Assembly: GCA_033391075.1 (NCBI GenBank)
Contig: JAWPMV010000001.1
Span: forward strand, 310,001-374,000
DNA length: 64,000 nt
Direction of reading: 5' to 3'
Source of the DNA: Bacteroidia bacterium
GTDB taxonomy: Bacteria; Bacteroidota; Bacteroidia; J057
Shown in pieces: positions 1 to 64,000 of this stretch (position 1 is the first letter of the stretch; every line of letters starts with the position of its first letter). A program made the translations under genes and the position numbers. The notes beneath the pieces were generated by a model that worked only from the letters and a program-made list of their open reading frames with translations, made no database searches and was not told where the DNA came from.

Positions 1-736
1 GAATTTCAACTCCTACTTCATCTCTTTCCTTTCCAATCACATAATCAATCTTATCTACTTTTGCAGGTCCATCTTCCAACTCGATTCCTGTTAGAAGTTT
101 TTCCATATCTTCTTCGCTTACTTCTTTATTCAGACGGACGTGGTAGATTTTCTTGACCTTGTGAGAAGGGTGCGTCATTTTCTTTGCCAATGCACCATCA
201 TTAGACAATAGTAAAAGGCCTGTTGTATTTCTGTCTAGTCTGCCTACAGGAAAAATTCGTTCATCTGTAGTGTTTTTTACAATATCCAGAACCGTTTTCC
301 TACCCTGAGGGTCATCGGTGGTCGTGATGGTGTTTTTAGGCTTATTGAGGAGGATATAGACAAATTTTTCAACCCGTAGTCGTTTGCCTTTATATTCAAT
401 GACATCATTAAAGGGATGGACGCGCATCCCCATTTCCGTATTTACTTCTCCATTAACTTTGACCTCACCTGCAGAAATAAGTTTGTCTGCATCTCTGCGG
501 GAGCAAACGCCTGCCTGCGCGATGAAACGGTTCAGGCGAATCGGTTCAACGGGCTTTTTTTCCTTTTGGGGGCCAGATTTTTTTTCTGTCTTTTTGGGAG
601 GCAACTTGCTTTTAGCAGGGTCAATCACCTGCTTGTTCTTCCGGGGCTTCCGTTTCTTCTGGCCCACTTCCTTCCAGAAGGGCTTCTCCGTTTTCTTTTG
701 GTTCTGCTTCGACTTCGACTGTTTTCGCTTGCTCAT
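1..736 (-). CDS. rluB: 23S rRNA pseudouridine synthase, RluB/RsuA family (partial, C-terminus beyond window)
   Basis: The gene runs off the left edge, so only the first 245 codons are visible. RluB-family enzymes convert a uridine in 23S rRNA to pseudouridine. An S4 RNA-binding domain starts near residue 67 (RLNRFIAQAGVCSRRDADKL). The catalytic motif GRLDRNTTGLLLL follows, with Asp168 as the expected nucleophile. I place the start at ATG 734-736 because AAGGAAG lies just upstream on the coding strand and because the open frame from there gives a strongly basic tail (starting MSKRKQSKSK), which Bacteroidota RluB proteins often carry. This start lies 116 nt inside scpB, in a different frame. 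A shorter GTG start (codon ending near 628) would nearly remove the overlap and is the alternative. The scpB-rluB order is the usual one in bacteria. Confidence 0.88.
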   Translation of the reverse strand, partial: MSKRKQSKSKQNQKKTEKPFWKEVGQKKRKPRKNKQVIDPAKSKLPPKKTEKKSGPQKEKKPVEPIRLNRFIAQAGVCSRRDADKLISAGEVKVNGEVNTEMGMRVHPFNDVIEYKGKRLRVEKFVYILLNKPKNTITTTDDPQGRKTVLDIVKNTTDERIFPVGRLDRNTTGLLLLSNDGALAKKMTHPSHKVKKIYHVRLNKEVSEEDMEKLLTGIELEDGPAKVDKIDYVIGKERDEVGVEI

Positions 737-1361
737 TTGATTCTTCCTTCTTATCTAATTGGTGCTGACGGAAAAGTTCCAGATGTTCTTCTTCCAGTTG
801 CTCAAACTCTTTGAGCTTGGGAAGATCAGACATATCTTTCATCCCAAAATACTGCATAAAATAGGGACTGCAACCATATAGTAAGGGTCGCCCGGGAGCT
901 TCGGCACGTCCAAGAATACTTAGGAGCTGTTTCTCCAGAAGTTTTTGAACAGCATAATCGCAATTTACCCCACGGATAAATTCTAATTCCGACTTGGTAA
1001 TAGGTTGGCGATAAGCAACTATAGCCAGGGTTTCTAAAGCAGCTTTGGATAGTCGCTTTTTGTTTTTTTGAAGGCTGGCCTTTTTGACAAAGGGGAAATA
1101 GGTCTTTTTGGTAAAGAACTGATAGCCTTCAGCAATATGGCGGATTTCGAAGGGATAGCGCTCATCCTTGTATTTTTCAATAAGAGCATCAAGGATCTCC
1201 TGCAATTGCTCTTTCTTCAATTCAAGGCTGGCAGCTTTATCTTCTGCATTTCCATCTTCTCTGGCTTTCAGACTTGTCAGGAGAAAGTCTGGCTTTACCG
1301 GTTGCTCGGCAGTAAAGATGATGGATTCTATGATATTACTAATGTGCGGGTCCAAGGACAA
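621..1361 (-). CDS. scpB: Segregation and condensation protein B (ScpB)
   Basis: ScpB is the winged-helix (kite) subunit of the SMC-ScpA-ScpB condensin that compacts and segregates the chromosome. The 246-residue product has the family signature in its first 180 residues, including a stretch like ALETLAIVAYRQPITKSELE (about 107-126) and a second winged helix around RGVNCDYAVQKLLEK and GRPLLYG. After about residue 190 it runs into an acidic, low-complexity tail rich in Glu, longer than in ScpB of model species. The last 39 codons are also read in another frame as the start of rluB. No scpA lies next to it in the window. Confidence 0.93.
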   Translation of the reverse strand: MSLDPHISNIIESIIFTAEQPVKPDFLLTSLKAREDGNAEDKAASLELKKEQLQEILDALIEKYKDERYPFEIRHIAEGYQFFTKKTYFPFVKKASLQKNKKRLSKAALETLAIVAYRQPITKSELEFIRGVNCDYAVQKLLEKQLLSILGRAEAPGRPLLYGCSPYFMQYFGMKDMSDLPKLKEFEQLEEEHLELFRQHQLDKKEESNEQAKTVEVEAEPKENGEALLEGSGPEETEAPEEQAGD

Positions 1362-1401
1362 TAATTTTCACAAAAGTAACAGCTTGAAGGATATGCTACA
1401 A

Positions 1402-1440
1402 TAAAAAAAACTTGCGCATCCGAAAATGCACAAGTTTTTA
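1402..1440 (-). terminator. Rho-independent terminator after the DUF1573 lipoprotein gene
   Basis: Arms CTTGCGCAT (1411-1419) and ATGCACAAG (1426-1434) pair with one mismatch around a 6-nt loop. On the minus strand the hairpin is followed by a run of eight T, immediately downstream of the lipoprotein gene that ends at 1458. Confidence 0.75.
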
Positions 1441-1457
1441 TATGTTTTTACTTAATA

Positions 1458-1952
1458 CTACTGAGCAGTATTAACTTCACCTTTCAGTCTCAGGTTAATG
1501 GGCTGAAACTCGTCTCCGAAGCGAACAGTGATAGACTTGCTGAATACTCCAGGGCTAGCAGCATTGTAAGTAGCTTCTACAAAACCTTTTTGTCCAGGAA
1601 GAACAGATCCAGTTGTGTAGTTAGCGGCAGTACAACCACAGCTAGGCTTAACATTAGATATTGTCAAAGGAGTATCTCCGTTGTTTGTGAACTCAAAGCG
1701 GTGAGTTGCAGGTACTGACTGAGGAATTTGTCCAAAGTCATGCAAGTCTCCATCAGCTTCCCAGCTAACTGCAGGAGCAGCAGCGGTAGCAGGAGGAGTT
1801 ACAGGTGCTGCATTTACAGGTGCAGGAGGAGTTGCAGTTGTATTTGTGCTGGTAGCCGCCACAGTGGAAGATGTATCAGCAGCTTTTTCCTGCGTACAAG
1901 CAGAGAAAAGAACAAAGCTTGCAAGAGTGATTAAAACAATGAGATTTCGCAT
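1458..1952 (-). CDS. DUF1573 domain lipoprotein
   Basis: This small envelope lipoprotein has a signal sequence ending in a lipobox (LFSAC). A Thr/Ala/Pro-rich linker follows, then a DUF1573 domain of about 95 residues. Typical features of that domain are visible: HDFGQIPQ, FEFTNNGDTPLTI and the conserved SCGCT motif, in an ASPM/SPD-2/Hydin-like immunoglobulin fold. The molecular role of DUF1573 is not established; it is very common in Bacteroidota exported proteins. I prefer the start at Met 1952 because it gives a normal signal peptide (MRNLIVLITLASFVLFSAC); an in-frame ATG four codons upstream (1964) is possible. Confidence 0.85.
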   Translation of the reverse strand: MRNLIVLITLASFVLFSACTQEKAADTSSTVAATSTNTTATPPAPVNAAPVTPPATAAAPAVSWEADGDLHDFGQIPQSVPATHRFEFTNNGDTPLTISNVKPSCGCTAANYTTGSVLPGQKGFVEATYNAASPGVFSKSITVRFGDEFQPINLRLKGEVNTAQ

Positions 1953-2188
1953 AAGAATTAACATTAAAGCTCGATTTCTAAATTTCTAATTTAAATGAAT
2001 TGCTATAGTGAAAACGAGATAATTTCTGTTGTGTTTCAAAAATAAGGCTGAAAGCGGTATATATGCAAGTTTATTTCACGCAATATCCCTTTCCTACTGC
2101 AAGCTTTGCAGGAAAATCTTCAAGTTTAAACATTGAATCCGGTTTTAGGGCAGGAAATAAGTTATGGGAATAAAGTCCCATTTTTGTT

Positions 2189-2220
2189 CAGGAAGAAGTA
2201 GGCGTGATAATCCTTCCTGA
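2189..2220 (-). terminator. Hairpin just downstream of tetR, possible terminator
   Basis: Perfect 8-bp arms TCAGGAAG (2189-2196) and CTTCCTGA (2213-2220) begin two bases after the tetR stop. No T-run follows on the minus strand, so intrinsic termination is uncertain. A second small hairpin (TGGGA/TCCCA, about 2165-2180) follows. Confidence 0.35.
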
Positions 2221-2222
2221 TA

Positions 2223-2813
2223 TTAGGCAAAAAGCCCACTCAAAACACCTTTGAGAACTTCTGCTCGTTTATCAGCATCGTCTCCATCTGGTTTGAGATT
2301 GTAGTAAAAATTATAACCTTCTATAATTGATACCATTTTTTCAGCAGCCTGGCTAGGGCTATCGACCTTTATAACTCCTGCTTTAGAAGCCTGGCCAATT
2401 TCATCAGTGAGTGTTTCTAAAATGCCATCATAAAGGGCATTGAATCTTTGCTTGATCTCGGGCATCCTGAGAGCCAGTGTATAAAAACTAAAGAACACTG
2501 TACTATTCATGATTCTATCCCATTGGATTCTGGAACTCACATCAATGACATCCTCCCACCGTTCTGCTGGGTCTGTAACTTTGGAAAAGTCCGGAAATAG
2601 TTGAGCCGAATAGGTGGACACAATGTGGTCCATCAATCCTACTACCATCGCATCTTTCGTGGAGAAATAGTGGATCAGCAAACTTGGATTTACATCCATA
2701 CGTTTTGCGATCTTTGCTATGGAGGCCCCTTCAAAACCTTCATCTATGATAACGTCATAGAAATGAGACAGAATTTCCTTTTGCCTGACTTTTGCCTTGC
2801 TTTTTCTTCCCAT
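2223..2813 (-). CDS. TetR/AcrR family transcriptional regulator
   Basis: The product is a 196-residue one-component regulator. An N-terminal TetR helix-turn-helix is visible (about residues 12-58: GFEGASIAKIAKRMDVNPSL followed by LIHYFSTKDAMV, the YF-K motif of the family). The remainder is a helical ligand-binding and dimerisation domain resembling the BetI-type C-terminal region. It is divergent from the beta-helix gene at 3128, and a perfect inverted repeat lies 15 bp upstream of its own start, so autoregulation and control of the neighbour are likely (inference). The ligand is unknown. Confidence 0.9.
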   Translation of the reverse strand: MGRKSKAKVRQKEILSHFYDVIIDEGFEGASIAKIAKRMDVNPSLLIHYFSTKDAMVVGLMDHIVSTYSAQLFPDFSKVTDPAERWEDVIDVSSRIQWDRIMNSTVFFSFYTLALRMPEIKQRFNALYDGILETLTDEIGQASKAGVIKVDSPSQAAEKMVSIIEGYNFYYNLKPDGDDADKRAEVLKGVLSGLFA

Positions 2814-2828
2814 GTAGCTTGTGCTTTA

Positions 2829-2846
2829 TGTATGATCAGTCATACA
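2829..2846. promoter_or_regulatory. Putative TetR operator
   Basis: TGTATGA-TCAG-TCATACA is a perfect 7-bp inverted repeat with a 4-bp spacer, ending 15 bp before the tetR start codon. TetR dimers commonly bind such 15-20 bp palindromes. Confidence 0.6.
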
Positions 2847-3127
2847 CCTCATTTAAACAACCATTCAGTATTTCAATTGATAACTTTCAGTTATTCAATT
2901 AGTTGCAACATAGGTTTTTTTGAATAAAATGAAAAAAATGATTTATAAATAAGCCTTTCCGATGTTCGGATTTTTATAAAATTGTTTCTTTTCACAAGTA
3001 TCAAAAACTACCTCAAATGCAGGTATATGTTGAAATTTACGTAAATTAAAGGCTATATCTTTTAAATTCCTCTTTACAAACAAAATATTTTTTCTGCTCA
3101 GAAGAGTTTTTTAAATAATTTTCCAAA
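2847..3127. other. Divergent intergenic region tetR / beta-helix gene
   Basis: AT-rich divergent promoter region with no gene. Besides the operator it holds a longer imperfect inverted repeat (arms about 2874-2885 and 2889-2902, CAATTGATAACT against AGTTATTCAATTAG). This could be a second operator or an RNA hairpin. I could not assign a clear -33/-7 promoter. Confidence 0.4.
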
Positions 3128-4336
3128 ATGAAAATATACTTATTACTACTCATTTCTTTTTTCGGTATTTTCTCGATTTCGGTGGGTCAAAATGCAGTAG
3201 AAAAAGAAATTCAGACTCGTTTAATTCTCGCTGAAGATGGCGAACGTATTCAAATCCCTGAAGGCACACATTCTATATCAAAAACCCTGAGCCTGGATGA
3301 AAAGACCAATGTAATCATTGAAGGAGCGGGTATGGACAAAAGTACGTTGACATTCAAATCCCAAAAAGAAGGTGCTGAAGGCCTGCGGATTACCAATTCA
3401 AAAAATATTATTATCCGTAACCTGACCATCCAGGATGCTTCTGGTGATAATATAAAAGCCATGAATGTAGATGGCATTAGCTTTGAAAATGTAAAGGTAG
3501 AGTGGACCGGAAAACCTAAAAAGACCAATGGAGCGTATGGCATCTATCCGGTTAGCTGTAAGAAAGTCCTGATTGATGGATGTGAAGCTATTGGAGCAAG
3601 TGATGCCGGAATATATGTCGGACAATCGCATGATATTGTCGTAAGAAACTCCAGGGCTTATCGCAATGTGGCAGGTATAGAGATAGAAAACTCAACATTA
3701 GCAGATGTTTATAATTGCGAAGCAACCGAAAATACCGGTGGGATACTCGTTTTTGACCTCCCTGACCTTCCCAAGAAAAAAGGAGGCAATGTGCGTGTTT
3801 ATAAAAACAAGGTCTATAACAATAACTATAAGAACTTCGCCCCCAAAGGAAATATCGTAGGAACAGTACCTCCCGGTACAGGTATCATGATTTTGGCTAC
3901 CAATAATGTGGAGGTCTATGATAATGAGATAAGCAATAACCGGACAGCAGGTACCTCAATTGTGAGTTATTTTATGTCTGAGAGGAAAATCAATGATAAG
4001 GAATACTATCCTTATCCAACCGGCATATACATTCACGATAATTCCTATGAGAGAGAGAGAAAGCGTCCTACCTTTAAAAGTAAAATAGGGCTCCTCTTAT
4101 TTTCCAAATTCAAAAAAGATGTACCAGATATCCTCTATGATGGTATCATTGATCCTGAAACCCTGAATGCAGATGGAACTGTAAAAGATGAATACAAAAT
4201 CTGTATTGTAAATAACAAAGGAGCAAAATTTGCTAACCTGGATGCTGAGAATGATTTCAAAGGAATCAGCAAGGATATGGCACCACATGATTGTGGTTGC
4301 GAGCCCTTGAAGGCTCCTACGGTGGTGAGTAGGTAA
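3128..4336 (+). CDS. Secreted right-handed parallel beta-helix protein
   Basis: The 402-residue product starts with a signal peptide (MKIYLLLLISFFGIFSISVG). Repeated beta-helix turns follow, with spaced patterns such as NIIIRNLTIQDASGDNIKAM, GISFENVKV, VLIDGCEAIGASDAGIYVGQ, IVVRNSRAYRNVAGIEIEN and VEVYDNEISNN. This matches the parallel beta-helix (PbH1/NosD-like) proteins that often bind or cleave polysaccharides. No clear catalytic set of a named lyase family is visible, so a substrate cannot be given. It has no lipobox, so it is likely periplasmic or secreted. It is divergent from tetR, and a large palindromic repeat follows its stop codon. Confidence 0.8.
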   Translation: MKIYLLLLISFFGIFSISVGQNAVEKEIQTRLILAEDGERIQIPEGTHSISKTLSLDEKTNVIIEGAGMDKSTLTFKSQKEGAEGLRITNSKNIIIRNLTIQDASGDNIKAMNVDGISFENVKVEWTGKPKKTNGAYGIYPVSCKKVLIDGCEAIGASDAGIYVGQSHDIVVRNSRAYRNVAGIEIENSTLADVYNCEATENTGGILVFDLPDLPKKKGGNVRVYKNKVYNNNYKNFAPKGNIVGTVPPGTGIMILATNNVEVYDNEISNNRTAGTSIVSYFMSERKINDKEYYPYPTGIYIHDNSYERERKRPTFKSKIGLLLFSKFKKDVPDILYDGIIDPETLNADGTVKDEYKICIVNNKGAKFANLDAENDFKGISKDMAPHDCGCEPLKAPTVVSR

Positions 4337-4348
4337 AGAAAGTGTTTG

Positions 4349-4420
4349 CGTGTTAGGGTGTTTGTGTATTAGCGTTAAGGCCTGATTGCTAACACCCTAA
4401 TACTCAAACACCCTAATACG
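4349..4420. repeat. Palindromic intergenic repeat, copy A
   Basis: A 24-nt left arm (4349-4372) pairs with a right arm (4397-4420) with only two mismatches. The core words are TTAGGGTGTTTG and CAAACACCCTAA. The same vocabulary (GTGTTAG, GTATTAGGGTGTT) recurs in the palindromes at 40131-40208 and 40752-40857. It lies between convergent genes (beta-helix and tdk), so it may also end transcription. Confidence 0.7.
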
Positions 4421-4424
4421 TCTT

Positions 4425-4991
4425 CTACTCCCCAAAAAAGCAATGCCTGCACCTGGGCTCATAAGCATCCTTTTCCCCTAAAACTACTGTATCCTTTTCT
4501 TCTGTAAGTCGATAGGAGAAATTTGCCAGACTCCCACATACCTGGCAGATTGCATGAACTTTGGTTACAAATTCGGCCATGGCGAGTAATTGAGGCATGG
4601 GACCAAAGGGCTCAGCCCGAAAATCCATATCCAATCCTGCGATAATCACCCGTATGCCCTGATTGGCAAGATCGCGACTTACTTTTGCGATTCCTTCATC
4701 GAAAAATTGGGCTTCATCTATTCCTACTACATCCATACCCGAAGCCAGCAAAGGAATTTGCTGAGAAGAATTCACGGCTCTTGAGGGAATGGAGTTTTGA
4801 TTATGAGATACAATATACTCTTCACTATAACGGGTGTCGAGTGCGGGTTTGAAAATCTCTACCTTTTGATTGGCAATCTGGGCTCTGCGCATTCGGCGTA
4901 TCAGTTCTTCGGTCTTGCCGGAAAACATACTCCCGCAAATGACCTCCAGCCAACCTGTACGCCTGTTAGCAGAATTTACTTCTATAAACAT
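4425..4991 (-). CDS. tdk: Thymidine kinase (type II, TK1-like)
   Basis: It phosphorylates thymidine to dTMP with ATP in the salvage pathway. All family landmarks are present in the 188 residues: Walker A GSMFSGKT (20-27), the DEAQ motif with the catalytic base Glu93 ([10 protein letters not shown]), and a structural zinc site of four cysteines (149, 152, 181, 184; CQVC and CRHC). The length is normal for the tetrameric TK1-like class. It is transcribed convergently with the beta-helix gene and divergently from fadD. Confidence 0.97.
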
Positions 4992-5156
4992 CCTGTGAAA
5001 ATAAGCAAAGTATAGTCATAGCATAAAACGAATTGAGATTCTTTTATTGGATAAGCCCCTTGATTTTTTTTACAGCTGCTACATTCCAGCATTTACCGAA
5101 TTGCAAGGCCACTTTTGCCTCTGTATATTTATGCTGGAAAAATATTAATTCGAAAA

Positions 5157-6818
5157 ATGGAAAAGAAAATCTGGCACGATAAATACCCCGCAGGAGTTTC
5201 GGTTGAGGTAGATGTTACTCGCTATCAGTCCGTCGCTCAAATCCTGGATGAATGCTTCGAAAAGTATGCAGATCAAACGGCCTATATAAATATGGGTGCA
5301 AGTCTGACTTTTGGAGAGGTAGATAAACTTTCCCGGGATTTTGCGGCTTATCTACAAAATCTGGGACTGGAAAAAGGAGACCGTATTGCCCTGCAAATGC
5401 CCAACATCCTTCAATATCCCATCGCTCTTTTTGGAGCCGTACGTGCTGGACTGATTGTCGTGAATACCAATCCCCTTTATACGGCAAGGGAGATGAAGCA
5501 TCAATTCAAAGATTCCGGGGCAAAAGCCATCGTAATCCTGGACAATTTTGCTTCTAAGCTGGATGAAATAATCTCAGATACTGATATAGAGCATGTCATT
5601 CTTACTCGTTTAGGCGACTTGCTGGGCGGCTTTAAAGGCTTTTTGACAAATTTTGTGGTGAAATACATCAAAAAGATGGTCCCCGCTTATAGTTTGCCTA
5701 CAGCTACTCCCTTCAAGCAGGCTTTGGCCATAGGATCAGACTGTCGCTTCCTTCAGCCAGAAATCAAATCTGAGGATGTCGGCTTTCTCCAGTATACTGG
5801 AGGTACAACAGGTGTTTCCAAAGGTGCTACTCTTTCTCATGGGAATCTGGTAGCCAATATGCTGGTGATGGAAGCCTGGAACGGTGGCCTGCTTCAGGAA
5901 AAAGAAGAGATTATCATTACAGCTTTGCCCCTCTATCATATTTTCGCCTTTACCATCAACTGCCTGGCGATGGTCAGCGTAGGAGGGACCAATGTCTTGA
6001 TTACAAATCCCCGTGATATGAAAGGATTTCTCAAGGAAATCAGTAAGTATAAATTCACAGTAATTACCGGGGTAAATACCTTATTTAATGGAATGCTCAA
6101 TCACCCGGGCATAGAAGAAGTTGATTTCTCGAACTTGAAATTAGCTGCTGGAGGAGGAATGGCCGTTCAGGTTGCTGTGAATGATGCCTGGAAAGCTAGG
6201 ACGGGCAAACCAATTCTTGAAGGCTATGGACTCAGTGAGACTTCTCCGGTTTTGAGTACGAATCCCAATGATGGCACGGATCAAATCGGAACCATCGGAG
6301 TACCCATTCCTAATACGGATATGAAAATATTGGATGATCAGGGAAATGAGGTGGCGATAGGAGAAAGAGGCGAGATTTGTGCAAAAGGTCCTCAGGTGAT
6401 GAGAGGCTATTGGAACAAACTGGATGAAAATGAAAACTACTTCTTTCCGGGAGGCTGGTTCAGAACAGGAGATATTGGCATCATGCGGGAGGACGGATTC
6501 TTCAAGATTGTAGACAGAAAGAAGGACATGATTCTTGTTTCAGGTTTCAATGTCTTTCCAAACGAAATTGAAGATGTAGTAGCGCATCACCCGGGAGTAT
6601 TGGAAGTAGCAGCTATTGGAGTTCCGGATGAAAAATCAACAGAAGCTGTAAAGATATTTGTGGTAAAAAAAGATCCTGCTGTAACGGTTGAGGACCTTCG
6701 GGCTTATTGTAAAGAAAACCTTACGGCTTATAAGGTTCCCAAGCATGTGGAGTTTCGGGATGAGCTTCCAAAGTCAAATGTCGGCAAGATTATTCGCCGA
6801 AAGCTGAAGGAAGAGTAA
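5157..6818 (+). CDS. fadD: Long-chain fatty-acid-CoA ligase
   Basis: This ANL-superfamily enzyme activates long-chain fatty acids with ATP and CoA, feeding beta-oxidation or phospholipid synthesis. Visible motifs are the phosphate loop TGGTTGVSKGA (about residue 213), GYGLSETSP, GWFRTGDIG, DRKKDMILVSGFNVFP and the C-terminal catalytic Lys region SNVGKIIRRKL. I chose ATG 5157 because the protein then begins MEKKIWHDKYPAGV, closely matching the E. coli FadD N-terminus; the open frame extends 14 codons further up. The length (553) is normal. A fadI-type thiolase lies at 41.3 kb. No FadR-like regulator is adjacent. Confidence 0.95.
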   Translation: MEKKIWHDKYPAGVSVEVDVTRYQSVAQILDECFEKYADQTAYINMGASLTFGEVDKLSRDFAAYLQNLGLEKGDRIALQMPNILQYPIALFGAVRAGLIVVNTNPLYTAREMKHQFKDSGAKAIVILDNFASKLDEIISDTDIEHVILTRLGDLLGGFKGFLTNFVVKYIKKMVPAYSLPTATPFKQALAIGSDCRFLQPEIKSEDVGFLQYTGGTTGVSKGATLSHGNLVANMLVMEAWNGGLLQEKEEIIITALPLYHIFAFTINCLAMVSVGGTNVLITNPRDMKGFLKEISKYKFTVITGVNTLFNGMLNHPGIEEVDFSNLKLAAGGGMAVQVAVNDAWKARTGKPILEGYGLSETSPVLSTNPNDGTDQIGTIGVPIPNTDMKILDDQGNEVAIGERGEICAKGPQVMRGYWNKLDENENYFFPGGWFRTGDIGIMREDGFFKIVDRKKDMILVSGFNVFPNEIEDVVAHHPGVLEVAAIGVPDEKSTEAVKIFVVKKDPAVTVEDLRAYCKENLTAYKVPKHVEFRDELPKSNVGKIIRRKLKEE

Positions 6819-6826
6819 AAGGAAAA

Positions 6827-6851
6827 GGGCAGGCCACACATCTACCTGCCC
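6827..6851. terminator. Hairpin between convergent fadD and the repeat lipoprotein
   Basis: Perfect 7-bp arms GGGCAGG/CCTGCCC with an 11-nt loop lie just after the fadD stop. There is no T-run, so Rho-independent termination is uncertain, but the position between convergent genes is suggestive. Confidence 0.45.
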
Positions 6852-6906
6852 TCGATCATTCCCCAAGATGAAAAAGGGATCAAACATTAAAAAGCTAAGC
6901 TATGCT

Positions 6907-7584
6907 TTAGTCCTGGCTGCAGCTATCTTTTAAGGCTTGCAACTCAGTTCTGTCATTTACCGTTTGAGTTGTACCATCTTCCAGTTCCACAGTGATCGGG
7001 AATACCAGGCTAGGACGATCTGTTGAACCTGGATTGTCTGCTTTCCACTGACGGATTTCCTGTTTGAGTTCCTGACGATCAGCTACGCTTACTACCGTAG
7101 AATCTGGAAATTCTATGCTTACCGGGAAAGTCAGACTGAAGCAACGATCTGCGCGGTGATTGCGACGATGGCGTCTTCCAATGTAATCTCTCACACAACT
7201 CAGCAAGAGTCTTCTCAATTCGGACTGTTCAGTGATGGTTATCATTGTACCATCATCCTTAATTACATCAAATGGGAAGTTCAAAGAGGGACGTTCGAGT
7301 GAATCGGTGGGATTATTCTGGATATAATTTCTTAATTCTGTCCTCAATTCATCATAGTCATTTACCGTAATAGTATTGCCTCCAAGTGTGATATCAATTG
7401 GAAATACAAATTCAAAGCAACCAAAACGTCCACATGCGCTAGCATCATGTAGGGCAGTAACTCCATCAGTAACATAGTTTTCAACTACAGACTCATTAAG
7501 TACTACGTCTTCTTCACAAGCTACAAAAAGACCCATCGCAGCGATGAGGATAAGCAAATAGGTTTTTTGAAGGAGATTAGTCAT
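6907..7584 (-). CDS. Lipoprotein with four internal repeats, unknown function
   Basis: I do not recognise a named domain. The 225-residue product has a signal sequence with a lipobox ending at Cys23 (LFVAC). Four related units of about 33 residues follow (56-90, 99-130, 148-181, 191-222). Each has the pattern FPxxxxxxDGTxxTVxxxxELxxL. They alternate as A-B-A-B: each A unit begins with Cys (56, 148) and each B unit ends with Cys (130, 222), exactly 74 residues apart in both pairs, which suggests two disulfide-closed modules. Similar repeat lipoproteins occur widely in Bacteroidota without known function. It is divergent from the ECF sigma operon and could be one of its targets (inference). Confidence 0.8.
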   Translation of the reverse strand: MTNLLQKTYLLILIAAMGLFVACEEDVVLNESVVENYVTDGVTALHDASACGRFGCFEFVFPIDITLGGNTITVNDYDELRTELRNYIQNNPTDSLERPSLNFPFDVIKDDGTMITITEQSELRRLLLSCVRDYIGRRHRRNHRADRCFSLTFPVSIEFPDSTVVSVADRQELKQEIRQWKADNPGSTDRPSLVFPITVELEDGTTQTVNDRTELQALKDSCSQD

Positions 7585-7729
7585 AATTTTTTTTGTTATT
7601 TGTTGTCAGTAAAGAATTACACAGAGATAAGGAAGCGGGCATCGAATTTGTACTCACTTTTCTTAAAAAAAAAATCAAATTAATTTTTAAGGCATTGATT
7701 TTCAATTAGATAAATTTTGAAAAAAATCA

Positions 7730-8296
7730 ATGAAGGATCAGGAGCTTTGGAGTAAACTGAAGGCAGGAGACAAAAAATCCCTGCGGGAGATCTATGATCT
7801 TCACCTGGAGTATCTACTCCAGTATGCCCTTCGTTTTTCTCGAAATGAAGACCTGATCCAGGATTGTATCCATGATCTCTTTGTAGAAATATGGAAGCGT
7901 CGGGAAAGCCTGGGCGAGACCAATGCCATCAGGCCTTATTTGATTGTGTCACTAAGGCGAAAGTTGATCCGAGAATTGCAGAAAGGACAGAAGAATGAAG
8001 AAATCTCTGAAGTAGGGGATTTTGGAATGGAAGAAGGGGTAGAGTCTCTCCTTATTAAAGGAGAAGAATCTGCTTTGCAGGCAGAAAAACTTAAAAATGC
8101 CATGCAACAACTCTCAAGCAGGCAACGCGAAGCTATATTTCTCAAGTTTTATGAAGAGATGGACTATCAGGAAGTCGCAGCAGCCATGGACATCAATTAT
8201 CAGTCTGTGCGTAATCTGATCTTCAATGGGATCAAAAAACTGCGGGATATCCTTGTGGCAATCCTGGCCCTAACAATTTTTTTTCAAAAACTATGA
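7730..8296 (+). CDS. ECF-type RNA polymerase sigma factor (FecI-like)
   Basis: The 188-residue product has the two ECF regions only. Region 2 is about residues 20-85 (LQYALRFSRNEDLIQDCIHD, then LFVEIWKRR). Region 4 is about 125-175 (LSSRQREAIFLKFYEEMDYQ, with the helix-turn-helix EVAAAMDINYQSVRNLIFNG). It directs RNA polymerase to a specific regulon and would be held inactive by the FecR protein encoded two genes downstream. It is the first gene of a four-gene operon; its stop overlaps the next start (ATGA at 8293-8296), indicating translational coupling. Confidence 0.93.
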   Translation: MKDQELWSKLKAGDKKSLREIYDLHLEYLLQYALRFSRNEDLIQDCIHDLFVEIWKRRESLGETNAIRPYLIVSLRRKLIRELQKGQKNEEISEVGDFGMEEGVESLLIKGEESALQAEKLKNAMQQLSSRQREAIFLKFYEEMDYQEVAAAMDINYQSVRNLIFNGIKKLRDILVAILALTIFFQKL

Positions 8297-8793
8297 GTAC
8301 AAAATCAAAACCCGCAGCTTATATGATAAAAAGATCTATGAATCTTCGCTCATATTTGCTTATCTGCCTGCTGAGTATCCCCTTGTTTTATGCCTGTGAG
8401 CCTGATGAGGTCCTGGTGATAGACAGTAGACTGAAGCCCTACTTTGATCGATTTGAAGAGGAAGCAAGTATGAGAGGATTGAGCCTGGATTTTTCAGATT
8501 TAGAAGGGAAAATTGAGGACCTGGATGGAGTAGGAGGGCAGTGCGTGAGAAATTCAACTTTACCAGATGAGGTACTGATTGATTTTGTGTTTTGGACCCA
8601 GGCGAGTGAGTTGGAAAAAGAATTTATAGTTTTCCATGAACTTGGCCATTGCGTATTGGATCGAAGTCATCTGGACACAAAGAATGCAGATGGGACATGT
8701 GTAAGTATTATGCACAGCGGAGTGAGTGGATGTAGATTTATATATGAAGATATTAAGCGAGAAGAATATTTAGAAGAATTGTTTTATCGATAG
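8293..8793 (+). CDS. Putative zinc metallopeptidase lipoprotein
   Basis: The 166-residue product has a signal sequence and lipobox (PLFYAC, Cys35). It carries a clear HELGH motif (His115, Glu116, His119) with another histidine at 126 (HELGHCVLDRSH) and a downstream SIMHSG (Met140) that may form a Met-turn. This resembles metzincins but with one extra residue before the third histidine. Cys84, Cys120, Cys136 and Cys147 may form disulfides. The family is small and common in Bacteroidota; substrates are unknown to me. The start overlaps the sigma stop by 4 nt; later in-frame ATGs at 8323 and 8338 would give a more usual signal peptide. Its place between sigma and anti-sigma genes suggests, but does not prove, a role in the signalling cascade. 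Confidence 0.8.
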   Translation: MSTKSKPAAYMIKRSMNLRSYLLICLLSIPLFYACEPDEVLVIDSRLKPYFDRFEEEASMRGLSLDFSDLEGKIEDLDGVGGQCVRNSTLPDEVLIDFVFWTQASELEKEFIVFHELGHCVLDRSHLDTKNADGTCVSIMHSGVSGCRFIYEDIKREEYLEELFYR

Positions 8794-8814
8794 ATCCCAG
8801 AATGATCTTTGCCT

Positions 8815-9801
8815 ATGAAAAATGAATACCTATCCTATGATGCGCTCCAGTTGGCAGCTGAAAACTCCTTCATCCAGTGGGTGAAAGAGGAAGCTGGCCC
8901 GCATGCGTCTTCCTGGGAGGTCTGGCTGAAAGATCATCCGCAGATGGAGGGCATTGTGAAAGAAGCTAAAGAGGTTGTCGAAGAAAATCTGAAACTCCTT
9001 GCACCTATTCCTCATAAAATCGACGCTCAAAACTTGTGGGATCGTATTGATAGCAGTACAGGAACAGAGTTGCAGCTAAAGGAGGCAAAAACGAGACGAC
9101 TAAGACCTTTATATATAGGGATCGCCATAGCAGCAGCTATTGCTATCATCCTGCTCATCTTCCCAAACCTCCCTTCAGAAACTCAATTGAGGAGTCCCAA
9201 TGGAGAACATTTAGCCTTTGTCCTGCCTGATTCTTCTGCTATTGAATTAAATGCAGCCAGTTCACTTCGCTTCTCGGAGAAAGGATTTAGCAAAAAGAGA
9301 GAAGTATACCTGGATGGAGAAGCATTCTTTGAAGTGGAAAAAGGTGAAAATTTTCTGGTAAAGACAGAACTGGGTACTGTTCGTGTATTGGGGACCAGCT
9401 TTAATGTATACGAAAGGGAAGGAAACTTTGAAGTACAGTGTCTAACAGGCAAGGTGGAAGTAAGTAATCAGGATCAATCTGAGAAAGTAATCCTGACGCC
9501 CGGAGAAGTTGTGAGCCTTAACCCCCAGGGTAAGTTGGCCAAACAGGAATCTGAGATCCCAACTTTTGCAAGCTGGCGGGACTATAAATTCACCTACGAA
9601 AAGACTCCTTTAATTGAGGTACTGGAAGAAATCAAACGTCAGTTCAATGTTGAAATAGATTTCCAGGGAGTAGATTTGAATGAGGAGTATAGTGGGGAAT
9701 TTGAAGGGAGAGATTTAGAGAATGTTCTGGAAGATGTTTTGTGGCCGCTAAATCTGGCTTTCGATATTAAAGCTAAGAGGGTCATCATAAGCGAAGAATA
9801 A
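8815..9801 (+). CDS. FecR family anti-sigma factor
   Basis: This is an inner-membrane anti-sigma factor. The first 98 residues are cytoplasmic and would bind the ECF sigma factor. One transmembrane helix follows at about 98-116 (LYIGIAIAAAIAIILLIF). Then come a periplasmic FecR domain (about 125-225, including SSLRFSEKGFSKKREVYLDG and GTVRVLGTSFNVYER) and a C-terminal DUF4974 domain (about 255-328), which contacts the receptor STN domain. The order sigma, (lipoprotein), FecR, STN-receptor is the standard trans-envelope signalling arrangement of Bacteroidota. An ATG two codons upstream (8809) is the alternative start. Confidence 0.93.
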   Translation: MKNEYLSYDALQLAAENSFIQWVKEEAGPHASSWEVWLKDHPQMEGIVKEAKEVVEENLKLLAPIPHKIDAQNLWDRIDSSTGTELQLKEAKTRRLRPLYIGIAIAAAIAIILLIFPNLPSETQLRSPNGEHLAFVLPDSSAIELNAASSLRFSEKGFSKKREVYLDGEAFFEVEKGENFLVKTELGTVRVLGTSFNVYEREGNFEVQCLTGKVEVSNQDQSEKVILTPGEVVSLNPQGKLAKQESEIPTFASWRDYKFTYEKTPLIEVLEEIKRQFNVEIDFQGVDLNEEYSGEFEGRDLENVLEDVLWPLNLAFDIKAKRVIISEE

Positions 9802-9832
9802 TACACAGCAGAAGGGATCTTATTAGCAAGCT

Positions 9833-12562
9833 ATGCTTTATTCGCATAAACCTGTAAATGCTCCTTTAGCATCACTTATATATGAAGTGGTGTTGAATGG
9901 CTTGTGGTCGAAGCTAAGAAGCCTCGGCCTTGCTTTGCTTTTATTTTCCTCTCTGCCCATTTTTGCGCAAAGTCCCTATCAGATAAATCTTTCCGAAGAA
10001 AAATCCCTGCCTGAGATTCTCGGTGGACTTGAGTCCCAATTTGATATGCAATTCGCGTATTCTTATACGGACTTCAAGGAAATCTCCGTACAAGCTGGTG
10101 AATACAAAGGGAATACCCGGGAAAGCTTTCTGTTCAAATTGCTGGAGCCTAATGAGATTATTTTTAAGAGATCCGGGAAGCAAAAATTCCTCTTAAGAGT
10201 TCATGATAGGCAAAAGCGAGTTTATGAGGATTGGGATATGTATTTGGAAGGCTCTATTTATGATAGGGAAAATCGGAGTCCCCTTTCTCAGGTAGCCATT
10301 TATATTGAAAACTCCGGGATTGGTACCCTCAGTGATGATAGCGGGAATTTTCAGTTGAGGATACCCCGTAGATACCAGGATGCTACCCTGAACTTCAGGC
10401 TTTTTGCCTATAAACAATTGAAAATAAAAGTGGGGAGTGCTTCTCTACAATCCATTTTTCAACTAAAAGCCGAACCTCTCAGTGTAGATCCCATTAAGAT
10501 CCAGGCGAATAATGCAGACCATCCGGACCTGGATGCTCTGGCTGGACTTCCGCCCAATTTTGAACGGATTGCCCAGGCCTCCAATCTGGCAGGACCGGAT
10601 GTGGTTAGGACCCTTCAGCTTTTGCCGGGCATAAATGCGTTTGATGATCTTAATTCAGAACTAAAAATAAGGGGAAGTGGAGGGGATGAAACCCTTATCG
10701 TATTGGATGGGATTCCTATTTATCGCTCTGACCACTATTTTGGAATATTCTCATCCATCAGTTCTGATTATCTGGATAAGGTAGAATTGTACAAAAATAT
10801 TTTGCCTTTAGAATACGGAGGAAAAACAGGAGGAATGATCCTTATGGAAGCCCCGGATAAACTGGAAGAATTTTCTGCTAAAGTTGATCTCAATCTGTTG
10901 AGCAGCTCTGGGAACCTGCGAGTTCCTCTGGGAAAAGGAAGTAGCCTGATTCTGAATGGACGTACAACCCTGGGCAATGCAGCTGATACGGATTTTTTTG
11001 AATCTGTTGGAAGAGAACTCAATCTGAATGAATTGGCCAATATTGATTTCACTCGTTTGAATGTGGTCATTACTGATCCGGATTTCAGGTTTTACGATGC
11101 CAATGCCAAGCTCAATCTGGCTTTGGGAAAGAACTCAGGATTGCGGCTCAATTTTTTTCGAAGTAATGATAAGCTGATTAACTCCTATCAATTGAACTTC
11201 AAAAGTCGCAACAATGATTTTGCAGTTCTCAATCAGGAAACCTTTACCGATACTCAAATCTGGAGCAGCACAGGAACTTCCCTGCAATTCTATTCCCTGC
11301 TTTCTCCCAATCTCAGGCTGGAAGCAAATGTATTTAGTAGCGATTATCAGGAAAATACTTCCATAAAGACTACCCTCCTTCGCATGGCTCGTTTCAATAC
11401 GCGTCAATTTGAGCGAATCAATGAAAGAAACAATTCTATCTCAGATTTCGGAGGAGGAGTAAACCTCAAAAGATATTTTGACCAGGACATCCTGGAATTG
11501 GGGCTAAACGGAGTACAGCATAGTACAGAAGTGGATTTTGAGCAAAGTGCCCAATCAGTATTGGCGGGAGATGCCAAAAGCTCTGAGGTAAATATTTATG
11601 CAAATTATCGCATCAATCGAGGGCCATGGCTTCTGGATTTGGGACATCGGGTAAATTATTATGGTCTGAATGGGGAATTTTATTTTTCTCCCAGATTACA
11701 AGCTACTTATAAGCCGCGGGAAGATATAAAGTTGAAGGCAGCATGGGGAATCAGTAATCAATTTGTGCGGGAAGTCCAGCACGAAAATCAATGGGGAAGA
11801 GTGGTCAATTATTTTATCGCAGCAGATGAGGTGAATTATCCGGTTGGGAGCTCAGAAAATTATATGCTGGGCTTTACCCATGCTAAAGGGCCCTGGACCC
11901 TGGATGTAGAAGGCTTTTACCGCAATCTGGATGGAGTTGTGGAGCATGCCCTGGTAAGTCCAGGTTTAGACAGCCTCAATTCTGCCTTGATCAGCAAAGA
12001 TTATAGACTGTATGTGGGAGAAGGAGTTTCTAAAGGAATCGATTTCTTTCTGGGCTATGACAGCAAATTCTATACTTCCTGGATATCATATACCCTGAGC
12101 AAGACCACCCATCAGTTTGAGGATGTATTTGGTGGAGCGGCATTTGCTTCCCAGGATGATAGGAGACATCAACTCAAATGGGTAAATTCTCTCAAACTGG
12201 GGCGATTTACCCTTTCAGGCAATTATATCTATAGTAGTGGAAGGGCTTACCTGGATATCTCATCTCTCAACAGAATTGCCAGTCGCAACGAACTGGACCC
12301 CTCTTCCCTCATCAAACGCCTGCCTTTTTACGGACGACTTGATCTCGGCCTGAATTATGGATTTACCTTTGGAAGAAGTAGTGGATCAATAGGTATTTCT
12401 GTATTTAATCTGACTAATCGGGAAAATGTTGATTACCTGCAATATGTGTTTGCAGTGCCCGTGAGTCAGAATGGAAATGATTTTCGTTCAGAAGTAATTG
12501 GCAATCAATCTGGTCTGCTTGACCGAACCCTTAATCTGAATCTTCGCCTGGATTTACGCTAA
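9833..12562 (+). CDS. TonB-dependent receptor with N-terminal STN signalling domain
   Basis: This 909-residue outer-membrane receptor has a long signal peptide (cleavage near PIFAQ, 42-46). An STN domain (about 50-125) follows, which transmits ligand occupancy to FecR. Next are a carboxypeptidase-regulatory-like domain (about 138-215), a plug domain (about 225-345; LPGINAFDDLNSELKIRGSG) and a beta-barrel to the C-terminus (ending LNLRLDLR). It is the last gene of the sigma operon, 31 bp after fecR. There is no SusD directly coupled to it, so it may be a sensor-transporter by itself. The ligand is unknown; the shape is more like CarboxypepD-plug receptors than classic siderophore FecA. Confidence 0.92.
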   Translation: MLYSHKPVNAPLASLIYEVVLNGLWSKLRSLGLALLLFSSLPIFAQSPYQINLSEEKSLPEILGGLESQFDMQFAYSYTDFKEISVQAGEYKGNTRESFLFKLLEPNEIIFKRSGKQKFLLRVHDRQKRVYEDWDMYLEGSIYDRENRSPLSQVAIYIENSGIGTLSDDSGNFQLRIPRRYQDATLNFRLFAYKQLKIKVGSASLQSIFQLKAEPLSVDPIKIQANNADHPDLDALAGLPPNFERIAQASNLAGPDVVRTLQLLPGINAFDDLNSELKIRGSGGDETLIVLDGIPIYRSDHYFGIFSSISSDYLDKVELYKNILPLEYGGKTGGMILMEAPDKLEEFSAKVDLNLLSSSGNLRVPLGKGSSLILNGRTTLGNAADTDFFESVGRELNLNELANIDFTRLNVVITDPDFRFYDANAKLNLALGKNSGLRLNFFRSNDKLINSYQLNFKSRNNDFAVLNQETFTDTQIWSSTGTSLQFYSLLSPNLRLEANVFSSDYQENTSIKTTLLRMARFNTRQFERINERNNSISDFGGGVNLKRYFDQDILELGLNGVQHSTEVDFEQSAQSVLAGDAKSSEVNIYANYRINRGPWLLDLGHRVNYYGLNGEFYFSPRLQATYKPREDIKLKAAWGISNQFVREVQHENQWGRVVNYFIAADEVNYPVGSSENYMLGFTHAKGPWTLDVEGFYRNLDGVVEHALVSPGLDSLNSALISKDYRLYVGEGVSKGIDFFLGYDSKFYTSWISYTLSKTTHQFEDVFGGAAFASQDDRRHQLKWVNSLKLGRFTLSGNYIYSSGRAYLDISSLNRIASRNELDPSSLIKRLPFYGRLDLGLNYGFTFGRSSGSIGISVFNLTNRENVDYLQYVFAVPVSQNGNDFRSEVIGNQSGLLDRTLNLNLRLDLR

Positions 12563-12900
12563 CATCCGACTCCTTTGCACTATTCGGTGTATAGATTCAG
12601 GAAAATAAATCCATATTTAGGAGGCTAGGTTTTTTTTAATGAAAAAAGTCCTATATTTGACTATTCATGGCTTATGGTAACTTAGACCATAATGGTTTTG
12701 GACAAGCTTATAAGTTAAGAAATAAGGGGAGAAGAAAAAAATCCAGATGGATTTTCTCTTATACGGAAAAACTAGGACTACTATTATTTGCTCCTATATC
12801 TCATACTGAATACTACTGCATATTAAAGTCCTGCGGGTCTACCCGCTGACCTATATTGATTTATTACTATTATTTAACCTAACCTCAAAATTACTGACGT
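12563..12900. other. Intergenic region upstream of susC with structured leader
   Basis: No convincing gene; the short frame at 12667-12849 has no recognisable features. The stretch holds a promoter-like box (12652-12659), an inverted repeat TTATGGT/ACCATAA (12672-12692), an AAAATCC/GGATTTT hairpin (12738-12755) and a GCGGGT/ACCCGC hairpin (12833-12846). If transcription starts after 12659, the susC mRNA has a leader of roughly 230 nt, long enough for post-transcriptional control. Confidence 0.45.
12652..12659 (+). promoter_or_regulatory. Candidate Bacteroidota -7 promoter box for susC
   Basis: TATATTTG matches the Bacteroidota -7 consensus TAnnTTTG exactly. A T-rich stretch (about 12630-12638) sits at the -33 position but is not a clear TTTG. 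Confidence 0.5.
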
Positions 12901-15900
12901 ATGAGAAAATCATACCCTTCCATGCTAAGTAGAGCCTTTTTCCTGGGTCTCTGTTTTTGCATGATGTCGATGCAGGTTATCGCTCAGAATGTATCCGGTA
13001 CAGTTACCGATAGAGACTCTGGCGAGCCGCTTGTCGGGGCGACTGTGGTTGTGAAAGGTACTACTACCGGTGTCCTCACAAATGAACAAGGGAGATACGG
13101 CATTGCTGCAAAAGCTGGCGACGTCCTCTTGTTTTCTTTCGCTACCTATGCTACTCAGGAGATTACCGTTGGTGATCAATCTACAGTCAACGTGGCTCTT
13201 GTTACAGACCTCTCCCTGGATGAAGTGGTTGTAACAGGATATTCCAGCCAGCGGAAACGGGACATTACCGGTGCCGTATCTGTAGTAGATACCGAAGAAT
13301 TGAACGAAGTTGCTGCTTCGAGCTTTATCCAGAAATTGGAAGGTAGAGCCGCTGGTTTGACTACTTCTACTTCTGGTGCTCCAGGTGCCGGAACAGTAGT
13401 TCGTATTCGTGGTATCGGATCTTTCCAAAACAATGACCCGCTTTACGTAATTGATGGAGTTCCTGTAAAGGACAACTTCAACAACCAGCTTAACCCTAGC
13501 GACATTGAGTCTATCCAGGTATTGAAGGATGCATCTGCAGCTTCTATCTATGGTACTCGTGCCAACAATGGGGTAATCATTGTTACCACCAAAAAAGGTA
13601 AAGCAGGTAAGACCAAAGTTTCCTATGACAGCTATGTAGGGATTCAAAATCCTGTAGGCCAATACGATCTGATCGTAAATCCTGCGGATTACTCTGAAAT
13701 CGTATGGCGCTCCTTCGAAAATGCTGGATTGGAGATTCCTTCCGGAGTACCTTATTCTGCAGGTCGTGGAGTTATTCCTACCTACTATTATGACTGGAAT
13801 GCCAGTGGTTATGGAGGTACAGGATCCGTGGATGAGAGTTCTTATGCTTTCCCCAACCAATTGATCATGGCTTCTAATCAAAGTGGAACCGACTGGTGGG
13901 ACGAAACCTTTGACCCTGCTTTGATGACTGAGCACACAGTGGGTGTATCTGGAGGAACAGATAACTCAAGTTTCTACATCTCAGCTGGTTACCTCAAGCA
14001 GGATGGAACCATGATCTACACTGACTTTGAAAGAGCTTCGCTGCGTGCAAACTCGACCTTCAAAGCAGGTAGATTTACCTTTGGTGAAAACTTTGCCGTA
14101 TCTCGCGCAAACAGTGTGGGACAGCAGGGAGGAAACCAGAGTGAGCAGAATACCATGACCAACCTTCTGAAGTCTCAATCAATAATTCCGGTTTATGATG
14201 TATCTGGTGAAAACTTTGCCGGTGGTAAGTCAAACGGAATGAGTAATGGTATTACGCCTGTTGCAAGACAGTTCCGTAACAAAGACAATAGAGGAGTATT
14301 CTACAAAGCTTTGGGTAATGCCTTTGTATCCGTTGATATCATAGATGGACTTACTGCAAGATCCAGCCTGGGTATTGACTTCTTCAACAATTTCAATGGA
14401 GGTTTCAGCTTCCCAAGTTGGGAGGAATCAGAGCCAAGTACTGTAAACGGTTGGAGTGAGAACTTCTCTACCGGTTTCAACTGGACCTGGTCCAACACCC
14501 TGAGATACGACAATACTTTTAATGATGTACACAATCTACAAGTATTGGCGGGTTATGAGTCCATCAGAAGAACCTTCCGTCAAATAGGTGGTGGATTGAA
14601 CAACTACTTTACCGATGGTAGAGATGGCTGGTATTTGAATACAGGTCTTGCTGACCCTGAAACTCGTCAGGTAAATAGCTTCGGTGGATTCAGCACCATT
14701 GCTTCTATCTTTGCAAAAGCGGACTATTCATTTGATGACAAGTATATCGTTTCTGCAACTGTACGTAGAGATGGTTCTTCAAACTTCGGTACAGAGAAAT
14801 ACGGTACCTTCCCTGCATTCAGTTTGGGATGGCGTCTGAGTAATGAATCCTTCATGCAGGATGTTGCCTGGATTGAGGATTTGAAACTGAGATTTGGATG
14901 GGGTAAAACAGGTAAGGATGAAATTCCTTCCGGTAATGCCTTTGACCGTTTCGGTGGTGGACCTGCAAACTCTTTCTATGACATCACAGGTTCTGGTTCT
15001 ATTGCTACGGGATATGCCCTGGTAAACAGAGGAAACTCAGGTACCAAGTGGGAAGAAAATATCTCTACCAACATTGGTCTTGATGCATCTTTATTTGCTG
15101 GAAAAATCAATGTTGTATTGGACTTGTACCAAAGAGATGTACAGGATCTTCTGTTTAACCCTGCTAACCCAGGAACAGCTGGATTCGCATCACCTGCCTT
15201 TATCAATGTAGGGGATATGCAAAACAGAGGTATCGACCTTTCGATTACCTATAATGACGCCTATGCAAATGGATTCGCATTTGATGCGACACTTGCATTG
15301 GGAGCTTTCGAGAACGAGATTATCTCTATTGATGGCAACTCTGAGTCTTTCTTCTCTAACAATGGTGGTCGTATCGGTAATACCCAGATCAACCAGTTGA
15401 ACTTCCCAATCGCTTCTTTCTACGGATTTACCGCTGACGGTATTTTCCAAAGCCAGGAAGAAGTAAATGCACATGCACAGCAAGACGGTGCTGCTCCGGG
15501 ACGTCTGAGATTCAAAGACCTCAATGGCGACAACATAATCAACGATGATGACCTCGGCGTAATTGGCTCACCCTGGGCTGACTTCACCGCTGGTTTGAAC
15601 CTCGGTATGAGCTACAAAAGCTGGGATGCTTCTATCTTCTTCTTCGCTTCCGTAGGAAACGAAATTATGAACTACAACAAGCTTTTCGAAGTATTCCGTT
15701 TCTTTAACACAAACGTAAGAAAAGAAACACTTGAGAGATCATGGCATCCAACGCTTAATCCTACGGGTGATTTCCCAATTTTGGATGAAAATGATACATT
15801 TAGTGAAAGACCAAGTAGCTTCTACGTAGAGGACGGTTCTTACCTGAGACTCAGAAACTTCCAGATTGGTTATACTCTTCCAAGAATCACTGGAATTGAT

Positions 15901-16077
15901 AAGCTGAGAATTTACGTTCAGGCTCAAAATGCTTTCACAATTACTAATTATAGTGGAATTGATCCTGCTTTGTCTAACTTTGGTGTAAGGGGTAACCCTG
16001 ACCAGTCTGCTGGACAAGACTTTGGAAACTATCCGGGTTCTAAAATATTTATGGTAGGGGTAAACCTTGGATTCTAA
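12901..16077 (+). CDS. SusC/RagA family TonB-linked outer membrane protein
   Basis: This is the outer-membrane transporter of a SusCD pair. The 1058 residues begin with a signal peptide (to about 29, VIAQ). A carboxypeptidase-like regulatory domain follows (about 30-108, VSGTVTDRDSGEPLVGATVV). Then come the SusC signature region DEVVVTGYSSQRKRDITGAV, the plug (IRGIGSFQNNDPLYVIDGVP; IESIQVLKDASAASIYGTRA) and a large barrel ending MVGVNLGF. There is no STN domain, so it is not itself a FecR-type signaller. susD follows 30 bp downstream. No glycoside hydrolase is nearby, so the substrate is not indicated and could be peptide or glycan. Confidence 0.96.
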   Translation: MRKSYPSMLSRAFFLGLCFCMMSMQVIAQNVSGTVTDRDSGEPLVGATVVVKGTTTGVLTNEQGRYGIAAKAGDVLLFSFATYATQEITVGDQSTVNVALVTDLSLDEVVVTGYSSQRKRDITGAVSVVDTEELNEVAASSFIQKLEGRAAGLTTSTSGAPGAGTVVRIRGIGSFQNNDPLYVIDGVPVKDNFNNQLNPSDIESIQVLKDASAASIYGTRANNGVIIVTTKKGKAGKTKVSYDSYVGIQNPVGQYDLIVNPADYSEIVWRSFENAGLEIPSGVPYSAGRGVIPTYYYDWNASGYGGTGSVDESSYAFPNQLIMASNQSGTDWWDETFDPALMTEHTVGVSGGTDNSSFYISAGYLKQDGTMIYTDFERASLRANSTFKAGRFTFGENFAVSRANSVGQQGGNQSEQNTMTNLLKSQSIIPVYDVSGENFAGGKSNGMSNGITPVARQFRNKDNRGVFYKALGNAFVSVDIIDGLTARSSLGIDFFNNFNGGFSFPSWEESEPSTVNGWSENFSTGFNWTWSNTLRYDNTFNDVHNLQVLAGYESIRRTFRQIGGGLNNYFTDGRDGWYLNTGLADPETRQVNSFGGFSTIASIFAKADYSFDDKYIVSATVRRDGSSNFGTEKYGTFPAFSLGWRLSNESFMQDVAWIEDLKLRFGWGKTGKDEIPSGNAFDRFGGGPANSFYDITGSGSIATGYALVNRGNSGTKWEENISTNIGLDASLFAGKINVVLDLYQRDVQDLLFNPANPGTAGFASPAFINVGDMQNRGIDLSITYNDAYANGFAFDATLALGAFENEIISIDGNSESFFSNNGGRIGNTQINQLNFPIASFYGFTADGIFQSQEEVNAHAQQDGAAPGRLRFKDLNGDNIINDDDLGVIGSPWADFTAGLNLGMSYKSWDASIFFFASVGNEIMNYNKLFEVFRFFNTNVRKETLERSWHPTLNPTGDFPILDENDTFSERPSSFYVEDGSYLRLRNFQIGYTLPRITGIDKLRIYVQAQNAFTITNYSGIDPALSNFGVRGNPDQSAGQDFGNYPGSKIFMVGVNLGF

Positions 16078-16107
16078 TAAGTGGAATTAAAAACGAATAT
16101 CATTACT

Positions 16108-17796
16108 ATGAAAAATAGATTATTAAAAATATTTGCAGCTGTATGTGTGCTGGGGATCTTTGCTGCTTGTGCAGATGAATTCCTGGATATTCCCGCACAG
16201 GGAGCACTTGATCAGGGGCTACTTCAGAATCAAGAAGGAGTAGAGGCTTCACTGGTCTCAGCTTACTCTATGCTTGATGGATGGGCGAATCAGTGGGGAC
16301 AAGGTGCTCCATGGCCAACGGCCGGTTCTAACTGGATCTGGGGATCCGTTGCTTCTGATGATGCTTACAAAGGTTCAGAACCTGGTGACCAGGGAGAAAC
16401 TTCTCAGATTGAACTCTTTCAATGGACGCCGGGTAATCCCTACTTTCAGGCCAAGTTTGTGGCTTTGTATGAGGGTATAGCTCGTGCGAATGCAACTAAA
16501 AAACTTCTGGTATCTGCGGCTGATGGAATTAGTGCTGAGGACCAGGCAAGAATTGATGGAGAGATTCGCTTCTTGCGTGCTCACTTCCATTTTGATGGAG
16601 TGAAATTGTGGGGAAACATTCCTTACTATGATGAAACGGACGATAACTTCCGTAAGCCTAATGATGCGAGTATCATTCCTCAAATTACAGCTGATCTGGA
16701 AGCTGCCGCAGGTTTATTGCCTGCAACTACTTCCGATAAAGGACGTGCTACCAAAGGTGCTGCTCAGGCTTATCTGGGTAAAGTGCATTTGTACCAGCAA
16801 AACTGGGCAGAAGCCAAGTCTTTGTTTGATCAGGTGGTAAATAGTGGAAACTATGCCCTGAATCCTTGTTTCAAGGATATGTTTACGACTGCTAATGAGA
16901 ATGCTTCTGAAATGATCTTCTCTATTCAGGCAACTGTAAATGACGGAACTGGTGGGGGAGATAATGGTAACTTCGCAGATCGTTTGAACTTCCCTCATGG
17001 AGGTAGCCCATTTGGTTGCTGTGGATTCCACCAGCCTTCTCAAAACCTCGTAAATGCTCATAAAGTAGATGCCAATGGTTTGCCATTGTTTGATACCTTC
17101 AATGATGCTGATGTAGACGTAGCAAGTCCCGTAGATCCACGCCTTGACTGGACCATTGGACGTGATGATGTTCCTTTCCTGACATGGGGTGTTCATGAAC
17201 CTACATGGATTCGTTCTCGTGCATGGGCCGGACCTTATAGCGCCAAAAAATTCATCTATGAGCCTGGACAGGAAAGTAGTGTAGGTTGGTCTAACCTTCA
17301 GCTGAATCCTGTAAACATGCCGATTATCCGTTATGCTGACGTTCTATTGATGCTTGCAGAAGCGGAAGTTGAGCTTGGTAATCTGGAAAGAGCGCGTGAA
17401 CTGGTTAACATGATTCGTACGCGTGCCGCTAACTGTGCCCAAGGCGCTGATGGTGGTTCTACTACAATCGATGATGCTGGTATTACCTGGGCTACCTATG
17501 CTGTAGGTACTTATGATAATGCATGGACCGATCAGGCTGCTGCTCGTACAGCGGTTAGAATGGAAAGAAGAATTGAGTTGGCCCTTGAGGGACACAGATT
17601 CTTTGACCTGAGAAGATGGGGAATCGCCCAAGAGGTCATGAATGCCTATATGGACGTTGAGCAAACAAAGAGAACCTATATTACGGCTGCTACTCGTTAT
17701 GAGGCCAGACATAATTTGTTCCCATTGCCTAGCGTACAAATTGAATTGAGTAAAGTTGACGGAACTGCCCAGCTGATTCAAAATTCAGGTTGGTAG
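16108..17796 (+). CDS. SusD/RagB family nutrient-binding outer membrane lipoprotein
   Basis: This is the surface lid of the SusCD transporter. I chose ATG 16108 because it yields a proper lipoprotein signal (MKNRLLKIFAAVCVLGIFAA, then Cys21); the longer open frame begins at a GTG at 16081. Typical features are FLDIPAQGALDQ after the lipid cysteine, tetratricopeptide-like helices (AQAYLGKVHLYQQNWAEAKS), the RYADVLLMLAEAEVELGN region and the C-terminal ERRIELALEGHRFFDLRRWG motif. The length (562) is normal. It shares an operon with susC and ends in a strong terminator. Confidence 0.95.
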   Translation: MKNRLLKIFAAVCVLGIFAACADEFLDIPAQGALDQGLLQNQEGVEASLVSAYSMLDGWANQWGQGAPWPTAGSNWIWGSVASDDAYKGSEPGDQGETSQIELFQWTPGNPYFQAKFVALYEGIARANATKKLLVSAADGISAEDQARIDGEIRFLRAHFHFDGVKLWGNIPYYDETDDNFRKPNDASIIPQITADLEAAAGLLPATTSDKGRATKGAAQAYLGKVHLYQQNWAEAKSLFDQVVNSGNYALNPCFKDMFTTANENASEMIFSIQATVNDGTGGGDNGNFADRLNFPHGGSPFGCCGFHQPSQNLVNAHKVDANGLPLFDTFNDADVDVASPVDPRLDWTIGRDDVPFLTWGVHEPTWIRSRAWAGPYSAKKFIYEPGQESSVGWSNLQLNPVNMPIIRYADVLLMLAEAEVELGNLERARELVNMIRTRAANCAQGADGGSTTIDDAGITWATYAVGTYDNAWTDQAAARTAVRMERRIELALEGHRFFDLRRWGIAQEVMNAYMDVEQTKRTYITAATRYEARHNLFPLPSVQIELSKVDGTAQLIQNSGW

Positions 17797-17817
17797 AATT
17801 ATCCTAACTTAACAAAT

Positions 17818-17850
17818 AAAAAGAAGAGGCAGCTTTTGCCTCTTCTTTTT
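17818..17850 (+). terminator. Rho-independent terminator after susD
   Basis: Perfect 13-bp arms (17818-17830 and 17838-17850; core AGAAGAGGC/GCCTCTTCT) with a 7-nt loop and a T-tract, directly after susD. It separates the susCD unit from the CRTAC1 genes, perhaps with partial read-through. Confidence 0.85.
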
Positions 17851-17905
17851 ATTTTTCCAATCCCTTGGTAATTTTATAGAAGGCCCCGGCTGAATAAAAA
17901 GATAT

Positions 17906-20900
17906 ATGCGCTACTTTTCCTTACTCTTACTCCCCATATTTCTTTGCCTAATTCCAGCTTGTGATTTGGCGACAGATGAATTGGAAGTAAAACAGCGATT
18001 CAGCCTGTTCTCCAAACTGGATAGCACGGACACAGGTCTGAATTTTATCAATAAAGTTGAGGATCAGAAAGATTTCAATGTCCTGACCTACCGCAATTTT
18101 TACAATGGAGGTGGAGTCGCCATTGGAGATATCAATAATGACGGTTTGCCGGATGTATATTTTACGGCCAATATGGCTCCCAATAGACTCTACCTAAATA
18201 AAGGGAACTGGGAGTTTGAAGATATTAGTAGCAAGGCAGGAATAAGGGGAGAGAAAGCCTGGAGTACAGGGGTAAGTATGGTAGATATCAATGCCGATGG
18301 TTTTTTGGATATTTATGTCTGTAATTCGGGGGATATACAGGGCGATAATAAGGAAAACGAATTATTCATCAATCAGGGGGATATGACCTTTGTGGAAAAG
18401 GCCGCAGACTACGGCCTCAATGACAAAGGTTTTTCTACACATGCCTCCTTCTTTGACTATGACCTCGATGGTGATCTAGATTGTTATATCCTTAACAATA
18501 GCTTCAAAGACCCCAACCGCATAGACCTATACAAAAAAGCAAGAGAAGAAACAGACGAAGAAGGGGGAGATAAACTCTTCAGAAATGATGGGGACAGCTT
18601 TACCGATGTAACCCTGGAAGCTGGGATTTATAATAGCCAAATAGGATTTGGTCTGGGAGTTTCTGTGAGTGATCTTAATGGTGATATGTTCCCGGATATT
18701 TATGTGAGCAATGATTTTTGGGAAAGGGATTACCTCTACATCAATCAGGGAAATGGGAAGTTTTCAGAAGAATTGCCCCAACGCATAAGTCAAACCTCCG
18801 TCTCTTCTATGGGAGCCGATATAGCCGACATCAATAATGATGGCTCTCCAGAGGTATTTAGTACGGATATGCTGGCGGGAGATAATTACCGACTAAAAGC
18901 CATGACGGTTTTTGATCCTTATCACCTCGAAGACATAAAATACCGCGCCAATTACCATTACCAAATCCTCCAAAACTGCCTTCAACTCAATGATGGCAAT
19001 GCCAACTTCCAGGAAATTGGTTTTATGGCAGGAATTTCTGCTACGGATTGGAGTTGGGGTGCTTTAATGTTTGACTTCGAAAATGATGGATGGAAAGACA
19101 TTTTTGTCGCGAATGGAATTTACCATGACATCATGTACATGGATTTTACGGCATTCATTTCCGATCAGGCCAATGTCAAGAAAATTGTTGAAGAATCGGG
19201 AAGAGCAGATTTTAGGGATTTTCTCCCATACCTGCCGTCGAATCCTTTATCCAATTTCGCTTTTGTCAATAATCGAAACCTGCAGTTTAGCAGCGAAGCG
19301 GATGCACTTGGCCTGGGAGAAGCCTCCTTTAGCAATGGAGCCGCATATGGCGATCTGGATCTCGACGGAGATTTAGACCTGATCGTCAACAATGTGAATA
19401 TGCCCGCTTTCATCTACCGCAACAATAGCGATAGCCTCAAAAAGAACCATTTCCTCAAAATCAATTTTAAAGGACGGAAAGAAAATCCTTTAGGCATAGG
19501 AGCAAAAGTAAAAATCACCCATGCCGGTGAAAAACAGGAACTTCAGCACTACACCGCAAGAGGTTTTGAAAGTTCTGTTGAGCCAGGTCTTTTGTTTGGC
19601 TTGGGAAAAAATACCCAAATAGATGAACTGGAAGTGATCTGGCCCGATAGGAAGAAAGAAGTCCTGAAAAATCTTAGGGCTGATCAGACCATTGTTCTAC
19701 AACACGAAAACGCTACAGAAGATTTTAGACCAGCAAACACAAAAAGTAAAAGCTTATTCACGGAGAATAGTAGTATGACATTCCCCGAAAAAGCCATGCA
19801 CACAGAAAATATATATAACGACTTCAATCATGAACTCCTGCTTCCCCATATGCTATCGACAGAAGGACCAAGACTCCTCAAAGGAGATGTAAATGGCGAT
19901 GGAAGGGAAGATGCTGTTTTATTAGGAGCTGCGGGAGATCCCGATAAACTCTATATCCAAAATACCAGCTCAAGTTTTCGTTTCAGTCCCCAGGAAGCCT
20001 TTGAAATGGATAAGGGCGTAGAGAGTACAGGAGGGGCTCTGGCAGATATGGATCAGGATGGGGATCTCGACCTTTTATTAGGTGCGGGAGGAAATGAATA
20101 CACAAAGGGAATTCAAAATTTTCTTCTGCGCTATTATGAAAATGATGGTAAGGGGAACTTTAGCAAACAAAAAGAAAAGACTCCACCAGCGGGAGGAAAT
20201 ACTTCTTGTATAGAAGTTGCAGATTTTGATGCTGATGGAGATATGGATGTGTTTATAGGAGGAAGGCTTGTTCCCGGAAATTATGGGCTCAAACCTCGGA
20301 GTTTTCTCTTGAGGAAAGATCCCACTGGTTGGACAGATATTACGACAGAATTTCTGGGAGGACTGGGTATGATCACGGATGCAGTTTGGGTGGATCAGGA
20401 TCAGGACAATGATTTGGATTTGGTGGTGGTTGGTGAATGGTTGGGCGTGACTTTGCTGAAAAATGAAGGAGGGAAATTGCAACCTCCAGCGATGATCCCC
20501 AATAGCCTGGGCTGGTGGAATTGTATCGAAAAAGCAGACCTCGACGGAGATGGTGATGAGGATTTTGTATTGGGGAATTGGGGACTGAATAGCAAGTTTC
20601 AGGCAAGCCCGGATCGCCCCCTGAGCATGTTTGTCAAAGACTTTGACCAAAATGGTAAAAGCGAATTTGTCATCAACTGGTTTCCCCCGCTGGATGATAA
20701 AGCCTATCCTTTTGCAACAAAAGGAGATATTACCACTCAACTACCGCATCTCAAAAGAAGCAACCTCAAATTTGAAGAATACGCTCATAAAACCTTTTCT
20801 GATCTGTTTTCAGAAGAAGAAGTACGTGGCGGCCTGGCTTATAAAGCAGATTATCTACAATCGGCTATTCTTTGGAACGAAGCCAATGGAACACCAAAAT

Positions 20901-21223
20901 TGCAAGCCTTGCCGATAGAAGCTCAGGTTTCTCCCGTTTTTGGAATCGCCATAGCAGATATGGATGGCGATGAACATTTGGACATAGTCCTGGGAGGAAA
21001 TTTTTATGCCCTGAAGCCAGAAGTGGGCAGGCAGGATGCAAACTTTGGCGTATTTCTAAAAGGAAATAGCAGCAAGGATTTTCAATACCTGAGCCCAGAG
21101 GAGAGTGGGATATATTTGAGAGGAGAGGTGAGAGATATGAAGGTATTTAAGGGAAAGGATAATAAACCCTTACTCATGGTAGCCCGCAACAATGATGCGG
21201 TCCTTACTTTTAAAAGAAACTAA
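17906..21223 (+). CDS. CRTAC1-like FG-GAP/VCBS repeat lipoprotein with ASPIC/UnbV domain
   Basis: A 1105-residue surface lipoprotein (lipobox LIPAC, Cys19). It contains many FG-GAP/VCBS repeats with calcium-binding DxDxDG loops, for example DINNDGLPDVYF, DINADGFLDIYV, DYDLDGDLDCYI, DFENDGWKDIFV and DLDLDGDLDLIV, forming one or two beta-propellers. An ASPIC/UnbV segment lies in the middle (about 525-605: GIGAKVKITHAGEKQELQHY through FGLGKNTQIDELEVIWPDRK). A second set of repeats fills the C-terminal half. Such proteins regularly accompany SusCD pairs in Bacteroidota and are often misnamed RNA-binding proteins. The exact role is unknown; ligand binding or adhesion at the surface is likely. It is followed after 10 bp by a paralogue. 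Confidence 0.9.
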   Translation: MRYFSLLLLPIFLCLIPACDLATDELEVKQRFSLFSKLDSTDTGLNFINKVEDQKDFNVLTYRNFYNGGGVAIGDINNDGLPDVYFTANMAPNRLYLNKGNWEFEDISSKAGIRGEKAWSTGVSMVDINADGFLDIYVCNSGDIQGDNKENELFINQGDMTFVEKAADYGLNDKGFSTHASFFDYDLDGDLDCYILNNSFKDPNRIDLYKKAREETDEEGGDKLFRNDGDSFTDVTLEAGIYNSQIGFGLGVSVSDLNGDMFPDIYVSNDFWERDYLYINQGNGKFSEELPQRISQTSVSSMGADIADINNDGSPEVFSTDMLAGDNYRLKAMTVFDPYHLEDIKYRANYHYQILQNCLQLNDGNANFQEIGFMAGISATDWSWGALMFDFENDGWKDIFVANGIYHDIMYMDFTAFISDQANVKKIVEESGRADFRDFLPYLPSNPLSNFAFVNNRNLQFSSEADALGLGEASFSNGAAYGDLDLDGDLDLIVNNVNMPAFIYRNNSDSLKKNHFLKINFKGRKENPLGIGAKVKITHAGEKQELQHYTARGFESSVEPGLLFGLGKNTQIDELEVIWPDRKKEVLKNLRADQTIVLQHENATEDFRPANTKSKSLFTENSSMTFPEKAMHTENIYNDFNHELLLPHMLSTEGPRLLKGDVNGDGREDAVLLGAAGDPDKLYIQNTSSSFRFSPQEAFEMDKGVESTGGALADMDQDGDLDLLLGAGGNEYTKGIQNFLLRYYENDGKGNFSKQKEKTPPAGGNTSCIEVADFDADGDMDVFIGGRLVPGNYGLKPRSFLLRKDPTGWTDITTEFLGGLGMITDAVWVDQDQDNDLDLVVVGEWLGVTLLKNEGGKLQPPAMIPNSLGWWNCIEKADLDGDGDEDFVLGNWGLNSKFQASPDRPLSMFVKDFDQNGKSEFVINWFPPLDDKAYPFATKGDITTQLPHLKRSNLKFEEYAHKTFSDLFSEEEVRGGLAYKADYLQSAILWNEANGTPKLQALPIEAQVSPVFGIAIADMDGDEHLDIVLGGNFYALKPEVGRQDANFGVFLKGNSSKDFQYLSPEESGIYLRGEVRDMKVFKGKDNKPLLMVARNNDAVLTFKRN

Positions 21224-21233
21224 TCAAAGAATT

Positions 21234-24200
21234 ATGAATAGATGCTTAGGCATGCTGGGCCTTTGTTGCCTATTGCTGATGCAATCATGCGGAGAGGAAA
21301 GAGATACCTTATTTAGATTGGTCCCGCCTGATGAGTCGGGCATTCATTTTTCCAACCGCATCATCGAGTCTGATTCGATCAATGTGCTGGAAAATGAATA
21401 TGTATACAATGGGGGAGGAGTGGCCCTGGCAGACTTTAATCAAGACGGTCTGCTCGATGTGTATATGAGCGGGAATATGGTAGAAAATGCCCTTTACCTG
21501 AATAAAGGAAATTTCGAATTTGAAAATATAACTGAGCAAGCCGGAGTCGGCAATGGCAGCAGGTGGTCATCGGGCGTGACCCTGGTCGATGTAAACCAGG
21601 ACGGATGGACAGATATCCACGTGGCGGCTACCAATCGCCCCACAATCTCTCAAAGGAAAAATACCCTCTTTATCCATCAAGGACTCAATGAGGCAGGAGT
21701 TCCCACTTTCAAGGATATGGCTGCTGAATATGGACTGGCAGATACTTCACATACCACTCATGCAGCCTTTTTCGATTATGACAATGATGGCGATTTGGAT
21801 GTCTTTCTGGCTGTCGATGCCATGATTGCCAATAAGCAGCCCAACAAATACAAGGAAAAGAACCTGAATGGTAGTACCAATCGCTACGACCGCCTGTATA
21901 GAAATGACCTTAGCGATTCTCTCGGACATCCCTTTTTTACAGAAGTTTCCCAAGAAGCAGGCATATTGATTGAAGGCTACAGCTTGGGATTAAACATCAC
22001 GGATATCAATCGTGATGGATGGAAAGATATATTTGTTACCAATGATTATGTGAGCAATGATCTCATGTATATCAACAATGGCGATGGAACTTTCACCGAT
22101 AAAGCCAGCGACTACTTCAAGCATACTTCACACTCTGCTATGGGAAATGATGTCATAGATATCAATTCTGATGGACGGGTTGATATTGTTTGTCTGGACA
22201 TGTTGCCGGAAGATAATTATCGGAGAAAAACAATGTTGGGAGCCAATAATTATACAACCTATCTGAACAATAAGCGCTATGGATACGACTTTCAGTATGT
22301 GCGCAATACCTTTCAGCTAAATCAGGGAATCCTCCCAGAGTCCTCTGATCCAATATTTTCTGATGTAGCCATGTATGCAGGGATTTCTGCTACGGATTGG
22401 AGCTGGACCCCTTTGGTTGCTGACTTCGACAATGACGGTTATCGGGATATGATCATCACCAATGGCTTTCCCAAGGATGTTACGGATCGGGATTTTATTG
22501 ATTATTGGTCGAGTGTGGAGGCTTATGCACCTCAGTCTTTGCTCTTGAGCAAGATTCCTTCTGTCAAGATCAGCAATTACGCCTATAGAAATGAGGGAGG
22601 GATAGAGTTTGAAGATGCTACCGATGACTGGGGCATTCGTATGGCTTCCTTTTCAAATGGTGCTGCCTATGGAGACCTAGACAATGATGGTGATCTGGAT
22701 TACATCGTGAATAATATCGATGATTCTGCTTTCGTCTTCCAAAATCGACTCAATGATAGAGAAGGGCTGAAAAATCACTGGTTGAGAGTCGGCTTCGAAG
22801 GAAGTGAAAATAACAAAGAAGGAACTGGAGTGATCCTCGAAATACAGCACGGAGATATTAAGCAGCATTGGGAACATAATGTTTCTCGTGGCTACATCTC
22901 AAGTGTTGAGCCTTTTGCCCATTTTGGATTAGGCACTGATGAAAAAGTGGATAAGTTAAGCGTGATATGGCCTGATGGGAAAGTAGAAATCAAAGAAGGC
23001 ATAGCAGCGGACCAGACCTTGGTATTGAATTATGAGGATGCTGAAATTCTCCCTGAGATTGAGAATCTGGATGAAGCCTCTACCTTATTTTCGGACATTA
23101 CAGAGGACATTGGACTAGATTTTATCCATTCTGAATCAGATTATATCGATTTCAATGTGCAACCGATGTTGCCGCATAAACTCACCCAATATGGACCCGC
23201 GCTGGCGGTCAGCGATGTAAATGGAGACGGTTTACAGGATGTCTACATTGGCGGTTCCCATTTCAATAAAGGCCGCTTTGCCATTCAACAAGAAGATGGC
23301 AGCTTTTTGATGGAAGACCTGCTACCTGGACCTGATGGAGACAAGAAGCGACAAGAAGAATTGGGGGCATTGTTTTTCGATGCCGATAAAGATGGAGATG
23401 ATGATTTGTATTTGGTGAGTGGAGGATATGAATTTAAAGGAGAGGATCCTTCTTATCAGGATCGCTTTTTTCGCAATGATGGAGGGAAATTCACTTTGCT
23501 GAAAGAAGCACTTCCTGCATTTTTGAGTAGTGGTTCTGCTGTAAAAGCGGCTGATTATGATGGGGATGGAGATTTTGATCTTTTTGTAGGAGGTCGGGTA
23601 CATCCCTTTCATTACCCGATACCTGTTAGCAGCTATTTACTCAAAAATGATAGTGAGGACGGAAATATAAAGTTTAGCATAGATGAAAAGGCGGCTCCCA
23701 TGCTCAAAGATATTGGATTGGTATGCGATGCCCTTTGGACTGATTTCGATAATAATGGGACTTTTGATCTATTATTGGCAGGGGAATGGATGCCTTTGAC
23801 TTTTTTGAAAAATGAAGGAGGAAACTTTACAAATATTACGGAAGCTGCAGGATTTGGAGGAAAGAAAGGATGGTGGAATAGCCTCGCCGCCGGAGACTTT
23901 GATCGGGATGGAGATATAGACTATATCGCAGCCAATCAGGGAAACAATACCCTCTTTAAAACCAATAGCAACTATCCCATAAAGGCCTATGGGGCAGATT
24001 TTGATGGGAATAAAGGCTTCGATTTTGTACAGGCGAGTTGGTTTCCCAAAGATGGAAATGATAAAGAGCTGGTTGAAGTTCCTTACTTCAGTCGGATTGA
24101 TTTTCAAAAACAAATGATCAAAGTCCGACAGGATTTTCCCTATCATGCTGAATTTGGATATGCCCGCATGTCGGATATTCTTCCTGCGGCAAATACTGCG

Positions 24201-24794
24201 AAAGATTATGTGGAGGTAGAAGCTAATTACCTCAAGACTAGTTTCATTGAGAATTTGGGGAATGGGAAATTTGACATTCGCCCGCTTCCCATGGAGACTC
24301 AATTGGCGCCTGTTTATGCTATGTTGATTGAAGACTTTGATGGAGACGCTTTGCTGGATGTTTTGATGGCCGGCAATGACTTTGGAACAGAGGTGGCCAT
24401 GGGGCGTTCGGATGCTTTCAACGGACTTATGCTGAAAGGAGATGGCAAGGGAGGATTCAGAGCGCTGGAAATAAGCGAAAGCGGCTTCTACTTGCCCGGA
24501 GATGCAAAGGCATTGGTACGGTTTAGAGATGGAGAGGGAAATACACGCATCATGGCCAGCCAAAATTCTGATAAACTCAAAGTCTTTGCCCAAAGAGTAG
24601 CTGTGGATTATGTTGAATTAACGCCCTTTGAATTTTCGGGTTACTTCCATTTTCCAGATGGAACAAAGCAGGTCTGGGAATTGGGCTATGGGACAAGTTT
24701 CCTCAGTCAATCTTCAAGAGCTATACAGGTGCCCGAAGGAGTGAAAAGTGTGGAAATACATGATACGGAAGGGAATATCAGGCGGGTGGAGTAA
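21234..24794 (+). CDS. CRTAC1-like FG-GAP/VCBS repeat lipoprotein with ASPIC/UnbV domain (paralogue)
   Basis: The 1186-residue paralogue of the preceding gene has the same order: a lipoprotein signal (MNRCLGMLGLCCLLLMQSC), FG-GAP loops (DFNQDGLLDVYM, DVNQDGWTDIHV, DYDNDGDLDVFL, DINRDGWKDIFV, DFDNDGYRDMII), an ASPIC/UnbV section (about 530-600, ending VIWPDGKVEIKEG) and further VCBS repeats. I chose ATG 21234, ten bases after the previous stop, because it gives the lipobox; the longer frame from 21192 overlaps the upstream gene. About 60 C-terminal residues beyond the last repeat have no counterpart in the first gene. The pair likely works with SusCD. Confidence 0.9.
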   Translation: MNRCLGMLGLCCLLLMQSCGEERDTLFRLVPPDESGIHFSNRIIESDSINVLENEYVYNGGGVALADFNQDGLLDVYMSGNMVENALYLNKGNFEFENITEQAGVGNGSRWSSGVTLVDVNQDGWTDIHVAATNRPTISQRKNTLFIHQGLNEAGVPTFKDMAAEYGLADTSHTTHAAFFDYDNDGDLDVFLAVDAMIANKQPNKYKEKNLNGSTNRYDRLYRNDLSDSLGHPFFTEVSQEAGILIEGYSLGLNITDINRDGWKDIFVTNDYVSNDLMYINNGDGTFTDKASDYFKHTSHSAMGNDVIDINSDGRVDIVCLDMLPEDNYRRKTMLGANNYTTYLNNKRYGYDFQYVRNTFQLNQGILPESSDPIFSDVAMYAGISATDWSWTPLVADFDNDGYRDMIITNGFPKDVTDRDFIDYWSSVEAYAPQSLLLSKIPSVKISNYAYRNEGGIEFEDATDDWGIRMASFSNGAAYGDLDNDGDLDYIVNNIDDSAFVFQNRLNDREGLKNHWLRVGFEGSENNKEGTGVILEIQHGDIKQHWEHNVSRGYISSVEPFAHFGLGTDEKVDKLSVIWPDGKVEIKEGIAADQTLVLNYEDAEILPEIENLDEASTLFSDITEDIGLDFIHSESDYIDFNVQPMLPHKLTQYGPALAVSDVNGDGLQDVYIGGSHFNKGRFAIQQEDGSFLMEDLLPGPDGDKKRQEELGALFFDADKDGDDDLYLVSGGYEFKGEDPSYQDRFFRNDGGKFTLLKEALPAFLSSGSAVKAADYDGDGDFDLFVGGRVHPFHYPIPVSSYLLKNDSEDGNIKFSIDEKAAPMLKDIGLVCDALWTDFDNNGTFDLLLAGEWMPLTFLKNEGGNFTNITEAAGFGGKKGWWNSLAAGDFDRDGDIDYIAANQGNNTLFKTNSNYPIKAYGADFDGNKGFDFVQASWFPKDGNDKELVEVPYFSRIDFQKQMIKVRQDFPYHAEFGYARMSDILPAANTAKDYVEVEANYLKTSFIENLGNGKFDIRPLPMETQLAPVYAMLIEDFDGDALLDVLMAGNDFGTEVAMGRSDAFNGLMLKGDGKGGFRALEISESGFYLPGDAKALVRFRDGEGNTRIMASQNSDKLKVFAQRVAVDYVELTPFEFSGYFHFPDGTKQVWELGYGTSFLSQSSRAIQVPEGVKSVEIHDTEGNIRRVE

Positions 24795-24880
24795 AGATCA
24801 AGTGCATTATCAAATACATACTCAATTTAAGGTGATACGTGAACTTGACACTTTCATTTGAACTTTATTAGCTAAAAAAT

Positions 24881-24914
24881 AAAAAAGCCTCTCCCATCCG
24901 GAAGAGGCTTTTTT
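24881..24914. terminator. Bidirectional terminator between the CRTAC1 gene and kbp
   Basis: Arms AAAAAAGCCTCT (24881-24892) and AGAGGCTTTTTT (24903-24914) pair perfectly. A T-run exists on both strands, serving the convergent genes on either side. Confidence 0.88.
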
Positions 24915-24934
24915 TTTGGTGTTGTTTGCAATGC

Positions 24935-25393
24935 TTATCCCAGGTGTGGCAAGCGCAATACTTGTCCGGGATAGATCTTGTTTGGATCGCTCAACATAGG
25001 TTTGTTAGCTTCAAAGATCTCTGGGTATTTCATCGCATCTCCATAATGCCTTTTAGCGATCTTGGAAAGAGAGTCTCCACTAACTACTGTGTAGAATTGA
25101 GCTTCTGGCTCAGGTACTACAACTTCCATGCGGTCATCAACTCTGGCAATTCCTTCGATGTTTCCTACTGCGAGGATCAGTTTTTCCTTGGCTTCCTGAG
25201 ACTGTACAGTTCCTCCGAGGATTACTGTATCATCATCGTCTCCAGTAAATTCGATAGTGAAGTCTTCGATACCTAGATCGAATTCAGCTACAAAATTGCG
25301 GATAGCTTGTTCTTTTTCTTCGCGCTTCTCAGCATCGGATTTGATGCCGAATAAAGACGCTCCAGCGTTTTTGACAAAATCAAAAAGTCCCAT
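24935..25393 (-). CDS. kbp: Potassium-binding BON-LysM protein Kbp (YgaU-like)
   Basis: The 152-residue product is co-linear with E. coli Kbp/YgaU. It shares the N-terminus MGLFDFVKNAG, a BON domain (about 30-95, SQEAKEKLILAVGNIEGIA) and a LysM domain (about 99-150, FYTVVSGDSLSKIAKRHYGD, and the end IYPGQVLRLP). In E. coli the protein binds K+ and changes shape; the LysM domain suggests cell-wall contact, although no signal peptide is present. It is a single gene between two terminators. Confidence 0.9.
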   Translation of the reverse strand: MGLFDFVKNAGASLFGIKSDAEKREEKEQAIRNFVAEFDLGIEDFTIEFTGDDDDTVILGGTVQSQEAKEKLILAVGNIEGIARVDDRMEVVVPEPEAQFYTVVSGDSLSKIAKRHYGDAMKYPEIFEANKPMLSDPNKIYPGQVLRLPHLG

Positions 25394-25511
25394 TAATTGA
25401 GGTGTTTTAATTAATTAGTGATTGGTAAATTTCGAATCGCGAATTATCGGATTCACTTATGTGACTGAACATACATTCAAAGGTCACGCATAAATAAAAT
25501 AAAAAGCAAAA

Positions 25512-25531
25512 AGCCGTGCGGAAACACGGCT
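25512..25531 (-). terminator. Rho-independent terminator after the basic secreted protein gene
   Basis: AGCCGTG/CACGGCT hairpin (7 bp, loop CGGAAA). On the minus strand it is followed by TTTTTGCTTTTT, about 65 nt after the stop at 25597. Confidence 0.75.
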
Positions 25532-25596
25532 CATGCTTTCAATTATAATCAGGGTAAATTGTAATCTTTACACCCGGTCTTTAGATAAGAGCAGAA

Positions 25597-25923
25597 TTAA
25601 TTTCTGCTTTGAGCATCATTCTTTTGGCGGCGGATGCTTTTGTTGGCGCGGTTTTGCTTTCTGGAAATTACTTTGCGTTCCGCAGGAGTTACAATTCCAT
25701 CTGCTTTGGCGCGCTTTTTTGTGCGATTGATATGTCTTTGTTGAGCTCTCAGGACTTTTGTTTCCTTACGGGTAAGCTCACCACTCCTGACTCCTTGTTT
25801 GATTCTTACTTGTTGCTTTACCTGTCTTTTACCTACTCTTGGAGTTGATTGAGCGAAAGAAGATTGACTGCTGAATACAAGTCCAAAGAAAAGCAGGGAG
25901 GTGAAAATGATCTTAAATTTCAT
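25597..25923 (-). CDS. Small basic secreted protein, unknown function
   Basis: The product is 108 residues with a clear signal peptide (to about SSFAQ, residue 25). The mature part is highly basic and helix-forming, containing ELTRKETKVLRAQQRHINRT and GIVTPAERKVISRKQNRANK. The two halves, each with LTxxE or VTPAE followed by a basic helix, look like a degenerate helical duplication. Proteins of this kind are frequent in Bacteroidota but have no known function to me. It has its own terminator, supporting a real single-gene transcript. Confidence 0.7.
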   Translation of the reverse strand: MKFKIIFTSLLFFGLVFSSQSSFAQSTPRVGKRQVKQQVRIKQGVRSGELTRKETKVLRAQQRHINRTKKRAKADGIVTPAERKVISRKQNRANKSIRRQKNDAQSRN

Positions 25924-26122
25924 GATACGTTCTGTGTTTGATGTAAAAGATATTATTTGTTGTTGTTGATAGTTTGACTATGAGGAGGGGCAAAGGTTTA
26001 ATGTGGGATTAAAAAAAATGGTAATTTTTTCTACTTATGCTGTTTTGAGAAACTCAGCCTCCTTTTTGGTCGTTTTTTATAAAGAGAATCTGCTGGATTA
26101 CCACTTTTTTATGCCCTAATTC

Positions 26123-27211
26123 ATGAACGCAAGCAAAGCTATTAAACTGAAAAAGCAGTTAGAGAAAGTATTCTGGATAACCTTTTCCTGGGTGTTGATT
26201 TCCCTTTGGAGTTTTATGAACGGATACAATACCCTGAAACTCCTGAATTGTGATCTGGAAGGTATGGATCCTTCCCTGTATTTTTCCGGAAGCATACTCA
26301 CAGGAGTTTTGGCCGGAGTATTTGGAGGGACAGTTATGGTATTTTTATGGGAAAGTTGGTTACGTATACTTACCTACGGGAGATCACTGTTCTTCATTTT
26401 TCTTTCTTTCTCCCTTGTATACCTGATGGTTTCTATTCCGACTAATTTGTACATGGCTACAAATTTATTGGATGCTTCCCTTTTCTCCACTGAGGTTTGG
26501 AATTGGGTCCTGGCAAATCATTTGAAATTTGAGTCCCTGGAGAACTACCTTTTTTGGCTGCTTGTCGTTCTGGTGACGCTCATTGTTCTGCAGGTCAACG
26601 ATAAATACGGTCCCGGGGTATTTCGAGATTTCATACTGGGTAAGTATTTCCAACCAAAAAGGGAGGAGCGGATATTTATGTTTTTAGACCTGCGTTCCTC
26701 GACTTCTATTGCAGAAAAGCTGGGAGAAGCTCGCTACTTTAATTTTATCAATGATGTATTTAAGTATGCAACAGCCAGTATATTGAACACGCGAGGAGAA
26801 ATCTACCAATATGTGGGAGATGAGATAGTGATCAGCTGGAAAGTGGAAAACGGAATAAGCAATGCCAATTGTTTACGCTGCTTTTTTGAAGTTCAGGAAG
26901 CTCTTCAGGCAAAAAAGAACTATTTCATGCAAACCTATGGTCAAGTCCCCGAATTTAAAGCTGGTTTGCATTATGGTCATGTGATGGCAGGGGAAATAGG
27001 ACTCGTTAAACGAGACATTGCCTTTTCGGGAGATGTGCTGAATACTACTGCCCGGATTCAAGGGAAATGCAATGAATTAGGCGTAAATATTCTGCTGTCG
27101 AAATACCTGATCGATAAACTCTCTTCTTCGATTAAGGCTTTCAGCCCGCAAAAAATTGGAGACTTGTTATTAAAAGGGAAAGAAGAGAAAATGGTATTGT
27201 ATACCGTATAA
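26123..27211 (+). CDS. Membrane-bound class III adenylate/guanylate cyclase
   Basis: The N-terminal half (about 15-160) holds four hydrophobic segments forming a membrane anchor. The C-terminal half (about 180-362) is a class III cyclase catalytic domain. Visible are the first metal-binding Asp189 (MFLDLRSSTSIAEKLG), the second at Asp233 (YQYVGDEIVISW), and the transition-state pair Asn307/Arg311 (GDVLNTTARIQG). The domain appears complete, so it should make cAMP (or cGMP; the specificity residues were not resolved). No cAMP receptor lies nearby. It is a single gene ending in a perfect palindromic terminator. Confidence 0.9.
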   Translation: MNASKAIKLKKQLEKVFWITFSWVLISLWSFMNGYNTLKLLNCDLEGMDPSLYFSGSILTGVLAGVFGGTVMVFLWESWLRILTYGRSLFFIFLSFSLVYLMVSIPTNLYMATNLLDASLFSTEVWNWVLANHLKFESLENYLFWLLVVLVTLIVLQVNDKYGPGVFRDFILGKYFQPKREERIFMFLDLRSSTSIAEKLGEARYFNFINDVFKYATASILNTRGEIYQYVGDEIVISWKVENGISNANCLRCFFEVQEALQAKKNYFMQTYGQVPEFKAGLHYGHVMAGEIGLVKRDIAFSGDVLNTTARIQGKCNELGVNILLSKYLIDKLSSSIKAFSPQKIGDLLLKGKEEKMVLYTV

Positions 27212-27213
27212 TG

Positions 27214-27245
27214 AAAAAAGGCCGGAAGTACTTCCGGCCTTTTTT
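27214..27245. terminator. Bidirectional terminator between cyclase and moxR
   Basis: A perfect 32-bp palindrome (27214-27245) with A6 at one end, T6 at the other and core GGCCGGAAGTACTTCCGGCC. It starts three bases after the cyclase stop and serves both convergent genes. Confidence 0.92.
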
Positions 27246-27264
27246 CTATTGTATTGATTGATTG

Positions 27265-28254
27265 CTAAGGCACCTCAACTACATCCAGAATCTTGGAAAT
27301 GATCTGCTCTGTACTGATATTTTCTGCCTCCGCCTCATAGGTCAATCCGATTCTGTGTCGGAGTACATCATAACAAACCGCTCTCACATCTTCCGGAATC
27401 ACATAGCCTCTTCTCTTAAGGAATGCATAAGCCTTGGATGCCAAAGCCAGGTTGATAGATGCACGTGGAGAACCTCCATAGCTGGTCAGGTTTGCTAACT
27501 CTTCCAGTTTATTATTTTTTGGATCACGGGTCGCAAAGACGATATCGAGAATGTATTGCTCGATCTTTTCGTCCATGTACACTTCCGCTACTGCCTTACG
27601 GGCTTCCATGATTTCAGAAATCTTTACTACAGGATTGATTTCTGTAGAACCTGGATTCACATTTTGGCGAATGATTAGCCTTTCTTCTTCTTTGCTTGGA
27701 TAGCTAATTACACATTTTAGCATGAAACGGTCTACCTGTGCTTCTGGAAGAGGATAAGTACCTTCTTGCTCAATCGGGTTTTGAGTCGCCAGAACCAGAA
27801 AGGGCCTTTCAAGTATAAAGGTCTCTTCCCCAATCGTAACTTGTTTTTCCTGCATGGCTTCCAGCAAGGCACTCTGTACTTTGGCTGGAGAACGGTTGAT
27901 CTCATCTGCCAGGACAAAATTGGCGAAGATGGGCCCTTTCTTTACCGAAAACTCATTGGTTTTCTGATTGTAGATCATGGTACCCAAAACATCAGCAGGG
28001 AGTAGATCCGGGGTAAACTGAATACGACTAAATTTTCCCGCAACAGTTTTTGAAAGAGATTTGATCGCCAGGGTTTTTGCAAGTCCGGGAACACCCTCCA
28101 ATAAGATATGTCCTCCTGATAATAATCCCAGTAGAAGTCTTTCGATCATATAGGATTGACCTATAATGGCCTTTTTGACCTCCATATTGAGCAAGTCTAC
28201 AAATGCACTTTTTTCCTGAATTTTCTCGTTAATGGCTCGGATGTCCGCTTGCAT
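27265..28254 (-). CDS. MoxR family AAA+ ATPase
   Basis: MoxR proteins are chaperone-like AAA+ ATPases that help mature other proteins, often with VWA-domain partners. The 329 residues show Walker A GVPGLAKT (54-61), Walker B with FVLADEINRSPAKVQ, sensor 1 (LVLATQNPIEQEGTYPLPEA) and an arginine-finger region (AQVDRFM). The usual neighbours (DUF58, VWA, BatA-like) are absent here, which is unusual. The gene has its own terminator. Confidence 0.93.
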   Translation of the reverse strand: MQADIRAINEKIQEKSAFVDLLNMEVKKAIIGQSYMIERLLLGLLSGGHILLEGVPGLAKTLAIKSLSKTVAGKFSRIQFTPDLLPADVLGTMIYNQKTNEFSVKKGPIFANFVLADEINRSPAKVQSALLEAMQEKQVTIGEETFILERPFLVLATQNPIEQEGTYPLPEAQVDRFMLKCVISYPSKEEERLIIRQNVNPGSTEINPVVKISEIMEARKAVAEVYMDEKIEQYILDIVFATRDPKNNKLEELANLTSYGGSPRASINLALASKAYAFLKRRGYVIPEDVRAVCYDVLRHRIGLTYEAEAENISTEQIISKILDVVEVP

Positions 28255-28336
28255 ATATTGTTGTTGATTTTTGCTGTCGAAAATTTTTGCGGAGCAAAAA
28301 TAAAGGATTTTCTCGAATGAAGCGAATGGGCAAATG

Positions 28337-29776
28337 TTAATATTCCGTTAAAGCAAGGGCCTCAATTTCATCCAATAATGCCACGAGATCTGATTCCTGT
28401 GTAAGGGGATTCATAAGTGCTGTTCGCAGGTATTTTGTCCCCCCTATGCTGGTTTGCACAATGTAAAACTCTCCTTTTTCCATGAGAGAAAGGCGAAGAG
28501 AAGCATTGAGCTCATTGAGATCAGCATGAGTATTGGCTACAAATCTGAAATTGACAATATTCGCTTCTGGCTCTATTGCCAATTCAAAAGACTCACGTTC
28601 TCTGATCAGAGCTGCAAAGCTCCTCGCCAAATAAAAGCATCTATCTATGTTTTCTTCAAATATCTCTTCTCCATAGGTCCGAAGAATGATATAAGGTTTG
28701 ATCGACATCATTAGTTTGGTACACTCGAAACTTCTTTTACCGGAGTGATACCATTCGGGACTTTGTTGAGAATCCCAGAGATATTGCGCTTTTTGTTGAA
28801 AGGTCTTGTAAGAATCCGCTCCTCTTTGAAAAATCAGGGCTGTATTGAGAGAAGGAGTCATCATCATTTTGTGAAAATCGATGACCACTGAATCAGCCTG
28901 CTCGATTCCTTTCGCCAAATGCCTGTACTTTTTAGAAACAACTACCGAACCTCCATGCGCACCATCCACATGAAACCAAAGATTATTTCTCTTTGCGAAA
29001 GCTCCCATACTTTCCAAATCATCATAAGAGCCCGTTGCTGTAGAAGAGGCGCATCCAATTAAGGCGATAACGGTATATCCTTTTTCCTGTGCAGTAAGGA
29101 GATATTTGTCGAGAAGGTCTGTCCTTATTTTAAAATTCTCGTCGATGGGCACTTTGATGATGCCTTCACTACCCAGTCCCAGTATCCTTGCTGCCCGATC
29201 TATGCAATAGTGCGCTTCCTCTGAGACCAGCACAGCCAGTTTAGACGAATGTCCCTCTTCCCAGACATTAGTGTCTGCTTTGGCATTTCTCGCAGCTAAA
29301 AGGGCCGTTAGATTGGCCAGGGAGCCTCCCGAGGTCAAAAAACCGGCAGATTCTCTAGAGTATCCTATTTTCCGGGCCAAAAACTCAATCATGATTCGCT
29401 CTATGGCATTTGAGGCCATACCCATTTCGTATACTCCGGTTCCATTGCTGGAAATGTCAGTCAAAAAACCTGCGAGACTAGAGATAAGGGCAGGAACGGC
29501 TACCTGATGGCCCAGATATCGAGGCTGATGAACTTTGATAGAATGATCCAGGACTTTTTGAAAGAACTCCAGGGGATCACTTCCCTGCTCTTTATCTGAT
29601 TCCCAAAACTTCAATTCATCTTCCGGTTTTTGATAGGGGAGTACGACAGGATCTTTTTGGGAAATACTTTCCTCCAATTGATCAGCAATCATATCCACTA
29701 CCTGATGTCCAAGTTTGCGGAAACTATCTACATCATAAGCTTCTGCTAAACGGGAAGATGTTTGAAGAGAATTCAT
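28337..29776 (-). CDS. Pyridoxal-dependent (group II) amino acid decarboxylase
   Basis: The 479-residue enzyme is of the aromatic-L-amino-acid/glutamate/diaminobutyrate decarboxylase family. PLP-binding features are HVDGAHGGS and the Schiff-base lysine Lys303 in VIDFHKMMMTPS, with the phosphate-binding region GFLTSGGSLANLTALLAAR near residues 140-160. Substrate cannot be read from sequence. It is divergent from a LysR regulator, 89 bp away, which is likely its regulator (inference). Confidence 0.9.
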   Translation of the reverse strand: MNSLQTSSRLAEAYDVDSFRKLGHQVVDMIADQLEESISQKDPVVLPYQKPEDELKFWESDKEQGSDPLEFFQKVLDHSIKVHQPRYLGHQVAVPALISSLAGFLTDISSNGTGVYEMGMASNAIERIMIEFLARKIGYSRESAGFLTSGGSLANLTALLAARNAKADTNVWEEGHSSKLAVLVSEEAHYCIDRAARILGLGSEGIIKVPIDENFKIRTDLLDKYLLTAQEKGYTVIALIGCASSTATGSYDDLESMGAFAKRNNLWFHVDGAHGGSVVVSKKYRHLAKGIEQADSVVIDFHKMMMTPSLNTALIFQRGADSYKTFQQKAQYLWDSQQSPEWYHSGKRSFECTKLMMSIKPYIILRTYGEEIFEENIDRCFYLARSFAALIRERESFELAIEPEANIVNFRFVANTHADLNELNASLRLSLMEKGEFYIVQTSIGGTKYLRTALMNPLTQESDLVALLDEIEALALTEY

Positions 29777-29865
29777 CTGTTTATCTGCTTTTAGGATAAA
29801 TGTAGGAGAGAGTTTTTATAATAAAAAATGTTTAATTATCATGTATTAATAAGAAAAATGCATTA

Positions 29866-30744
29866 ATGAATATCACTCAATTGCAAAATGCACTGGTACT
29901 GGCCCGCACGCTTCACTTCACCAAAGCGGCTGAGGAAGTAAATATTGTACAGCCGGCTTTGAGTCGGCAGATCCAGCAATTAGAAGAAGAATTAAACGCG
30001 GATTTGTTTCGGAGAAATAAGCGGAATGTAGAGTTGACGGCTGCTGGGACCTATTTTTTCCGGGAAGCAGAAAAAATCCTCAATGAATTGGAGCGAGTTT
30101 CAAAGCGAGCTTCTCAAATCTGTAAAGGAGAAGCCGGGGAAATACGTATTGGCTATACCCATTCCGTGATGCAGTCCATTTTGCCAGATTTTCTCAAGGA
30201 AATTCCCTTGAAGTTTCCCGGCATGAAAGCCATCCTGAAAGAAATGAATAATCGGGATCAGTACCTGGCTTTGAACATGAATGAATTGGAATTGGGCTTT
30301 GCTACCAATCCTTTGGTGCCTACGCATCTGAGAAGTAAAGTCATGCATGTAGATCCTTTCGTTGTTTTACTTCCTCCTTCTCATCCTCTCGATCAGCGCA
30401 ACTACAAAGATTTCTCTATGCTGGCAGATGAGCCTTTTATTTTTCCTTCAACGGAAGACGGTCCCAATTACGTCCGCATTATCGAATCCATCTGCATGGA
30501 TGCCGGTTTTCAACCCAATATTATACATGAAACAGATTCGGCCAGTACGAGCTTTCGCCTGGTAGAAGCAGGTATGGGAGTAGCCATAGAACCTTTGAGT
30601 TCCCTGAGAGGACAGGCTTTACACATAAAACATATCCTGCTAAATGATATTCCTCAGCGAGCCAATCTGACGATGATGTGGCAGCCTGCTTTTGAGGGAG
30701 AATATCCAGGGGTATTTGAGATGTTGAGGAATCTGCCTGTTTGA
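29866..30744 (+). CDS. LysR family transcriptional regulator
   Basis: A 292-residue LTTR. The N-terminal winged helix-turn-helix is clear (ALVLARTLHFTKAAEEVNIV, QPALSRQIQQLEEEL), followed by a linker helix and a two-lobed effector domain (about 90-290). It is divergent from the PLP decarboxylase gene, the classic LysR arrangement. The 89-bp intergenic stretch is AT-rich and holds repeated ATTAAT words, but no single T-N11-A site stands out. Confidence 0.92.
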   Translation: MNITQLQNALVLARTLHFTKAAEEVNIVQPALSRQIQQLEEELNADLFRRNKRNVELTAAGTYFFREAEKILNELERVSKRASQICKGEAGEIRIGYTHSVMQSILPDFLKEIPLKFPGMKAILKEMNNRDQYLALNMNELELGFATNPLVPTHLRSKVMHVDPFVVLLPPSHPLDQRNYKDFSMLADEPFIFPSTEDGPNYVRIIESICMDAGFQPNIIHETDSASTSFRLVEAGMGVAIEPLSSLRGQALHIKHILLNDIPQRANLTMMWQPAFEGEYPGVFEMLRNLPV

Positions 30745-30749
30745 CCCTT

Positions 30750-30898
30750 AACCCCTCCGCGCGGACCAACCTCCCCTTATTCCAGGGAATAAGGGGAGGA
30801 GCGCCGGTCCGGATTCACAAAAATTGCCGCATGTGCGTTGTTTCCCTTTTTCCCCACGAAAAAAGGAAAGGGGGGATGTGGAGAAGAGTTCAAAAGAA
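30750..30898 (+). repeat. Intergenic hairpin repeat flanking the toxin-antitoxin genes, copy 1
   Basis: It begins ACCCCTCCGCGCGG right after lysR. It contains a perfect 13-bp hairpin CTCCCCTTATTCC/GGAATAAGGGGAG, then TTGCCGCATG and a second hairpin around TTTTTCCCCACGAAAAA. The 75-nt core 30821-30895 matches 31539-31613 at 64 of 75 positions, in the same orientation. Copies lie on both sides of the toxin-antitoxin pair. Confidence 0.8.
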
Positions 30899-30901
30899 GT
30901 T

Positions 30902-31192
30902 TCATTTCCAATTTTGACGACTATCATATACCTCGTATACAATAACTTTTTCCCCTTCAAGCGAATAGAGAATAATCGACTGAGGTTGTTTCAATATTGC
31001 TCGCCGGATTTTTTCTTCAGAGGTGCCCAGGTACTGCCATTTCCCAGGATATTCCTGAATATCTTCCAAGCAATCCCAAAGAGCCTCAAGAAAATCGGAA
31101 CCCTTTCCTTTTCTCGAGTTTTCATGAAATGTAAAAATGGCTTCTATCTGTTCAACAGCTAAATCAGATAGACTAAGCTTGTTTCCGGGCAT
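30902..31192 (-). CDS. RelE/ParE superfamily toxin
   Basis: The 96-residue basic protein has the ParE/RelE fold pattern: an N-terminal helix pair (SDLAVEQIEAIFTFHEN, DFLEALWDCLEDIQEYP), then a beta-sheet with IRRAILKQPQSIILYSLEGE and VIVYEVYDSRQNW, matching the typical R-x3-Y and C-terminal D/HxRR motif. Members target gyrase or mRNA on ribosomes; which one applies cannot be told. The preceding gene is a small antitoxin whose end it overlaps by 20 bp. The pair sits between two copies of an intergenic repeat. Confidence 0.85.
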   Translation of the reverse strand: MPGNKLSLSDLAVEQIEAIFTFHENSRKGKGSDFLEALWDCLEDIQEYPGKWQYLGTSEEKIRRAILKQPQSIILYSLEGEKVIVYEVYDSRQNWK

Positions 31193-31421
31193 TAAGTTTT
31201 GCTTTGGCTTCTTTAAGACTTATCGTCTTCATTTCACCTGAAAGCACCTTAGACCGGGTAATAAGTGCATGCTTGAGCAATTCCTGTTCAACTTCCGGAG
31301 AAAGTGGACTACCTTCTTCCGTTTCCAGCAAAGCCGCGGAAATATCTTTGATCAGCATGAGACACTCCTCTTTAGAAAGGCCTGCAGCAAGCTCAAGGAT
31401 TTGAAGGTAATTTTTGCTCAT
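31173..31421 (-). CDS. Antitoxin of a RelE/ParE-type module
   Basis: The 82-residue product is acidic and helical (LSKEECLMLIKDISAALLET, then VEQELLKHALITRSKVLSGE), resembling the Phd/YefM or addiction-module (CHP02574) antitoxins. The C-terminal half carries the VLSGE..LKEAKAKL segment that would wrap the toxin. It is encoded upstream of the toxin with a 20-bp overlap, the usual order that allows antitoxin autorepression. Confidence 0.82.
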   Translation of the reverse strand: MSKNYLQILELAAGLSKEECLMLIKDISAALLETEEGSPLSPEVEQELLKHALITRSKVLSGEMKTISLKEAKAKLNARKQA

Positions 31422-31467
31422 GTTTCAATATACGATTTTAAAGGGAGAAAGATTATCTAATTGTAGA

Positions 31468-31617
31468 GGAACCCCTCGGCGCAGGCAAAGCTCCCCTTTT
31501 CGTTGAAAAATGGGAAGAGTGCAGGTCAGGCAGCTTAGAAATTGCCGCATGCAAGTTATTTCCATTTTTCCCCACGAAAAAGGGAAAGGGGGCTTGTGTG
31601 GAAGGGTTCAAAATAAC
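31468..31617 (+). repeat. Intergenic hairpin repeat flanking the toxin-antitoxin genes, copy 2
   Basis: It begins GAACCCCTCGGCGCAGG and continues with TTGCCGCATG and the hairpin around TTTTTCCCCACGAAAAA, then GAAGGGTTCAAAA. It parallels copy 1 along its whole length but its first hairpin is more degenerate. It lies about 45 bp upstream of the antitoxin start. Confidence 0.78.
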
Positions 31618-31679
31618 CCATTTGGCCAGCGGGCGCATTCCCATTTCAAGGGGAATGGAGATTGCGTGATGAGGTCAAT

Positions 31680-32195
31680 TCAGATCTTCCGAAACCTTCG
31701 AATAAATTCATTCATCTCCTTAAAATCCACCTTTCCACGAGCGCCTTTCAGGTACTCCGTAATCGCCAAAGCCTTATTGAGTCGAATCGCCGAAGTTTTA
31801 GGTTTTCCGATCATGAAGAGCAGACTTCTTTGTTTTCCCGGAGTCAAGGCATGAAAAAGTTTATCAGCCTCAGGATCTTGCTGGAGCAAAACCTCCATCT
31901 CTTCCGGCATGGGCAGTCCGTATTTGCTTTCATCGGGCCAAAGCTCCATCTCGATGCTGTCTCCAATTTCTAAGTGGAATTTTGTGCGGATTTCTTTATT
32001 AATATTGATGAAATAGCGTCCGTCTCCTTTAGGCATAAGAGCACAGGAAAATTCATGCTCCTCATTGATTTGGCAGACCAATCGTTTGATGTCTTTCCCC
32101 AGAAAAAATTCACTCACCTCCTCTGGAACCATACAGTGAAATCCCCACAAGGGAGAATTAAATTTGTTGAGCACCGCTTTGAAAGACTTTTTCAT
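31680..32195 (-). CDS. YdeI/OmpD-associated family protein with DUF1905-like domain
   Basis: The product (171 residues) has an N-terminal beta-barrel like DUF1905 (FKAVLNKF, FSCALMPKGDGRYFININKE, IEMELWPDES) and a C-terminal helical YdeI/OmdA-like domain (LLQQDPEADKLFHALTPGKQ, then IRLNKALAITEYLKGARGK). The biochemical role of this family is not settled. I start at the internal ATG (32195); the open frame extends 17 hydrophobic codons upstream. A paralogue is at 40864-41331. Confidence 0.8.
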   Translation of the reverse strand: MKKSFKAVLNKFNSPLWGFHCMVPEEVSEFFLGKDIKRLVCQINEEHEFSCALMPKGDGRYFININKEIRTKFHLEIGDSIEMELWPDESKYGLPMPEEMEVLLQQDPEADKLFHALTPGKQRSLLFMIGKPKTSAIRLNKALAITEYLKGARGKVDFKEMNEFIRRFRKI

Positions 32196-32346
32196 CAGGA
32201 AAAAATTGAGCCATAAATTTACACATAAGAAGACTACCCAGTCCACTCCATCTTTTGCAGAATAATTGGAGTTTGTGGGTAGTCGGGCTAATACCCGGAT
32301 TTATGTATCCGAAAGCATGAGCATTTACACAATTGAACACAATGTC

Positions 32347-33813
32347 TTAGCTGGTGACTTTCTTTTTGTTTTTGAGCCTGTCGCGGATATCGGAGAGTTT
32401 TTCATCCAACAAAAGCTTCCCATCCTCAAAGACTTTGCGCATCGCTCCTCCTTCTTCTTTCCAGCTCACTTGTTCTTTCAGGATAAAACCTTCCTCAGTC
32501 TCTTCAACTCGTAGAAGTCCTTTTGCAGATTTCTTGGTTCCATTGTCGGTAACAGGATCTTTGAAAATTTCTCTTCCTTTCCCTTCAACCTCCCCATAGG
32601 TAGCCTTCATGGCAAATCCAAAAGTATCGCGAGTATTGTATTGGTAGGTGAAAGAGCCGATACCCAATACTACATTGGTTGATGCAAATCCTTTGGCTTT
32701 GAGTCGGGCGCAAATATGCTCTGCCCGCTCCAGGGTAATAGAGTCTCCATAGATAGCCCCAATATGAGGATCGAGTTCTTTGAAGCCTTTCTCATTTACA
32801 GTCCCTCCGAAAATGTCCCAAAGCCTTTCAATCACGCCTTTCATTTCACTTTCGCGACTAGCCTGAGGATCGCCACACAGGATGTCAGCAGGATCTCCGC
32901 TATCCGGACGTATGACCAATTTTCCCTCTCTCGCCAGGACTTCCGTTTTTAGGGCAGGTAAATATTCGTCCAATACCTTCCATAAATCCCAGGTATCAGA
33001 AACCACGGATACCATACCTCCGGGATATACCTCTGTGATCAGTCGCCTGAATGTTTCCATCTCGCCGGCATGACTTCCCATTGACATTACAGAGTGTTCT
33101 GTCGCAGCTATGGACCCTCCGACGATATCCAAATCACTGTCAGCCTGATAATAGCTCTCCAAAAAATCTATGGCTGGCAGGGTATCAGTTCCTGTAAAGG
33201 ATAGAAGATGGCCCGCGGCACTCATCATGGCTGCTTCCAGGCCTGCCATGCCTCGCATGGAGAAGTCATGTCCCTGCCAATCGACAAATTCGGGGATGGA
33301 AGAAGTCTCGGCTGCATAGCGATCGAGTATCTCCCGATATTTTTTGGCTAGGGTAGCAGAAGTACAGGGCAACCATACGGTTGTAGAAAGCAAAGTCTCG
33401 AAATAATTGGTCAGCCAGAAAAACTCTGGCAAAGTATTGTAGAGCACAAACATGGGAACTTTGACAGGAACAGAGCTGCCTTCTGGCAAAGCTTTGATGC
33501 AGATCGGGAGGTATCCCAGATCGTGTAGTGCTCCTATGTGTTCTATGCCTACCTGATTTTCGCCCAGGTAGTTGTTTACCCTTCTGGCATAGGTATACAG
33601 AATTTCATGCTTAGGTTTTTTGAAGAAATTTTGTTCAAATTCTTCGAGCAAATATTTTTTGATGAAGTATTGCAGGCCAAAGAATACGACTTCCTGTATA
33701 TCATTCCTACGGCTTTTTCTTGCCGTCCAGTTTGAATAAACAACTTCCGTTTGAGCAGGGTATTGTCTTCTGTGATCGAGTTTATATCCGTCTGTAAGCG
33801 TAAGTGGATTCAT
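32347..33813 (-). CDS. nadV: Nicotinamide phosphoribosyltransferase (NAMPT/NadV)
   Basis: It makes NMN from nicotinamide and PRPP, the rate-limiting step of NAD salvage. The 488-residue protein keeps the residues expected from human NAMPT: Arg187 (FSMRGM), Asp210 (SFTGTDTL), His240 (ATEHSVMS), Arg302 and Asp304 (VIRPDSGDP), matching human R196, D219, H247, R311 and D313. It is the second gene of an operon with a PRPP-synthetase-like gene 10 bp upstream, which would supply PRPP. A related enzyme (Namat) in phage NARP1 systems makes a nicotinamide-ADP-ribose product; sequence alone does not exclude this. Confidence 0.92.
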   Translation of the reverse strand: MNPLTLTDGYKLDHRRQYPAQTEVVYSNWTARKSRRNDIQEVVFFGLQYFIKKYLLEEFEQNFFKKPKHEILYTYARRVNNYLGENQVGIEHIGALHDLGYLPICIKALPEGSSVPVKVPMFVLYNTLPEFFWLTNYFETLLSTTVWLPCTSATLAKKYREILDRYAAETSSIPEFVDWQGHDFSMRGMAGLEAAMMSAAGHLLSFTGTDTLPAIDFLESYYQADSDLDIVGGSIAATEHSVMSMGSHAGEMETFRRLITEVYPGGMVSVVSDTWDLWKVLDEYLPALKTEVLAREGKLVIRPDSGDPADILCGDPQASRESEMKGVIERLWDIFGGTVNEKGFKELDPHIGAIYGDSITLERAEHICARLKAKGFASTNVVLGIGSFTYQYNTRDTFGFAMKATYGEVEGKGREIFKDPVTDNGTKKSAKGLLRVEETEEGFILKEQVSWKEEGGAMRKVFEDGKLLLDEKLSDIRDRLKNKKKVTS

Positions 33814-33823
33814 GATTTTTTGA

Positions 33824-34663
33824 TTAAAATGATAGCTTGATTTGTTGTAGAAAAGGGCCTTCCTGAAAGTCTCGGATAGAGTTGGTGGTAAAGACTTGTT
33901 TGAATTGTGTTTTCAAGGGAGCAAGACCTCTGCTGAAAATTCCGTGAGAAACTGCGAGATAGAGATTAGCTGCCTGTTTTTCTCTAAGCTTTTCGGCCAG
34001 GCCGAGGAAGGTGCCCCCTCCGTCGCAAATGTCATCAACGATTAGACAGGCTTTGTTCTGGAGATCTTCAGCATAAACGATGAAGTCCGATAATTTACCC
34101 GTGCGTGGATCTCTTTTCTTGGAGCATTCGACTACGGTCAATCCTCCCAGTTTTGCCGCCAGTTTGTGAATTTTTTTTGAGGCTCCAGCGTCCGGAGCAA
34201 TAAGGATGACCTCTTCCTTGATTCTATTCAGGACTTCCTGAACAAAGGAACTATTGTCTATGCTTTTACAATTGTCGATCAAGGCTGGTGTAACCTCTGA
34301 ATGAGGATCGAAAATGATGATACGGTTGAGCTGTAGAGAATTGAGGATGTCTGCATAGACTTTTACAGAAAGGGCTTCCCCCCTGATCATCACTCGGTCT
34401 TGCCTTGCCCCTGGAAAATAGGGAATGAAGAGGTCGATGGCAGCTACATCCATTCTTTTCAGGGCATCGATGGCCATAAGCAATAGACCAAAATCCTCAA
34501 AGGAATTGACTCGCTGACTGATCAATACCGATTCTTTCATCGAAAGGGGAGCATGGATTTTTATGTGAGGTTCACCTCCAGAGAAGGTCAGGGCATCAAA
34601 ATCAAGTAAACTTGTTTGTTGATCCTGAAAGGGACTAAAGTTTTGAGATAGATTTAAATGCAT
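33824..34663 (-). CDS. prs: Ribose-phosphate pyrophosphokinase-like protein
   Basis: PRPP synthetase family, 279 residues (canonical Prs is about 315). Recognisable motifs are PYFPGARQDR (81-90; canonical PYxxYARQDR), DPHSEVTP (119-126; canonical DLH), the flexible catalytic loop SKKRDPRTGK (181-190) and the PRPP loop IVDDICDGGGT (208-218). The divergence and shortness show it is not the housekeeping Prs but the salvage type found next to nadV, including in phages. Known alternatives are PRPP supply for NadV or, as in the phage NARP1 enzyme Adps, pyrophosphorylation of ADP-ribose. It starts the prs-nadV operon under putative NrtR operators. Confidence 0.85.
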   Translation of the reverse strand: MHLNLSQNFSPFQDQQTSLLDFDALTFSGGEPHIKIHAPLSMKESVLISQRVNSFEDFGLLLMAIDALKRMDVAAIDLFIPYFPGARQDRVMIRGEALSVKVYADILNSLQLNRIIIFDPHSEVTPALIDNCKSIDNSSFVQEVLNRIKEEVILIAPDAGASKKIHKLAAKLGGLTVVECSKKRDPRTGKLSDFIVYAEDLQNKACLIVDDICDGGGTFLGLAEKLREKQAANLYLAVSHGIFSRGLAPLKTQFKQVFTTNSIRDFQEGPFLQQIKLSF

Positions 34664-34667
34664 TTTG

Positions 34668-34690
34668 CGTATTGTTTACACAAATATACG
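34668..34690 (-). promoter_or_regulatory. Candidate NrtR half-site overlapping the prs-nadV promoter
   Basis: Half-site TACACAAATA (34677-34686 on the plus strand) repeats the arm of the main operator. On the minus strand it overlaps TATATTTG (34688-34681), a perfect TAnnTTTG -7 box, about 20 bp before the prs start. No good -33 element is visible. Confidence 0.5.
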
Positions 34691-34712
34691 CGAATATGGT
34701 TGTTGGGTTTTG

Positions 34713-34739
34713 TTATTTGTGTAAAAAATACACAAATAA
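34713..34739. promoter_or_regulatory. Putative NrtR operator
   Basis: A perfect inverted repeat: arms TTATTTGTGTA (34713-34723) and TACACAAATAA (34729-34739) around AAAAA. It lies upstream of prs-nadV, whose regulator gene nrtR is next door. NrtR operators in other taxa are palindromes upstream of NAD-salvage genes. Confidence 0.7.
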
Positions 34740-34843
34740 AATGCAATTGCCTGATTGTCAGCTAGAATTTTTTTTAAAATAGGGGAGGCCAGATTAGAGT
34801 ATGAGTTGAAAGAGAAGGTTAGCTGGTTAAAATACAGGAACCC

Positions 34844-34961
34844 CTGTTATCCTGAGTTTGCAAAAGACTTTAGGCTTAACCTATCTGACTTTTCATTTTA
34901 GGGTAGTAGAAAGGAAATAACTTGAAGGATTTAGGTCTCTCGACGGAGCTCGGGATGACAG
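34844..34961. repeat. Degenerate inverted intergenic repeat (CTGTCATCCTGAG type)
   Basis: Left arm CTGTTATCCTGAG (34844-34856) and right arm CTCGGGATGACAG (34949-34961) are imperfect inverted copies. Inner words GACTTTAG and GGATTTAGGTCTCTCGA also resemble one another. This is the kind of long inverted intergenic repeat often scattered through Bacteroidota genomes. It lies between nrtR and the operator. Confidence 0.55.
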
Positions 34962-34977
34962 AGAAGGTAACAGAAAC

Positions 34978-35694
34978 CTACCTCCCCTGAGCCATTTTGA
35001 TATCAAAATGAAAACCTTTGGATTCGAATTCCCGGTATTTCTTTTTGTTGAATTTGTAGAGCTTACCAGGACGGCCACGACCTTCACTGATGATTTTTTC
35101 CGTTTCCTCTACAAATTTGAAACTCAATATCTTTTTGCGGAAGTTTCTGCGATCGATCTCATTTCCAAGAATGGTCATGTAGAGATTTTCGAGATCGGAA
35201 AAGGGGAATTCTTTTTTTAGGAGGTTGAAGCCGATGGGTTGGTAGTGGATTTTTGCCTGGAGGCGATCCAAGGCTACTTGCATGATCTTGCTGTGATCAT
35301 AGGCAAGCTTTGGAAGTTTGTTTATACTAAACCATCTGGCATCAGAGGCATCGGTATCTGCTTTGAGGCGGAGGCCTTTGGGATTGACCAATGCGAAATA
35401 ACTCACACTGATCACTCGCCCTCTGGGATCGCGGTCGAGTTGATCCCCAAAGGTGTACAACTGTTCGAGGTAATCGACCTTAATTCCACTTTCTTCTTTG
35501 ATCTCTCGCTGAATGGCGTCCATGAGAGATTCATCGGGCAGCATAAATCCTCCGGGCAGGGACCAGATATCCTTAAAGGGACCAAACTTCTGCTTGATCA
35601 GGAGTACGAATAATTCTTTGGACTCATAGCCAAAAACAACTCCATCAACTGCAACATTGATCTTATGCCATAAGGTATTTCCGTTCTCTTGCAT
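34978..35694 (-). CDS. nrtR: NrtR family Nudix-related transcriptional regulator of NAD metabolism
   Basis: The 238-residue protein joins a Nudix domain (about 10-140) to a C-terminal winged helix (about 150-225: LKKEFPFSDLENLYMTILGN, then DRRNFRKKILSF and GRPGKLYKFNKKKYREF, typical NrtR wording). NrtR represses NAD-biosynthesis genes and is released by ADP-ribose. The Nudix box fits the full catalytic consensus G-x5-E-x7-REUxEExGU (Gly49, Glu55, Arg63, Glu64, Glu67, Glu68, Gly70), so pyrophosphatase activity may be retained. It lies upstream of and co-oriented with the prs-nadV operon. Confidence 0.9.
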   Translation of the reverse strand: MQENGNTLWHKINVAVDGVVFGYESKELFVLLIKQKFGPFKDIWSLPGGFMLPDESLMDAIQREIKEESGIKVDYLEQLYTFGDQLDRDPRGRVISVSYFALVNPKGLRLKADTDASDARWFSINKLPKLAYDHSKIMQVALDRLQAKIHYQPIGFNLLKKEFPFSDLENLYMTILGNEIDRRNFRKKILSFKFVEETEKIISEGRGRPGKLYKFNKKKYREFESKGFHFDIKMAQGR

Positions 35695-35770
35695 TACCTA
35701 CAAATATATAGGCATTCCGCTAAAGAACAAGAAGGCGCCCTGCATGAAGCTACAAGACGCCTTTATTTTC

Positions 35771-37951
35771 TCACTTTATGATCATTTTCTGAATAAATGC
35801 TTTTTCATTCACCCGTAATTGATAGAGGTATATTCCGGGACTGAGTGGTGGGACTTCCCAATCATATTCATATTCGCCTGCCTGCATATCCTGATCAATT
35901 AATCGATATAATTCTTTTCCCTGTAGATCATAAATTCTTAAGGAAACAAAGGATTTAGTGGGTATGCTAAAAGGAATCCTCGTCTGGTCCATTGAGACTG
36001 GATTTGGATAATTTTGGCCTAATAAGCTAAAGGAAGAGGGCAAGCCTGTCAACTCTTCAATCCCTACACTCATATTTTCTCCATCGCTTCGTAAGATCGT
36101 TCCAACTTCTCCGACCAGCCAGCCATTTACAGAATCTCTCATATGCATGCCCCAAATTTGTCCATTAAAGGGGCTGTATTGTTGTGTCCAGTTGCTTCCT
36201 CCGTCCGAAGAGTAGAAAATGCTTCCGCCAAATCCAACGGCTGTTACAAAGACATTAGAGAAACCTGCATTTTTATTTCGACCTCGCTGGAGAAATAGGT
36301 CGGTGAAATCTATGCTAATATTTCTGGGTGAAATATTTTCCCAGGTCTGACCTGCATCCCCTGTACGGAGAATCACGCCTTTATTCCCCGCTGCCATACC
36401 TATACTATCATCCAGAAATGAGACGGAAGTCAGCCATTCCTGGGTGCCGCTATTTTGAGGAGTCCAGCTATTGCCTGAGTCTTTAGTTCTCAAAATTCTT
36501 CCTATTCCTCCCACAACAAAAGCACAGGAGTCATTGGGCATGCTTACATCCAGCAGCCATTCATTGACATTGCTATTCTTTTTGCTCCAGTTCTTGCCAC
36601 CATTTTTGGTACAGTAGATTATCCCATTTAATCCAACAGCTGTCCCATTGAGAGAATCGGAAAAGGTAATGCCGAATAATTTGAAAGGGGAGGGAATAGG
36701 TTGAGGAGTCCAGCTTAAGCCACTATCAGAGGATAAAAAAATACGGGCTGAATCTCCAAATGTTCCTCCAGCTGCCCAGAATTGGGTTGTTGGAGAATTC
36801 TCGGTAGTACCGATTGCTTCAAAAGGATCGATCGTTCCCGCATTGATGGAATTCCAGGCTTCTCCTCCATCTGAAGTACGAAGAATAGATCCAAACCTTC
36901 CGACGGCGATTCCAAAAGAATCATCCAGAAAGGCGACATCATTGAGTTGGGGAAAGAATCCATTTTGGAGCGTACTAAAAGTTGTGCCGCCATCATCTGT
37001 TCTAAACATGCCTCCAAAACCTCCGCCAAAGTATCCCCTCGTACTATCAGGGAAAATTACTGTATTAATATCTCTATTGATGGGGCTGACGATTTGGGTC
37101 CAGCTGTCTCCGCAATTATTGGTCCTCAGGAGTACCCCTCCTGGTCCCGTAGCAAATCCATCATCATCTGTGAAGAACCAGACATCTTTTAGAGCTACAG
37201 TTACAGGGAAAATGGGGGTATTCCAGCTGCTCCCGCCATTGGTGGTGCTGACGATCGTGCCTCGATTTCCGACGAGGACAGCTTTCGCAGGATTTTTTTT
37301 CGGAATAAAAACCGAATTGAAGGAGAAATTGGCAAGATTGGGATCTTGTCCAAAGGGGCTAAAACTTATACCTGAGTCTGAAGTCGTTATGATAGGAGGC
37401 CCACCAAATGGCGGAAAGGAATCTCCGACGATCATCCCAAAGTCAGGGCTTGGAAAAAAGACATCATTGAGATTGGAGCCTAAGCCAGGAAAGGGCTGAT
37501 AAGCCCAATTTTCGCCCCCATCAAATGAACGCAGAATTGTTCCTGAATCTCCAACAGCAATGATGATGTCTTTGGTCAGAATATCTACCCCATTGAGATC
37601 TTCCCCTCTTCCACTTATGAGTTTTCTCCAGCTTTCTCCGCAATCCGTAGTTTTAATAATAACTCCATCTGCCCCAACTGCATAAGCGGTATCCGGGCCA
37701 AAGGAAGCTATGGCAAGCAGATTCCCCCGTATGCCTGTATTGATCCTTTTCCAACTCTGTCCTCCATCTGTACTTTTTAAAACAGTGCCGGCATCACCCA
37801 CCATCATAATGACATCTTTAGAAGGACTTTCACTGTCATTGATTCGATTGCCTGAGGGAAAAGGGTTTTGCCAACGCCAGTTTTGTTGGGCTGGTAAGGA
37901 GAAAGAATATGTAAGTAGAAAACTGATGCAGAGGTAAGCTATTCGTTTCAT
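35771..37951 (-). CDS. T9SS-secreted YCF48/BNR-like beta-propeller protein
   Basis: The 726-residue exported protein has a signal peptide (to about PAQQ, residue 23). At least ten YCF48-like blades follow, recognised by repeats such as GTVLKSTDGGQSW, GVIIKTTDCGESW, GTILRSFDGGENW, GSILRTSDGGEAW and GVILRTGDAGQTW. The last 80 residues are a type A T9SS sorting domain (NYPNPVSMDQTRIPFSIP, YDLQGKELYRL, SPGIYLYQLRV, FIQKMIIK). It will be exported through the outer membrane and anchored or released. The function is unknown. Confidence 0.9.
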   Translation of the reverse strand: MKRIAYLCISFLLTYSFSLPAQQNWRWQNPFPSGNRINDSESPSKDVIMMVGDAGTVLKSTDGGQSWKRINTGIRGNLLAIASFGPDTAYAVGADGVIIKTTDCGESWRKLISGRGEDLNGVDILTKDIIIAVGDSGTILRSFDGGENWAYQPFPGLGSNLNDVFFPSPDFGMIVGDSFPPFGGPPIITTSDSGISFSPFGQDPNLANFSFNSVFIPKKNPAKAVLVGNRGTIVSTTNGGSSWNTPIFPVTVALKDVWFFTDDDGFATGPGGVLLRTNNCGDSWTQIVSPINRDINTVIFPDSTRGYFGGGFGGMFRTDDGGTTFSTLQNGFFPQLNDVAFLDDSFGIAVGRFGSILRTSDGGEAWNSINAGTIDPFEAIGTTENSPTTQFWAAGGTFGDSARIFLSSDSGLSWTPQPIPSPFKLFGITFSDSLNGTAVGLNGIIYCTKNGGKNWSKKNSNVNEWLLDVSMPNDSCAFVVGGIGRILRTKDSGNSWTPQNSGTQEWLTSVSFLDDSIGMAAGNKGVILRTGDAGQTWENISPRNISIDFTDLFLQRGRNKNAGFSNVFVTAVGFGGSIFYSSDGGSNWTQQYSPFNGQIWGMHMRDSVNGWLVGEVGTILRSDGENMSVGIEELTGLPSSFSLLGQNYPNPVSMDQTRIPFSIPTKSFVSLRIYDLQGKELYRLIDQDMQAGEYEYDWEVPPLSPGIYLYQLRVNEKAFIQKMIIK

Positions 37952-38108
37952 CTCTTGTGATATTAAGGTGTATTAGGGCTCTGCTGACGAAAGTCGTGCA
38001 AAAGCCCTTTACCTTCAATCACTCAGATGAGGGATTTTTCAGGGGGAATGAAGAAGAATTTATGAAAAAGGGATTCTCTGCAGAATGGAATTACCCCATT
38101 TGGGGGAC

Positions 38109-38603
38109 TTAGGCCTTAGCAGGCATGGCAAAATTCTTTTCCCATTGCGCTCGATTTTTATAAAAGATAAAACCACCAATAGCCATAACAATTCCTGTAC
38201 CTATACCTACCATACCAAAAAAAGGAGTTTCGGGAATCCTAACCATACTTTCGGCAACAAAAGCTCCATATAATCCCATCACCGACCAGTACATAAATCC
38301 AATATGCAGATTGATCCAGCCAGGATTATGTCTGAAGAAAAAAGCAGGGATCATACCGGCTAATAAGGTTAGACTACTTATAACGGCAGCAATATGAAAA
38401 AGGCCAAATCCCCCAAATAGGCGATAGATCATAAATGCTGTAGCTACCACACCGACCATCGAAAGGCAATACAGATAGCCTATTTGCTTATGTCTTTTTG
38501 TTCCTTTCTTCATGGCGAAAACCAGGGTTCCGCTAATCACAGAAATGAGGGATACAATCAGATGTATCAAGCCAATATTGTCATGGGTAAGGTGTGAGAG
38601 CAT
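38109..38603 (-). CDS. DUF2306-like membrane protein
   Basis: The 164-residue integral membrane protein has about five hydrophobic segments. It matches the DUF2306 pattern in IHLIVSLISVISGTLVFAM, GTKRHKQIGYLYCLSM, HIAAVISSLTLLAGMIPAFF and NPGWINLHIGFMYWSVMGLY, with conserved histidines. The role of the family is not known. It is downstream of a 71-codon small membrane gene with a 5-bp gap, so they are probably co-transcribed. Confidence 0.75.
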   Translation of the reverse strand: MLSHLTHDNIGLIHLIVSLISVISGTLVFAMKKGTKRHKQIGYLYCLSMVGVVATAFMIYRLFGGFGLFHIAAVISSLTLLAGMIPAFFFRHNPGWINLHIGFMYWSVMGLYGAFVAESMVRIPETPFFGMVGIGTGIVMAIGGFIFYKNRAQWEKNFAMPAKA

Positions 38604-38608
38604 TTTTT

Positions 38609-38824
38609 TCAGGATTTGGAATTGTGCCTCAGCTTTTCAAGTTGGAGAAATAAGATACCGATGCAAGCAGCAATTAAGGAATAAAATAAAATGAGGGCAT
38701 CCAAATCTTCTGTGGGGATTTTCAGGCAGAGGAAAAAACCGATCAGCATACTGAATCCTGACACAATGCCTATGAAGACATAAAGGGGACCGAGTTTTTG
38801 GATATTCTTCATGAGTGTTTTCAA
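38609..38824 (-). CDS. Small two-helix membrane protein
   Basis: The product has 71 residues with two predicted transmembrane helices (about 13-34 and 44-62) and a basic C-terminus (EKLRHNSKS). No family was recognised. It lies 5 bp upstream of the DUF2306-like gene on the same strand, suggesting an operon. An in-frame ATG four codons downstream is the alternative start. Confidence 0.6.
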   Translation of the reverse strand: MKTLMKNIQKLGPLYVFIGIVSGFSMLIGFFLCLKIPTEDLDALILFYSLIAACIGILFLQLEKLRHNSKS

Positions 38825-38969
38825 TATGTGTTAAAGAGTTTTGACAAAAAGAAAGGGTTGGAATTGAAGGAAAATTTGTGGCGGGATTTTGGACCTTGGA
38901 AACTTGCTGATGTCTTTAAAACAGGAGATGTAGATTTTCCGTATTTTGGAACGGTAAAGCCAATATAAG

Positions 38970-40130
38970 ATGGATCAATTCAGATCATTTGTGGAGTATG
39001 TACTCATTAGCTATGAAGGCTATGAACTCAAAGTTGCGCAAGTACTTTGGGTGATTGGGATCGTATTGGGTACCTGGATTTTGCTGCGGTTTGGGAAATG
39101 GTTTATGAAAGGGCGTTTTCTGCTGGTTCGGAAACTGGCAGCTTCCTCAAAGGCAAGGCATAGAGGATTGTGGGCTTATCGCATTTTTCTGGTTGGGGGA
39201 GCGATTTTATTAGGCTTAGATGTCTTGGGGATTAAACTCAGCGAATTGCTGAATTTTACGGTACTACCTCTGGGAAATGAGAAAAGTATTCGGGTCGGGA
39301 ATGTGATCTTCGGGATAGTTCTCCTTTTACTCACCCGTTATCTGGTTACTAATTTCCATCGCTTTTTTATTGAGCAAGGGAAAGCAAAACGCCTGACCAT
39401 GGATCAGGGACGACGGATGGCCATCTATCAGATTTTCCAATACCTGGCTTACCTTCTGGCAGTAATCGTTATTATTTCCTCTTTGGATGTGGACCTGAGA
39501 GCGATCCTTGTGGGCTCCGCTGCCTTGTTTGTGGGTTTGGGTCTGGCCTTGCAAAATACGTTTGCAGATATCCTGAGTGGGGTCTTGATCCTGTTTGATG
39601 GAACCATAGAGGTAGGAGATTGGCTAGTGATTAAAGGAAGAAATATAGAAGGAGAAGTAAAGGAAATCCGCTTGCGAACTACTATAATAGAAACCCTGGA
39701 TTCTTCCAGTATCATTGTTCCCAATCGCATGTTTTCCGATTCTGATATCCTCAACTGGAGTTATAATGATAGAGAAACGCGTTTTTCAGTTGATGTAGGA
39801 GTGGCTTATGGATCTAATCTACAGCAGGTTCGAAAAGTTCTGAAATCCTGTGCCGAAAATCATGGACGGGTCATGAAAAACCCGGAACCCAAAGTTCTAT
39901 TTATCAATTTTGGAGAATCTTCTCTGGATTTCCAATTGGTCTATTGGCTGGAGGATTTCAAGGACCATCAAAGCGTCGAAAGTGATATCCGCTTTATGAT
40001 CGATTCTGATTTCCGCAGGAACAACATAACGATACCTTTTCCACAAAGAGACCTTCATATCATTACCGATGCGACTTTGCCGGAGGAATTGATAGAGGTG
40101 CAGGAAGAGGAAGAGCGGAAGATTCCGTAA
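38970..40130 (+). CDS. Mechanosensitive ion channel (MscS family)
   Basis: The 386-residue product has several N-terminal membrane helices. The MscS pore helix and following beta domain are clear (GSAALFVGLGLALQNTFADI, LSGVLILFDGTIEVGDWLVI, then EVKEIRLRTTIIETLDSSSI and IVPNRMFSDSDILNW). It opens when membrane tension rises to release solutes. Five or so predicted helices make it larger than MscS of E. coli (286). It stands alone and is followed by a palindromic repeat. Confidence 0.92.
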   Translation: MDQFRSFVEYVLISYEGYELKVAQVLWVIGIVLGTWILLRFGKWFMKGRFLLVRKLAASSKARHRGLWAYRIFLVGGAILLGLDVLGIKLSELLNFTVLPLGNEKSIRVGNVIFGIVLLLLTRYLVTNFHRFFIEQGKAKRLTMDQGRRMAIYQIFQYLAYLLAVIVIISSLDVDLRAILVGSAALFVGLGLALQNTFADILSGVLILFDGTIEVGDWLVIKGRNIEGEVKEIRLRTTIIETLDSSSIIVPNRMFSDSDILNWSYNDRETRFSVDVGVAYGSNLQQVRKVLKSCAENHGRVMKNPEPKVLFINFGESSLDFQLVYWLEDFKDHQSVESDIRFMIDSDFRRNNITIPFPQRDLHIITDATLPEELIEVQEEEERKIP

Positions 40131-40208
40131 GATGTTAGGGAGGTGTTTTAGTGTTATAGTGCGGAAGTTAGCTGCTTTTAACTATAACACAGCCGGACTA
40201 CAACACTT
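40131..40208. repeat. Palindromic intergenic repeat, copy C
   Basis: Perfect 10-bp arms GTGTTATAGT (40151-40160) and ACTATAACAC (40181-40190) sit inside a longer imperfect palindrome that shares the words GTGTT and GTGTTAG with copies A (4349) and B (40752). It follows the mscS stop codon directly. Confidence 0.6.
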
Positions 40209-40346
40209 CAGAATATCCCAACAAAAAACTCCCCATCTTAGAAAGGGAGTTTAGGGCATTATAGACATCATGGTGTTTGCACTGGGGCTTGCGCCCTGGA
40301 TTACATATGCTTGTTTGTAAATTCTTCTGCTTGGAGGGGAAAGGAT

Positions 40347-40369
40347 GGAGATAGCTAGAAGCTATCTCC
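40347..40369. promoter_or_regulatory. Hairpin over the 3' end of the 56-codon gene
   Basis: Perfect 10-bp arms GGAGATAGCT/AGCTATCTCC with loop AGA. It covers the last codons and stop of the small gene, on the minus strand. There is no following T-run, so it may stabilise an mRNA end rather than terminate. Confidence 0.5.
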
Positions 40370-40525
40370 TATAGGGTCCTCCAAATCAAAATCCAATTCT
40401 TCCAGATCATCTGTGTAGAAATTTTCTACTTCCAGGAGATCGACCTCAAAGGCTTCCGCAAAGTCTTGTTGCAGTGCCTCCTTGAGGCTTTTTGTCTTTT
40501 TCGTCTTTTGGTCTTGATCTTTCAT
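40355..40525 (-). CDS. Small acidic protein of 56 residues, unknown
   Basis: ATG at 40523-40525 runs to TAG at 40355-40357. The product starts MKDQDQKTKKTKSLKEAL, a basic head, followed by an acidic, Asp/Glu/Leu-rich tail (FYTDDLEELDFDLEDP). No family is recognised. The head-tail charge split and size resemble small leader-like or regulator-binding peptides, but no modification enzymes are near. It sits alone in a 730-bp gap between mscS and a YdeI-like gene, between palindromic repeats B and C. The clean reading frame and amino-acid composition make me think it is real, though it was not checked by homology. Confidence 0.55.
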   Translation of the reverse strand: MKDQDQKTKKTKSLKEALQQDFAEAFEVDLLEVENFYTDDLEELDFDLEDPIGDSF

Positions 40526-40751
40526 AAGAGCAGAGCTAAGATTGTTTAGAGCTTAGGCTAATGGCGGTGTTGTTTGTTGCAAGGACCGAAATCTGTGTTT
40601 GTTGGGTCTGTTAAAAAAGGGTCTGTGTGTGTTTGCATTCATTTGTGTGTACGCCCACACCCTCCCCACGTTACCCTGAAATGCATAAGCGTGTAAGCTG
40701 GGTGAGTATGTGTGGGAAGTGAATGATTGTTTGTGTAAGGAAAAAGTGCTA

Positions 40752-40857
40752 GTGTATTAGGGTGTTAGTGTGTTTGAGTTTTGGTTTTTAGGGATATCTG
40801 CTAAATTTTTATATTGTACATCTTCGCTAACACACTAACACTCGCAAACTCTAATAC
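40752..40857. repeat. Palindromic intergenic repeat, copy B
   Basis: Perfect 13-bp arms GTGTTAGTGTGTT (40762-40774) and AACACACTAACAC (40829-40841), with flanking TGTATTAGGG and CTCTAATACG pairing imperfectly further out. It ends six bases before the start of the YdeI-like gene, so it could form a strong structure in its 5' leader. Confidence 0.68.
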
Positions 40858-40863
40858 GGTTTT

Positions 40864-41331
40864 ATGATCCATCGCTTTCAAGCCGAAATGCTCACTGATC
40901 CCAAGTATAAGAACTCTGCTTATGTGGAGATCCCTTTTGATGTATATGAAGTTTTTGGGGAAAGAAACCTGGCTAAGGTGAAAGCTACTTTTGATGGGAT
41001 TCCCTATCGAGGGTCTTTGGCGAAGATGGGAAGTCCCTGTCATATCCTGATTATTCGCAAAGATATCCGCGCGCAGATCAATAAGGATGTTGGGGATTTT
41101 ATTGAGGTAACGGTTGAGAAGGATTTAGAAGAAAGGATCGTGGAGGTGCCCGAAGAGTTGCAGAAGTTGCTGGATGACAATCCTAAGGCGAAGGAGTTCT
41201 ACGATGGTCTGGCTTACACCTATCGCAAGGAATATGCTCGCTGGATAAGCTCCGCCAAACGGGAAGCCACGAAGCTGTCCCGTTTGGAGAAGACTTTGGA
41301 TAAATTATTGAATGGCGTGAAGGCTCCCTAG
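40864..41331 (+). CDS. YdeI/OmpD-associated family protein with DUF1905-like domain (paralogue)
   Basis: The 155-residue protein has an N-terminal DUF1905 barrel (HRFQAEML, YVEIPFDVYEVFGERNLAKV, FDGIPYRGSLAKMG, HILIIRKDIRAQIN) and a helical C-terminal YdeI-like part (LLDDNPKAKEFYDGLAYTYR, KEYARWISSAKREATKLSRL). It is a distant paralogue of the gene at 31680-32195. Its stop overlaps the fadI stop: the four bases CTAG (41328-41331) end both genes. Confidence 0.82.
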   Translation: MIHRFQAEMLTDPKYKNSAYVEIPFDVYEVFGERNLAKVKATFDGIPYRGSLAKMGSPCHILIIRKDIRAQINKDVGDFIEVTVEKDLEERIVEVPEELQKLLDDNPKAKEFYDGLAYTYRKEYARWISSAKREATKLSRLEKTLDKLLNGVKAP

Positions 41332-42590
41332 CTTTCCAGCAACATCACGGTTCCCAAACCCCCATCTGCACATACACTGACAATCGCTTTTTTGCCAGGG
41401 CCCATTGCTGCCAATTCCTTGACGGCCTGGCTTAGTATGCGAGCACCGGTAGCTCCGAATGGATGGCCTATAGAAATACTTCCACCATTTGGATTGAGTC
41501 GATCCCAGGGGAAATCACCGAATTCAAAATTCGTCCCGACTTTCTTCAAATGATCTTCAGACTCAATCAATTGGACATTGGCGAGAATCTGTGAAGCAAA
41601 AGCTTCATGGATTTCCCATAAATCCACTTCATCAAATCTCAGCTGATGCCGCTCCAAAATCCGAGGGATCGCATAGGTTGTCGCCATAAGCAAACCATCC
41701 TCTTCGATATTTACACCAGCAGTCTCCCAATCCAATACCTTGACAGCATGTTGGTTTTTGCCTAATCGCCCTAGGCCTTCTTTACCCGCGACCCAAAGTC
41801 CTGCTGCACCATCTGTCAACAATGAAGAATTACCCGCAGTAAGGGTACCTGTTTCCGAGCGATCAAATACCGGTCTTAGCTTGGCCAACTTTTCCAGATT
41901 GGTGGTAGCGCGAGGAATCTTATCTTCTTTCACACCCTCCAACTCTATCAGCAGATCATCAAAAAAGCCCGTTTCCTTTCCCTTGAAATAGTTTTGATGA
42001 CTTTTTAGGGCAATTTCGTCCTGTGGCGCCCTTTGAATCCCCAATCTTTTAGCGGTAATCTCCGAATGTTCGCCCATACTTAAACCGGTAGTTCTATTGG
42101 ATACACTTGGGATATGGAGTTTGACATCCCCCAATCTCAATTGTCCCAACTGATTGACTCGATCTGAAAAGGTTCGGGACTGAAACAAGCGACGCAGCCA
42201 GTCTGAGAGGTTTTGATTGAGCCCTAATTGTACCCGGCTCATACTTTCAACACCCCCGACCAATGCCAGTCCATCCTCGTCAACCATGGAAGCTGCTTCA
42301 ATAGCCGCCAGCATACTGGTACTACAGGCCATGACCGTACTAAATGCAGGAATTCGCTGATCCAATCCAGCATCCATAATAATCTCACGGCCCAGATTGC
42401 TATATCCTAAATTTGGGGCAACAGTACCCCAGATGAGAAAATCGGGATCGACTCCCTGCTCCTGTATCATCTGCTGAACTACAGGAACAGAGAGGGCTAT
42501 TGCCCCAATCTCTTTAAACTCGCGGTCGATTTTTACAAAAGGGGTTCTCCGACCCGAAACCAACCAAACTTCTTTTGAAGATCTTTTCAT
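41328..42590 (-). CDS. fadI: Acetyl-CoA acyltransferase (thiolase), FadI-like
   Basis: It cleaves 3-ketoacyl-CoA with CoA at the end of beta-oxidation. The 420-residue enzyme has the thiolase active site: Cys89 (VMACSTSMLAA), the His of NGGSISIGHPFGATGARIL and the second Cys in VCADGGLGTVML. The long middle loop with LRLGDVKLHIPS and TGLSMGEHSEITAKR follows FadI rather than AtoB or FadA. The hydratase/dehydrogenase partner (FadJ) is not adjacent. It likely works with fadD in the same window. Confidence 0.9.
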   Translation of the reverse strand: MKRSSKEVWLVSGRRTPFVKIDREFKEIGAIALSVPVVQQMIQEQGVDPDFLIWGTVAPNLGYSNLGREIIMDAGLDQRIPAFSTVMACSTSMLAAIEAASMVDEDGLALVGGVESMSRVQLGLNQNLSDWLRRLFQSRTFSDRVNQLGQLRLGDVKLHIPSVSNRTTGLSMGEHSEITAKRLGIQRAPQDEIALKSHQNYFKGKETGFFDDLLIELEGVKEDKIPRATTNLEKLAKLRPVFDRSETGTLTAGNSSLLTDGAAGLWVAGKEGLGRLGKNQHAVKVLDWETAGVNIEEDGLLMATTYAIPRILERHQLRFDEVDLWEIHEAFASQILANVQLIESEDHLKKVGTNFEFGDFPWDRLNPNGGSISIGHPFGATGARILSQAVKELAAMGPGKKAIVSVCADGGLGTVMLLES

Positions 42591-43043
42591 AATGGATCTA
42601 TTATATTAAGTCTTTGCAATTTAAGGCCTTGGGGAAGAGGCATTTGTCAGCAAGGCGTCTTTCTCAGATGGGCTGAACAGCTGACTTGTATTCGCTTAAA
42701 TAATTGCGGTGAGCTTGTTTTGGGTAGCTAAATATTTTATCAATATGTAATAATAGTGCTATCGATTGATCCTGATTCTCTCCATCTTGATTTCTTAGAT
42801 CTGCATAAATGAATAGGGCATATGCGTAGCCGATTTTTCCCATCGGATACACGCTCTTTTGTTAAACCTTGCTCAATGTCTTCCTTTTATGCTTTGCAGA
42901 AACCTCCTTCTGTTGAAGGCTATTTTTATTTCTTTTCCCTGAATTCCATCGGAAACTTATCTAGGAGTTTCTCCGATCGAATTTTTATTACTAACATTTT
43001 CTCAAGGCAGAAAGGGAAGGCTTACCCTAATCCATTCCCTCTC
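42591..43043. other. Divergent intergenic region between fadI and the P-loop ATPase
   Basis: About 450 bp without a supported gene. The frame continuing upstream from the ATPase start (to 42822) encodes a Phe/Ser/Cys-rich stretch with no domain features, and a minus frame at 42664-42852 shows none either. Promoters for both divergent genes must be here but I see no clear consensus. Confidence 0.5.
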
Positions 43044-44531
43044 ATGAAAATTAACCTTGCTAAAGTAAACTTTGGAAAATCCTCAGCTGAAAAAGAACGG
43101 GATAGACTTCCGGAGTATTTTGTGCCTACCCGAGCCTATAAAAATGCCCGGAATAAAGGCCGAAAAAAACTGTTCTACATTGGATATCGGGGATCAGGAA
43201 AAAGTGCCCTCTTTAATCAACTTGCCCATGAATACTCCGATAATGGCAATAATATCGTGTTGCAGATAACGCCTACGGATTATTCGTATGATGCTTTCAA
43301 ACGATTGAAACATGATATCTATGACATCAAAGCGGCTTACAGCGTAGCCTGGAATTATACCCTCCTCATTCAAATCTTTATTGAGATTCTGGACTATTTT
43401 CGAAAACACGGTGTGCCTCGTAAGCATGAGCAAAACATAGAGGTGATCAGAGATTACCTCCGGGACAATGATTACATCGATTATGAAGGGCGCCTGGAAA
43501 TTTTTCTTCATTTTCTCAAGAGGATTGCTGTTTCCAAGATCAATTTCACTATCGATAGTAAGCTTACGGTTTCGGGTGAAATAGGAGATGCACGTGAAAT
43601 CAGTTCCCTTTTTAATATGGGGGAAATCAGAAAGGCGGAGAAAGCCCTGGAGAATATTTTGCGAACCTATACGGTACACATCTTCATCGATGAACTCGAT
43701 ACGGGCTGGAACAATACCAAGGAAGCTGTGAATTTTATCAGCGGATTGATTTCGGCTACCATCAAACTCAACGGCATGTCGGGCCTGAATATATACGTTT
43801 CTTTGCGACAGGATATGTACAAGAACCTATCCGAGATATTCAGGGATACTGAGAAGCTCCGCGACGACATTGAGGTGCTGAAGTGGGACTACAAAAGTCT
43901 GGAAAATCTCATTTGTCAGCGAATCAAAAATTGCAAGGAGATCAAAGAGAAAAGAAAGCACTACAAATTTATGCGAAATGATCAGGTGGTGCAGTGCATC
44001 TTCGAGCCAGGAGCATTTGAATACCTGGTCAAGCACACCCTCAACCGCCCTCGGGAAGTCATTCACTTTTGTTCCTTATCACTTGACAGTTTTATCGAAT
44101 CAGTTGTGGAGGAGGACTACAATCGGATGCGCCTGGATTTGGAAACCATTAAAGGGGTGGAGAAACGCTTTTCTACCGAACGCCTGGAGGATTTTTGTAA
44201 AGAATACGAAGATGAACTGCCAGGCATCAAAGAATTGCTAAGTGCTTTTGAAGGAGGAAAGAAGGTCTTTAAGAAGGCGAATTTTATTCTGGCAGTAGAG
44301 GAAATATTGTTTGATATGCACGACAGTCATCCAGAGATCGACTGGATTACCGATTTTTTAGATAAACCGGAGAAATTTTTTGAAAAGCTCTTTCACATAG
44401 GATTCGTGAAGATTGCCATTAATGGAGAGGGCGCCTTCTATGCTTACTATGAGCACATTCCCCTCAGCTTTAGAAATGTGAAAAAAGTCCAGATCAATAA
44501 TATGTTTTTACCTGCTTTGCAGTGTTTGTAA
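43044..44531 (+). CDS. P-loop ATPase, resembling the Sll1717 family
   Basis: The 495-residue protein has Walker A in YIGYRGSGKSALFNQL (near residue 45) and Walker B in VHIFIDELDTGW (near 210), followed by LNIYVSLRQDMY (a sensor region). It lacks obvious membrane or toxin domains. This matches STAND/KAP-related ATPases annotated as P-loop ATPase, Sll1717 family, some of which lie in defence loci; no defence partner is seen here. I start at ATG 43044 because the conserved region begins there (MKINLAKVNFGKSSAEKERD). It is a single gene with its own terminator. Confidence 0.8.
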   Translation: MKINLAKVNFGKSSAEKERDRLPEYFVPTRAYKNARNKGRKKLFYIGYRGSGKSALFNQLAHEYSDNGNNIVLQITPTDYSYDAFKRLKHDIYDIKAAYSVAWNYTLLIQIFIEILDYFRKHGVPRKHEQNIEVIRDYLRDNDYIDYEGRLEIFLHFLKRIAVSKINFTIDSKLTVSGEIGDAREISSLFNMGEIRKAEKALENILRTYTVHIFIDELDTGWNNTKEAVNFISGLISATIKLNGMSGLNIYVSLRQDMYKNLSEIFRDTEKLRDDIEVLKWDYKSLENLICQRIKNCKEIKEKRKHYKFMRNDQVVQCIFEPGAFEYLVKHTLNRPREVIHFCSLSLDSFIESVVEEDYNRMRLDLETIKGVEKRFSTERLEDFCKEYEDELPGIKELLSAFEGGKKVFKKANFILAVEEILFDMHDSHPEIDWITDFLDKPEKFFEKLFHIGFVKIAINGEGAFYAYYEHIPLSFRNVKKVQINNMFLPALQCL

Positions 44532-44536
44532 AAAAC

Positions 44537-44566
44537 AAAGGGACAGCCGATAAGAGCTGTCCCTTT
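44537..44566. terminator. Bidirectional terminator between ATPase and the M43 protease
   Basis: Perfect 11-bp arms AAAGGGACAGC (44537-44547) and GCTGTCCCTTT (44556-44566) with an 8-nt loop. T-runs on the plus side and an A-rich stretch on the other allow use by both convergent genes. Confidence 0.88.
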
Positions 44567-44583
44567 TTCTATTTAACATCAAC

Positions 44584-47500
44584 TTATTTTCTCAAACTAA
44601 TTTTCTGGACAAATCGTTTTTTACCCGCTTGAACATTGAGGAAATAGATTCCCTCAGGATTCCCGCTAAGGTCGATTTGTTCTTTGGTTTTGGATGAAAA
44701 TGAGTCCACAGCTTTATCCAATACTACCCTGCCTCTGATATCATTTACCTGAATCTCTAATCGGTCCGCTTTCACTTCTTCAATTTCCAGGAAGAATATA
44801 CCCTGACTAGGATTGGGATAAACAGAAACCCCTAGCAACTGCTCTGGAGAGATACTTGTCGCTGAACTCACTTCAATTTCCAAACTACTGGTATCGGCTC
44901 CACAAATCGTAGACGTTTCCAGACTGACCATATAGATCCCTATGCTGTCGAAAGTATGAAGGGGTTCAAAATCTTTGGAAGTATTGCCATCTCCAAAGTC
45001 CCAGTTGTATTCTGCATTAGAGCTGGAATTATTGAAAAGAGTCAAACTCAATCCATTCAAATCATAACTAAAGGCAGCCTGAGGCCCTGGACAAGAAACT
45101 ACAACAGTTTGACAAATGCTGTCTTGCCCACAATCATTAAATACTGTTTGGCAAACGTTATATGTGCCGGGAAGCTCAAAACTGTGGAAAGGCCTGGGGA
45201 GATTGGAGGTGTTTCCATCTCCAAAGTCCCATATATAGGAAGTCGAAAAACTGCTTTGATTCAGAAAAATCACATTCAATTGTGAGGCATCGTATCCGAA
45301 TGCTGCAGTAGGAAGTGGACAATCGACTTCTACAGTTTGGCAAATCGTATCATTTCCACAAAGATTGCTTACGATCAGACAAACTTCATAGCTACCCACA
45401 CTATCATACCTATGAACAGGATTTGTCAGTGTAGAAGTACTGCCATCTCCAAAATGCCAGCTGATACTTTCTGCTTCTACTGAAAGATCGCTGAAGCTGA
45501 CTTCCAGATTAGTTGCCTGATAACTGAAATCTGCTTCTGGTCCCGGACAGCTTACTGTGATATCCTGACAAAAGGTATCCGTTCCGCAAATACTGATCGC
45601 TACCAGACAAACAGTATATGTGCCGGGCAAAGCATAGCTGTGATTGGGATCGGCATCTGTAGAAGTATTGCCATCCCCAAAGTCCCAGCTAAAGGAAGTA
45701 GACCTAATGCTGCCTTCCTGAAAACTAACTTGGAGTTCATTTGCACTGTAAGTATAACCTGCATCCGGCTTCGGACAGTTGAGGGTAATATCCCTACATA
45801 AAGTATCCGTTCCACAATCATTGGTCGCTAATAAGCAAACTGTATACGTTCCTGGTCCGGCATAAGTATGGTTGGGATTTGTATCGGTCGAGGAATTTCC
45901 ATCTCCAAAGTGCCAGCTAAAACTCATATTGGTGCTGCTACTACTGGTATTGCTGATGGTCATATCCAAATCCGAACTAAAGAAATTGAAGCCAGCTGTT
46001 GGGAGGCTGCCTGTATTGCTAATGACTACCTGTGCGGTATCTTTACATCCAATATTATCTTCTACAATAACCTGATAGTTCCCTGCGGCCAGAGCTGTGG
46101 CTGTGGCTCCTGTCTGGGCCGGCTGGCTATTCCAGTTATAGGTATATGGAGCTGTTCCATCAGCAACCTGAACCGTAGCAGAGCCATTGGCATTGTTACA
46201 GGTTTCATCTGTTGAACCGATGCTCAACTCCAGGCCATTACAGCTAGCCGTAGCTGTTCCTTTCACACATACATTGTCCAGGTAAAGATTTTGTGCATAA
46301 TAGGCCTGTATATTCGCCCGAAACCTAATCATGACATTTCCTCCGACATAAGCACTTAAGTCCAAACTGTCGGTAGTCCAATCATCACAGGCTGTCGGTT
46401 CCCAGCCGAGGAAATACTCAAAACCTGAAGATGTTGCTAATTGAGAGTTATTCAGACTTTGAATCGTACTATAGCTTTGTCCGCAATCTGTAGAAATAGC
46501 GATTTCCATGGAAAGCTGCCGGTTGGAATAAGAGGCTTTGTAGGAGCGTGTATAATAAAGCTTGGCATCCTGCAGATTACTTAGGTCCATGCTATTGAGG
46601 AAAAGATCCAGACTAGTTCCTGTTCCGGGATAATAGGAATTCCAGTTGTCGAGGTAATAAGCCGTACTACCCAAATCAGCACTACAGCCCGTACCAGCCG
46701 TAAAGGTGCTCCAGAGATTACTACCACTGATATTTTCTTCACTCCAATTTGCAGGAGCTTCTGAAATAGATTCGAAATCCTGACAATAAGGGAAGGAGCT
46801 TCCGGGAGTATAAATCTCAAAACAAATACTGGAGGTATCGTTTTGGGCATATCCATCTCCGCTAACTCCATTCACATTTTGTAAATAGATTTTGATATTA
46901 TGAGAACCGACTCCTGCAGTGAGACTACTCAGATTGATGGTCTCTGTCGCTCCCGCACTTATGCTTCCATTCCAGGTAAAAGAATGATCATAGACATCAT
47001 CCAAAAAGACAGCTAGTTGAGCCGAAGTAATGCTACTGCTGCCCTGGTTCTTGAGGGAAACTGCAGGGGTAAAACTTTCACAGCCTGATGAACTTCCCGG
47101 ACTTATTATGTCGGCAATTTCAGCATCCACCGAACTCACAGGTATTGCTCCGGTAGAAGTGAGCAAAGAACTCCTGGTAGTAGTAAGGGCCAGGCGCATT
47201 CTTTCTTTTTGCCCAGGTGTAAAGGTGTTTTGACAGCTTTGATAGCCATAATCCATGTAATTCTCATACATGTCATCGACATCCGTCGTAAAGGGATTAT
47301 TGCTGCTGCTATCATCTGTATCTGTAGTACAACTGTTTGCTGTACCATTGCTATTGCAATTGACTGCTGATGAAGAGTTGTCCGGAGGGGTATCGCATAC
47401 ATAGTCTCCATCATTGAGACAATCTCCGTTTTCACAGGGGCTTTTGCTTCCTCCTCCATCCGGATCATTAAAGGTATGATAGAGGTTGAGGTAGTGGCCA

Positions 47501-48300
47501 AATTCATGAATGTGAACTTTGCTGGCGTGATAGGACGAACCCCAGTATCTGGCTTCATTTACGATCCCATCATAGCTGGCTCCATGTGCTCCAGCCAGAT
47601 AAGCGTATCCCGCTACTCCGCAAATAGAGTCGGGTTCGTATTTACAAATTTCATTTACGAGCCAGACATTGGCATAGTCGCTGGAATTCCAATAGGAAAG
47701 ACTCTTGATATATGCATCCTGACTGGAAAATCCCGTAGGACCATCAGCCGCATATGCGAGGTTAGAATAATCGGTTGAAATACGATTTATACCATCGGTG
47801 CTATTACCATTTGGGTCTCTTTTTGCCAAAGTGAATTCAATCTTAACATCCGAACTCTGTATACCAAAACTACTGGCGTTTGAATGAAAAGGCCCTCCGG
47901 CAAAATCACCCTGGTCTCGAAATGCCTCATTCAGATGGTCTATGCCTGCCTGAATTATTGCATCACTGAGATTGGAACCCATACCGGCTATACTATCTGA
48001 AGGCAGATGCATCACATGGACGACTACCGGTATAGTATATACTTCTTCATTATCGTTCCCACAAGCATTACTTTTGGCTCTATTCCTGAGAGAAGGCCAT
48101 TTAAGCTTCATTTGCTCATAGGTATCGGTATCTGCTTTTTTCTGCTTTTTCTGGAAGGCAGGATTCTGTTTAATCAGAATATCAGTGGCCTCATCAGTTG
48201 CACAAGACGGAATCTGTGCCTGAAGGGACTGGAACGGAATCAATAAGACAAAGAGTAAGAGAGCGCTGACAACTATGGGGAGTTTTCTTGTGAGCTTCAT
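44584..48300 (-). CDS. T9SS-secreted M43-like metallopeptidase with PKD repeats
   Basis: The 1238-residue exported protease has a signal peptide (to about residue 28, SLQAQ). An M43 (pappalysin-type) domain (about 85-375) holds His265, Glu266, His269 and His275 in HEFGHYLNLYH and a Met-turn near NYMDYGYQSC. Next come a jelly-roll-like region (about 520-690), a SprB-type repeat (about 695-770), and at least five PKD domains sharing SWxFGDGNxST and Cys-bearing linkers. A type A T9SS sorting domain closes it (VSVYPNPSQGIFFLEIEE, GIYFLNVQAGKKRFVQKI). The usual Gly of HExxHxxGxxH is Asn, as in many Bacteroidota homologues. It likely digests extracellular protein. Confidence 0.92.
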   Translation of the reverse strand: MKLTRKLPIVVSALLLFVLLIPFQSLQAQIPSCATDEATDILIKQNPAFQKKQKKADTDTYEQMKLKWPSLRNRAKSNACGNDNEEVYTIPVVVHVMHLPSDSIAGMGSNLSDAIIQAGIDHLNEAFRDQGDFAGGPFHSNASSFGIQSSDVKIEFTLAKRDPNGNSTDGINRISTDYSNLAYAADGPTGFSSQDAYIKSLSYWNSSDYANVWLVNEICKYEPDSICGVAGYAYLAGAHGASYDGIVNEARYWGSSYHASKVHIHEFGHYLNLYHTFNDPDGGGSKSPCENGDCLNDGDYVCDTPPDNSSSAVNCNSNGTANSCTTDTDDSSSNNPFTTDVDDMYENYMDYGYQSCQNTFTPGQKERMRLALTTTRSSLLTSTGAIPVSSVDAEIADIISPGSSSGCESFTPAVSLKNQGSSSITSAQLAVFLDDVYDHSFTWNGSISAGATETINLSSLTAGVGSHNIKIYLQNVNGVSGDGYAQNDTSSICFEIYTPGSSFPYCQDFESISEAPANWSEENISGSNLWSTFTAGTGCSADLGSTAYYLDNWNSYYPGTGTSLDLFLNSMDLSNLQDAKLYYTRSYKASYSNRQLSMEIAISTDCGQSYSTIQSLNNSQLATSSGFEYFLGWEPTACDDWTTDSLDLSAYVGGNVMIRFRANIQAYYAQNLYLDNVCVKGTATASCNGLELSIGSTDETCNNANGSATVQVADGTAPYTYNWNSQPAQTGATATALAAGNYQVIVEDNIGCKDTAQVVISNTGSLPTAGFNFFSSDLDMTISNTSSSSTNMSFSWHFGDGNSSTDTNPNHTYAGPGTYTVCLLATNDCGTDTLCRDITLNCPKPDAGYTYSANELQVSFQEGSIRSTSFSWDFGDGNTSTDADPNHSYALPGTYTVCLVAISICGTDTFCQDITVSCPGPEADFSYQATNLEVSFSDLSVEAESISWHFGDGSTSTLTNPVHRYDSVGSYEVCLIVSNLCGNDTICQTVEVDCPLPTAAFGYDASQLNVIFLNQSSFSTSYIWDFGDGNTSNLPRPFHSFELPGTYNVCQTVFNDCGQDSICQTVVVSCPGPQAAFSYDLNGLSLTLFNNSSSNAEYNWDFGDGNTSKDFEPLHTFDSIGIYMVSLETSTICGADTSSLEIEVSSATSISPEQLLGVSVYPNPSQGIFFLEIEEVKADRLEIQVNDIRGRVVLDKAVDSFSSKTKEQIDLSGNPEGIYFLNVQAGKKRFVQKISLRK

Positions 48301-48302
48301 AC

Positions 48303-48323
48303 TCCCAATATCCGATATTGGGA
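48303..48323. promoter_or_regulatory. Near-perfect palindrome abutting the M43 protease start codon
   Basis: Arms TCCCAATATC and GATATTGGGA (10 bp each) pair perfectly around one C. The palindrome lies 2 bp before the start codon at 48298-48300, so it could act as an operator or as an mRNA hairpin that blocks initiation. Confidence 0.55.
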
Positions 48324-48396
48324 AATCTTATATATGTGAAAAATTGGTAATATTTTTCATGTGAAATATTTGAGAATAAAGAGTAGTTGTTTTGGA

Positions 48397-49821
48397 CTAA
48401 AGGGTTTTAAGATATTCGATAACTGCTCTTCGCTCTATGGCATTTAATTCTTCCCCAAAATCATGTCCCTGATTTCCATACCCTGGCTGACTGGTATCAA
48501 AGGTTCCTTTATCCTTACCATCCTCTTTTACCAGGTATTGTAAACCAATCTTATCATCGATTTCATATTCCAGTCCCTGCGGAGTACTTGTAACCGACCA
48601 ATAGGTGGGCCTTTGACTGGGATCGAGCAAATCTTCCAGAGTTGGAACAGATGCATTGTGTAAATAAGGGGCTGTGGCCCAAACGCCATCCAGGGGAGGG
48701 GCCATATAGCCAGCGGATACCTTCATCTCGGATTTAGGAGGGCTTTGGGCAAACCAACTGGAATTGTACCATTGGGCTAGATGAGATTGCTGGGCGAAAT
48801 ACTGTGCATATAGCGGATCAGTCTTTATCTCATCCAAAGGCACAATTTTATTAGGGTAATAGGGGCGGCGACCATAGGTCCCATGACATTTCTCGCAAGT
48901 AGAAGTAAAAATCTCTTCTCCTCGACGAGCTAATTGTTTGTCTATTTCGCCAGGAAATTTGGGTGCTTCCAAAGAGTAAAGCCAGGCAATCACATCTTTG
49001 AACTTTTCCTGTACAATTCTAGCCGAAGTACTATCAACGGTTCCTTGAGTGGAGGCTTGCATCAGCACTTTAGAATAATCCCCTCTCCCCATTCCATTAT
49101 AATACAGCGCCTGTTTCTTTTTCAGGTTCCATAGGGGAGGGACATCAGAAGCAATATTAAATGCATTCATTTCAAATTGTGGTTCTGCTGAGTAGCTCAG
49201 GTCCACAGGATTGCGATGCATAGCATAAGCTTCCTCGAGGCGAAAGGCCGGATTTACGATGGGATTGGTCGTTTGAACATAATTCAATGCGGGTTGGAAC
49301 CATTGATTGTAATGGGCGAAAGCTTCCTGTTCAAGAGGAGACTTCCTGCTCGCCCGTTTAGCGATTATCTTCAAAAGCTTCCATTGGCGAGGAAGGTTTG
49401 CCTGGAAATCGGTACCCGGTCCGCCCAATCCAAAAATTACTTTTCCATCCAAACTATAGGAAGCCGCAGAATGGCAGGAGAAACAACTCCCACTCACAAC
49501 TTCTGCACCATTGTAAGCGGTAAATGCAATATTTTCGTATGCGATGTGCTTGTTATTTCCTTCTCTATCCAGAATAGTGTCGGTAAATTTTTCCATGTTT
49601 TTCCGGAAGACAGATATAGGAATTCCTGAACCTATATAGTCTCCCGTAGTAAGGTAGTTGAATCCTTTTTCAGGATCTCCACTTACATCCTGGCGGTTTT
49701 TCATAACCCGATAGACTTCAGCAGGAAGTTCCCGGGGATTCGGAGCATCCAGCATCAGGTTTTTACTACAGGCTAAGAGGAGGAAGGCTATTGATAAAGA
49801 ATAAAGGTAAGCGGATCTCAT
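48397..49821 (-). CDS. Di-heme c-type cytochrome lipoprotein (RoxA/cytochrome peroxidase-like), copy 2
   Basis: The 474-residue lipoprotein (lipobox LLLAC, Cys18) has two c-heme sites: Cys113-Cys116-His117 (SCFSCH) and Cys309-Cys312-His313 (CEKCH). The motif APYLHNASVPTLEDLL near residue 390 is shared by di-heme cytochrome c peroxidases and rubber-oxygenase-like RoxA proteins. Electron transfer or peroxide/oxygen chemistry in the periplasm is likely; the substrate is unknown. Its upstream neighbour (49863-51260) is a close paralogue, so the pair arose by tandem duplication. Confidence 0.85.
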   Translation of the reverse strand: MRSAYLYSLSIAFLLLACSKNLMLDAPNPRELPAEVYRVMKNRQDVSGDPEKGFNYLTTGDYIGSGIPISVFRKNMEKFTDTILDREGNNKHIAYENIAFTAYNGAEVVSGSCFSCHSAASYSLDGKVIFGLGGPGTDFQANLPRQWKLLKIIAKRASRKSPLEQEAFAHYNQWFQPALNYVQTTNPIVNPAFRLEEAYAMHRNPVDLSYSAEPQFEMNAFNIASDVPPLWNLKKKQALYYNGMGRGDYSKVLMQASTQGTVDSTSARIVQEKFKDVIAWLYSLEAPKFPGEIDKQLARRGEEIFTSTCEKCHGTYGRRPYYPNKIVPLDEIKTDPLYAQYFAQQSHLAQWYNSSWFAQSPPKSEMKVSAGYMAPPLDGVWATAPYLHNASVPTLEDLLDPSQRPTYWSVTSTPQGLEYEIDDKIGLQYLVKEDGKDKGTFDTSQPGYGNQGHDFGEELNAIERRAVIEYLKTL

Positions 49822-49862
49822 AAAGTGCGATTATCGCGAAAATTTAGGAAGCTTTTTTGGGA

Positions 49863-51260
49863 TTACAAGCTTTTCAGGTATTCAATTACAGCCTTTCTTT
49901 CTTTTGGACTAAATTCATCCCCAAAGGTATGGCCATAATTTCCATAGCCAAGCATGCTGGTATCATAGGTTTTCTTGCCCTGACCATTGTTTTCGACCGA
50001 AAACTTCCACCCAACTGCTTCCAAATCATAATCTGTTGACTTAAAACTCCGAGACCAATAGGTTGGCCTTTTGGAACTTTCCAGGAGGCTTTCCAGATTG
50101 GGGACAGATCCATTATGAAGGTAGGGAGCAGTAGCCCAGATTCCGTCTAGGGGAGGAGCCATGTATCCATAAGAAGGAATCAACTGAGCGGGATCGGCTG
50201 ATTTCCCAAACCAACTTTCATTATACCAGTCAAATATCTCAGAGTTCATGGCATATTGAGCGTAGATGGAATCAGTTTTTACCTCATGGATAGGGATGAT
50301 CTTATTGGGATAGTAAGGGCGTTTGCCATAGGTCCCATGACACTTTTCGCAATTGTCTATGAACAACTGTTTGCCCTGGAGGGCAAGTTCCTGGTCAATT
50401 TCTCCCGGATATTTGGGAGCCTCCAATGATTCTAGCCAGGCCAGTACGTCTTTAAAGTTCTGCTGTACTTCCCGGGCCGCTGTACTATCATGAATACCCA
50501 GGACGGAAACCTGCATCAGCAATTTGGTGAAATCCCCTCGTCCACTTCCATTGAAGTAGAGAGCATTTTTCTTTTTTACATGCCAAAGAGGAGGAACATC
50601 CGTCCCAATGGCAAGCTCCGGTATGCTATAGTTAGCCTCTTCTTTAAAACTCAGGTCATCGGGATTTCTAAAAGCGAGAGAAGCTTCTTCTATGCGAAAA
50701 GCAGGATTGATTCCTAGTTTAGGCATTACAATGGCGGGCAATACTTGCTGATACCATTTATGCTGCTCCTCATAATTTTTCCAGACTTCCGAATCCTTCC
50801 CATATTTCCGCTTGATCATCCAGGCAATAATATCAAAAGGTGGCTTCATATTTCGGGTAAAATCTCCAAGGCTGTTCCCCAAACCCAGGACTACCTTTCC
50901 ATTGAGTTCTCCGGCATGACAGGTAAAGCAATTTCCACTCACCAGCATTTCTTTACTACTGCTTTCAAAGGCGGTAAAGAAATAGGGCAAATGAGAATTA
51001 TCGCCTTCTCGATTCAAAACGGTATCCTGGCTTTTGCCGAAAAATCGATTGAAGATATCCAGGGGTACTCCATTTCCGACAGCATCTCCATAACTTATAT
51101 AGTCCAATCCTCTTTGGGCATCTCCTCCTTCTTGCTGTTGAGAAGGGAATACTCGATATATATTTTTACTTTGAGGACTTGTTATAGGGCCTTTGAGACT
51201 GCTTTTACAGGCAAATAGGAAAATCAGGCCCAGGAATACGGACAGATATCTTTTATACAT
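49863..51260 (-). CDS. Di-heme c-type cytochrome lipoprotein (RoxA/cytochrome peroxidase-like), copy 1
   Basis: The product has 465 residues from ATG 51260, which gives MYKRYLSVFLGLIFLFAC with a lipobox at Cys18; the frame extends 18 codons further up without merit. It has the same layout as the downstream paralogue: a CFTCH heme site in the N-terminal half, CEKCHGTYGKRPYYPNKI in the middle, APYLHNGSVPNLESLL near the end, and a shared last motif (GYGNYGHTFGDEFSP). The gene gap to the paralogue is about 40 bp, so they are one operon. Copies differ enough to have split roles. Confidence 0.85.
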   Translation of the reverse strand: MYKRYLSVFLGLIFLFACKSSLKGPITSPQSKNIYRVFPSQQQEGGDAQRGLDYISYGDAVGNGVPLDIFNRFFGKSQDTVLNREGDNSHLPYFFTAFESSSKEMLVSGNCFTCHAGELNGKVVLGLGNSLGDFTRNMKPPFDIIAWMIKRKYGKDSEVWKNYEEQHKWYQQVLPAIVMPKLGINPAFRIEEASLAFRNPDDLSFKEEANYSIPELAIGTDVPPLWHVKKKNALYFNGSGRGDFTKLLMQVSVLGIHDSTAAREVQQNFKDVLAWLESLEAPKYPGEIDQELALQGKQLFIDNCEKCHGTYGKRPYYPNKIIPIHEVKTDSIYAQYAMNSEIFDWYNESWFGKSADPAQLIPSYGYMAPPLDGIWATAPYLHNGSVPNLESLLESSKRPTYWSRSFKSTDYDLEAVGWKFSVENNGQGKKTYDTSMLGYGNYGHTFGDEFSPKERKAVIEYLKSL

Positions 51261-51415
51261 GAGAAGGCATTTATGTAGATAAAACGCTGAAATCTGTAAA
51301 TTGTTGGTTGTCAATTTACAGGCGAATTGCTGGCTTTTCTCTCTTTTAATCGTTATAATTACCTAGTAACTAAAGACTTAACAATCGTTTAGTTTTCCAA
51401 TTAGCAGCCTCCCTT

Positions 51416-51433
51416 ACCCTTTTCCCAAAGGGT
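51416..51433 (+). promoter_or_regulatory. Hairpin in the 5' leader of the tail-fibre-like gene
   Basis: Arms ACCCTTT/AAAGGGT (7 bp, 4-nt loop) followed by GACTTATTTTTTATT. It looks like a short attenuator or terminator-type hairpin in the leader; no upstream plus-strand gene exists for it to terminate. Confidence 0.35.
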
Positions 51434-51468
51434 GACTTATTTTTTATTCTCTCACATAATACTTAGTC

Positions 51469-53961
51469 ATGAACAGAAGTCTACTTTTGCTTTGCTTACT
51501 ATTACTTGGATTTGCAGAGCTCTATTCACAAGCTCCTCAGGGGATTAACTATCAGGCAGTAGTACGGGGTAATACAGGAAACCTACAAATCAATCAAACA
51601 CTGGGCGTAAGATTTAGCATTGAAGATGGTAACAATACTGTGTACCAGGAACTTCATAATACTACCAGTAATGGTTTTGGCCTAATTGAACTGGTGATTG
51701 GAAGAGGAACTCCTTTATCCGGAACCTTCAATGGCGTTCCCTGGTCCCAGGGTCCGTATTTTCTCAAAGTCGAGATTGATGATGGGACAGGTTTCCAAAA
51801 TCTGGGGACTACAGAATTGGTCAGTGTTCCTTTTGCGCTTTATGCAGAAACAGCCTCAAGTGTCGAAAATATAACCCTTACAGATTTAGATGATGTTACC
51901 AATCAGGCACCTTTAGTTGGGCAGGTTTTGAAATGGGATGGCTCTTCCTGGATTCCTCAGGATGATCTTCAGGAGGATGGAGATATCGACTCAGCAAATG
52001 AGATTCAAAATCTATCTATAAGCGGAAACATCATCACCCTGAATAATGGAGGAGGAAGTGTTACGCTACCACCCTTGAACTTAACCGTAGGTCCGGGTTT
52101 GGATTTTAGCGGAGGGGTATTAACAAATAGCGGGGATACAGATGCTTCTGATGACATTACGATCGGTACCGTAGCCGGGGGTGATCTCGGAGGAACTTAT
52201 CCGGATCCTACTGTTACTGCTTTACAGGGACAAACAATTTCCAACACACCGCCTGCTGCAAATCAGGTCCTGGCTTTTGTCAATGGACAATGGGAAGCTG
52301 CGGATGATAATTCCTTATTCGGAGCAGCGGCTGGAGGAGATTTAAGTGGAACCTATCCAGACCCTACTGTTTCGGGTATACAGGGAAATAGCGTTGCGAA
52401 TACTGCTCCAGCATCCGGACAGGTCCTAAAATGGAACGGATCTCAATGGGCCCCTGCAGACGATAATTCAGGCTCTAGTGTCTGGACGCTAAACGGGACT
52501 AATGCATATTATAATTCGGGAGATGTAGGAATAGGCACCACTGATCCGGAAGGCAGTTTCGAAGTAAGACAAAATAGCTCTCTTTCCGATCCTCATATCC
52601 TGCTCCATGAAAACGGAAATGATTATGCAAGGATGCGATTTCAAAATAATAATGGAAGCAATTATTGGTCGATTGCTGCATATATAGCTTCGAATAATAG
52701 AAATGATCGCCTGAATTTTTGGAACGGAACCTCTGGCGATGTTATGACCATCACTGGAGATGGTGAGGTAGGCATAGGAGTAGGCATTTCACCCAAAGTT
52801 GCTTTTCATGTAGGTAATCAACGTCGGATACTTTTTGGAACGGACACTTTGGGAAATGGAGACAAACTCATGTTCTTACCCGATCTCCATGCATTCCGGG
52901 TAGGTACAGTTGCTACAGGAGCAGCTTCTACTTACTGGAACCGCGATAGTATAGGTCTGTATTCTTTTGCTTCCGGATTAAATACTCGTGCACAGGGATT
53001 TGGTGCTACCGCTATGGGAAGGGATACAGAAGCTACCAATAGTTATGCATTTGCATCAGGCTTCTTTACCAATGCTGATGGACAATACTCTACAGCGATG
53101 GGATTTAATACTGATGCCTTTGCGCTCGGATCTACCGCTTTAGGATATAGTACAGATGCAGAAGCTAACTATTCATTTGCCGCCGGTTATTTTGCAGAGG
53201 CACAAGCAATCTATTCTATTGCAATTGGAAATGCCGTACGTGCTCAATCTTTTGCTTCCATGGCAGTAGGACGCTACAATATTGGAGGAGGAAGTGCTAC
53301 GAGTTGGGTTTCTAGTGATCCCATTTTTGAGATAGGAATAGGGACCGGACCTAGTTCAAGAGCAAATGCAGTTACCGTCCGTAAAAATGGAAATGTAGGA
53401 ATAGGTACTACGGTTCCTCTGGATCGCCTACATGTAAATGGTCGGGTCCGCTTACAAACAGTAGAATATTTTGAAGATGGAGGGACCAGCGAAATCGCTG
53501 TCAGAGGGGATGTAAGACCCTCTGCAGATAATACCTATGATGTCGGTACTTCTACTTTTAGGTATGATGATGTATTTGCTACGAGTGGAGTGGTCAATAC
53601 TTCAGATATGAGGGATAAGGAAAATATCCTGCCTATTCCATATGGATTGGATGAAGTCATGAAACTCAATCCGGTAATCTATAATTGGAAAGAGGGACCT
53701 GATAGCGAAGCTAAACTGGGACTCCTCGCCCAGGATTTAATACCTATTCTAAAAGAGGTGGTAAAAACCCACAACTATGAAGTGAGTGAAGAGGATGAGA
53801 GTTTGACCAAAGTAAAACTGGATCGATTGGGAGTCTACTATTCGGACATCATTCCAGTACTTATAAAAGCTACCCAGGAGCAGCAGGATATTATAAAAAA
53901 ACAACAAGAGTTGATTGAGCAAATGGAGATTAGGCTTCAAAAGCTGGAGAACAAAGAATGA
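51469..53961 (+). CDS. Secreted tail-fibre-like protein with S74 chaperone domain
   Basis: The 830-residue product has a signal peptide (MNRSLLLLCLLLLGFAELYS) and then APQGINYQAVVRG, typical of Bacteroidota surface proteins. Two GGDLxGTYPDPTV repeats resemble phage tail fibres (about 240-320). A region of YadA-head-like AGx repeats follows (about 500-610; YSTAMGFNTDAFALGSTALG). The C-terminal S74 intramolecular chaperone has SDMRDKENI (near 712) and GLLAQDLIPILKEV (near 750), with a trimerising coiled-coil tail (EQQDIIKKQQELIEQ). It likely forms surface trimers. S74 domains cleave themselves after folding. Confidence 0.88.
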   Translation: MNRSLLLLCLLLLGFAELYSQAPQGINYQAVVRGNTGNLQINQTLGVRFSIEDGNNTVYQELHNTTSNGFGLIELVIGRGTPLSGTFNGVPWSQGPYFLKVEIDDGTGFQNLGTTELVSVPFALYAETASSVENITLTDLDDVTNQAPLVGQVLKWDGSSWIPQDDLQEDGDIDSANEIQNLSISGNIITLNNGGGSVTLPPLNLTVGPGLDFSGGVLTNSGDTDASDDITIGTVAGGDLGGTYPDPTVTALQGQTISNTPPAANQVLAFVNGQWEAADDNSLFGAAAGGDLSGTYPDPTVSGIQGNSVANTAPASGQVLKWNGSQWAPADDNSGSSVWTLNGTNAYYNSGDVGIGTTDPEGSFEVRQNSSLSDPHILLHENGNDYARMRFQNNNGSNYWSIAAYIASNNRNDRLNFWNGTSGDVMTITGDGEVGIGVGISPKVAFHVGNQRRILFGTDTLGNGDKLMFLPDLHAFRVGTVATGAASTYWNRDSIGLYSFASGLNTRAQGFGATAMGRDTEATNSYAFASGFFTNADGQYSTAMGFNTDAFALGSTALGYSTDAEANYSFAAGYFAEAQAIYSIAIGNAVRAQSFASMAVGRYNIGGGSATSWVSSDPIFEIGIGTGPSSRANAVTVRKNGNVGIGTTVPLDRLHVNGRVRLQTVEYFEDGGTSEIAVRGDVRPSADNTYDVGTSTFRYDDVFATSGVVNTSDMRDKENILPIPYGLDEVMKLNPVIYNWKEGPDSEAKLGLLAQDLIPILKEVVKTHNYEVSEEDESLTKVKLDRLGVYYSDIIPVLIKATQEQQDIIKKQQELIEQMEIRLQKLENKE

Positions 53962-53983
53962 GAATAAAATTTAATTAAATTCT

Positions 53984-54019
53984 AATGTCTGAGCAGTTGG
54001 TTAAAACTGTTCAGACATT
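53984..54019 (+). terminator. Rho-independent terminator after the tail-fibre-like gene
   Basis: 15-bp arms (53984-53998 and 54005-54019) pair with one G-T mismatch around GGTTAA, followed by TTGTTT. It is 23 bp after the stop. Confidence 0.82.
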
Positions 54020-54262
54020 TTGTTTAAATAAGAGCGTGAATGGCCAAATATGATGATAGTATTACTCGTTTCGATGAAATTCGCCCTATTCAGGAGCTGA
54101 GATTTGCTTTCGATCTTGGATTGACAAGATTATCTCTCATTAGGTGGCATAATGTTTGAGCTTTTGACTATCAGATGGGATTATGGCTGATACATAGCCG
54201 TAAACACTGATGCGTTTACCTGGCAGCACTTTTATTAAGTTCAAGGAATAACCAAGGTAAAT
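54020..54262. other. Intergenic region upstream of the acetyltransferase-like gene
   Basis: A 39-codon frame (54040-54159) has no recognisable features and no supporting signals, so I do not call it a gene. Nothing else was identified. Confidence 0.45.
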
Positions 54263-56110
54263 ATGAGCTGCAAAATTGAGTATTATCAGAATCAAGAGGT
54301 TCTGGAAATAGCGTCAATTGATGAGTATGTACTGGAATGGGGAAATCTACTAAGCAAGCAGGATAAGTTTACTGCCCTACAGAATCCCGCATTTGTCTAC
54401 ACCTGGTATAGACACTACTTTGAGAGCTATTCACCTCTACTTGTTCTTGCAAAGAATGAAGAAGGCAGAATAATCGCTGTTTTACCCCTCGCCGTATGCA
54501 GAAAACATAAGTATGTGGTATGTGCAGGTAATGAACTTGCAGAGTATCACGGATGGATAGCAAGTCCTGAATATGAGGCTGAATTTCTACTCAAAAGCCT
54601 CAAACTCCTGAAAGAAACTTTGTCCTTTAAAGACTGGCAGCTGAACTGGCTGGCACCTGGTACAAATCTTAGTTGGCTTAATGAGAAGGAATTGGCGAAG
54701 GAGGGAATCTACTTCCTAACAGAAGAAATCATTGATCCTCTTTGGAATCTTAATGATCCTGCCAAACTCAGAAAAATTCGGAAACGTGCGAATGTCAAAC
54801 GTTGTTTCAAACAATATGAAGCAAGAGGCGATTTTCGTTATGAGCGTATTTTAGATAAGGAAAGGATGGAGGAATTGCTGAACGAATTTGCAAAGCAAAG
54901 CGATTTCAAAAAAGAAGCCATCTTCAATCGTAGACTTTTTGAAAATGATCCTCATATCAAGGATTTTCTGATAGACATGCAAGACTATCCGGATATGAAT
55001 CATTTCTCTGTGCTGTGGCTGGATGATAAGCCCATAGGCTTCAACCATGGAGTCGTAGAGGGAAATCAGATGTGTCTGGCTGGTTATACCAGCTATGATC
55101 CTTCTGAAAGCCGCAATTCACCCGGCAAGCTTCACCTCATTGAGCTAGCACGGATATCCACAGAAGAAGGATATGAAAGGATAGACCTCACTCCGGGCAA
55201 GGATGCCTATAAATCCCGCTTTGCCAATGAAAGCAGAGAGGTCCAAAAAATTGATTTTTATTTCAGTAAAAAGGAATTCCTCAAAGCCCGTCTGGAAAGA
55301 AAAATAAAGGAAATATCTACTACTGCCCTGGGACAAATGGGGATAAGTCAGTATGACCTGAAATTCTGGAAAATTGACTTTTTGGCATGGATAGATGAGG
55401 TCAATACACTGGGAATTGGTCCTAGCCTGAAAAGAATCGGAAGCTGGTTCAATAATTCAGAAGAGACCGAGGTGTACAAGGCGATTGATATGAGAAGGGA
55501 AAGCGAGAAAATGGAATTGCCGGAAGGATATGAAATCCTGAAAAATGATTACCACTGCCTACTGGAATATGAAGGGGGAAAGGGATTGGTTCCTCGAAGG
55601 GAACTTTTTCAGGAAGCCCTCAACCGATTTGCAAGAGGGGATGATTTCTATTCCTTGGTGAAAGATTCGAAGATTGTTTTTGCTGCTTGGCTGAGAAATG
55701 GAAAATACGCGCTGAGGTTTCCCGGAACTCTTCACGATCATCAATTCCCCGAAGCCAGCAGGATTGTATATGATCCCAAAAGCTATCAATCAGATTTTAA
55801 TACGGACACACTTTTTCCTTTCTATGAGTTTATTGTTCAAGACTGTCTGGATAGAGGTTTTGTAGAACTGTATTTTGCCTTTGCATCTCGTGCAGAGTTA
55901 TCCGACCGTTTTAAAGAGCTACGTGATTTGAGGAAATACCTGCAAATCGAAGACCGGCGATTGCTTCGAATTTTTGGACATAGCCTGGCAAAAGACTACA
56001 CGATAAAAGACGAAATTTTATCTGATTCAAAAACTGAGCCCAATCCCTCCTCATCCCATAAAAGAACTAAGGGAAGAGGGAGAAGAAATCTGGAAAAACA
56101 GGTCGGCTAA
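54263..56110 (+). CDS. Acetyltransferase-like protein with GNAT/BioF2-type fold (CelD-like)
   Basis: The 615-residue protein's N-terminal half (about 15-345) fits the Acetyltransf_6/FemAB-like fold of proteins such as CelD: FTALQNPAFVYTWYRHYFES, NHFSVLWLDDKPIGFNHGVV, GKLHLIELARISTEEGYERI and DLTPGKDAYKSRFANE. The second half (about 415-590) again looks like an N-acyltransferase core (VFAAWLRNGKYALRFPGTLH, FPFYEFIVQDCLDRGFVELY), so it may be a double-domain protein. It likely modifies cell-surface glycans or lipids; the donor is unproven. It is tail-to-tail with a GT4 glycosyltransferase, sharing 4 bp at the stops. Confidence 0.75.
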   Translation: MSCKIEYYQNQEVLEIASIDEYVLEWGNLLSKQDKFTALQNPAFVYTWYRHYFESYSPLLVLAKNEEGRIIAVLPLAVCRKHKYVVCAGNELAEYHGWIASPEYEAEFLLKSLKLLKETLSFKDWQLNWLAPGTNLSWLNEKELAKEGIYFLTEEIIDPLWNLNDPAKLRKIRKRANVKRCFKQYEARGDFRYERILDKERMEELLNEFAKQSDFKKEAIFNRRLFENDPHIKDFLIDMQDYPDMNHFSVLWLDDKPIGFNHGVVEGNQMCLAGYTSYDPSESRNSPGKLHLIELARISTEEGYERIDLTPGKDAYKSRFANESREVQKIDFYFSKKEFLKARLERKIKEISTTALGQMGISQYDLKFWKIDFLAWIDEVNTLGIGPSLKRIGSWFNNSEETEVYKAIDMRRESEKMELPEGYEILKNDYHCLLEYEGGKGLVPRRELFQEALNRFARGDDFYSLVKDSKIVFAAWLRNGKYALRFPGTLHDHQFPEASRIVYDPKSYQSDFNTDTLFPFYEFIVQDCLDRGFVELYFAFASRAELSDRFKELRDLRKYLQIEDRRLLRIFGHSLAKDYTIKDEILSDSKTEPNPSSSHKRTKGRGRRNLEKQVG

Positions 56111-57231
56111 TTATGCAATACTTTCTGATAAATGTCATAGTATCGCTTTGCCATTTTATTTAGGTTAAAGTGTTCAAACACTCTTTTATAAGCTTTCTGC
56201 CCCATTTCTTCACATAAGAGCGGATCGTCAAGTAATTCGTGGATGCGTCCAGCCAATTCAGAAACTTGTGAGGGCTGTACCAAATAGCCGGTTTCCCCAT
56301 GCACGACAATCTCATCAGTTCCTCCTCCTGAGGAAGCAATGACCGGCTTTGACATAGCCATATATTCCAGAATTGAATTGGAGATTCCTTCTCCATGTAC
56401 CAGAGAATTGGTACTCAATACACCTATATTAATCAGATTTATGGTTTCCTCAATGCGGCTTTGATGACCCGGGAAAAGTATGCGGTCTTTGTGCTTGTCG
56501 GCTACCAAAGCTTTTACTTCTGGCAAAGTAGGGCCTTCTCCAATTGCCAGGAAGCTTACATCCTCCCGTTTATCCAATACTTCCTGAGCCGCTTTTACAT
56601 AAGTAGCAAAGTCTTTTCTATCAAAGAAACCTGCTACCATAGCGACAAGTTTCTCTGTTTTTATTCCTAGCTGTTCCCTAACACAACTCTCATCTGGGAG
56701 CTTATCAATCCTGCGAAAATCAAAACCATTATATACACAATCAGATTTGTGCATCGGAGCGTCATAGGCGTGAAGGCCCGCTTTAGAATTGGCTAGTACC
56801 AAATCAGAAAAAGGATAAACCAGTTTCGCCCGAAAATAACGAGAATCTGACCAACCCATATCTTTGGGAGCATCAGCAATGATCGCACTGATTATTTTCT
56901 TCTTATTTAAGATGACGCTCGGCAAAGAATAGATAGAAGACATAGCTCCCCAACTATGAACCAAATCAGGTTGGAAATCCCGATAGACTTTATAGAATTG
57001 CTTGAAAAGACTAAGGTCTTTCTTAGTCTTGCGTTTGAGGAAAAACAGCTCCACGTCCATCTCGAAAACCTGGGGAAAAGCTTTCTTTATTTCCGGATAA
57101 TCTTCAGTCCTGGCAAAGAGTGTCAGGCCTACTTGCACATCCGGATATTCCTGCAAGCCAGTTAGCAATTCGACAAGGCGTCTCTCCTTGCCTCCCATCG
57201 TCAAGGTATCGTTGATGATCAGTATGCGCAT
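56107..57231 (-). CDS. Glycosyltransferase family 4 (GT-B)
   Basis: The 374-residue product has the GT-B layout: N-terminal DTLTMGGKERRLVELLTGL, donor-side KLVAMVAGFFDRKDFATYVK and DRILFPGHQSRIEETINLIN, then GISNSILEYMAMSKPVIASS with the conserved Glu and GGTDEIVVHGETGYLVQP. Sugar donor and acceptor are unknown. It lies tail-to-tail with the acetyltransferase-like gene, which suggests joint work in surface polysaccharide modification (inference). Confidence 0.9.
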   Translation of the reverse strand: MRILIINDTLTMGGKERRLVELLTGLQEYPDVQVGLTLFARTEDYPEIKKAFPQVFEMDVELFFLKRKTKKDLSLFKQFYKVYRDFQPDLVHSWGAMSSIYSLPSVILNKKKIISAIIADAPKDMGWSDSRYFRAKLVYPFSDLVLANSKAGLHAYDAPMHKSDCVYNGFDFRRIDKLPDESCVREQLGIKTEKLVAMVAGFFDRKDFATYVKAAQEVLDKREDVSFLAIGEGPTLPEVKALVADKHKDRILFPGHQSRIEETINLINIGVLSTNSLVHGEGISNSILEYMAMSKPVIASSGGGTDEIVVHGETGYLVQPSQVSELAGRIHELLDDPLLCEEMGQKAYKRVFEHFNLNKMAKRYYDIYQKVLHN

Positions 57232-57363
57232 ACGATCAAAGAGGGAACATAATCCATACCAAAGTAGGCCTCAACAGGATGAAAATGAATAAATTAGTTG
57301 CTAAAAGGAAGGGGAAGGTGGTATCCATCCAATTCTGCTGAATACGACTTTCCCCTTTTAGAA

Positions 57364-58068
57364 TTATCTTCTCATATTATCGCCTCCTATGGGCATGTTA
57401 TAAGCAAAACTTACAGCATTGTTTTTATTGAGCCCAAGCCAAAAGTTGCTGTCAGATACAGATATATCCGGATTGTCTACAGACGTCCTTCTATTCCATC
57501 CGATTCCGGCAAGGCTGGTTTCTGCACTTATAAATGAACCGTTTTTCAAACGATAAGCTACTCCAACATCAAAGTTGACACCTACGTTTAAGAGATTATC
57601 CTTATTGCTTGTTTGCCCATCAAACTCGCTGGAAGATCTTCCAAATCCGATCGGAAGACTCAAGCCTGCTCGCATATCGACGTTTTCGCTGAAATTGCAA
57701 ACGCGATCAATATGCGGACTAACCGTAACTTGTGTAACATTGCTGGAGAAACTTTCATTGCTGAAACCGGTATAGTGCAAGGCCGCATCTATACCTCCTA
57801 CCAATTGTTTGTTCTTCGCTGTTCTGTTTCCAATGGGTACCTGATACCCACCTCCTAAACAAAAACGAAAATCTCCATTTCTGACATAACCGAGTCCTGC
57901 CTTGAGATTGTAGGCGTTTTGAGCATAAAACAAATCTGGATATTCAGAGGTGTCAGGCTTGGCATAATCGGGAGAAAAGAGTAGAGCAGTGGCATTGCTT
58001 TGAGCGAAGGCAGAAAAAGATCCGAGTGCCAAAGCAAGTAAACAAACTAACATTCTGTAGTGTGTCAT
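57364..58068 (-). CDS. Outer-membrane beta-barrel protein, unknown function
   Basis: After a signal peptide (MTHYRMLVCLLALALGSFSA to FAQ) the product shows alternating hydrophobic strands ending in aromatic residues (AALHYTGFSNESFSS, NVGVNFDVGVAYRL, NAVSFAYNMPIG), as in 8-10-stranded barrels. No family name can be given. I use the ATG at 58068, three codons inside the longest frame, for a better signal peptide. Confidence 0.68.
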   Translation of the reverse strand: MTHYRMLVCLLALALGSFSAFAQSNATALLFSPDYAKPDTSEYPDLFYAQNAYNLKAGLGYVRNGDFRFCLGGGYQVPIGNRTAKNKQLVGGIDAALHYTGFSNESFSSNVTQVTVSPHIDRVCNFSENVDMRAGLSLPIGFGRSSSEFDGQTSNKDNLLNVGVNFDVGVAYRLKNGSFISAETSLAGIGWNRRTSVDNPDISVSDSNFWLGLNKNNAVSFAYNMPIGGDNMRR

Positions 58069-58274
58069 GAAAAACATTTTAGGGTTAATTAAATGAATTA
58101 AAGCATCTTCATAGCTTTTCGTATGAGATCTGGGAGTTCATGGCAATTACAAGAGATTCAGGAAGGCTGCTAACCAGCTGTGTATCTATTAGAGCAAAAA
58201 GTCAAGCAGGAATGCGAATTATCTTTTTGTGCTTTAGTTAATATACGAATTGCAGAACTAATTTACACAGGCTT

Positions 58275-59159
58275 TTACTTTCTTAAGGCAAATACATTTC
58301 CTGCGAGTAGAATTACAATCCCTATAATGGGCATAAGACTTATTTTATAATCTTCGAAAATGATGGAGATCAGAATCGCAATTACGGGTACCACTACCAG
58401 GGCATATGCTGCTCGATCCGCACCAATTTTGCCGATTAGGGTAAGGTAAGCAGTGAATGCTACGATAGACCCTATGATAGAAAGATAGACCAGAGAAATG
58501 ATATAGGAGGCTGAGGTGTCAAAAGTAGGAGGATTCCCACTGAGCAATGCCAGGCCAAACATGAATACCCCTCCGTACATCATGCCGATAGCGGTAGTGG
58601 GGATCACTGGCAAATCCTGTTTTTGATTGTAAGCAGAAGTAATGTTTCCCAGAGATGCCATGACAACTCCAGCCATACACAACAGAACTCCTAGTCCTGT
58701 TTTATCACCTGTCTCAACTTTGGCGAGTTCTGGCTGAAAAACGAGAAAGGTTCCGAGAAGCCCCAGGCTGGCGCCGATGAGGACCTGTTTTTTGATAGGG
58801 GTTTTGAGGAATATCCGTCCAAAGAGGACATTTAGGAAAATGACGAGGGAAAAAATGATGGCGACCAGGCCACTGGCTATATATTGTTCAGAATAGTACG
58901 TAAAGAGGTAGTTGAATCCAAAGAGGAAAAGGGCCTGGCTCAAAATCCATCTGTGTTGTTTTAGGCTAAATTTCAGGGAAATCTTCCTAAGCAGGCAATA
59001 GCTAATGAAAATTACTCCCGCCAGGATAAAGCGGTAGCTTACAGAGTAGATGGGGGGTACATTTCCCAATTGAAAGGTAATGGCATACCAGGTGGACCCC
59101 CAGATCATGGCCGGGATGGCGAAGAGGATGAGGTTGCTAGAAACAAGGGCTTTCTTCAT
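58275..59159 (-). CDS. EamA/RhaT family drug/metabolite exporter
   Basis: The 294-residue DMT-superfamily transporter has ten hydrophobic segments and two EamA repeats. Typical signatures are the N-terminal FAIPAMIWGSTWYAITFQLG, SGLVAIIFSLVIFLNVLFGR and the second repeat SIIGSIVAFTAYLTLIGKIG. The substrate cannot be predicted. It is followed on the same strand by no close partner. Confidence 0.9.
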   Translation of the reverse strand: MKKALVSSNLILFAIPAMIWGSTWYAITFQLGNVPPIYSVSYRFILAGVIFISYCLLRKISLKFSLKQHRWILSQALFLFGFNYLFTYYSEQYIASGLVAIIFSLVIFLNVLFGRIFLKTPIKKQVLIGASLGLLGTFLVFQPELAKVETGDKTGLGVLLCMAGVVMASLGNITSAYNQKQDLPVIPTTAIGMMYGGVFMFGLALLSGNPPTFDTSASYIISLVYLSIIGSIVAFTAYLTLIGKIGADRAAYALVVVPVIAILISIIFEDYKISLMPIIGIVILLAGNVFALRK

Positions 59160-59190
59160 CCCACAATGTTAGGCAAAAAGAGAGGAATTA

Positions 59191-61467
59191 TCAGCCCATT
59201 TCCAGGGATGCTGGAAGATTTTTCACCCTTTGCCCTGTGGCCTTATAAATGGCATTGCAAATGGCTGGAATAACCGGTGGAACCGGAGGCTCTCCAACTC
59301 CCGTTGGTTTTTCATCACTTTCTACCAGGTGGACATGAACCTCTGAAGGAGCGTCCATCATCCTTGCTAATAGGTAATCATGGAAATTGCTTTGCTCGAC
59401 AGCACCATTTTTTAAGGTAATCGCACTTTTCAATGCAATACTGGTCCCGAAAACGGCTCCTCCCTCAAATTGATTCCTGAGAGAATCCGGATTCACAACC
59501 GTTCCGCAATCCACCGCATAATGAATCTCTGGAATTTCAATATTTCCTTTATCATCGACTTTTACCTGAGCGACACAAGCCACATAGGTCAGGAAGCTTC
59601 TATGAACCGCAAAGCCCATCCCGCTTCCTTCAGGCAGCGTTTTGCCCCAGCCCGATTTTTCCTTGACCAATTTCACTACACCTGATAGTCTTTCTGTATT
59701 CCAGGGATAATCTTCCAGAGCTTCTCCATAGTTTTCGAAGCCTTCGAACATAGATTTTACATCAATGTTTCGACCTTTGCCGAGTAAGTCCAGGCTGTTT
59801 TCTATGGGATCCATTTCTCTGGCTTCTGCTATTTCGTCCATCATGGTGCAGATGGCAAATGCATGTTGAATATTGGAGACTGAACGTAGCCAGCCAATTC
59901 GTACCTGAGCTTCGGACTTTTGAGTTTCCAAACAAATGTTGGGAATCTCCAAAGGCAAATCAATGAATCCCAATCCTAGCTCACCAGGAGATGGTTCCGC
60001 AAGTTTGGGTACAGAAGTCCCTCCAATTGAAGGGAAAACGGTTCTGTGATGCCAGGCTTGAACCTGCTTGTTTTCATCCAAACCTACTTCGACATGCTGT
60101 ACAGATAGCGCATGGTAAAAGTCATGGCGAATATCATCTTCGCGGCTCCAGATAAGTTTGATGGGGAAGCCGGTTTCTTTGGCAATCATGGCAGCTTCTA
60201 CTACAAAATCCGGTTTGGACTTTCGCCCAAATCCTCCTCCGACAAGGGTAACATTTACTTTTACCTGATCCAACTCCAGGCCTAAAGCACCAGCTACTGC
60301 TCCACGAGCCCATTGCGGGTGTTGAGTCGGAGCCCATATCTCACAGAAATTCTTTGCAGAATCAAAATGAACCAGTGCACAAGGAGGTTCCATAGTTGCA
60401 TGTGCGAGATGCGGAACGCGATAGGTAGATGAAAGTACCTGATCCGATTTGCGAAGGGCTTTTTTTACATTCCCTGATTCTCGCTGAATTGTACCTTTCT
60501 TGCGGCTTCGCTTTGCCATTGTATCCAAATAATCCTGAGAATCATAAGAGGTATTGCTACCAGAATCCCATTCAATATCCAAAGCCTTTCGGGCTTTCAT
60601 GGCTGCCCAGGTATTATCAGCAATCACGACCACACCTCCTAAGGGTTTATCCAAACCTGTCGGAAAGCCGGGAGCTGGCATGGTATAAATTTTATAGACA
60701 CCATCTACAGCTTTGGCGGCAGCATCATCCAGACTTTTTACGCCTATACCCGCAACCGGGCAGCGTTCTATCATCGCAATTTTCATCCCATCCATTTTTA
60801 CATCCATACCATATTCGGCCTGACCCGATACGATATCCTGTAAATCCACGATAGGCATGTTTTTGCCAATGTATTTGAAATCTTTTTTATCCTTGAGTTT
60901 AATATCTTCCGCTTTGGGAATCTCCAGGGCTTTTGCTGCTTCTGCCAGCTTGGCAAAGCTGAGCTTTTTGCTACTTCCTGTATGCTTGACGAAATGATTT
61001 TCAGCCTGGCATTCTGAAACATCGACTTGCCACATATCGGCTGCGGCTTGCTCCAACATCATTCTGGCAGCTGCTCCCGCCTTTCTCATCGGCTCATAAA
61101 ACATGCGGATACTGAATGAACCGTCGGTATTCTGATTGCCATACTTGTCTTCATCCCCTTCGGCCTGTACGATCTTTACCTTTTCCCAGTCTGCTTCCAA
61201 CTCATCCGCCACAATCATAGGAAGGCTGGTACGGACTCCCTGCCCAAACTCTGATCTATGAGCTGTGATCAGGATTTCTCCCCGATTATTGATGTTGAGA
61301 AAAACATTAGGGGTAAAATCCACTATGGGACCCGTAAATTTCTCCTCTTCTTCACATCCCAAATGGAATCCGATCAATAGTCCGGTAGTAGCTAAGGAGC
61401 TAACTTTTAAGAAATCACGTCTTTTGACATGGGTGAGGGGAGTGGCAGTGAGTTTTCGTTTACGCAT
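59191..61467 (-). CDS. Xanthine dehydrogenase family molybdopterin-binding subunit (IorB-like)
   Basis: The 758-residue large subunit has a Tat signal (KRRDFLKVSSLATTGLLIG). It resembles isoquinoline 1-oxidoreductase beta subunits: FGQGVRTSLPMIVADELEAD, LVGGGFGRKSKPDFVVEAAM, DCGTVVNPDSLRNQFEGG and the catalytic Glu motif PTGVGEPPVPPVIPAI near the C-terminus. It oxidises an aldehyde or N-heterocycle at a molybdenum cofactor. The 2Fe-2S small subunit normally beside it is absent here, so it would need a partner elsewhere. Confidence 0.9.
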   Translation of the reverse strand: MRKRKLTATPLTHVKRRDFLKVSSLATTGLLIGFHLGCEEEEKFTGPIVDFTPNVFLNINNRGEILITAHRSEFGQGVRTSLPMIVADELEADWEKVKIVQAEGDEDKYGNQNTDGSFSIRMFYEPMRKAGAAARMMLEQAAADMWQVDVSECQAENHFVKHTGSSKKLSFAKLAEAAKALEIPKAEDIKLKDKKDFKYIGKNMPIVDLQDIVSGQAEYGMDVKMDGMKIAMIERCPVAGIGVKSLDDAAAKAVDGVYKIYTMPAPGFPTGLDKPLGGVVVIADNTWAAMKARKALDIEWDSGSNTSYDSQDYLDTMAKRSRKKGTIQRESGNVKKALRKSDQVLSSTYRVPHLAHATMEPPCALVHFDSAKNFCEIWAPTQHPQWARGAVAGALGLELDQVKVNVTLVGGGFGRKSKPDFVVEAAMIAKETGFPIKLIWSREDDIRHDFYHALSVQHVEVGLDENKQVQAWHHRTVFPSIGGTSVPKLAEPSPGELGLGFIDLPLEIPNICLETQKSEAQVRIGWLRSVSNIQHAFAICTMMDEIAEAREMDPIENSLDLLGKGRNIDVKSMFEGFENYGEALEDYPWNTERLSGVVKLVKEKSGWGKTLPEGSGMGFAVHRSFLTYVACVAQVKVDDKGNIEIPEIHYAVDCGTVVNPDSLRNQFEGGAVFGTSIALKSAITLKNGAVEQSNFHDYLLARMMDAPSEVHVHLVESDEKPTGVGEPPVPPVIPAICNAIYKATGQRVKNLPASLEMG

Positions 61468-61549
61468 GATGTAGGCTTTAGTCTCTTACTTTCAAGTTAA
61501 AGAATGATGCAGTAAATTCCCATTTATGTCCCGGTTTAACGATCACTCA

Positions 61550-63283
61550 ATGAAAACTACGCTACGAATCAATTTAAATAGCTTTCTCATCTTCCTGCTA
61601 TCTGCATTTCTTGTTTTTCCCCTTGCGGGAGAAGCACAGGAGCGCTCGGAAGCTTTGCATAAAATCTTTCAGGCTGAACAGGATTTTCGGAAGGAGAGGA
61701 ACAAAAAATGGAAGGAAGATTGGCCATATTATACAGAAGAATTTATTGTAGAGGAATTGTTGAATCTGACTATTTGGGAACAAGACTTGGCCAAGATCAA
61801 TGTCAAAAGCCTAAATCAAAGTGACCAAATCAATTGGGAGCTCTTTCGACATACACTTGAGGATCGCATCTTTAATTTGAAATATCAGTCTTATCTCATG
61901 CCGCTGAATTCAGAGGGGGGATTCATAACGGGCATCTTATATAATATCCAGTCTCTCCGGCTAAGGAATACGGAGGCCCAGGAATCCTATCTGAGGAAGT
62001 TAGCAGCCTTGCCAGCCTATCTCGCACGTCAGCAGGCCTTATTGGAGGAAGGACTCGAAAAGAAAATCACTGTGCCGAAGATAATCGTGGAGAAATGCTT
62101 GAATATCATAGAAGGTTTTGCTGAAACTCCTGCCGATCAAAGTGTATTTGTGAAACCATTTGATGGTTTTGAAGCAGAAGATAATGGCTATTTGCGAGCC
62201 GTTGAACTGCTTGAGGCAGAGATTATTCCTGCCTATAAGAAGTTTTATGAATACGTAAAGGGGACTTATCTGAGAAAAACCCGGGAAAGTATAGCTGCCC
62301 GAGAACTCCCGGAGGGAGCTGCTTATTATGAGCAAAGGGTTCGGTTTTTTACTACCCTGGATATCAGCCCGGAAGAAGTTTTTGAGACGGGGCAGTCAGA
62401 AGTGGCCAGAATCAGGGGAGAAATGGAGGAAATCATAGAAGAACTTGATTTCGAAGGGAGTTTTGCGGACTTCCTGGAGTTTTTGAGAACTGACCCCCAG
62501 TTTTATCCTAAAAGCCCGGAAGAACTTTTGCATAAAGCCGCCTGGATATCCAAAAGAGCGGAGGCCTTCCTCCCTCGATATTTTGGCAATCTGCCTCGGA
62601 TGCCTTTTACGGTAGAACCCGTTCCTGCTGCCATTGCCCCCAATTATACGGGAGGTAGATATTCAGAAGGAAATTATAAGACAGGTAAACCCGGAGCTTT
62701 TTGGGTGAATACCTATGCCCTCCATACACGACCTTTGTATGTTTTGCCTGCACTAGCGCTGCATGAAGGAGTGCCCGGACATCATACTCAAATTATGCTT
62801 TCCTCAGAAATCAAAGATGTTCCTGCCTTTAGAAGGAATACTTATTTGAGTGCTTTTGGTGAAGGCTGGGCCTTGTATGCCGAATATCTGGGGAAGGAAG
62901 CCGGAATCTATCAAACCCCTTATGAGCACTTTGGTCGACTGACCTATGAAATGTGGAGGGCATGCAGATTGGTGGTAGATGTAGGCATGCATTATAAAGG
63001 ATGGACACGTCAAGAGGCCCTTGATTTTATGGCTGAAAATACGGCTCTATCCCTCCATGAAGTGGAAACGGAGATCGATCGTTATATTGGTTGGCCTGCT
63101 CAGGCAGTATCTTATAAAATGGGAGAAATCAGCATAAGAAAACTCCGAAAAGAAGCGGAGGAAGCCCTGGGAGAAAAATTTGATATCAGGGAGTTTCATG
63201 ACGAGGTGCTAAAAAATGGCTCCATTCCTATGTTGAGCCTACAAAGAATTATTCGGAAATATATTGAACAGAAGCAAAAGTAA
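61550..63283 (+). CDS. DUF885 family metallopeptidase-like protein
   Basis: The product (577 residues from ATG 61550) has a signal peptide (MKTTLRINLNSFLIFLLSAF to LAGEAQ). The zinc motif HEGVPGHH is at about 405 (ALALHEGVPGHHTQIMLSSE) with a downstream Glu in AFGEGWALYAEYLGKEAG, typical of DUF885, related to M3/M32 carboxypeptidases. Substrates are not known. An upstream in-frame ATG (61526) is less likely since it puts a polar stretch before the signal. Confidence 0.85.
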   Translation: MKTTLRINLNSFLIFLLSAFLVFPLAGEAQERSEALHKIFQAEQDFRKERNKKWKEDWPYYTEEFIVEELLNLTIWEQDLAKINVKSLNQSDQINWELFRHTLEDRIFNLKYQSYLMPLNSEGGFITGILYNIQSLRLRNTEAQESYLRKLAALPAYLARQQALLEEGLEKKITVPKIIVEKCLNIIEGFAETPADQSVFVKPFDGFEAEDNGYLRAVELLEAEIIPAYKKFYEYVKGTYLRKTRESIAARELPEGAAYYEQRVRFFTTLDISPEEVFETGQSEVARIRGEMEEIIEELDFEGSFADFLEFLRTDPQFYPKSPEELLHKAAWISKRAEAFLPRYFGNLPRMPFTVEPVPAAIAPNYTGGRYSEGNYKTGKPGAFWVNTYALHTRPLYVLPALALHEGVPGHHTQIMLSSEIKDVPAFRRNTYLSAFGEGWALYAEYLGKEAGIYQTPYEHFGRLTYEMWRACRLVVDVGMHYKGWTRQEALDFMAENTALSLHEVETEIDRYIGWPAQAVSYKMGEISIRKLRKEAEEALGEKFDIREFHDEVLKNGSIPMLSLQRIIRKYIEQKQK

Positions 63284-63673
63284 TTGAATATGCTGTTAGT
63301 TATTCCGGAAAACCGGAATGAATTTTAAATCTCCTATCCAGCCCTCTATGTAAGAAATTATTTTACATCGCCTAATCCCTGAATGGCTTTTTTCCTTTGA
63401 AAGATGCGGGAAACCATCAAAAAACAGTCTTCCCAGACAAGAAAGACTTTATTGAATGATTGTTCAATTTATCCCTTTCCGAAAGCTCCTTATTTACCTA
63501 ATGGTCAAAATTACCCCATTCAGCTAATATTTTACTACGGATAATGAGAATATATCGGAGTAAGGACAACCTGTACTTTGATTGAACACTTAGTTTATAA
63601 AGATATATAATTGTATGTTCGTTTAATTTAATGAGCGGATAGTACGGTTTTATGAATAAACAACAGTCGTTTA
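63284..63673. other. Intergenic region before the last gene
   Basis: About 390 bp. An ATTCCGG/CCGGAAT hairpin (63302-63319) just after the DUF885 stop may act as a weak terminator. A 46-codon frame at 63404-63544 has no recognisable features. Nothing else identified. Confidence 0.45.
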
Positions 63674-64000
63674 ATGCATAGTATCTTTTATAATACCAAA
63701 ATTCGAAGATCACGAGTAAAGCGAATAAACCCCCAGGTTTATTTTTTGCTTGTTCTGGGTATTTGCCTTTTGAGTACTTCTTTTTCTTTTGGACAATCAG
63801 GTCCGGGAGGAGTCAATTCAGATTTATTATTGTGGGTGCGCTCGGATAGTTCTTTATATTCTGATGCAGGGAGTACCGCAGCAAATCCCTCGGACAATAT
63901 TCAGGAATGGCACGACAAAAGCTCAAATGGAAATCATTTGTATTCTTCTGGTAGTAGCAGGCCCGTCTGGGACTGGACCAATATGATCAACTACCAGCCA
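63674..64000 (+). CDS. Large secreted protein, N-terminal part only
   Basis: The frame is open from ATG 63674 to the window end (109 codons). The start has a basic stretch, a hydrophobic signal core (VYFLLVLGICLLSTSFSFGQ) and then GPGGVNSDLLLWVRSDSSLY with IQEWHDKSSNGNHL. This wording is typical of Bacteroidota surface proteins with an N-terminal concanavalin-like or DUF8202-type domain that end in a T9SS or gliding-motility sorting domain. The end lies outside the window, so this cannot be confirmed. Confidence 0.7.
   Translation, partial: MHSIFYNTKIRRSRVKRINPQVYFLLVLGICLLSTSFSFGQSGPGGVNSDLLLWVRSDSSLYSDAGSTAANPSDNIQEWHDKSSNGNHLYSSGSSRPVWDWTNMINYQP

Follow-up and report, generated by a model that had tools for sequence, protein, structure and literature searches.

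The closest described counterparts of the locus analysed here are the FecI/FecR/FecA system and the FoxI/FoxR/FoxA system of Pseudomonas. In E. coli, a periplasmic protease of unknown identity trims FecR ahead of RseP (PMC8144685), and the FoxA signalling domain also undergoes cleavage (PMC11637429). Our locus shares with both systems an ECF sigma factor, the Gly-Thr motif of FecR, an STN-like domain in the receptor and a receptor gene lying within the predicted sigma regulon. It differs from them in having a zincin lipoprotein gene (hereafter HExxH) between sigma and fecR, a divergent gene for a two-domain lipoprotein (DIV), a promoter-like element nested in the 3' end of sigma, and fecR inside the predicted sigma-driven unit; in some relatives, a haloperoxidase-like lipoprotein probably forms a third target. 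In the open-licence literature searched, we found no description of a metalloprotease between an ECF sigma factor and FecR, nor of a GAGTAC/CTTAT promoter, and the promoter specificity and output of FecI-type sigma factors from Bacteroidota are little described there. Judging from sequence comparisons, we consider it probable that the locus is a FecI/FecR/TonB-transducer module with a promoter element of its own, whose sigma factor drives a set of lipoproteins, HExxH being a co-regulated output and not the trigger.

All features discussed below (Table 1) lie within the window, that is, the whole stretch of 64,000 nucleotides analysed.

Table 1. Genes, domains and candidate promoters of the locus (coordinates within the window)
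Feature	Coordinates	Strand	Basis or remark
DIV (divergent lipoprotein), 225 aa, lipobox Cys23	6907..7584	-	predicted regulon member
Candidate sigma-dependent promoter of DIV: GAGTAC 7655-7650, CTTATC 7631-7626	7626..7655	-	matrix score 21.3
ECF sigma factor, FecI-like, 188 aa, hydrophobic C-terminal tail	7730..8296	+	Pfam
Candidate sigma-dependent promoter of HExxH-fecR-receptor: GAGTAC 8295-8300, CTTATA 8318-8323	8295..8323	+	
Zincin metalloprotease-like lipoprotein (HExxH), lipobox Cys35 in 166-aa numbering	8338..8793	+	predicted start
HExxH active-site stretch H115-E-L-G-H119...H126 (HExxHx6H)	8635..8670	+	alignment
FecR anti-sigma factor: one apparent membrane segment, LGTSFNV self-cleavage-type motif, C-terminal STN-like FecR_C	8815..9801	+	
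TonB-dependent receptor: N-terminal STN-like signalling domain, CarboxypepD_reg-like and plug domains	9833..12562	+	
STN-like signalling domain of the receptor	9965..10198	+	hhalign against FecR C-terminal domains

The sigma factor matched Pfam Sigma70_r2 (2.4e-08) and Sigma70_r4_2 (4e-14), and thus carries regions 2 and 4 of ECF sigma factors; the anti-sigma factor matched FecR (7.9e-19) and FecR_C (3e-08), covering the periplasmic FecR and STN-like domains. The receptor matched Plug (9.4e-09), and its N-terminus aligned with FecR C-terminal domains in hhalign (probability 97.0, E 9.2e-11), which identifies the signalling domain; Pfam STN itself gave only a weak match (0.045) in one of eight receptors. 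Between sigma and fecR, the open reading frame 8293-8793 encodes a lipobox protein with HELGH. This confirms the gene order given in the preliminary description, in which sigma and fecR flank a HExxH lipoprotein. We also considered the hydrophobic tail of sigma as a system-specific membrane anchor and rejected the idea, because other FecR-linked sigma factors of the genome (L058, L061, L064 and L066) likewise end hydrophobically.

The HExxH protein shares the HExxH motif and a downstream His with metzincins and small zincins (MMP catalytic domains, snapalysin, selecase), and may resemble them in its predicted fold and in a Ser-x-Met stretch, conserved as SxM at positions 138-140. The canonical zinc motif of metzincins is HExxHxxGxxH. 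The protein of our locus reads HELGHCVLDRSH, with the third His one residue further and the Gly absent, and this His spacing is invariant across the aligned family. The zincin residues themselves are invariant in 20/20 aligned sequences, and the equivalent residues, the catalytic Glu included, in 50/50 members of a wider alignment. The predicted fold matched MMP-11 with Z 8.9 (rmsd 3.2 over 111 residues) and snapalysin with Z 8.5, values to be read beside the tool's own warning that best values of 7-8 are common. Foldseek returned nothing at E<=0.001 for this model (selecase came best, at 2.9e-3), and no Pfam family scored above the cut-off for the protein of 8338-8793. HExxH is a putative protease.

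The arrangement recurs in relatives and is not a chance one. The order sigma-HExxH-FecR was found in 36 of the 150 best-ranked matches of the protease family in one related family (f49), 35 being scored by script and one (L158) missed by the script and showing the same order on inspection. It is found in numerous genera of f49 as well as in the source organism's own family, so a metalloprotease in a FecI/FecR-type operon is a recurrent and conserved trait. Judged by the refuting condition set in the preliminary description, a family residing mostly in unrelated contexts, the outcome is mixed: 96/150 loci had none of the sigma, FecR, receptor and DIV genes called within the 1.5-2.5 kb fetched per side, but the operon members form clusters in the tree, which needs 11 changes (38.9 with shuffled labels). 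At four loci (L199, L211, L216 and L240), HExxH directly precedes fecR and no sigma was called adjacent. In the source genome, one of 11 FecR loci has an adjoining HExxH protease and ten have none. These counts come from best-ranked subsets of longer lists (150 HExxH and 30 DIV loci, some overlapping each other) and from a crude gene caller that overlooked HExxH in L081 and L158; the first pass was capped at 14 HExxH or 11 DIV candidates in each genome, and "no operon found" is thus not proof of absence.

At the 3' end of sigma lies a conserved element, GAGTACAAAA-N~13-CTTAT, its two boxes being spaced much as in a promoter. GAGTACA stands near the sigma stop in 36/39 operon-type loci, and the best CTTATA-like box starts 23 nt after the GAGTAC start in 26 of 34 alignable copies. 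In our locus, GAGTAC overlaps the sigma stop codon (8294-8296). The preliminary description had read the ATGA at this stop as translational coupling of HExxH to sigma, a reading we reject, since in only 4/36 operons, that of the source locus included, does the ATG at the stop read into HExxH in frame and uninterrupted. In 31/36 operons, a further in-frame ATG follows GAGTAC at a distance of 35-60 nt; in the source locus it is the one at 8338, which would leave a 19-residue signal peptide and is the likelier start than the first in-frame ATG at 8293. The ATGA is part of a conserved DNA element and not a conserved start codon: what looked like translational coupling becomes a candidate promoter, with three lipoproteins as its likely output. 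The preliminary description had missed both this element and DIV.

A scoring matrix trained on sigma-HExxH junctions alone, with 310 genes as controls (best control 12.0), also found the element upstream of DIV. Of 49 DIV upstream regions, 37 exceeded the 1% control level and 33 exceeded the best of the controls; in the source genome the score was 21.3. The same matrix picked 1/45 regions upstream of sigma and 0/42 upstream of FecR. Among the 30 best-ranked DIV loci, the element preceded all seven DIV genes that stand apart from the operon in a genome possessing one (L125, L127, L128, L130, L133, L134 and L135; in G528, the operon is a sigma-less unit) and none of the six from genomes in which the search yielded no operon (L116, L117, L123, L126, L129 and L136). 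The sigma-less HExxH-FecR-receptor units keep the element in L216 and, in a weaker copy, in L240. We read the element as a candidate promoter recognised by the sigma factor of this system. Some loci fit this less neatly: L199 and L211 have HExxH before FecR with neither sigma nor element, and at L114 (G491) a DIV-HExxH pair is preceded by a weaker element, its genome having yielded no sigma operon.

DIV is present in 156/248 genomes of f49 and accompanies 26/35 operons. It has two predicted domains of alpha/beta type and, between them, a linker rich in His and Arg, which is basic in 42/42 proteins examined and holds the sole stretch with pLDDT <50 in the model. No Pfam family fitted more than 2/13 members; a sequence-profile search of the PDB gave at best an adiponectin entry (0.00029), with no stretch passing alone, and the model found nothing in Foldseek at E<=0.001 and a best Z of 3.8 in VIA-align. 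These negatives do not amount to evidence of a new fold. Two further loci do not fit the module neatly: L137 has the element, DIV, sigma and FecR and lacks HExxH, and L252 reads DIV-sigma-HExxH, FecR and a clear element both being absent.

The third putative target is a lipoprotein resembling vanadium-dependent haloperoxidases (PDB 4cit/4usz, E 7.5e-26), from which it differs by a lipobox and a low-complexity N-terminus. Vanadium haloperoxidases are marked by the motifs KX6RP, PSGH and SRX5HX3D. The close copies, selected with the pattern P[ST][GA]H[ST], number ten (the query plus nine of 58-63% identity), and all ten keep KX6RP and SRx5Hx3D. Six have an element of their own, three lie directly behind an element-bearing DIV and one has no upstream sequence, so that the element precedes the gene itself or the gene directly in front in 9/9 testable cases, although copy L294, at 11.5, falls short of the best control. 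Distant homologues have the element in 0/47 testable cases. The lipoprotein is a likely third sigma target in 10 of the 30 related genomes searched; in the source genome a close copy is absent, the best match reaching 32%. An apparent DIV domain in these proteins was merely their signal-peptide region.

The export signal of Bacteroidota surface lipoproteins, C-X-K-(D/E)2 after the lipobox Cys, is defined in PMC5080379. Similar N-termini were found in 10/37 operon HExxH proteins, 12/118 stand-alone ones, 14/49 DIV and 1/35 other lipoprotein-like genes; in the source locus, HExxH has CEPDE after the lipobox in place of this signal, and DIV has CEEDV. HExxH is probably surface-exposed.

Taken together, these data make the following scenario the most probable. 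A ligand at the TonB-dependent receptor would relieve the hold of FecR on sigma, presumably by a generic route of Gly-Thr self-cleavage followed by Prc/RseP-type proteolysis; the self-cleavage motif is kept in 37/38 FecR proteins, and the source genome encodes two M50 (RseP-type) proteases. The freed sigma factor would then transcribe two units from its candidate promoters, namely DIV and HExxH-fecR-receptor, the promoter of the latter being nested in the sigma gene. Lying downstream of a predicted sigma promoter, HExxH would be made in response to sigma, as a regulated zincin effector alongside co-regulated lipoproteins, with a presumably extracellular substrate.

It is tempting to suppose instead that HExxH is a dedicated signalling protease at the periplasmic face of the outer membrane, which trims the periplasmic domain of FecR (the site-1 step) or cuts the receptor signalling domain, its sigma-driven synthesis closing a feedback loop. 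The trimming of E. coli FecR and the cleavage of the FoxA domain noted above would fit, as would the invariant zincin residues and the place of the gene directly before fecR in 36/150 loci, kept even where no sigma was called adjacent. We nevertheless find this rather unlikely: a protease made from the predicted sigma promoter would be unneeded for first activation, it adjoins just one of the source genome's FecR loci, the conserved Gly-Thr motif and the M50 proteases speak for a generic route, and part of the family has export-signal-like N-termini and appears co-regulated with other lipoproteins. Cutting of FecR or of the receptor is not favoured, and for FecR nothing specific speaks for it.

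Another substrate might be DIV itself, HExxH cutting its exposed basic linker and thereby releasing or activating one domain, so that enzyme and substrate would form a pair under one sigma factor. DIV does accompany most operons under the same promoter element, and its linker is both invariably basic and the sole low-confidence stretch. However, the linker is also basic in genomes that yielded no operon (L116, L126) and in the protease-less DIV-sigma-FecR locus L137, and thus would not be selected for a cut by HExxH alone, which makes this reading improbable. TonB-dependent receptors often import metal chelates, and the linker of DIV is rich in His (80 in 747 residues against 45 in 8858 elsewhere), so HExxH could be pictured as a non-catalytic lipoprotein delivering or sensing metal for the receptor; the invariant catalytic Glu, unneeded for a mere binding site, renders this very improbable. 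That HExxH is a passenger without any role in the operon, as the mostly stand-alone relatives might suggest, is hardly credible given the recurrence of its slot across genera with a conserved promoter-like element and the clustering of operon members on the tree.

Returning to HExxH as a co-regulated output, we would tentatively go further and propose a hitherto undescribed class of ECF sigma/TonB-transducer systems that deploy inducible surface enzymes of oxidation/halogenation and proteolysis via GAGTAC/CTTAT, beyond nutrient uptake alone. Equally tentative is the enzyme set of this class: a metzincin-like protease shifted by one residue, the basic-linker DIV and, in many genomes, the haloperoxidase-like lipoprotein. 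If the promoter model is right, a surface protease and a haloperoxidase-like enzyme would be tied to one envelope sensor.

The element is a sharp, transferable promoter-like sequence that predicts targets across genera, including genes away from the operon. Across 14 genomes, the genome-wide pattern gave 49 matches against 25 in the reversed control; 19 of the 49 fell at HExxH, DIV and haloperoxidase genes, and the other 30 were no more than background. The full pattern was also seen at 8/120 HExxH genes classed as stand-alone, but we do not regard these as a regulon: three are operon genes in DIV-centred loci (L110, L111 and L131), two are fecR-linked (L216 and L240), and L082, L114 and L166 remain. 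In the source genome, one pattern gave 6 matches (reversed control 8) and a second gave 5 (reversed control 4); a wider pattern-based regulon was dropped on these grounds, and the predicted regulon there is essentially the HExxH/DIV locus with its two local copies of the element. Two single leads were a CotH-like gene at C1:2386875 of the source genome (L284) and a CCP_MauG gene in a relative (G663, L273).

The preliminary description had correctly named four genes of the locus, but it had missed DIV, the lipoprotein gene divergent from sigma. The N-terminus of the receptor aligns to the STN-like C-terminal domains of FecR proteins (hhalign probability 97.0, E 9.2e-11); hence, the receptor has the signalling domain needed by a TonB transducer. 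The Pfam STN model matched it weakly (0.045), in one of eight members. Downstream in the window lies a SusC-like receptor (12901-16077) with two more genes behind it, reaching to 21223, which on visual inspection look like those of a SusD-like partner and of a large lipoprotein. Of 44 listed sigma proteins, 34 have a hydrophobic end beyond region 4 (8250-8296 in the window, and related loci), and so do several more sigmas linked to FecR in the window's genome.

Genes of the sigma-HExxH-FecR-receptor locus
Gene	Position	Strand	Remark
ECF sigma factor	7730-8296	+	first gene of the row
Lipobox protein with HELGH	open from 8293, stop at 8793	+	HExxH protein of the window
FecR	8815-9801	+	after the HExxH gene
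TonB-dependent receptor	9833-12562	+	after FecR
DIV, 225-residue lipoprotein	6907-7584	-	divergent from sigma

A scan of genome contigs gave 14 relatives of the HExxH protein, six of them in the order sigma-HExxH-FecR (one as a fused sigma-HExxH reading frame). In the related family f49, 133 of 248 genomes carry the protein family. All of the best 150 matches listed there were examined: 35 were found by script to have sigma immediately upstream and FecR immediately downstream of the HExxH gene, and 36 with locus L158, whose HExxH reading frame is present yet not called by the gene caller; this share is biased upward, since operon members made up half of the profile. The insertion between sigma and fecR that had first drawn attention recurs beyond the window. 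Most of the 150 lie in other contexts: for 96 of them, none of sigma, FecR, receptor or DIV was called within 1.5-2.5 kb per side. DIV adjoins sigma in 26 of the 35 scripted operons (25 divergent, one co-oriented). The window's genome holds 11 FecR genes and six members of the HExxH family (the zinc motif of one is degenerate), and the two kinds are joined only at the window locus. On a 152-row tree, built on few columns and with many forks unresolved, 11 changes account for the label "next to sigma or FecR", versus 38.9 with shuffled labels; a single cluster takes in 92 of the 107 other rows together with one labelled row.

Several loci deserve a separate comment. L219 (G628:C141) has two tandem HExxH genes with sigma before and FecR after. 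At L016:5464-6456 (contig shared with L090, G617:C59), sigma and the HExxH lipoprotein form a single 330-residue reading frame, which might be a genuine fusion or else an assembly error in a MAG. Upstream, DIV points the same way, and the sole promoter-element copy found there belongs to it. L069 (C1:1770000-1786000 of the window's genome) is a second system whose genes run sigma-FecR-receptor-DIV on one strand; it lacks both HExxH and the GAGTAC element.

The ATGA at the sigma stop had been taken as start coupling of the HExxH gene; judged by its conservation, this overlap is a DNA element rather than a start codon. GAGTACA lies close to the sigma stop in 36 of 39 operon-type loci (the others are L090, L252 and L091, the last with GATTACA instead), while the upstream ATG of ATGAGTAC is usable as a start in 4 of 36 loci, window included, being present but out of frame or closed in 18 and absent in 14. 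A second, CTTATA-like box, defined as the best match at offsets 21 to 27, could be aligned in 34 copies, starting 23 nt after the GAGTAC start in 26 and 25-27 nt after it in eight. An in-frame ATG follows 35-60 nt past GAGTAC in 31 of 36 loci; in the window it is at 8338, and a start there would yield a lipoprotein signal peptide of 19 residues. The first box of the window (8295-8300) shares bases with the sigma stop codon (8294-8296).

The element also predicts promoters at genes other than the sigma-HExxH junction. With a matrix trained only on these junctions and scored over 200 nt upstream of other genes, 37 of 49 DIV upstream regions came out above the 1% level set by 310 control genes, 33 of them above the best control as well, versus 1 of 45 for sigma and 0 of 42 for FecR; the window DIV scored 21.3 (best control 12.0). 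Among the DIV loci fetched, which are the top 30 by rank and thus no random sample, the element precedes DIV standing apart from the operon in 7 of 7 cases where the genome holds the operon (G501, G663, G595, G640, G688, G461) or a sigma-less unit (G528). It precedes DIV in none of six genomes where no operon was found at the HExxH and DIV candidates (G504, G597, G483, G554, G535, G470), nor at L121 of G604, which has a HExxH-FecR pair and no sigma called. Two loci fit less neatly: L114 (G491), a DIV-HExxH pair with a weaker element copy and no sigma found, and L137, a DIV-sigma-FecR locus with the element and without HExxH. HExxH-FecR-receptor units with no adjacent sigma have the element in full (L216) or weaker (L240); at L199 and L211, where HExxH precedes FecR, neither sigma nor element was found. 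Single instances, which could be chance, lie some 80 nt upstream of a CotH-like gene (L284, C1:2386875 of the window's genome) and a di-haem peroxidase (CCP_MauG) gene (L273, G663:C42).

A vanadium-haloperoxidase-like lipoprotein is likely a further target of the sigma factor in related genomes, as its upstream sequences suggest. Over 14 genomes the element pattern matched 49 times versus 25 for the reversed control; 19 matches sit at HExxH, DIV or haloperoxidase-like genes (places matched to known family genes), so the other 30 are no more than background. In G480 and G528 a match precedes the same kind of gene, a vanadium-haloperoxidase/PAP2-type lipoprotein. Thirty genomes with the operon or a HExxH-FecR-receptor unit yielded ten close copies (the query and nine at 58-63% identity), one of them at a contig start and hence without upstream sequence to score. 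Six of the ten have their own element, five scoring 20 or more; the copy at L294 scores 11.5, above the 1% level and below the best control. Three others (G601, G664, G478) lie directly behind a co-directional DIV scoring 23 or more. All ten keep the vanadium-haloperoxidase motifs KX6RP and SRx5Hx3D, and the closest solved relative is a vanadium-dependent haloperoxidase (4cit, E 7.5e-26). Distant homologues had the element in 0 of 47 testable fetched loci, from operon genomes and 30 genomes with no operon found, where the best match was 41% identical. The best match in the window's genome has 32% identity, not a close copy, so this target does not apply there.

Overall, the most economical account of these patterns would be a FecI/FecR/TonB-transducer module with a dedicated promoter, which would drive a small set of lipoproteins including the putative HExxH protease. 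No description of such a module was found in the open-licence papers searched.

The preliminary description had proposed that the protease could cut FecR or the receptor. Such a direct signalling role seems rather unlikely to us. One account of E. coli FecR describes self-cleavage at a Gly-Thr bond, trimming by an unknown periplasmic protease and then a cut by RseP (PMC8144685), and a review assigns the periplasmic step to Prc (PMC9249621). The Gly-Thr motif is kept in 37 of 38 operon FecR proteins, the window's genome has two M50 proteases, and the predicted promoter puts the HExxH gene on its output side. Nevertheless, the gene keeps its place beside fecR also at loci without an adjacent sigma, and the signalling domain of a receptor can be cleaved itself, according to one report (PMC11637429).

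As for the HExxH protein, its zinc-type residues H115, E116 and H119, together with H126 and the pair S138-x-M140, are shared by 20 of 20 members; in a wider set, 50 of 50 have the equivalent residues. Its confident structure model (pLDDT 92.7) resembles metzincin catalytic domains (MMP-11, Z 8.9 over 111 residues; snapalysin, Z 8.5), although best Z values of 7-8 are common with this tool; Foldseek gave nothing at E<=0.001 (best selecase, 2.9e-3). The metzincin motif is HExxHxxGxxH. Since HExxHx6H is one residue longer and lacks the Gly, we do not file the protein as a metzincin. One of 50 members scanned matched PF06439. A stand-alone paralogue in the window's genome (L028:10778-11914), outside the 50 aligned members, has a degenerate zinc motif (FEQLGR) and shares an 18-kb stretch with an intact one. 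Long stand-alone members (L028, L029, L030, L032, L034, L035) are extended at the C-terminus by some 200 residues.

Surface exposure of the HExxH protein and DIV is suggested by their N-termini. C-X-K-(D/E)2, defined in one Capnocytophaga study as a minimal surface-export signal (PMC5080379), follows the lipobox Cys in 10 of 37 operon HExxH, 12 of 118 stand-alone HExxH and 14 of 49 DIV proteins, versus 1 of 35 other genes from the same loci, lipoprotein-like by a simple rule. The window proteins have CEPDE (HExxH) and CEEDV (DIV), acidic and without Lys. DIV belongs to a widespread two-domain lipoprotein family for which no fitting Pfam model was found; a short basic linker, often His-rich, joins the two domains in all 42 examined.
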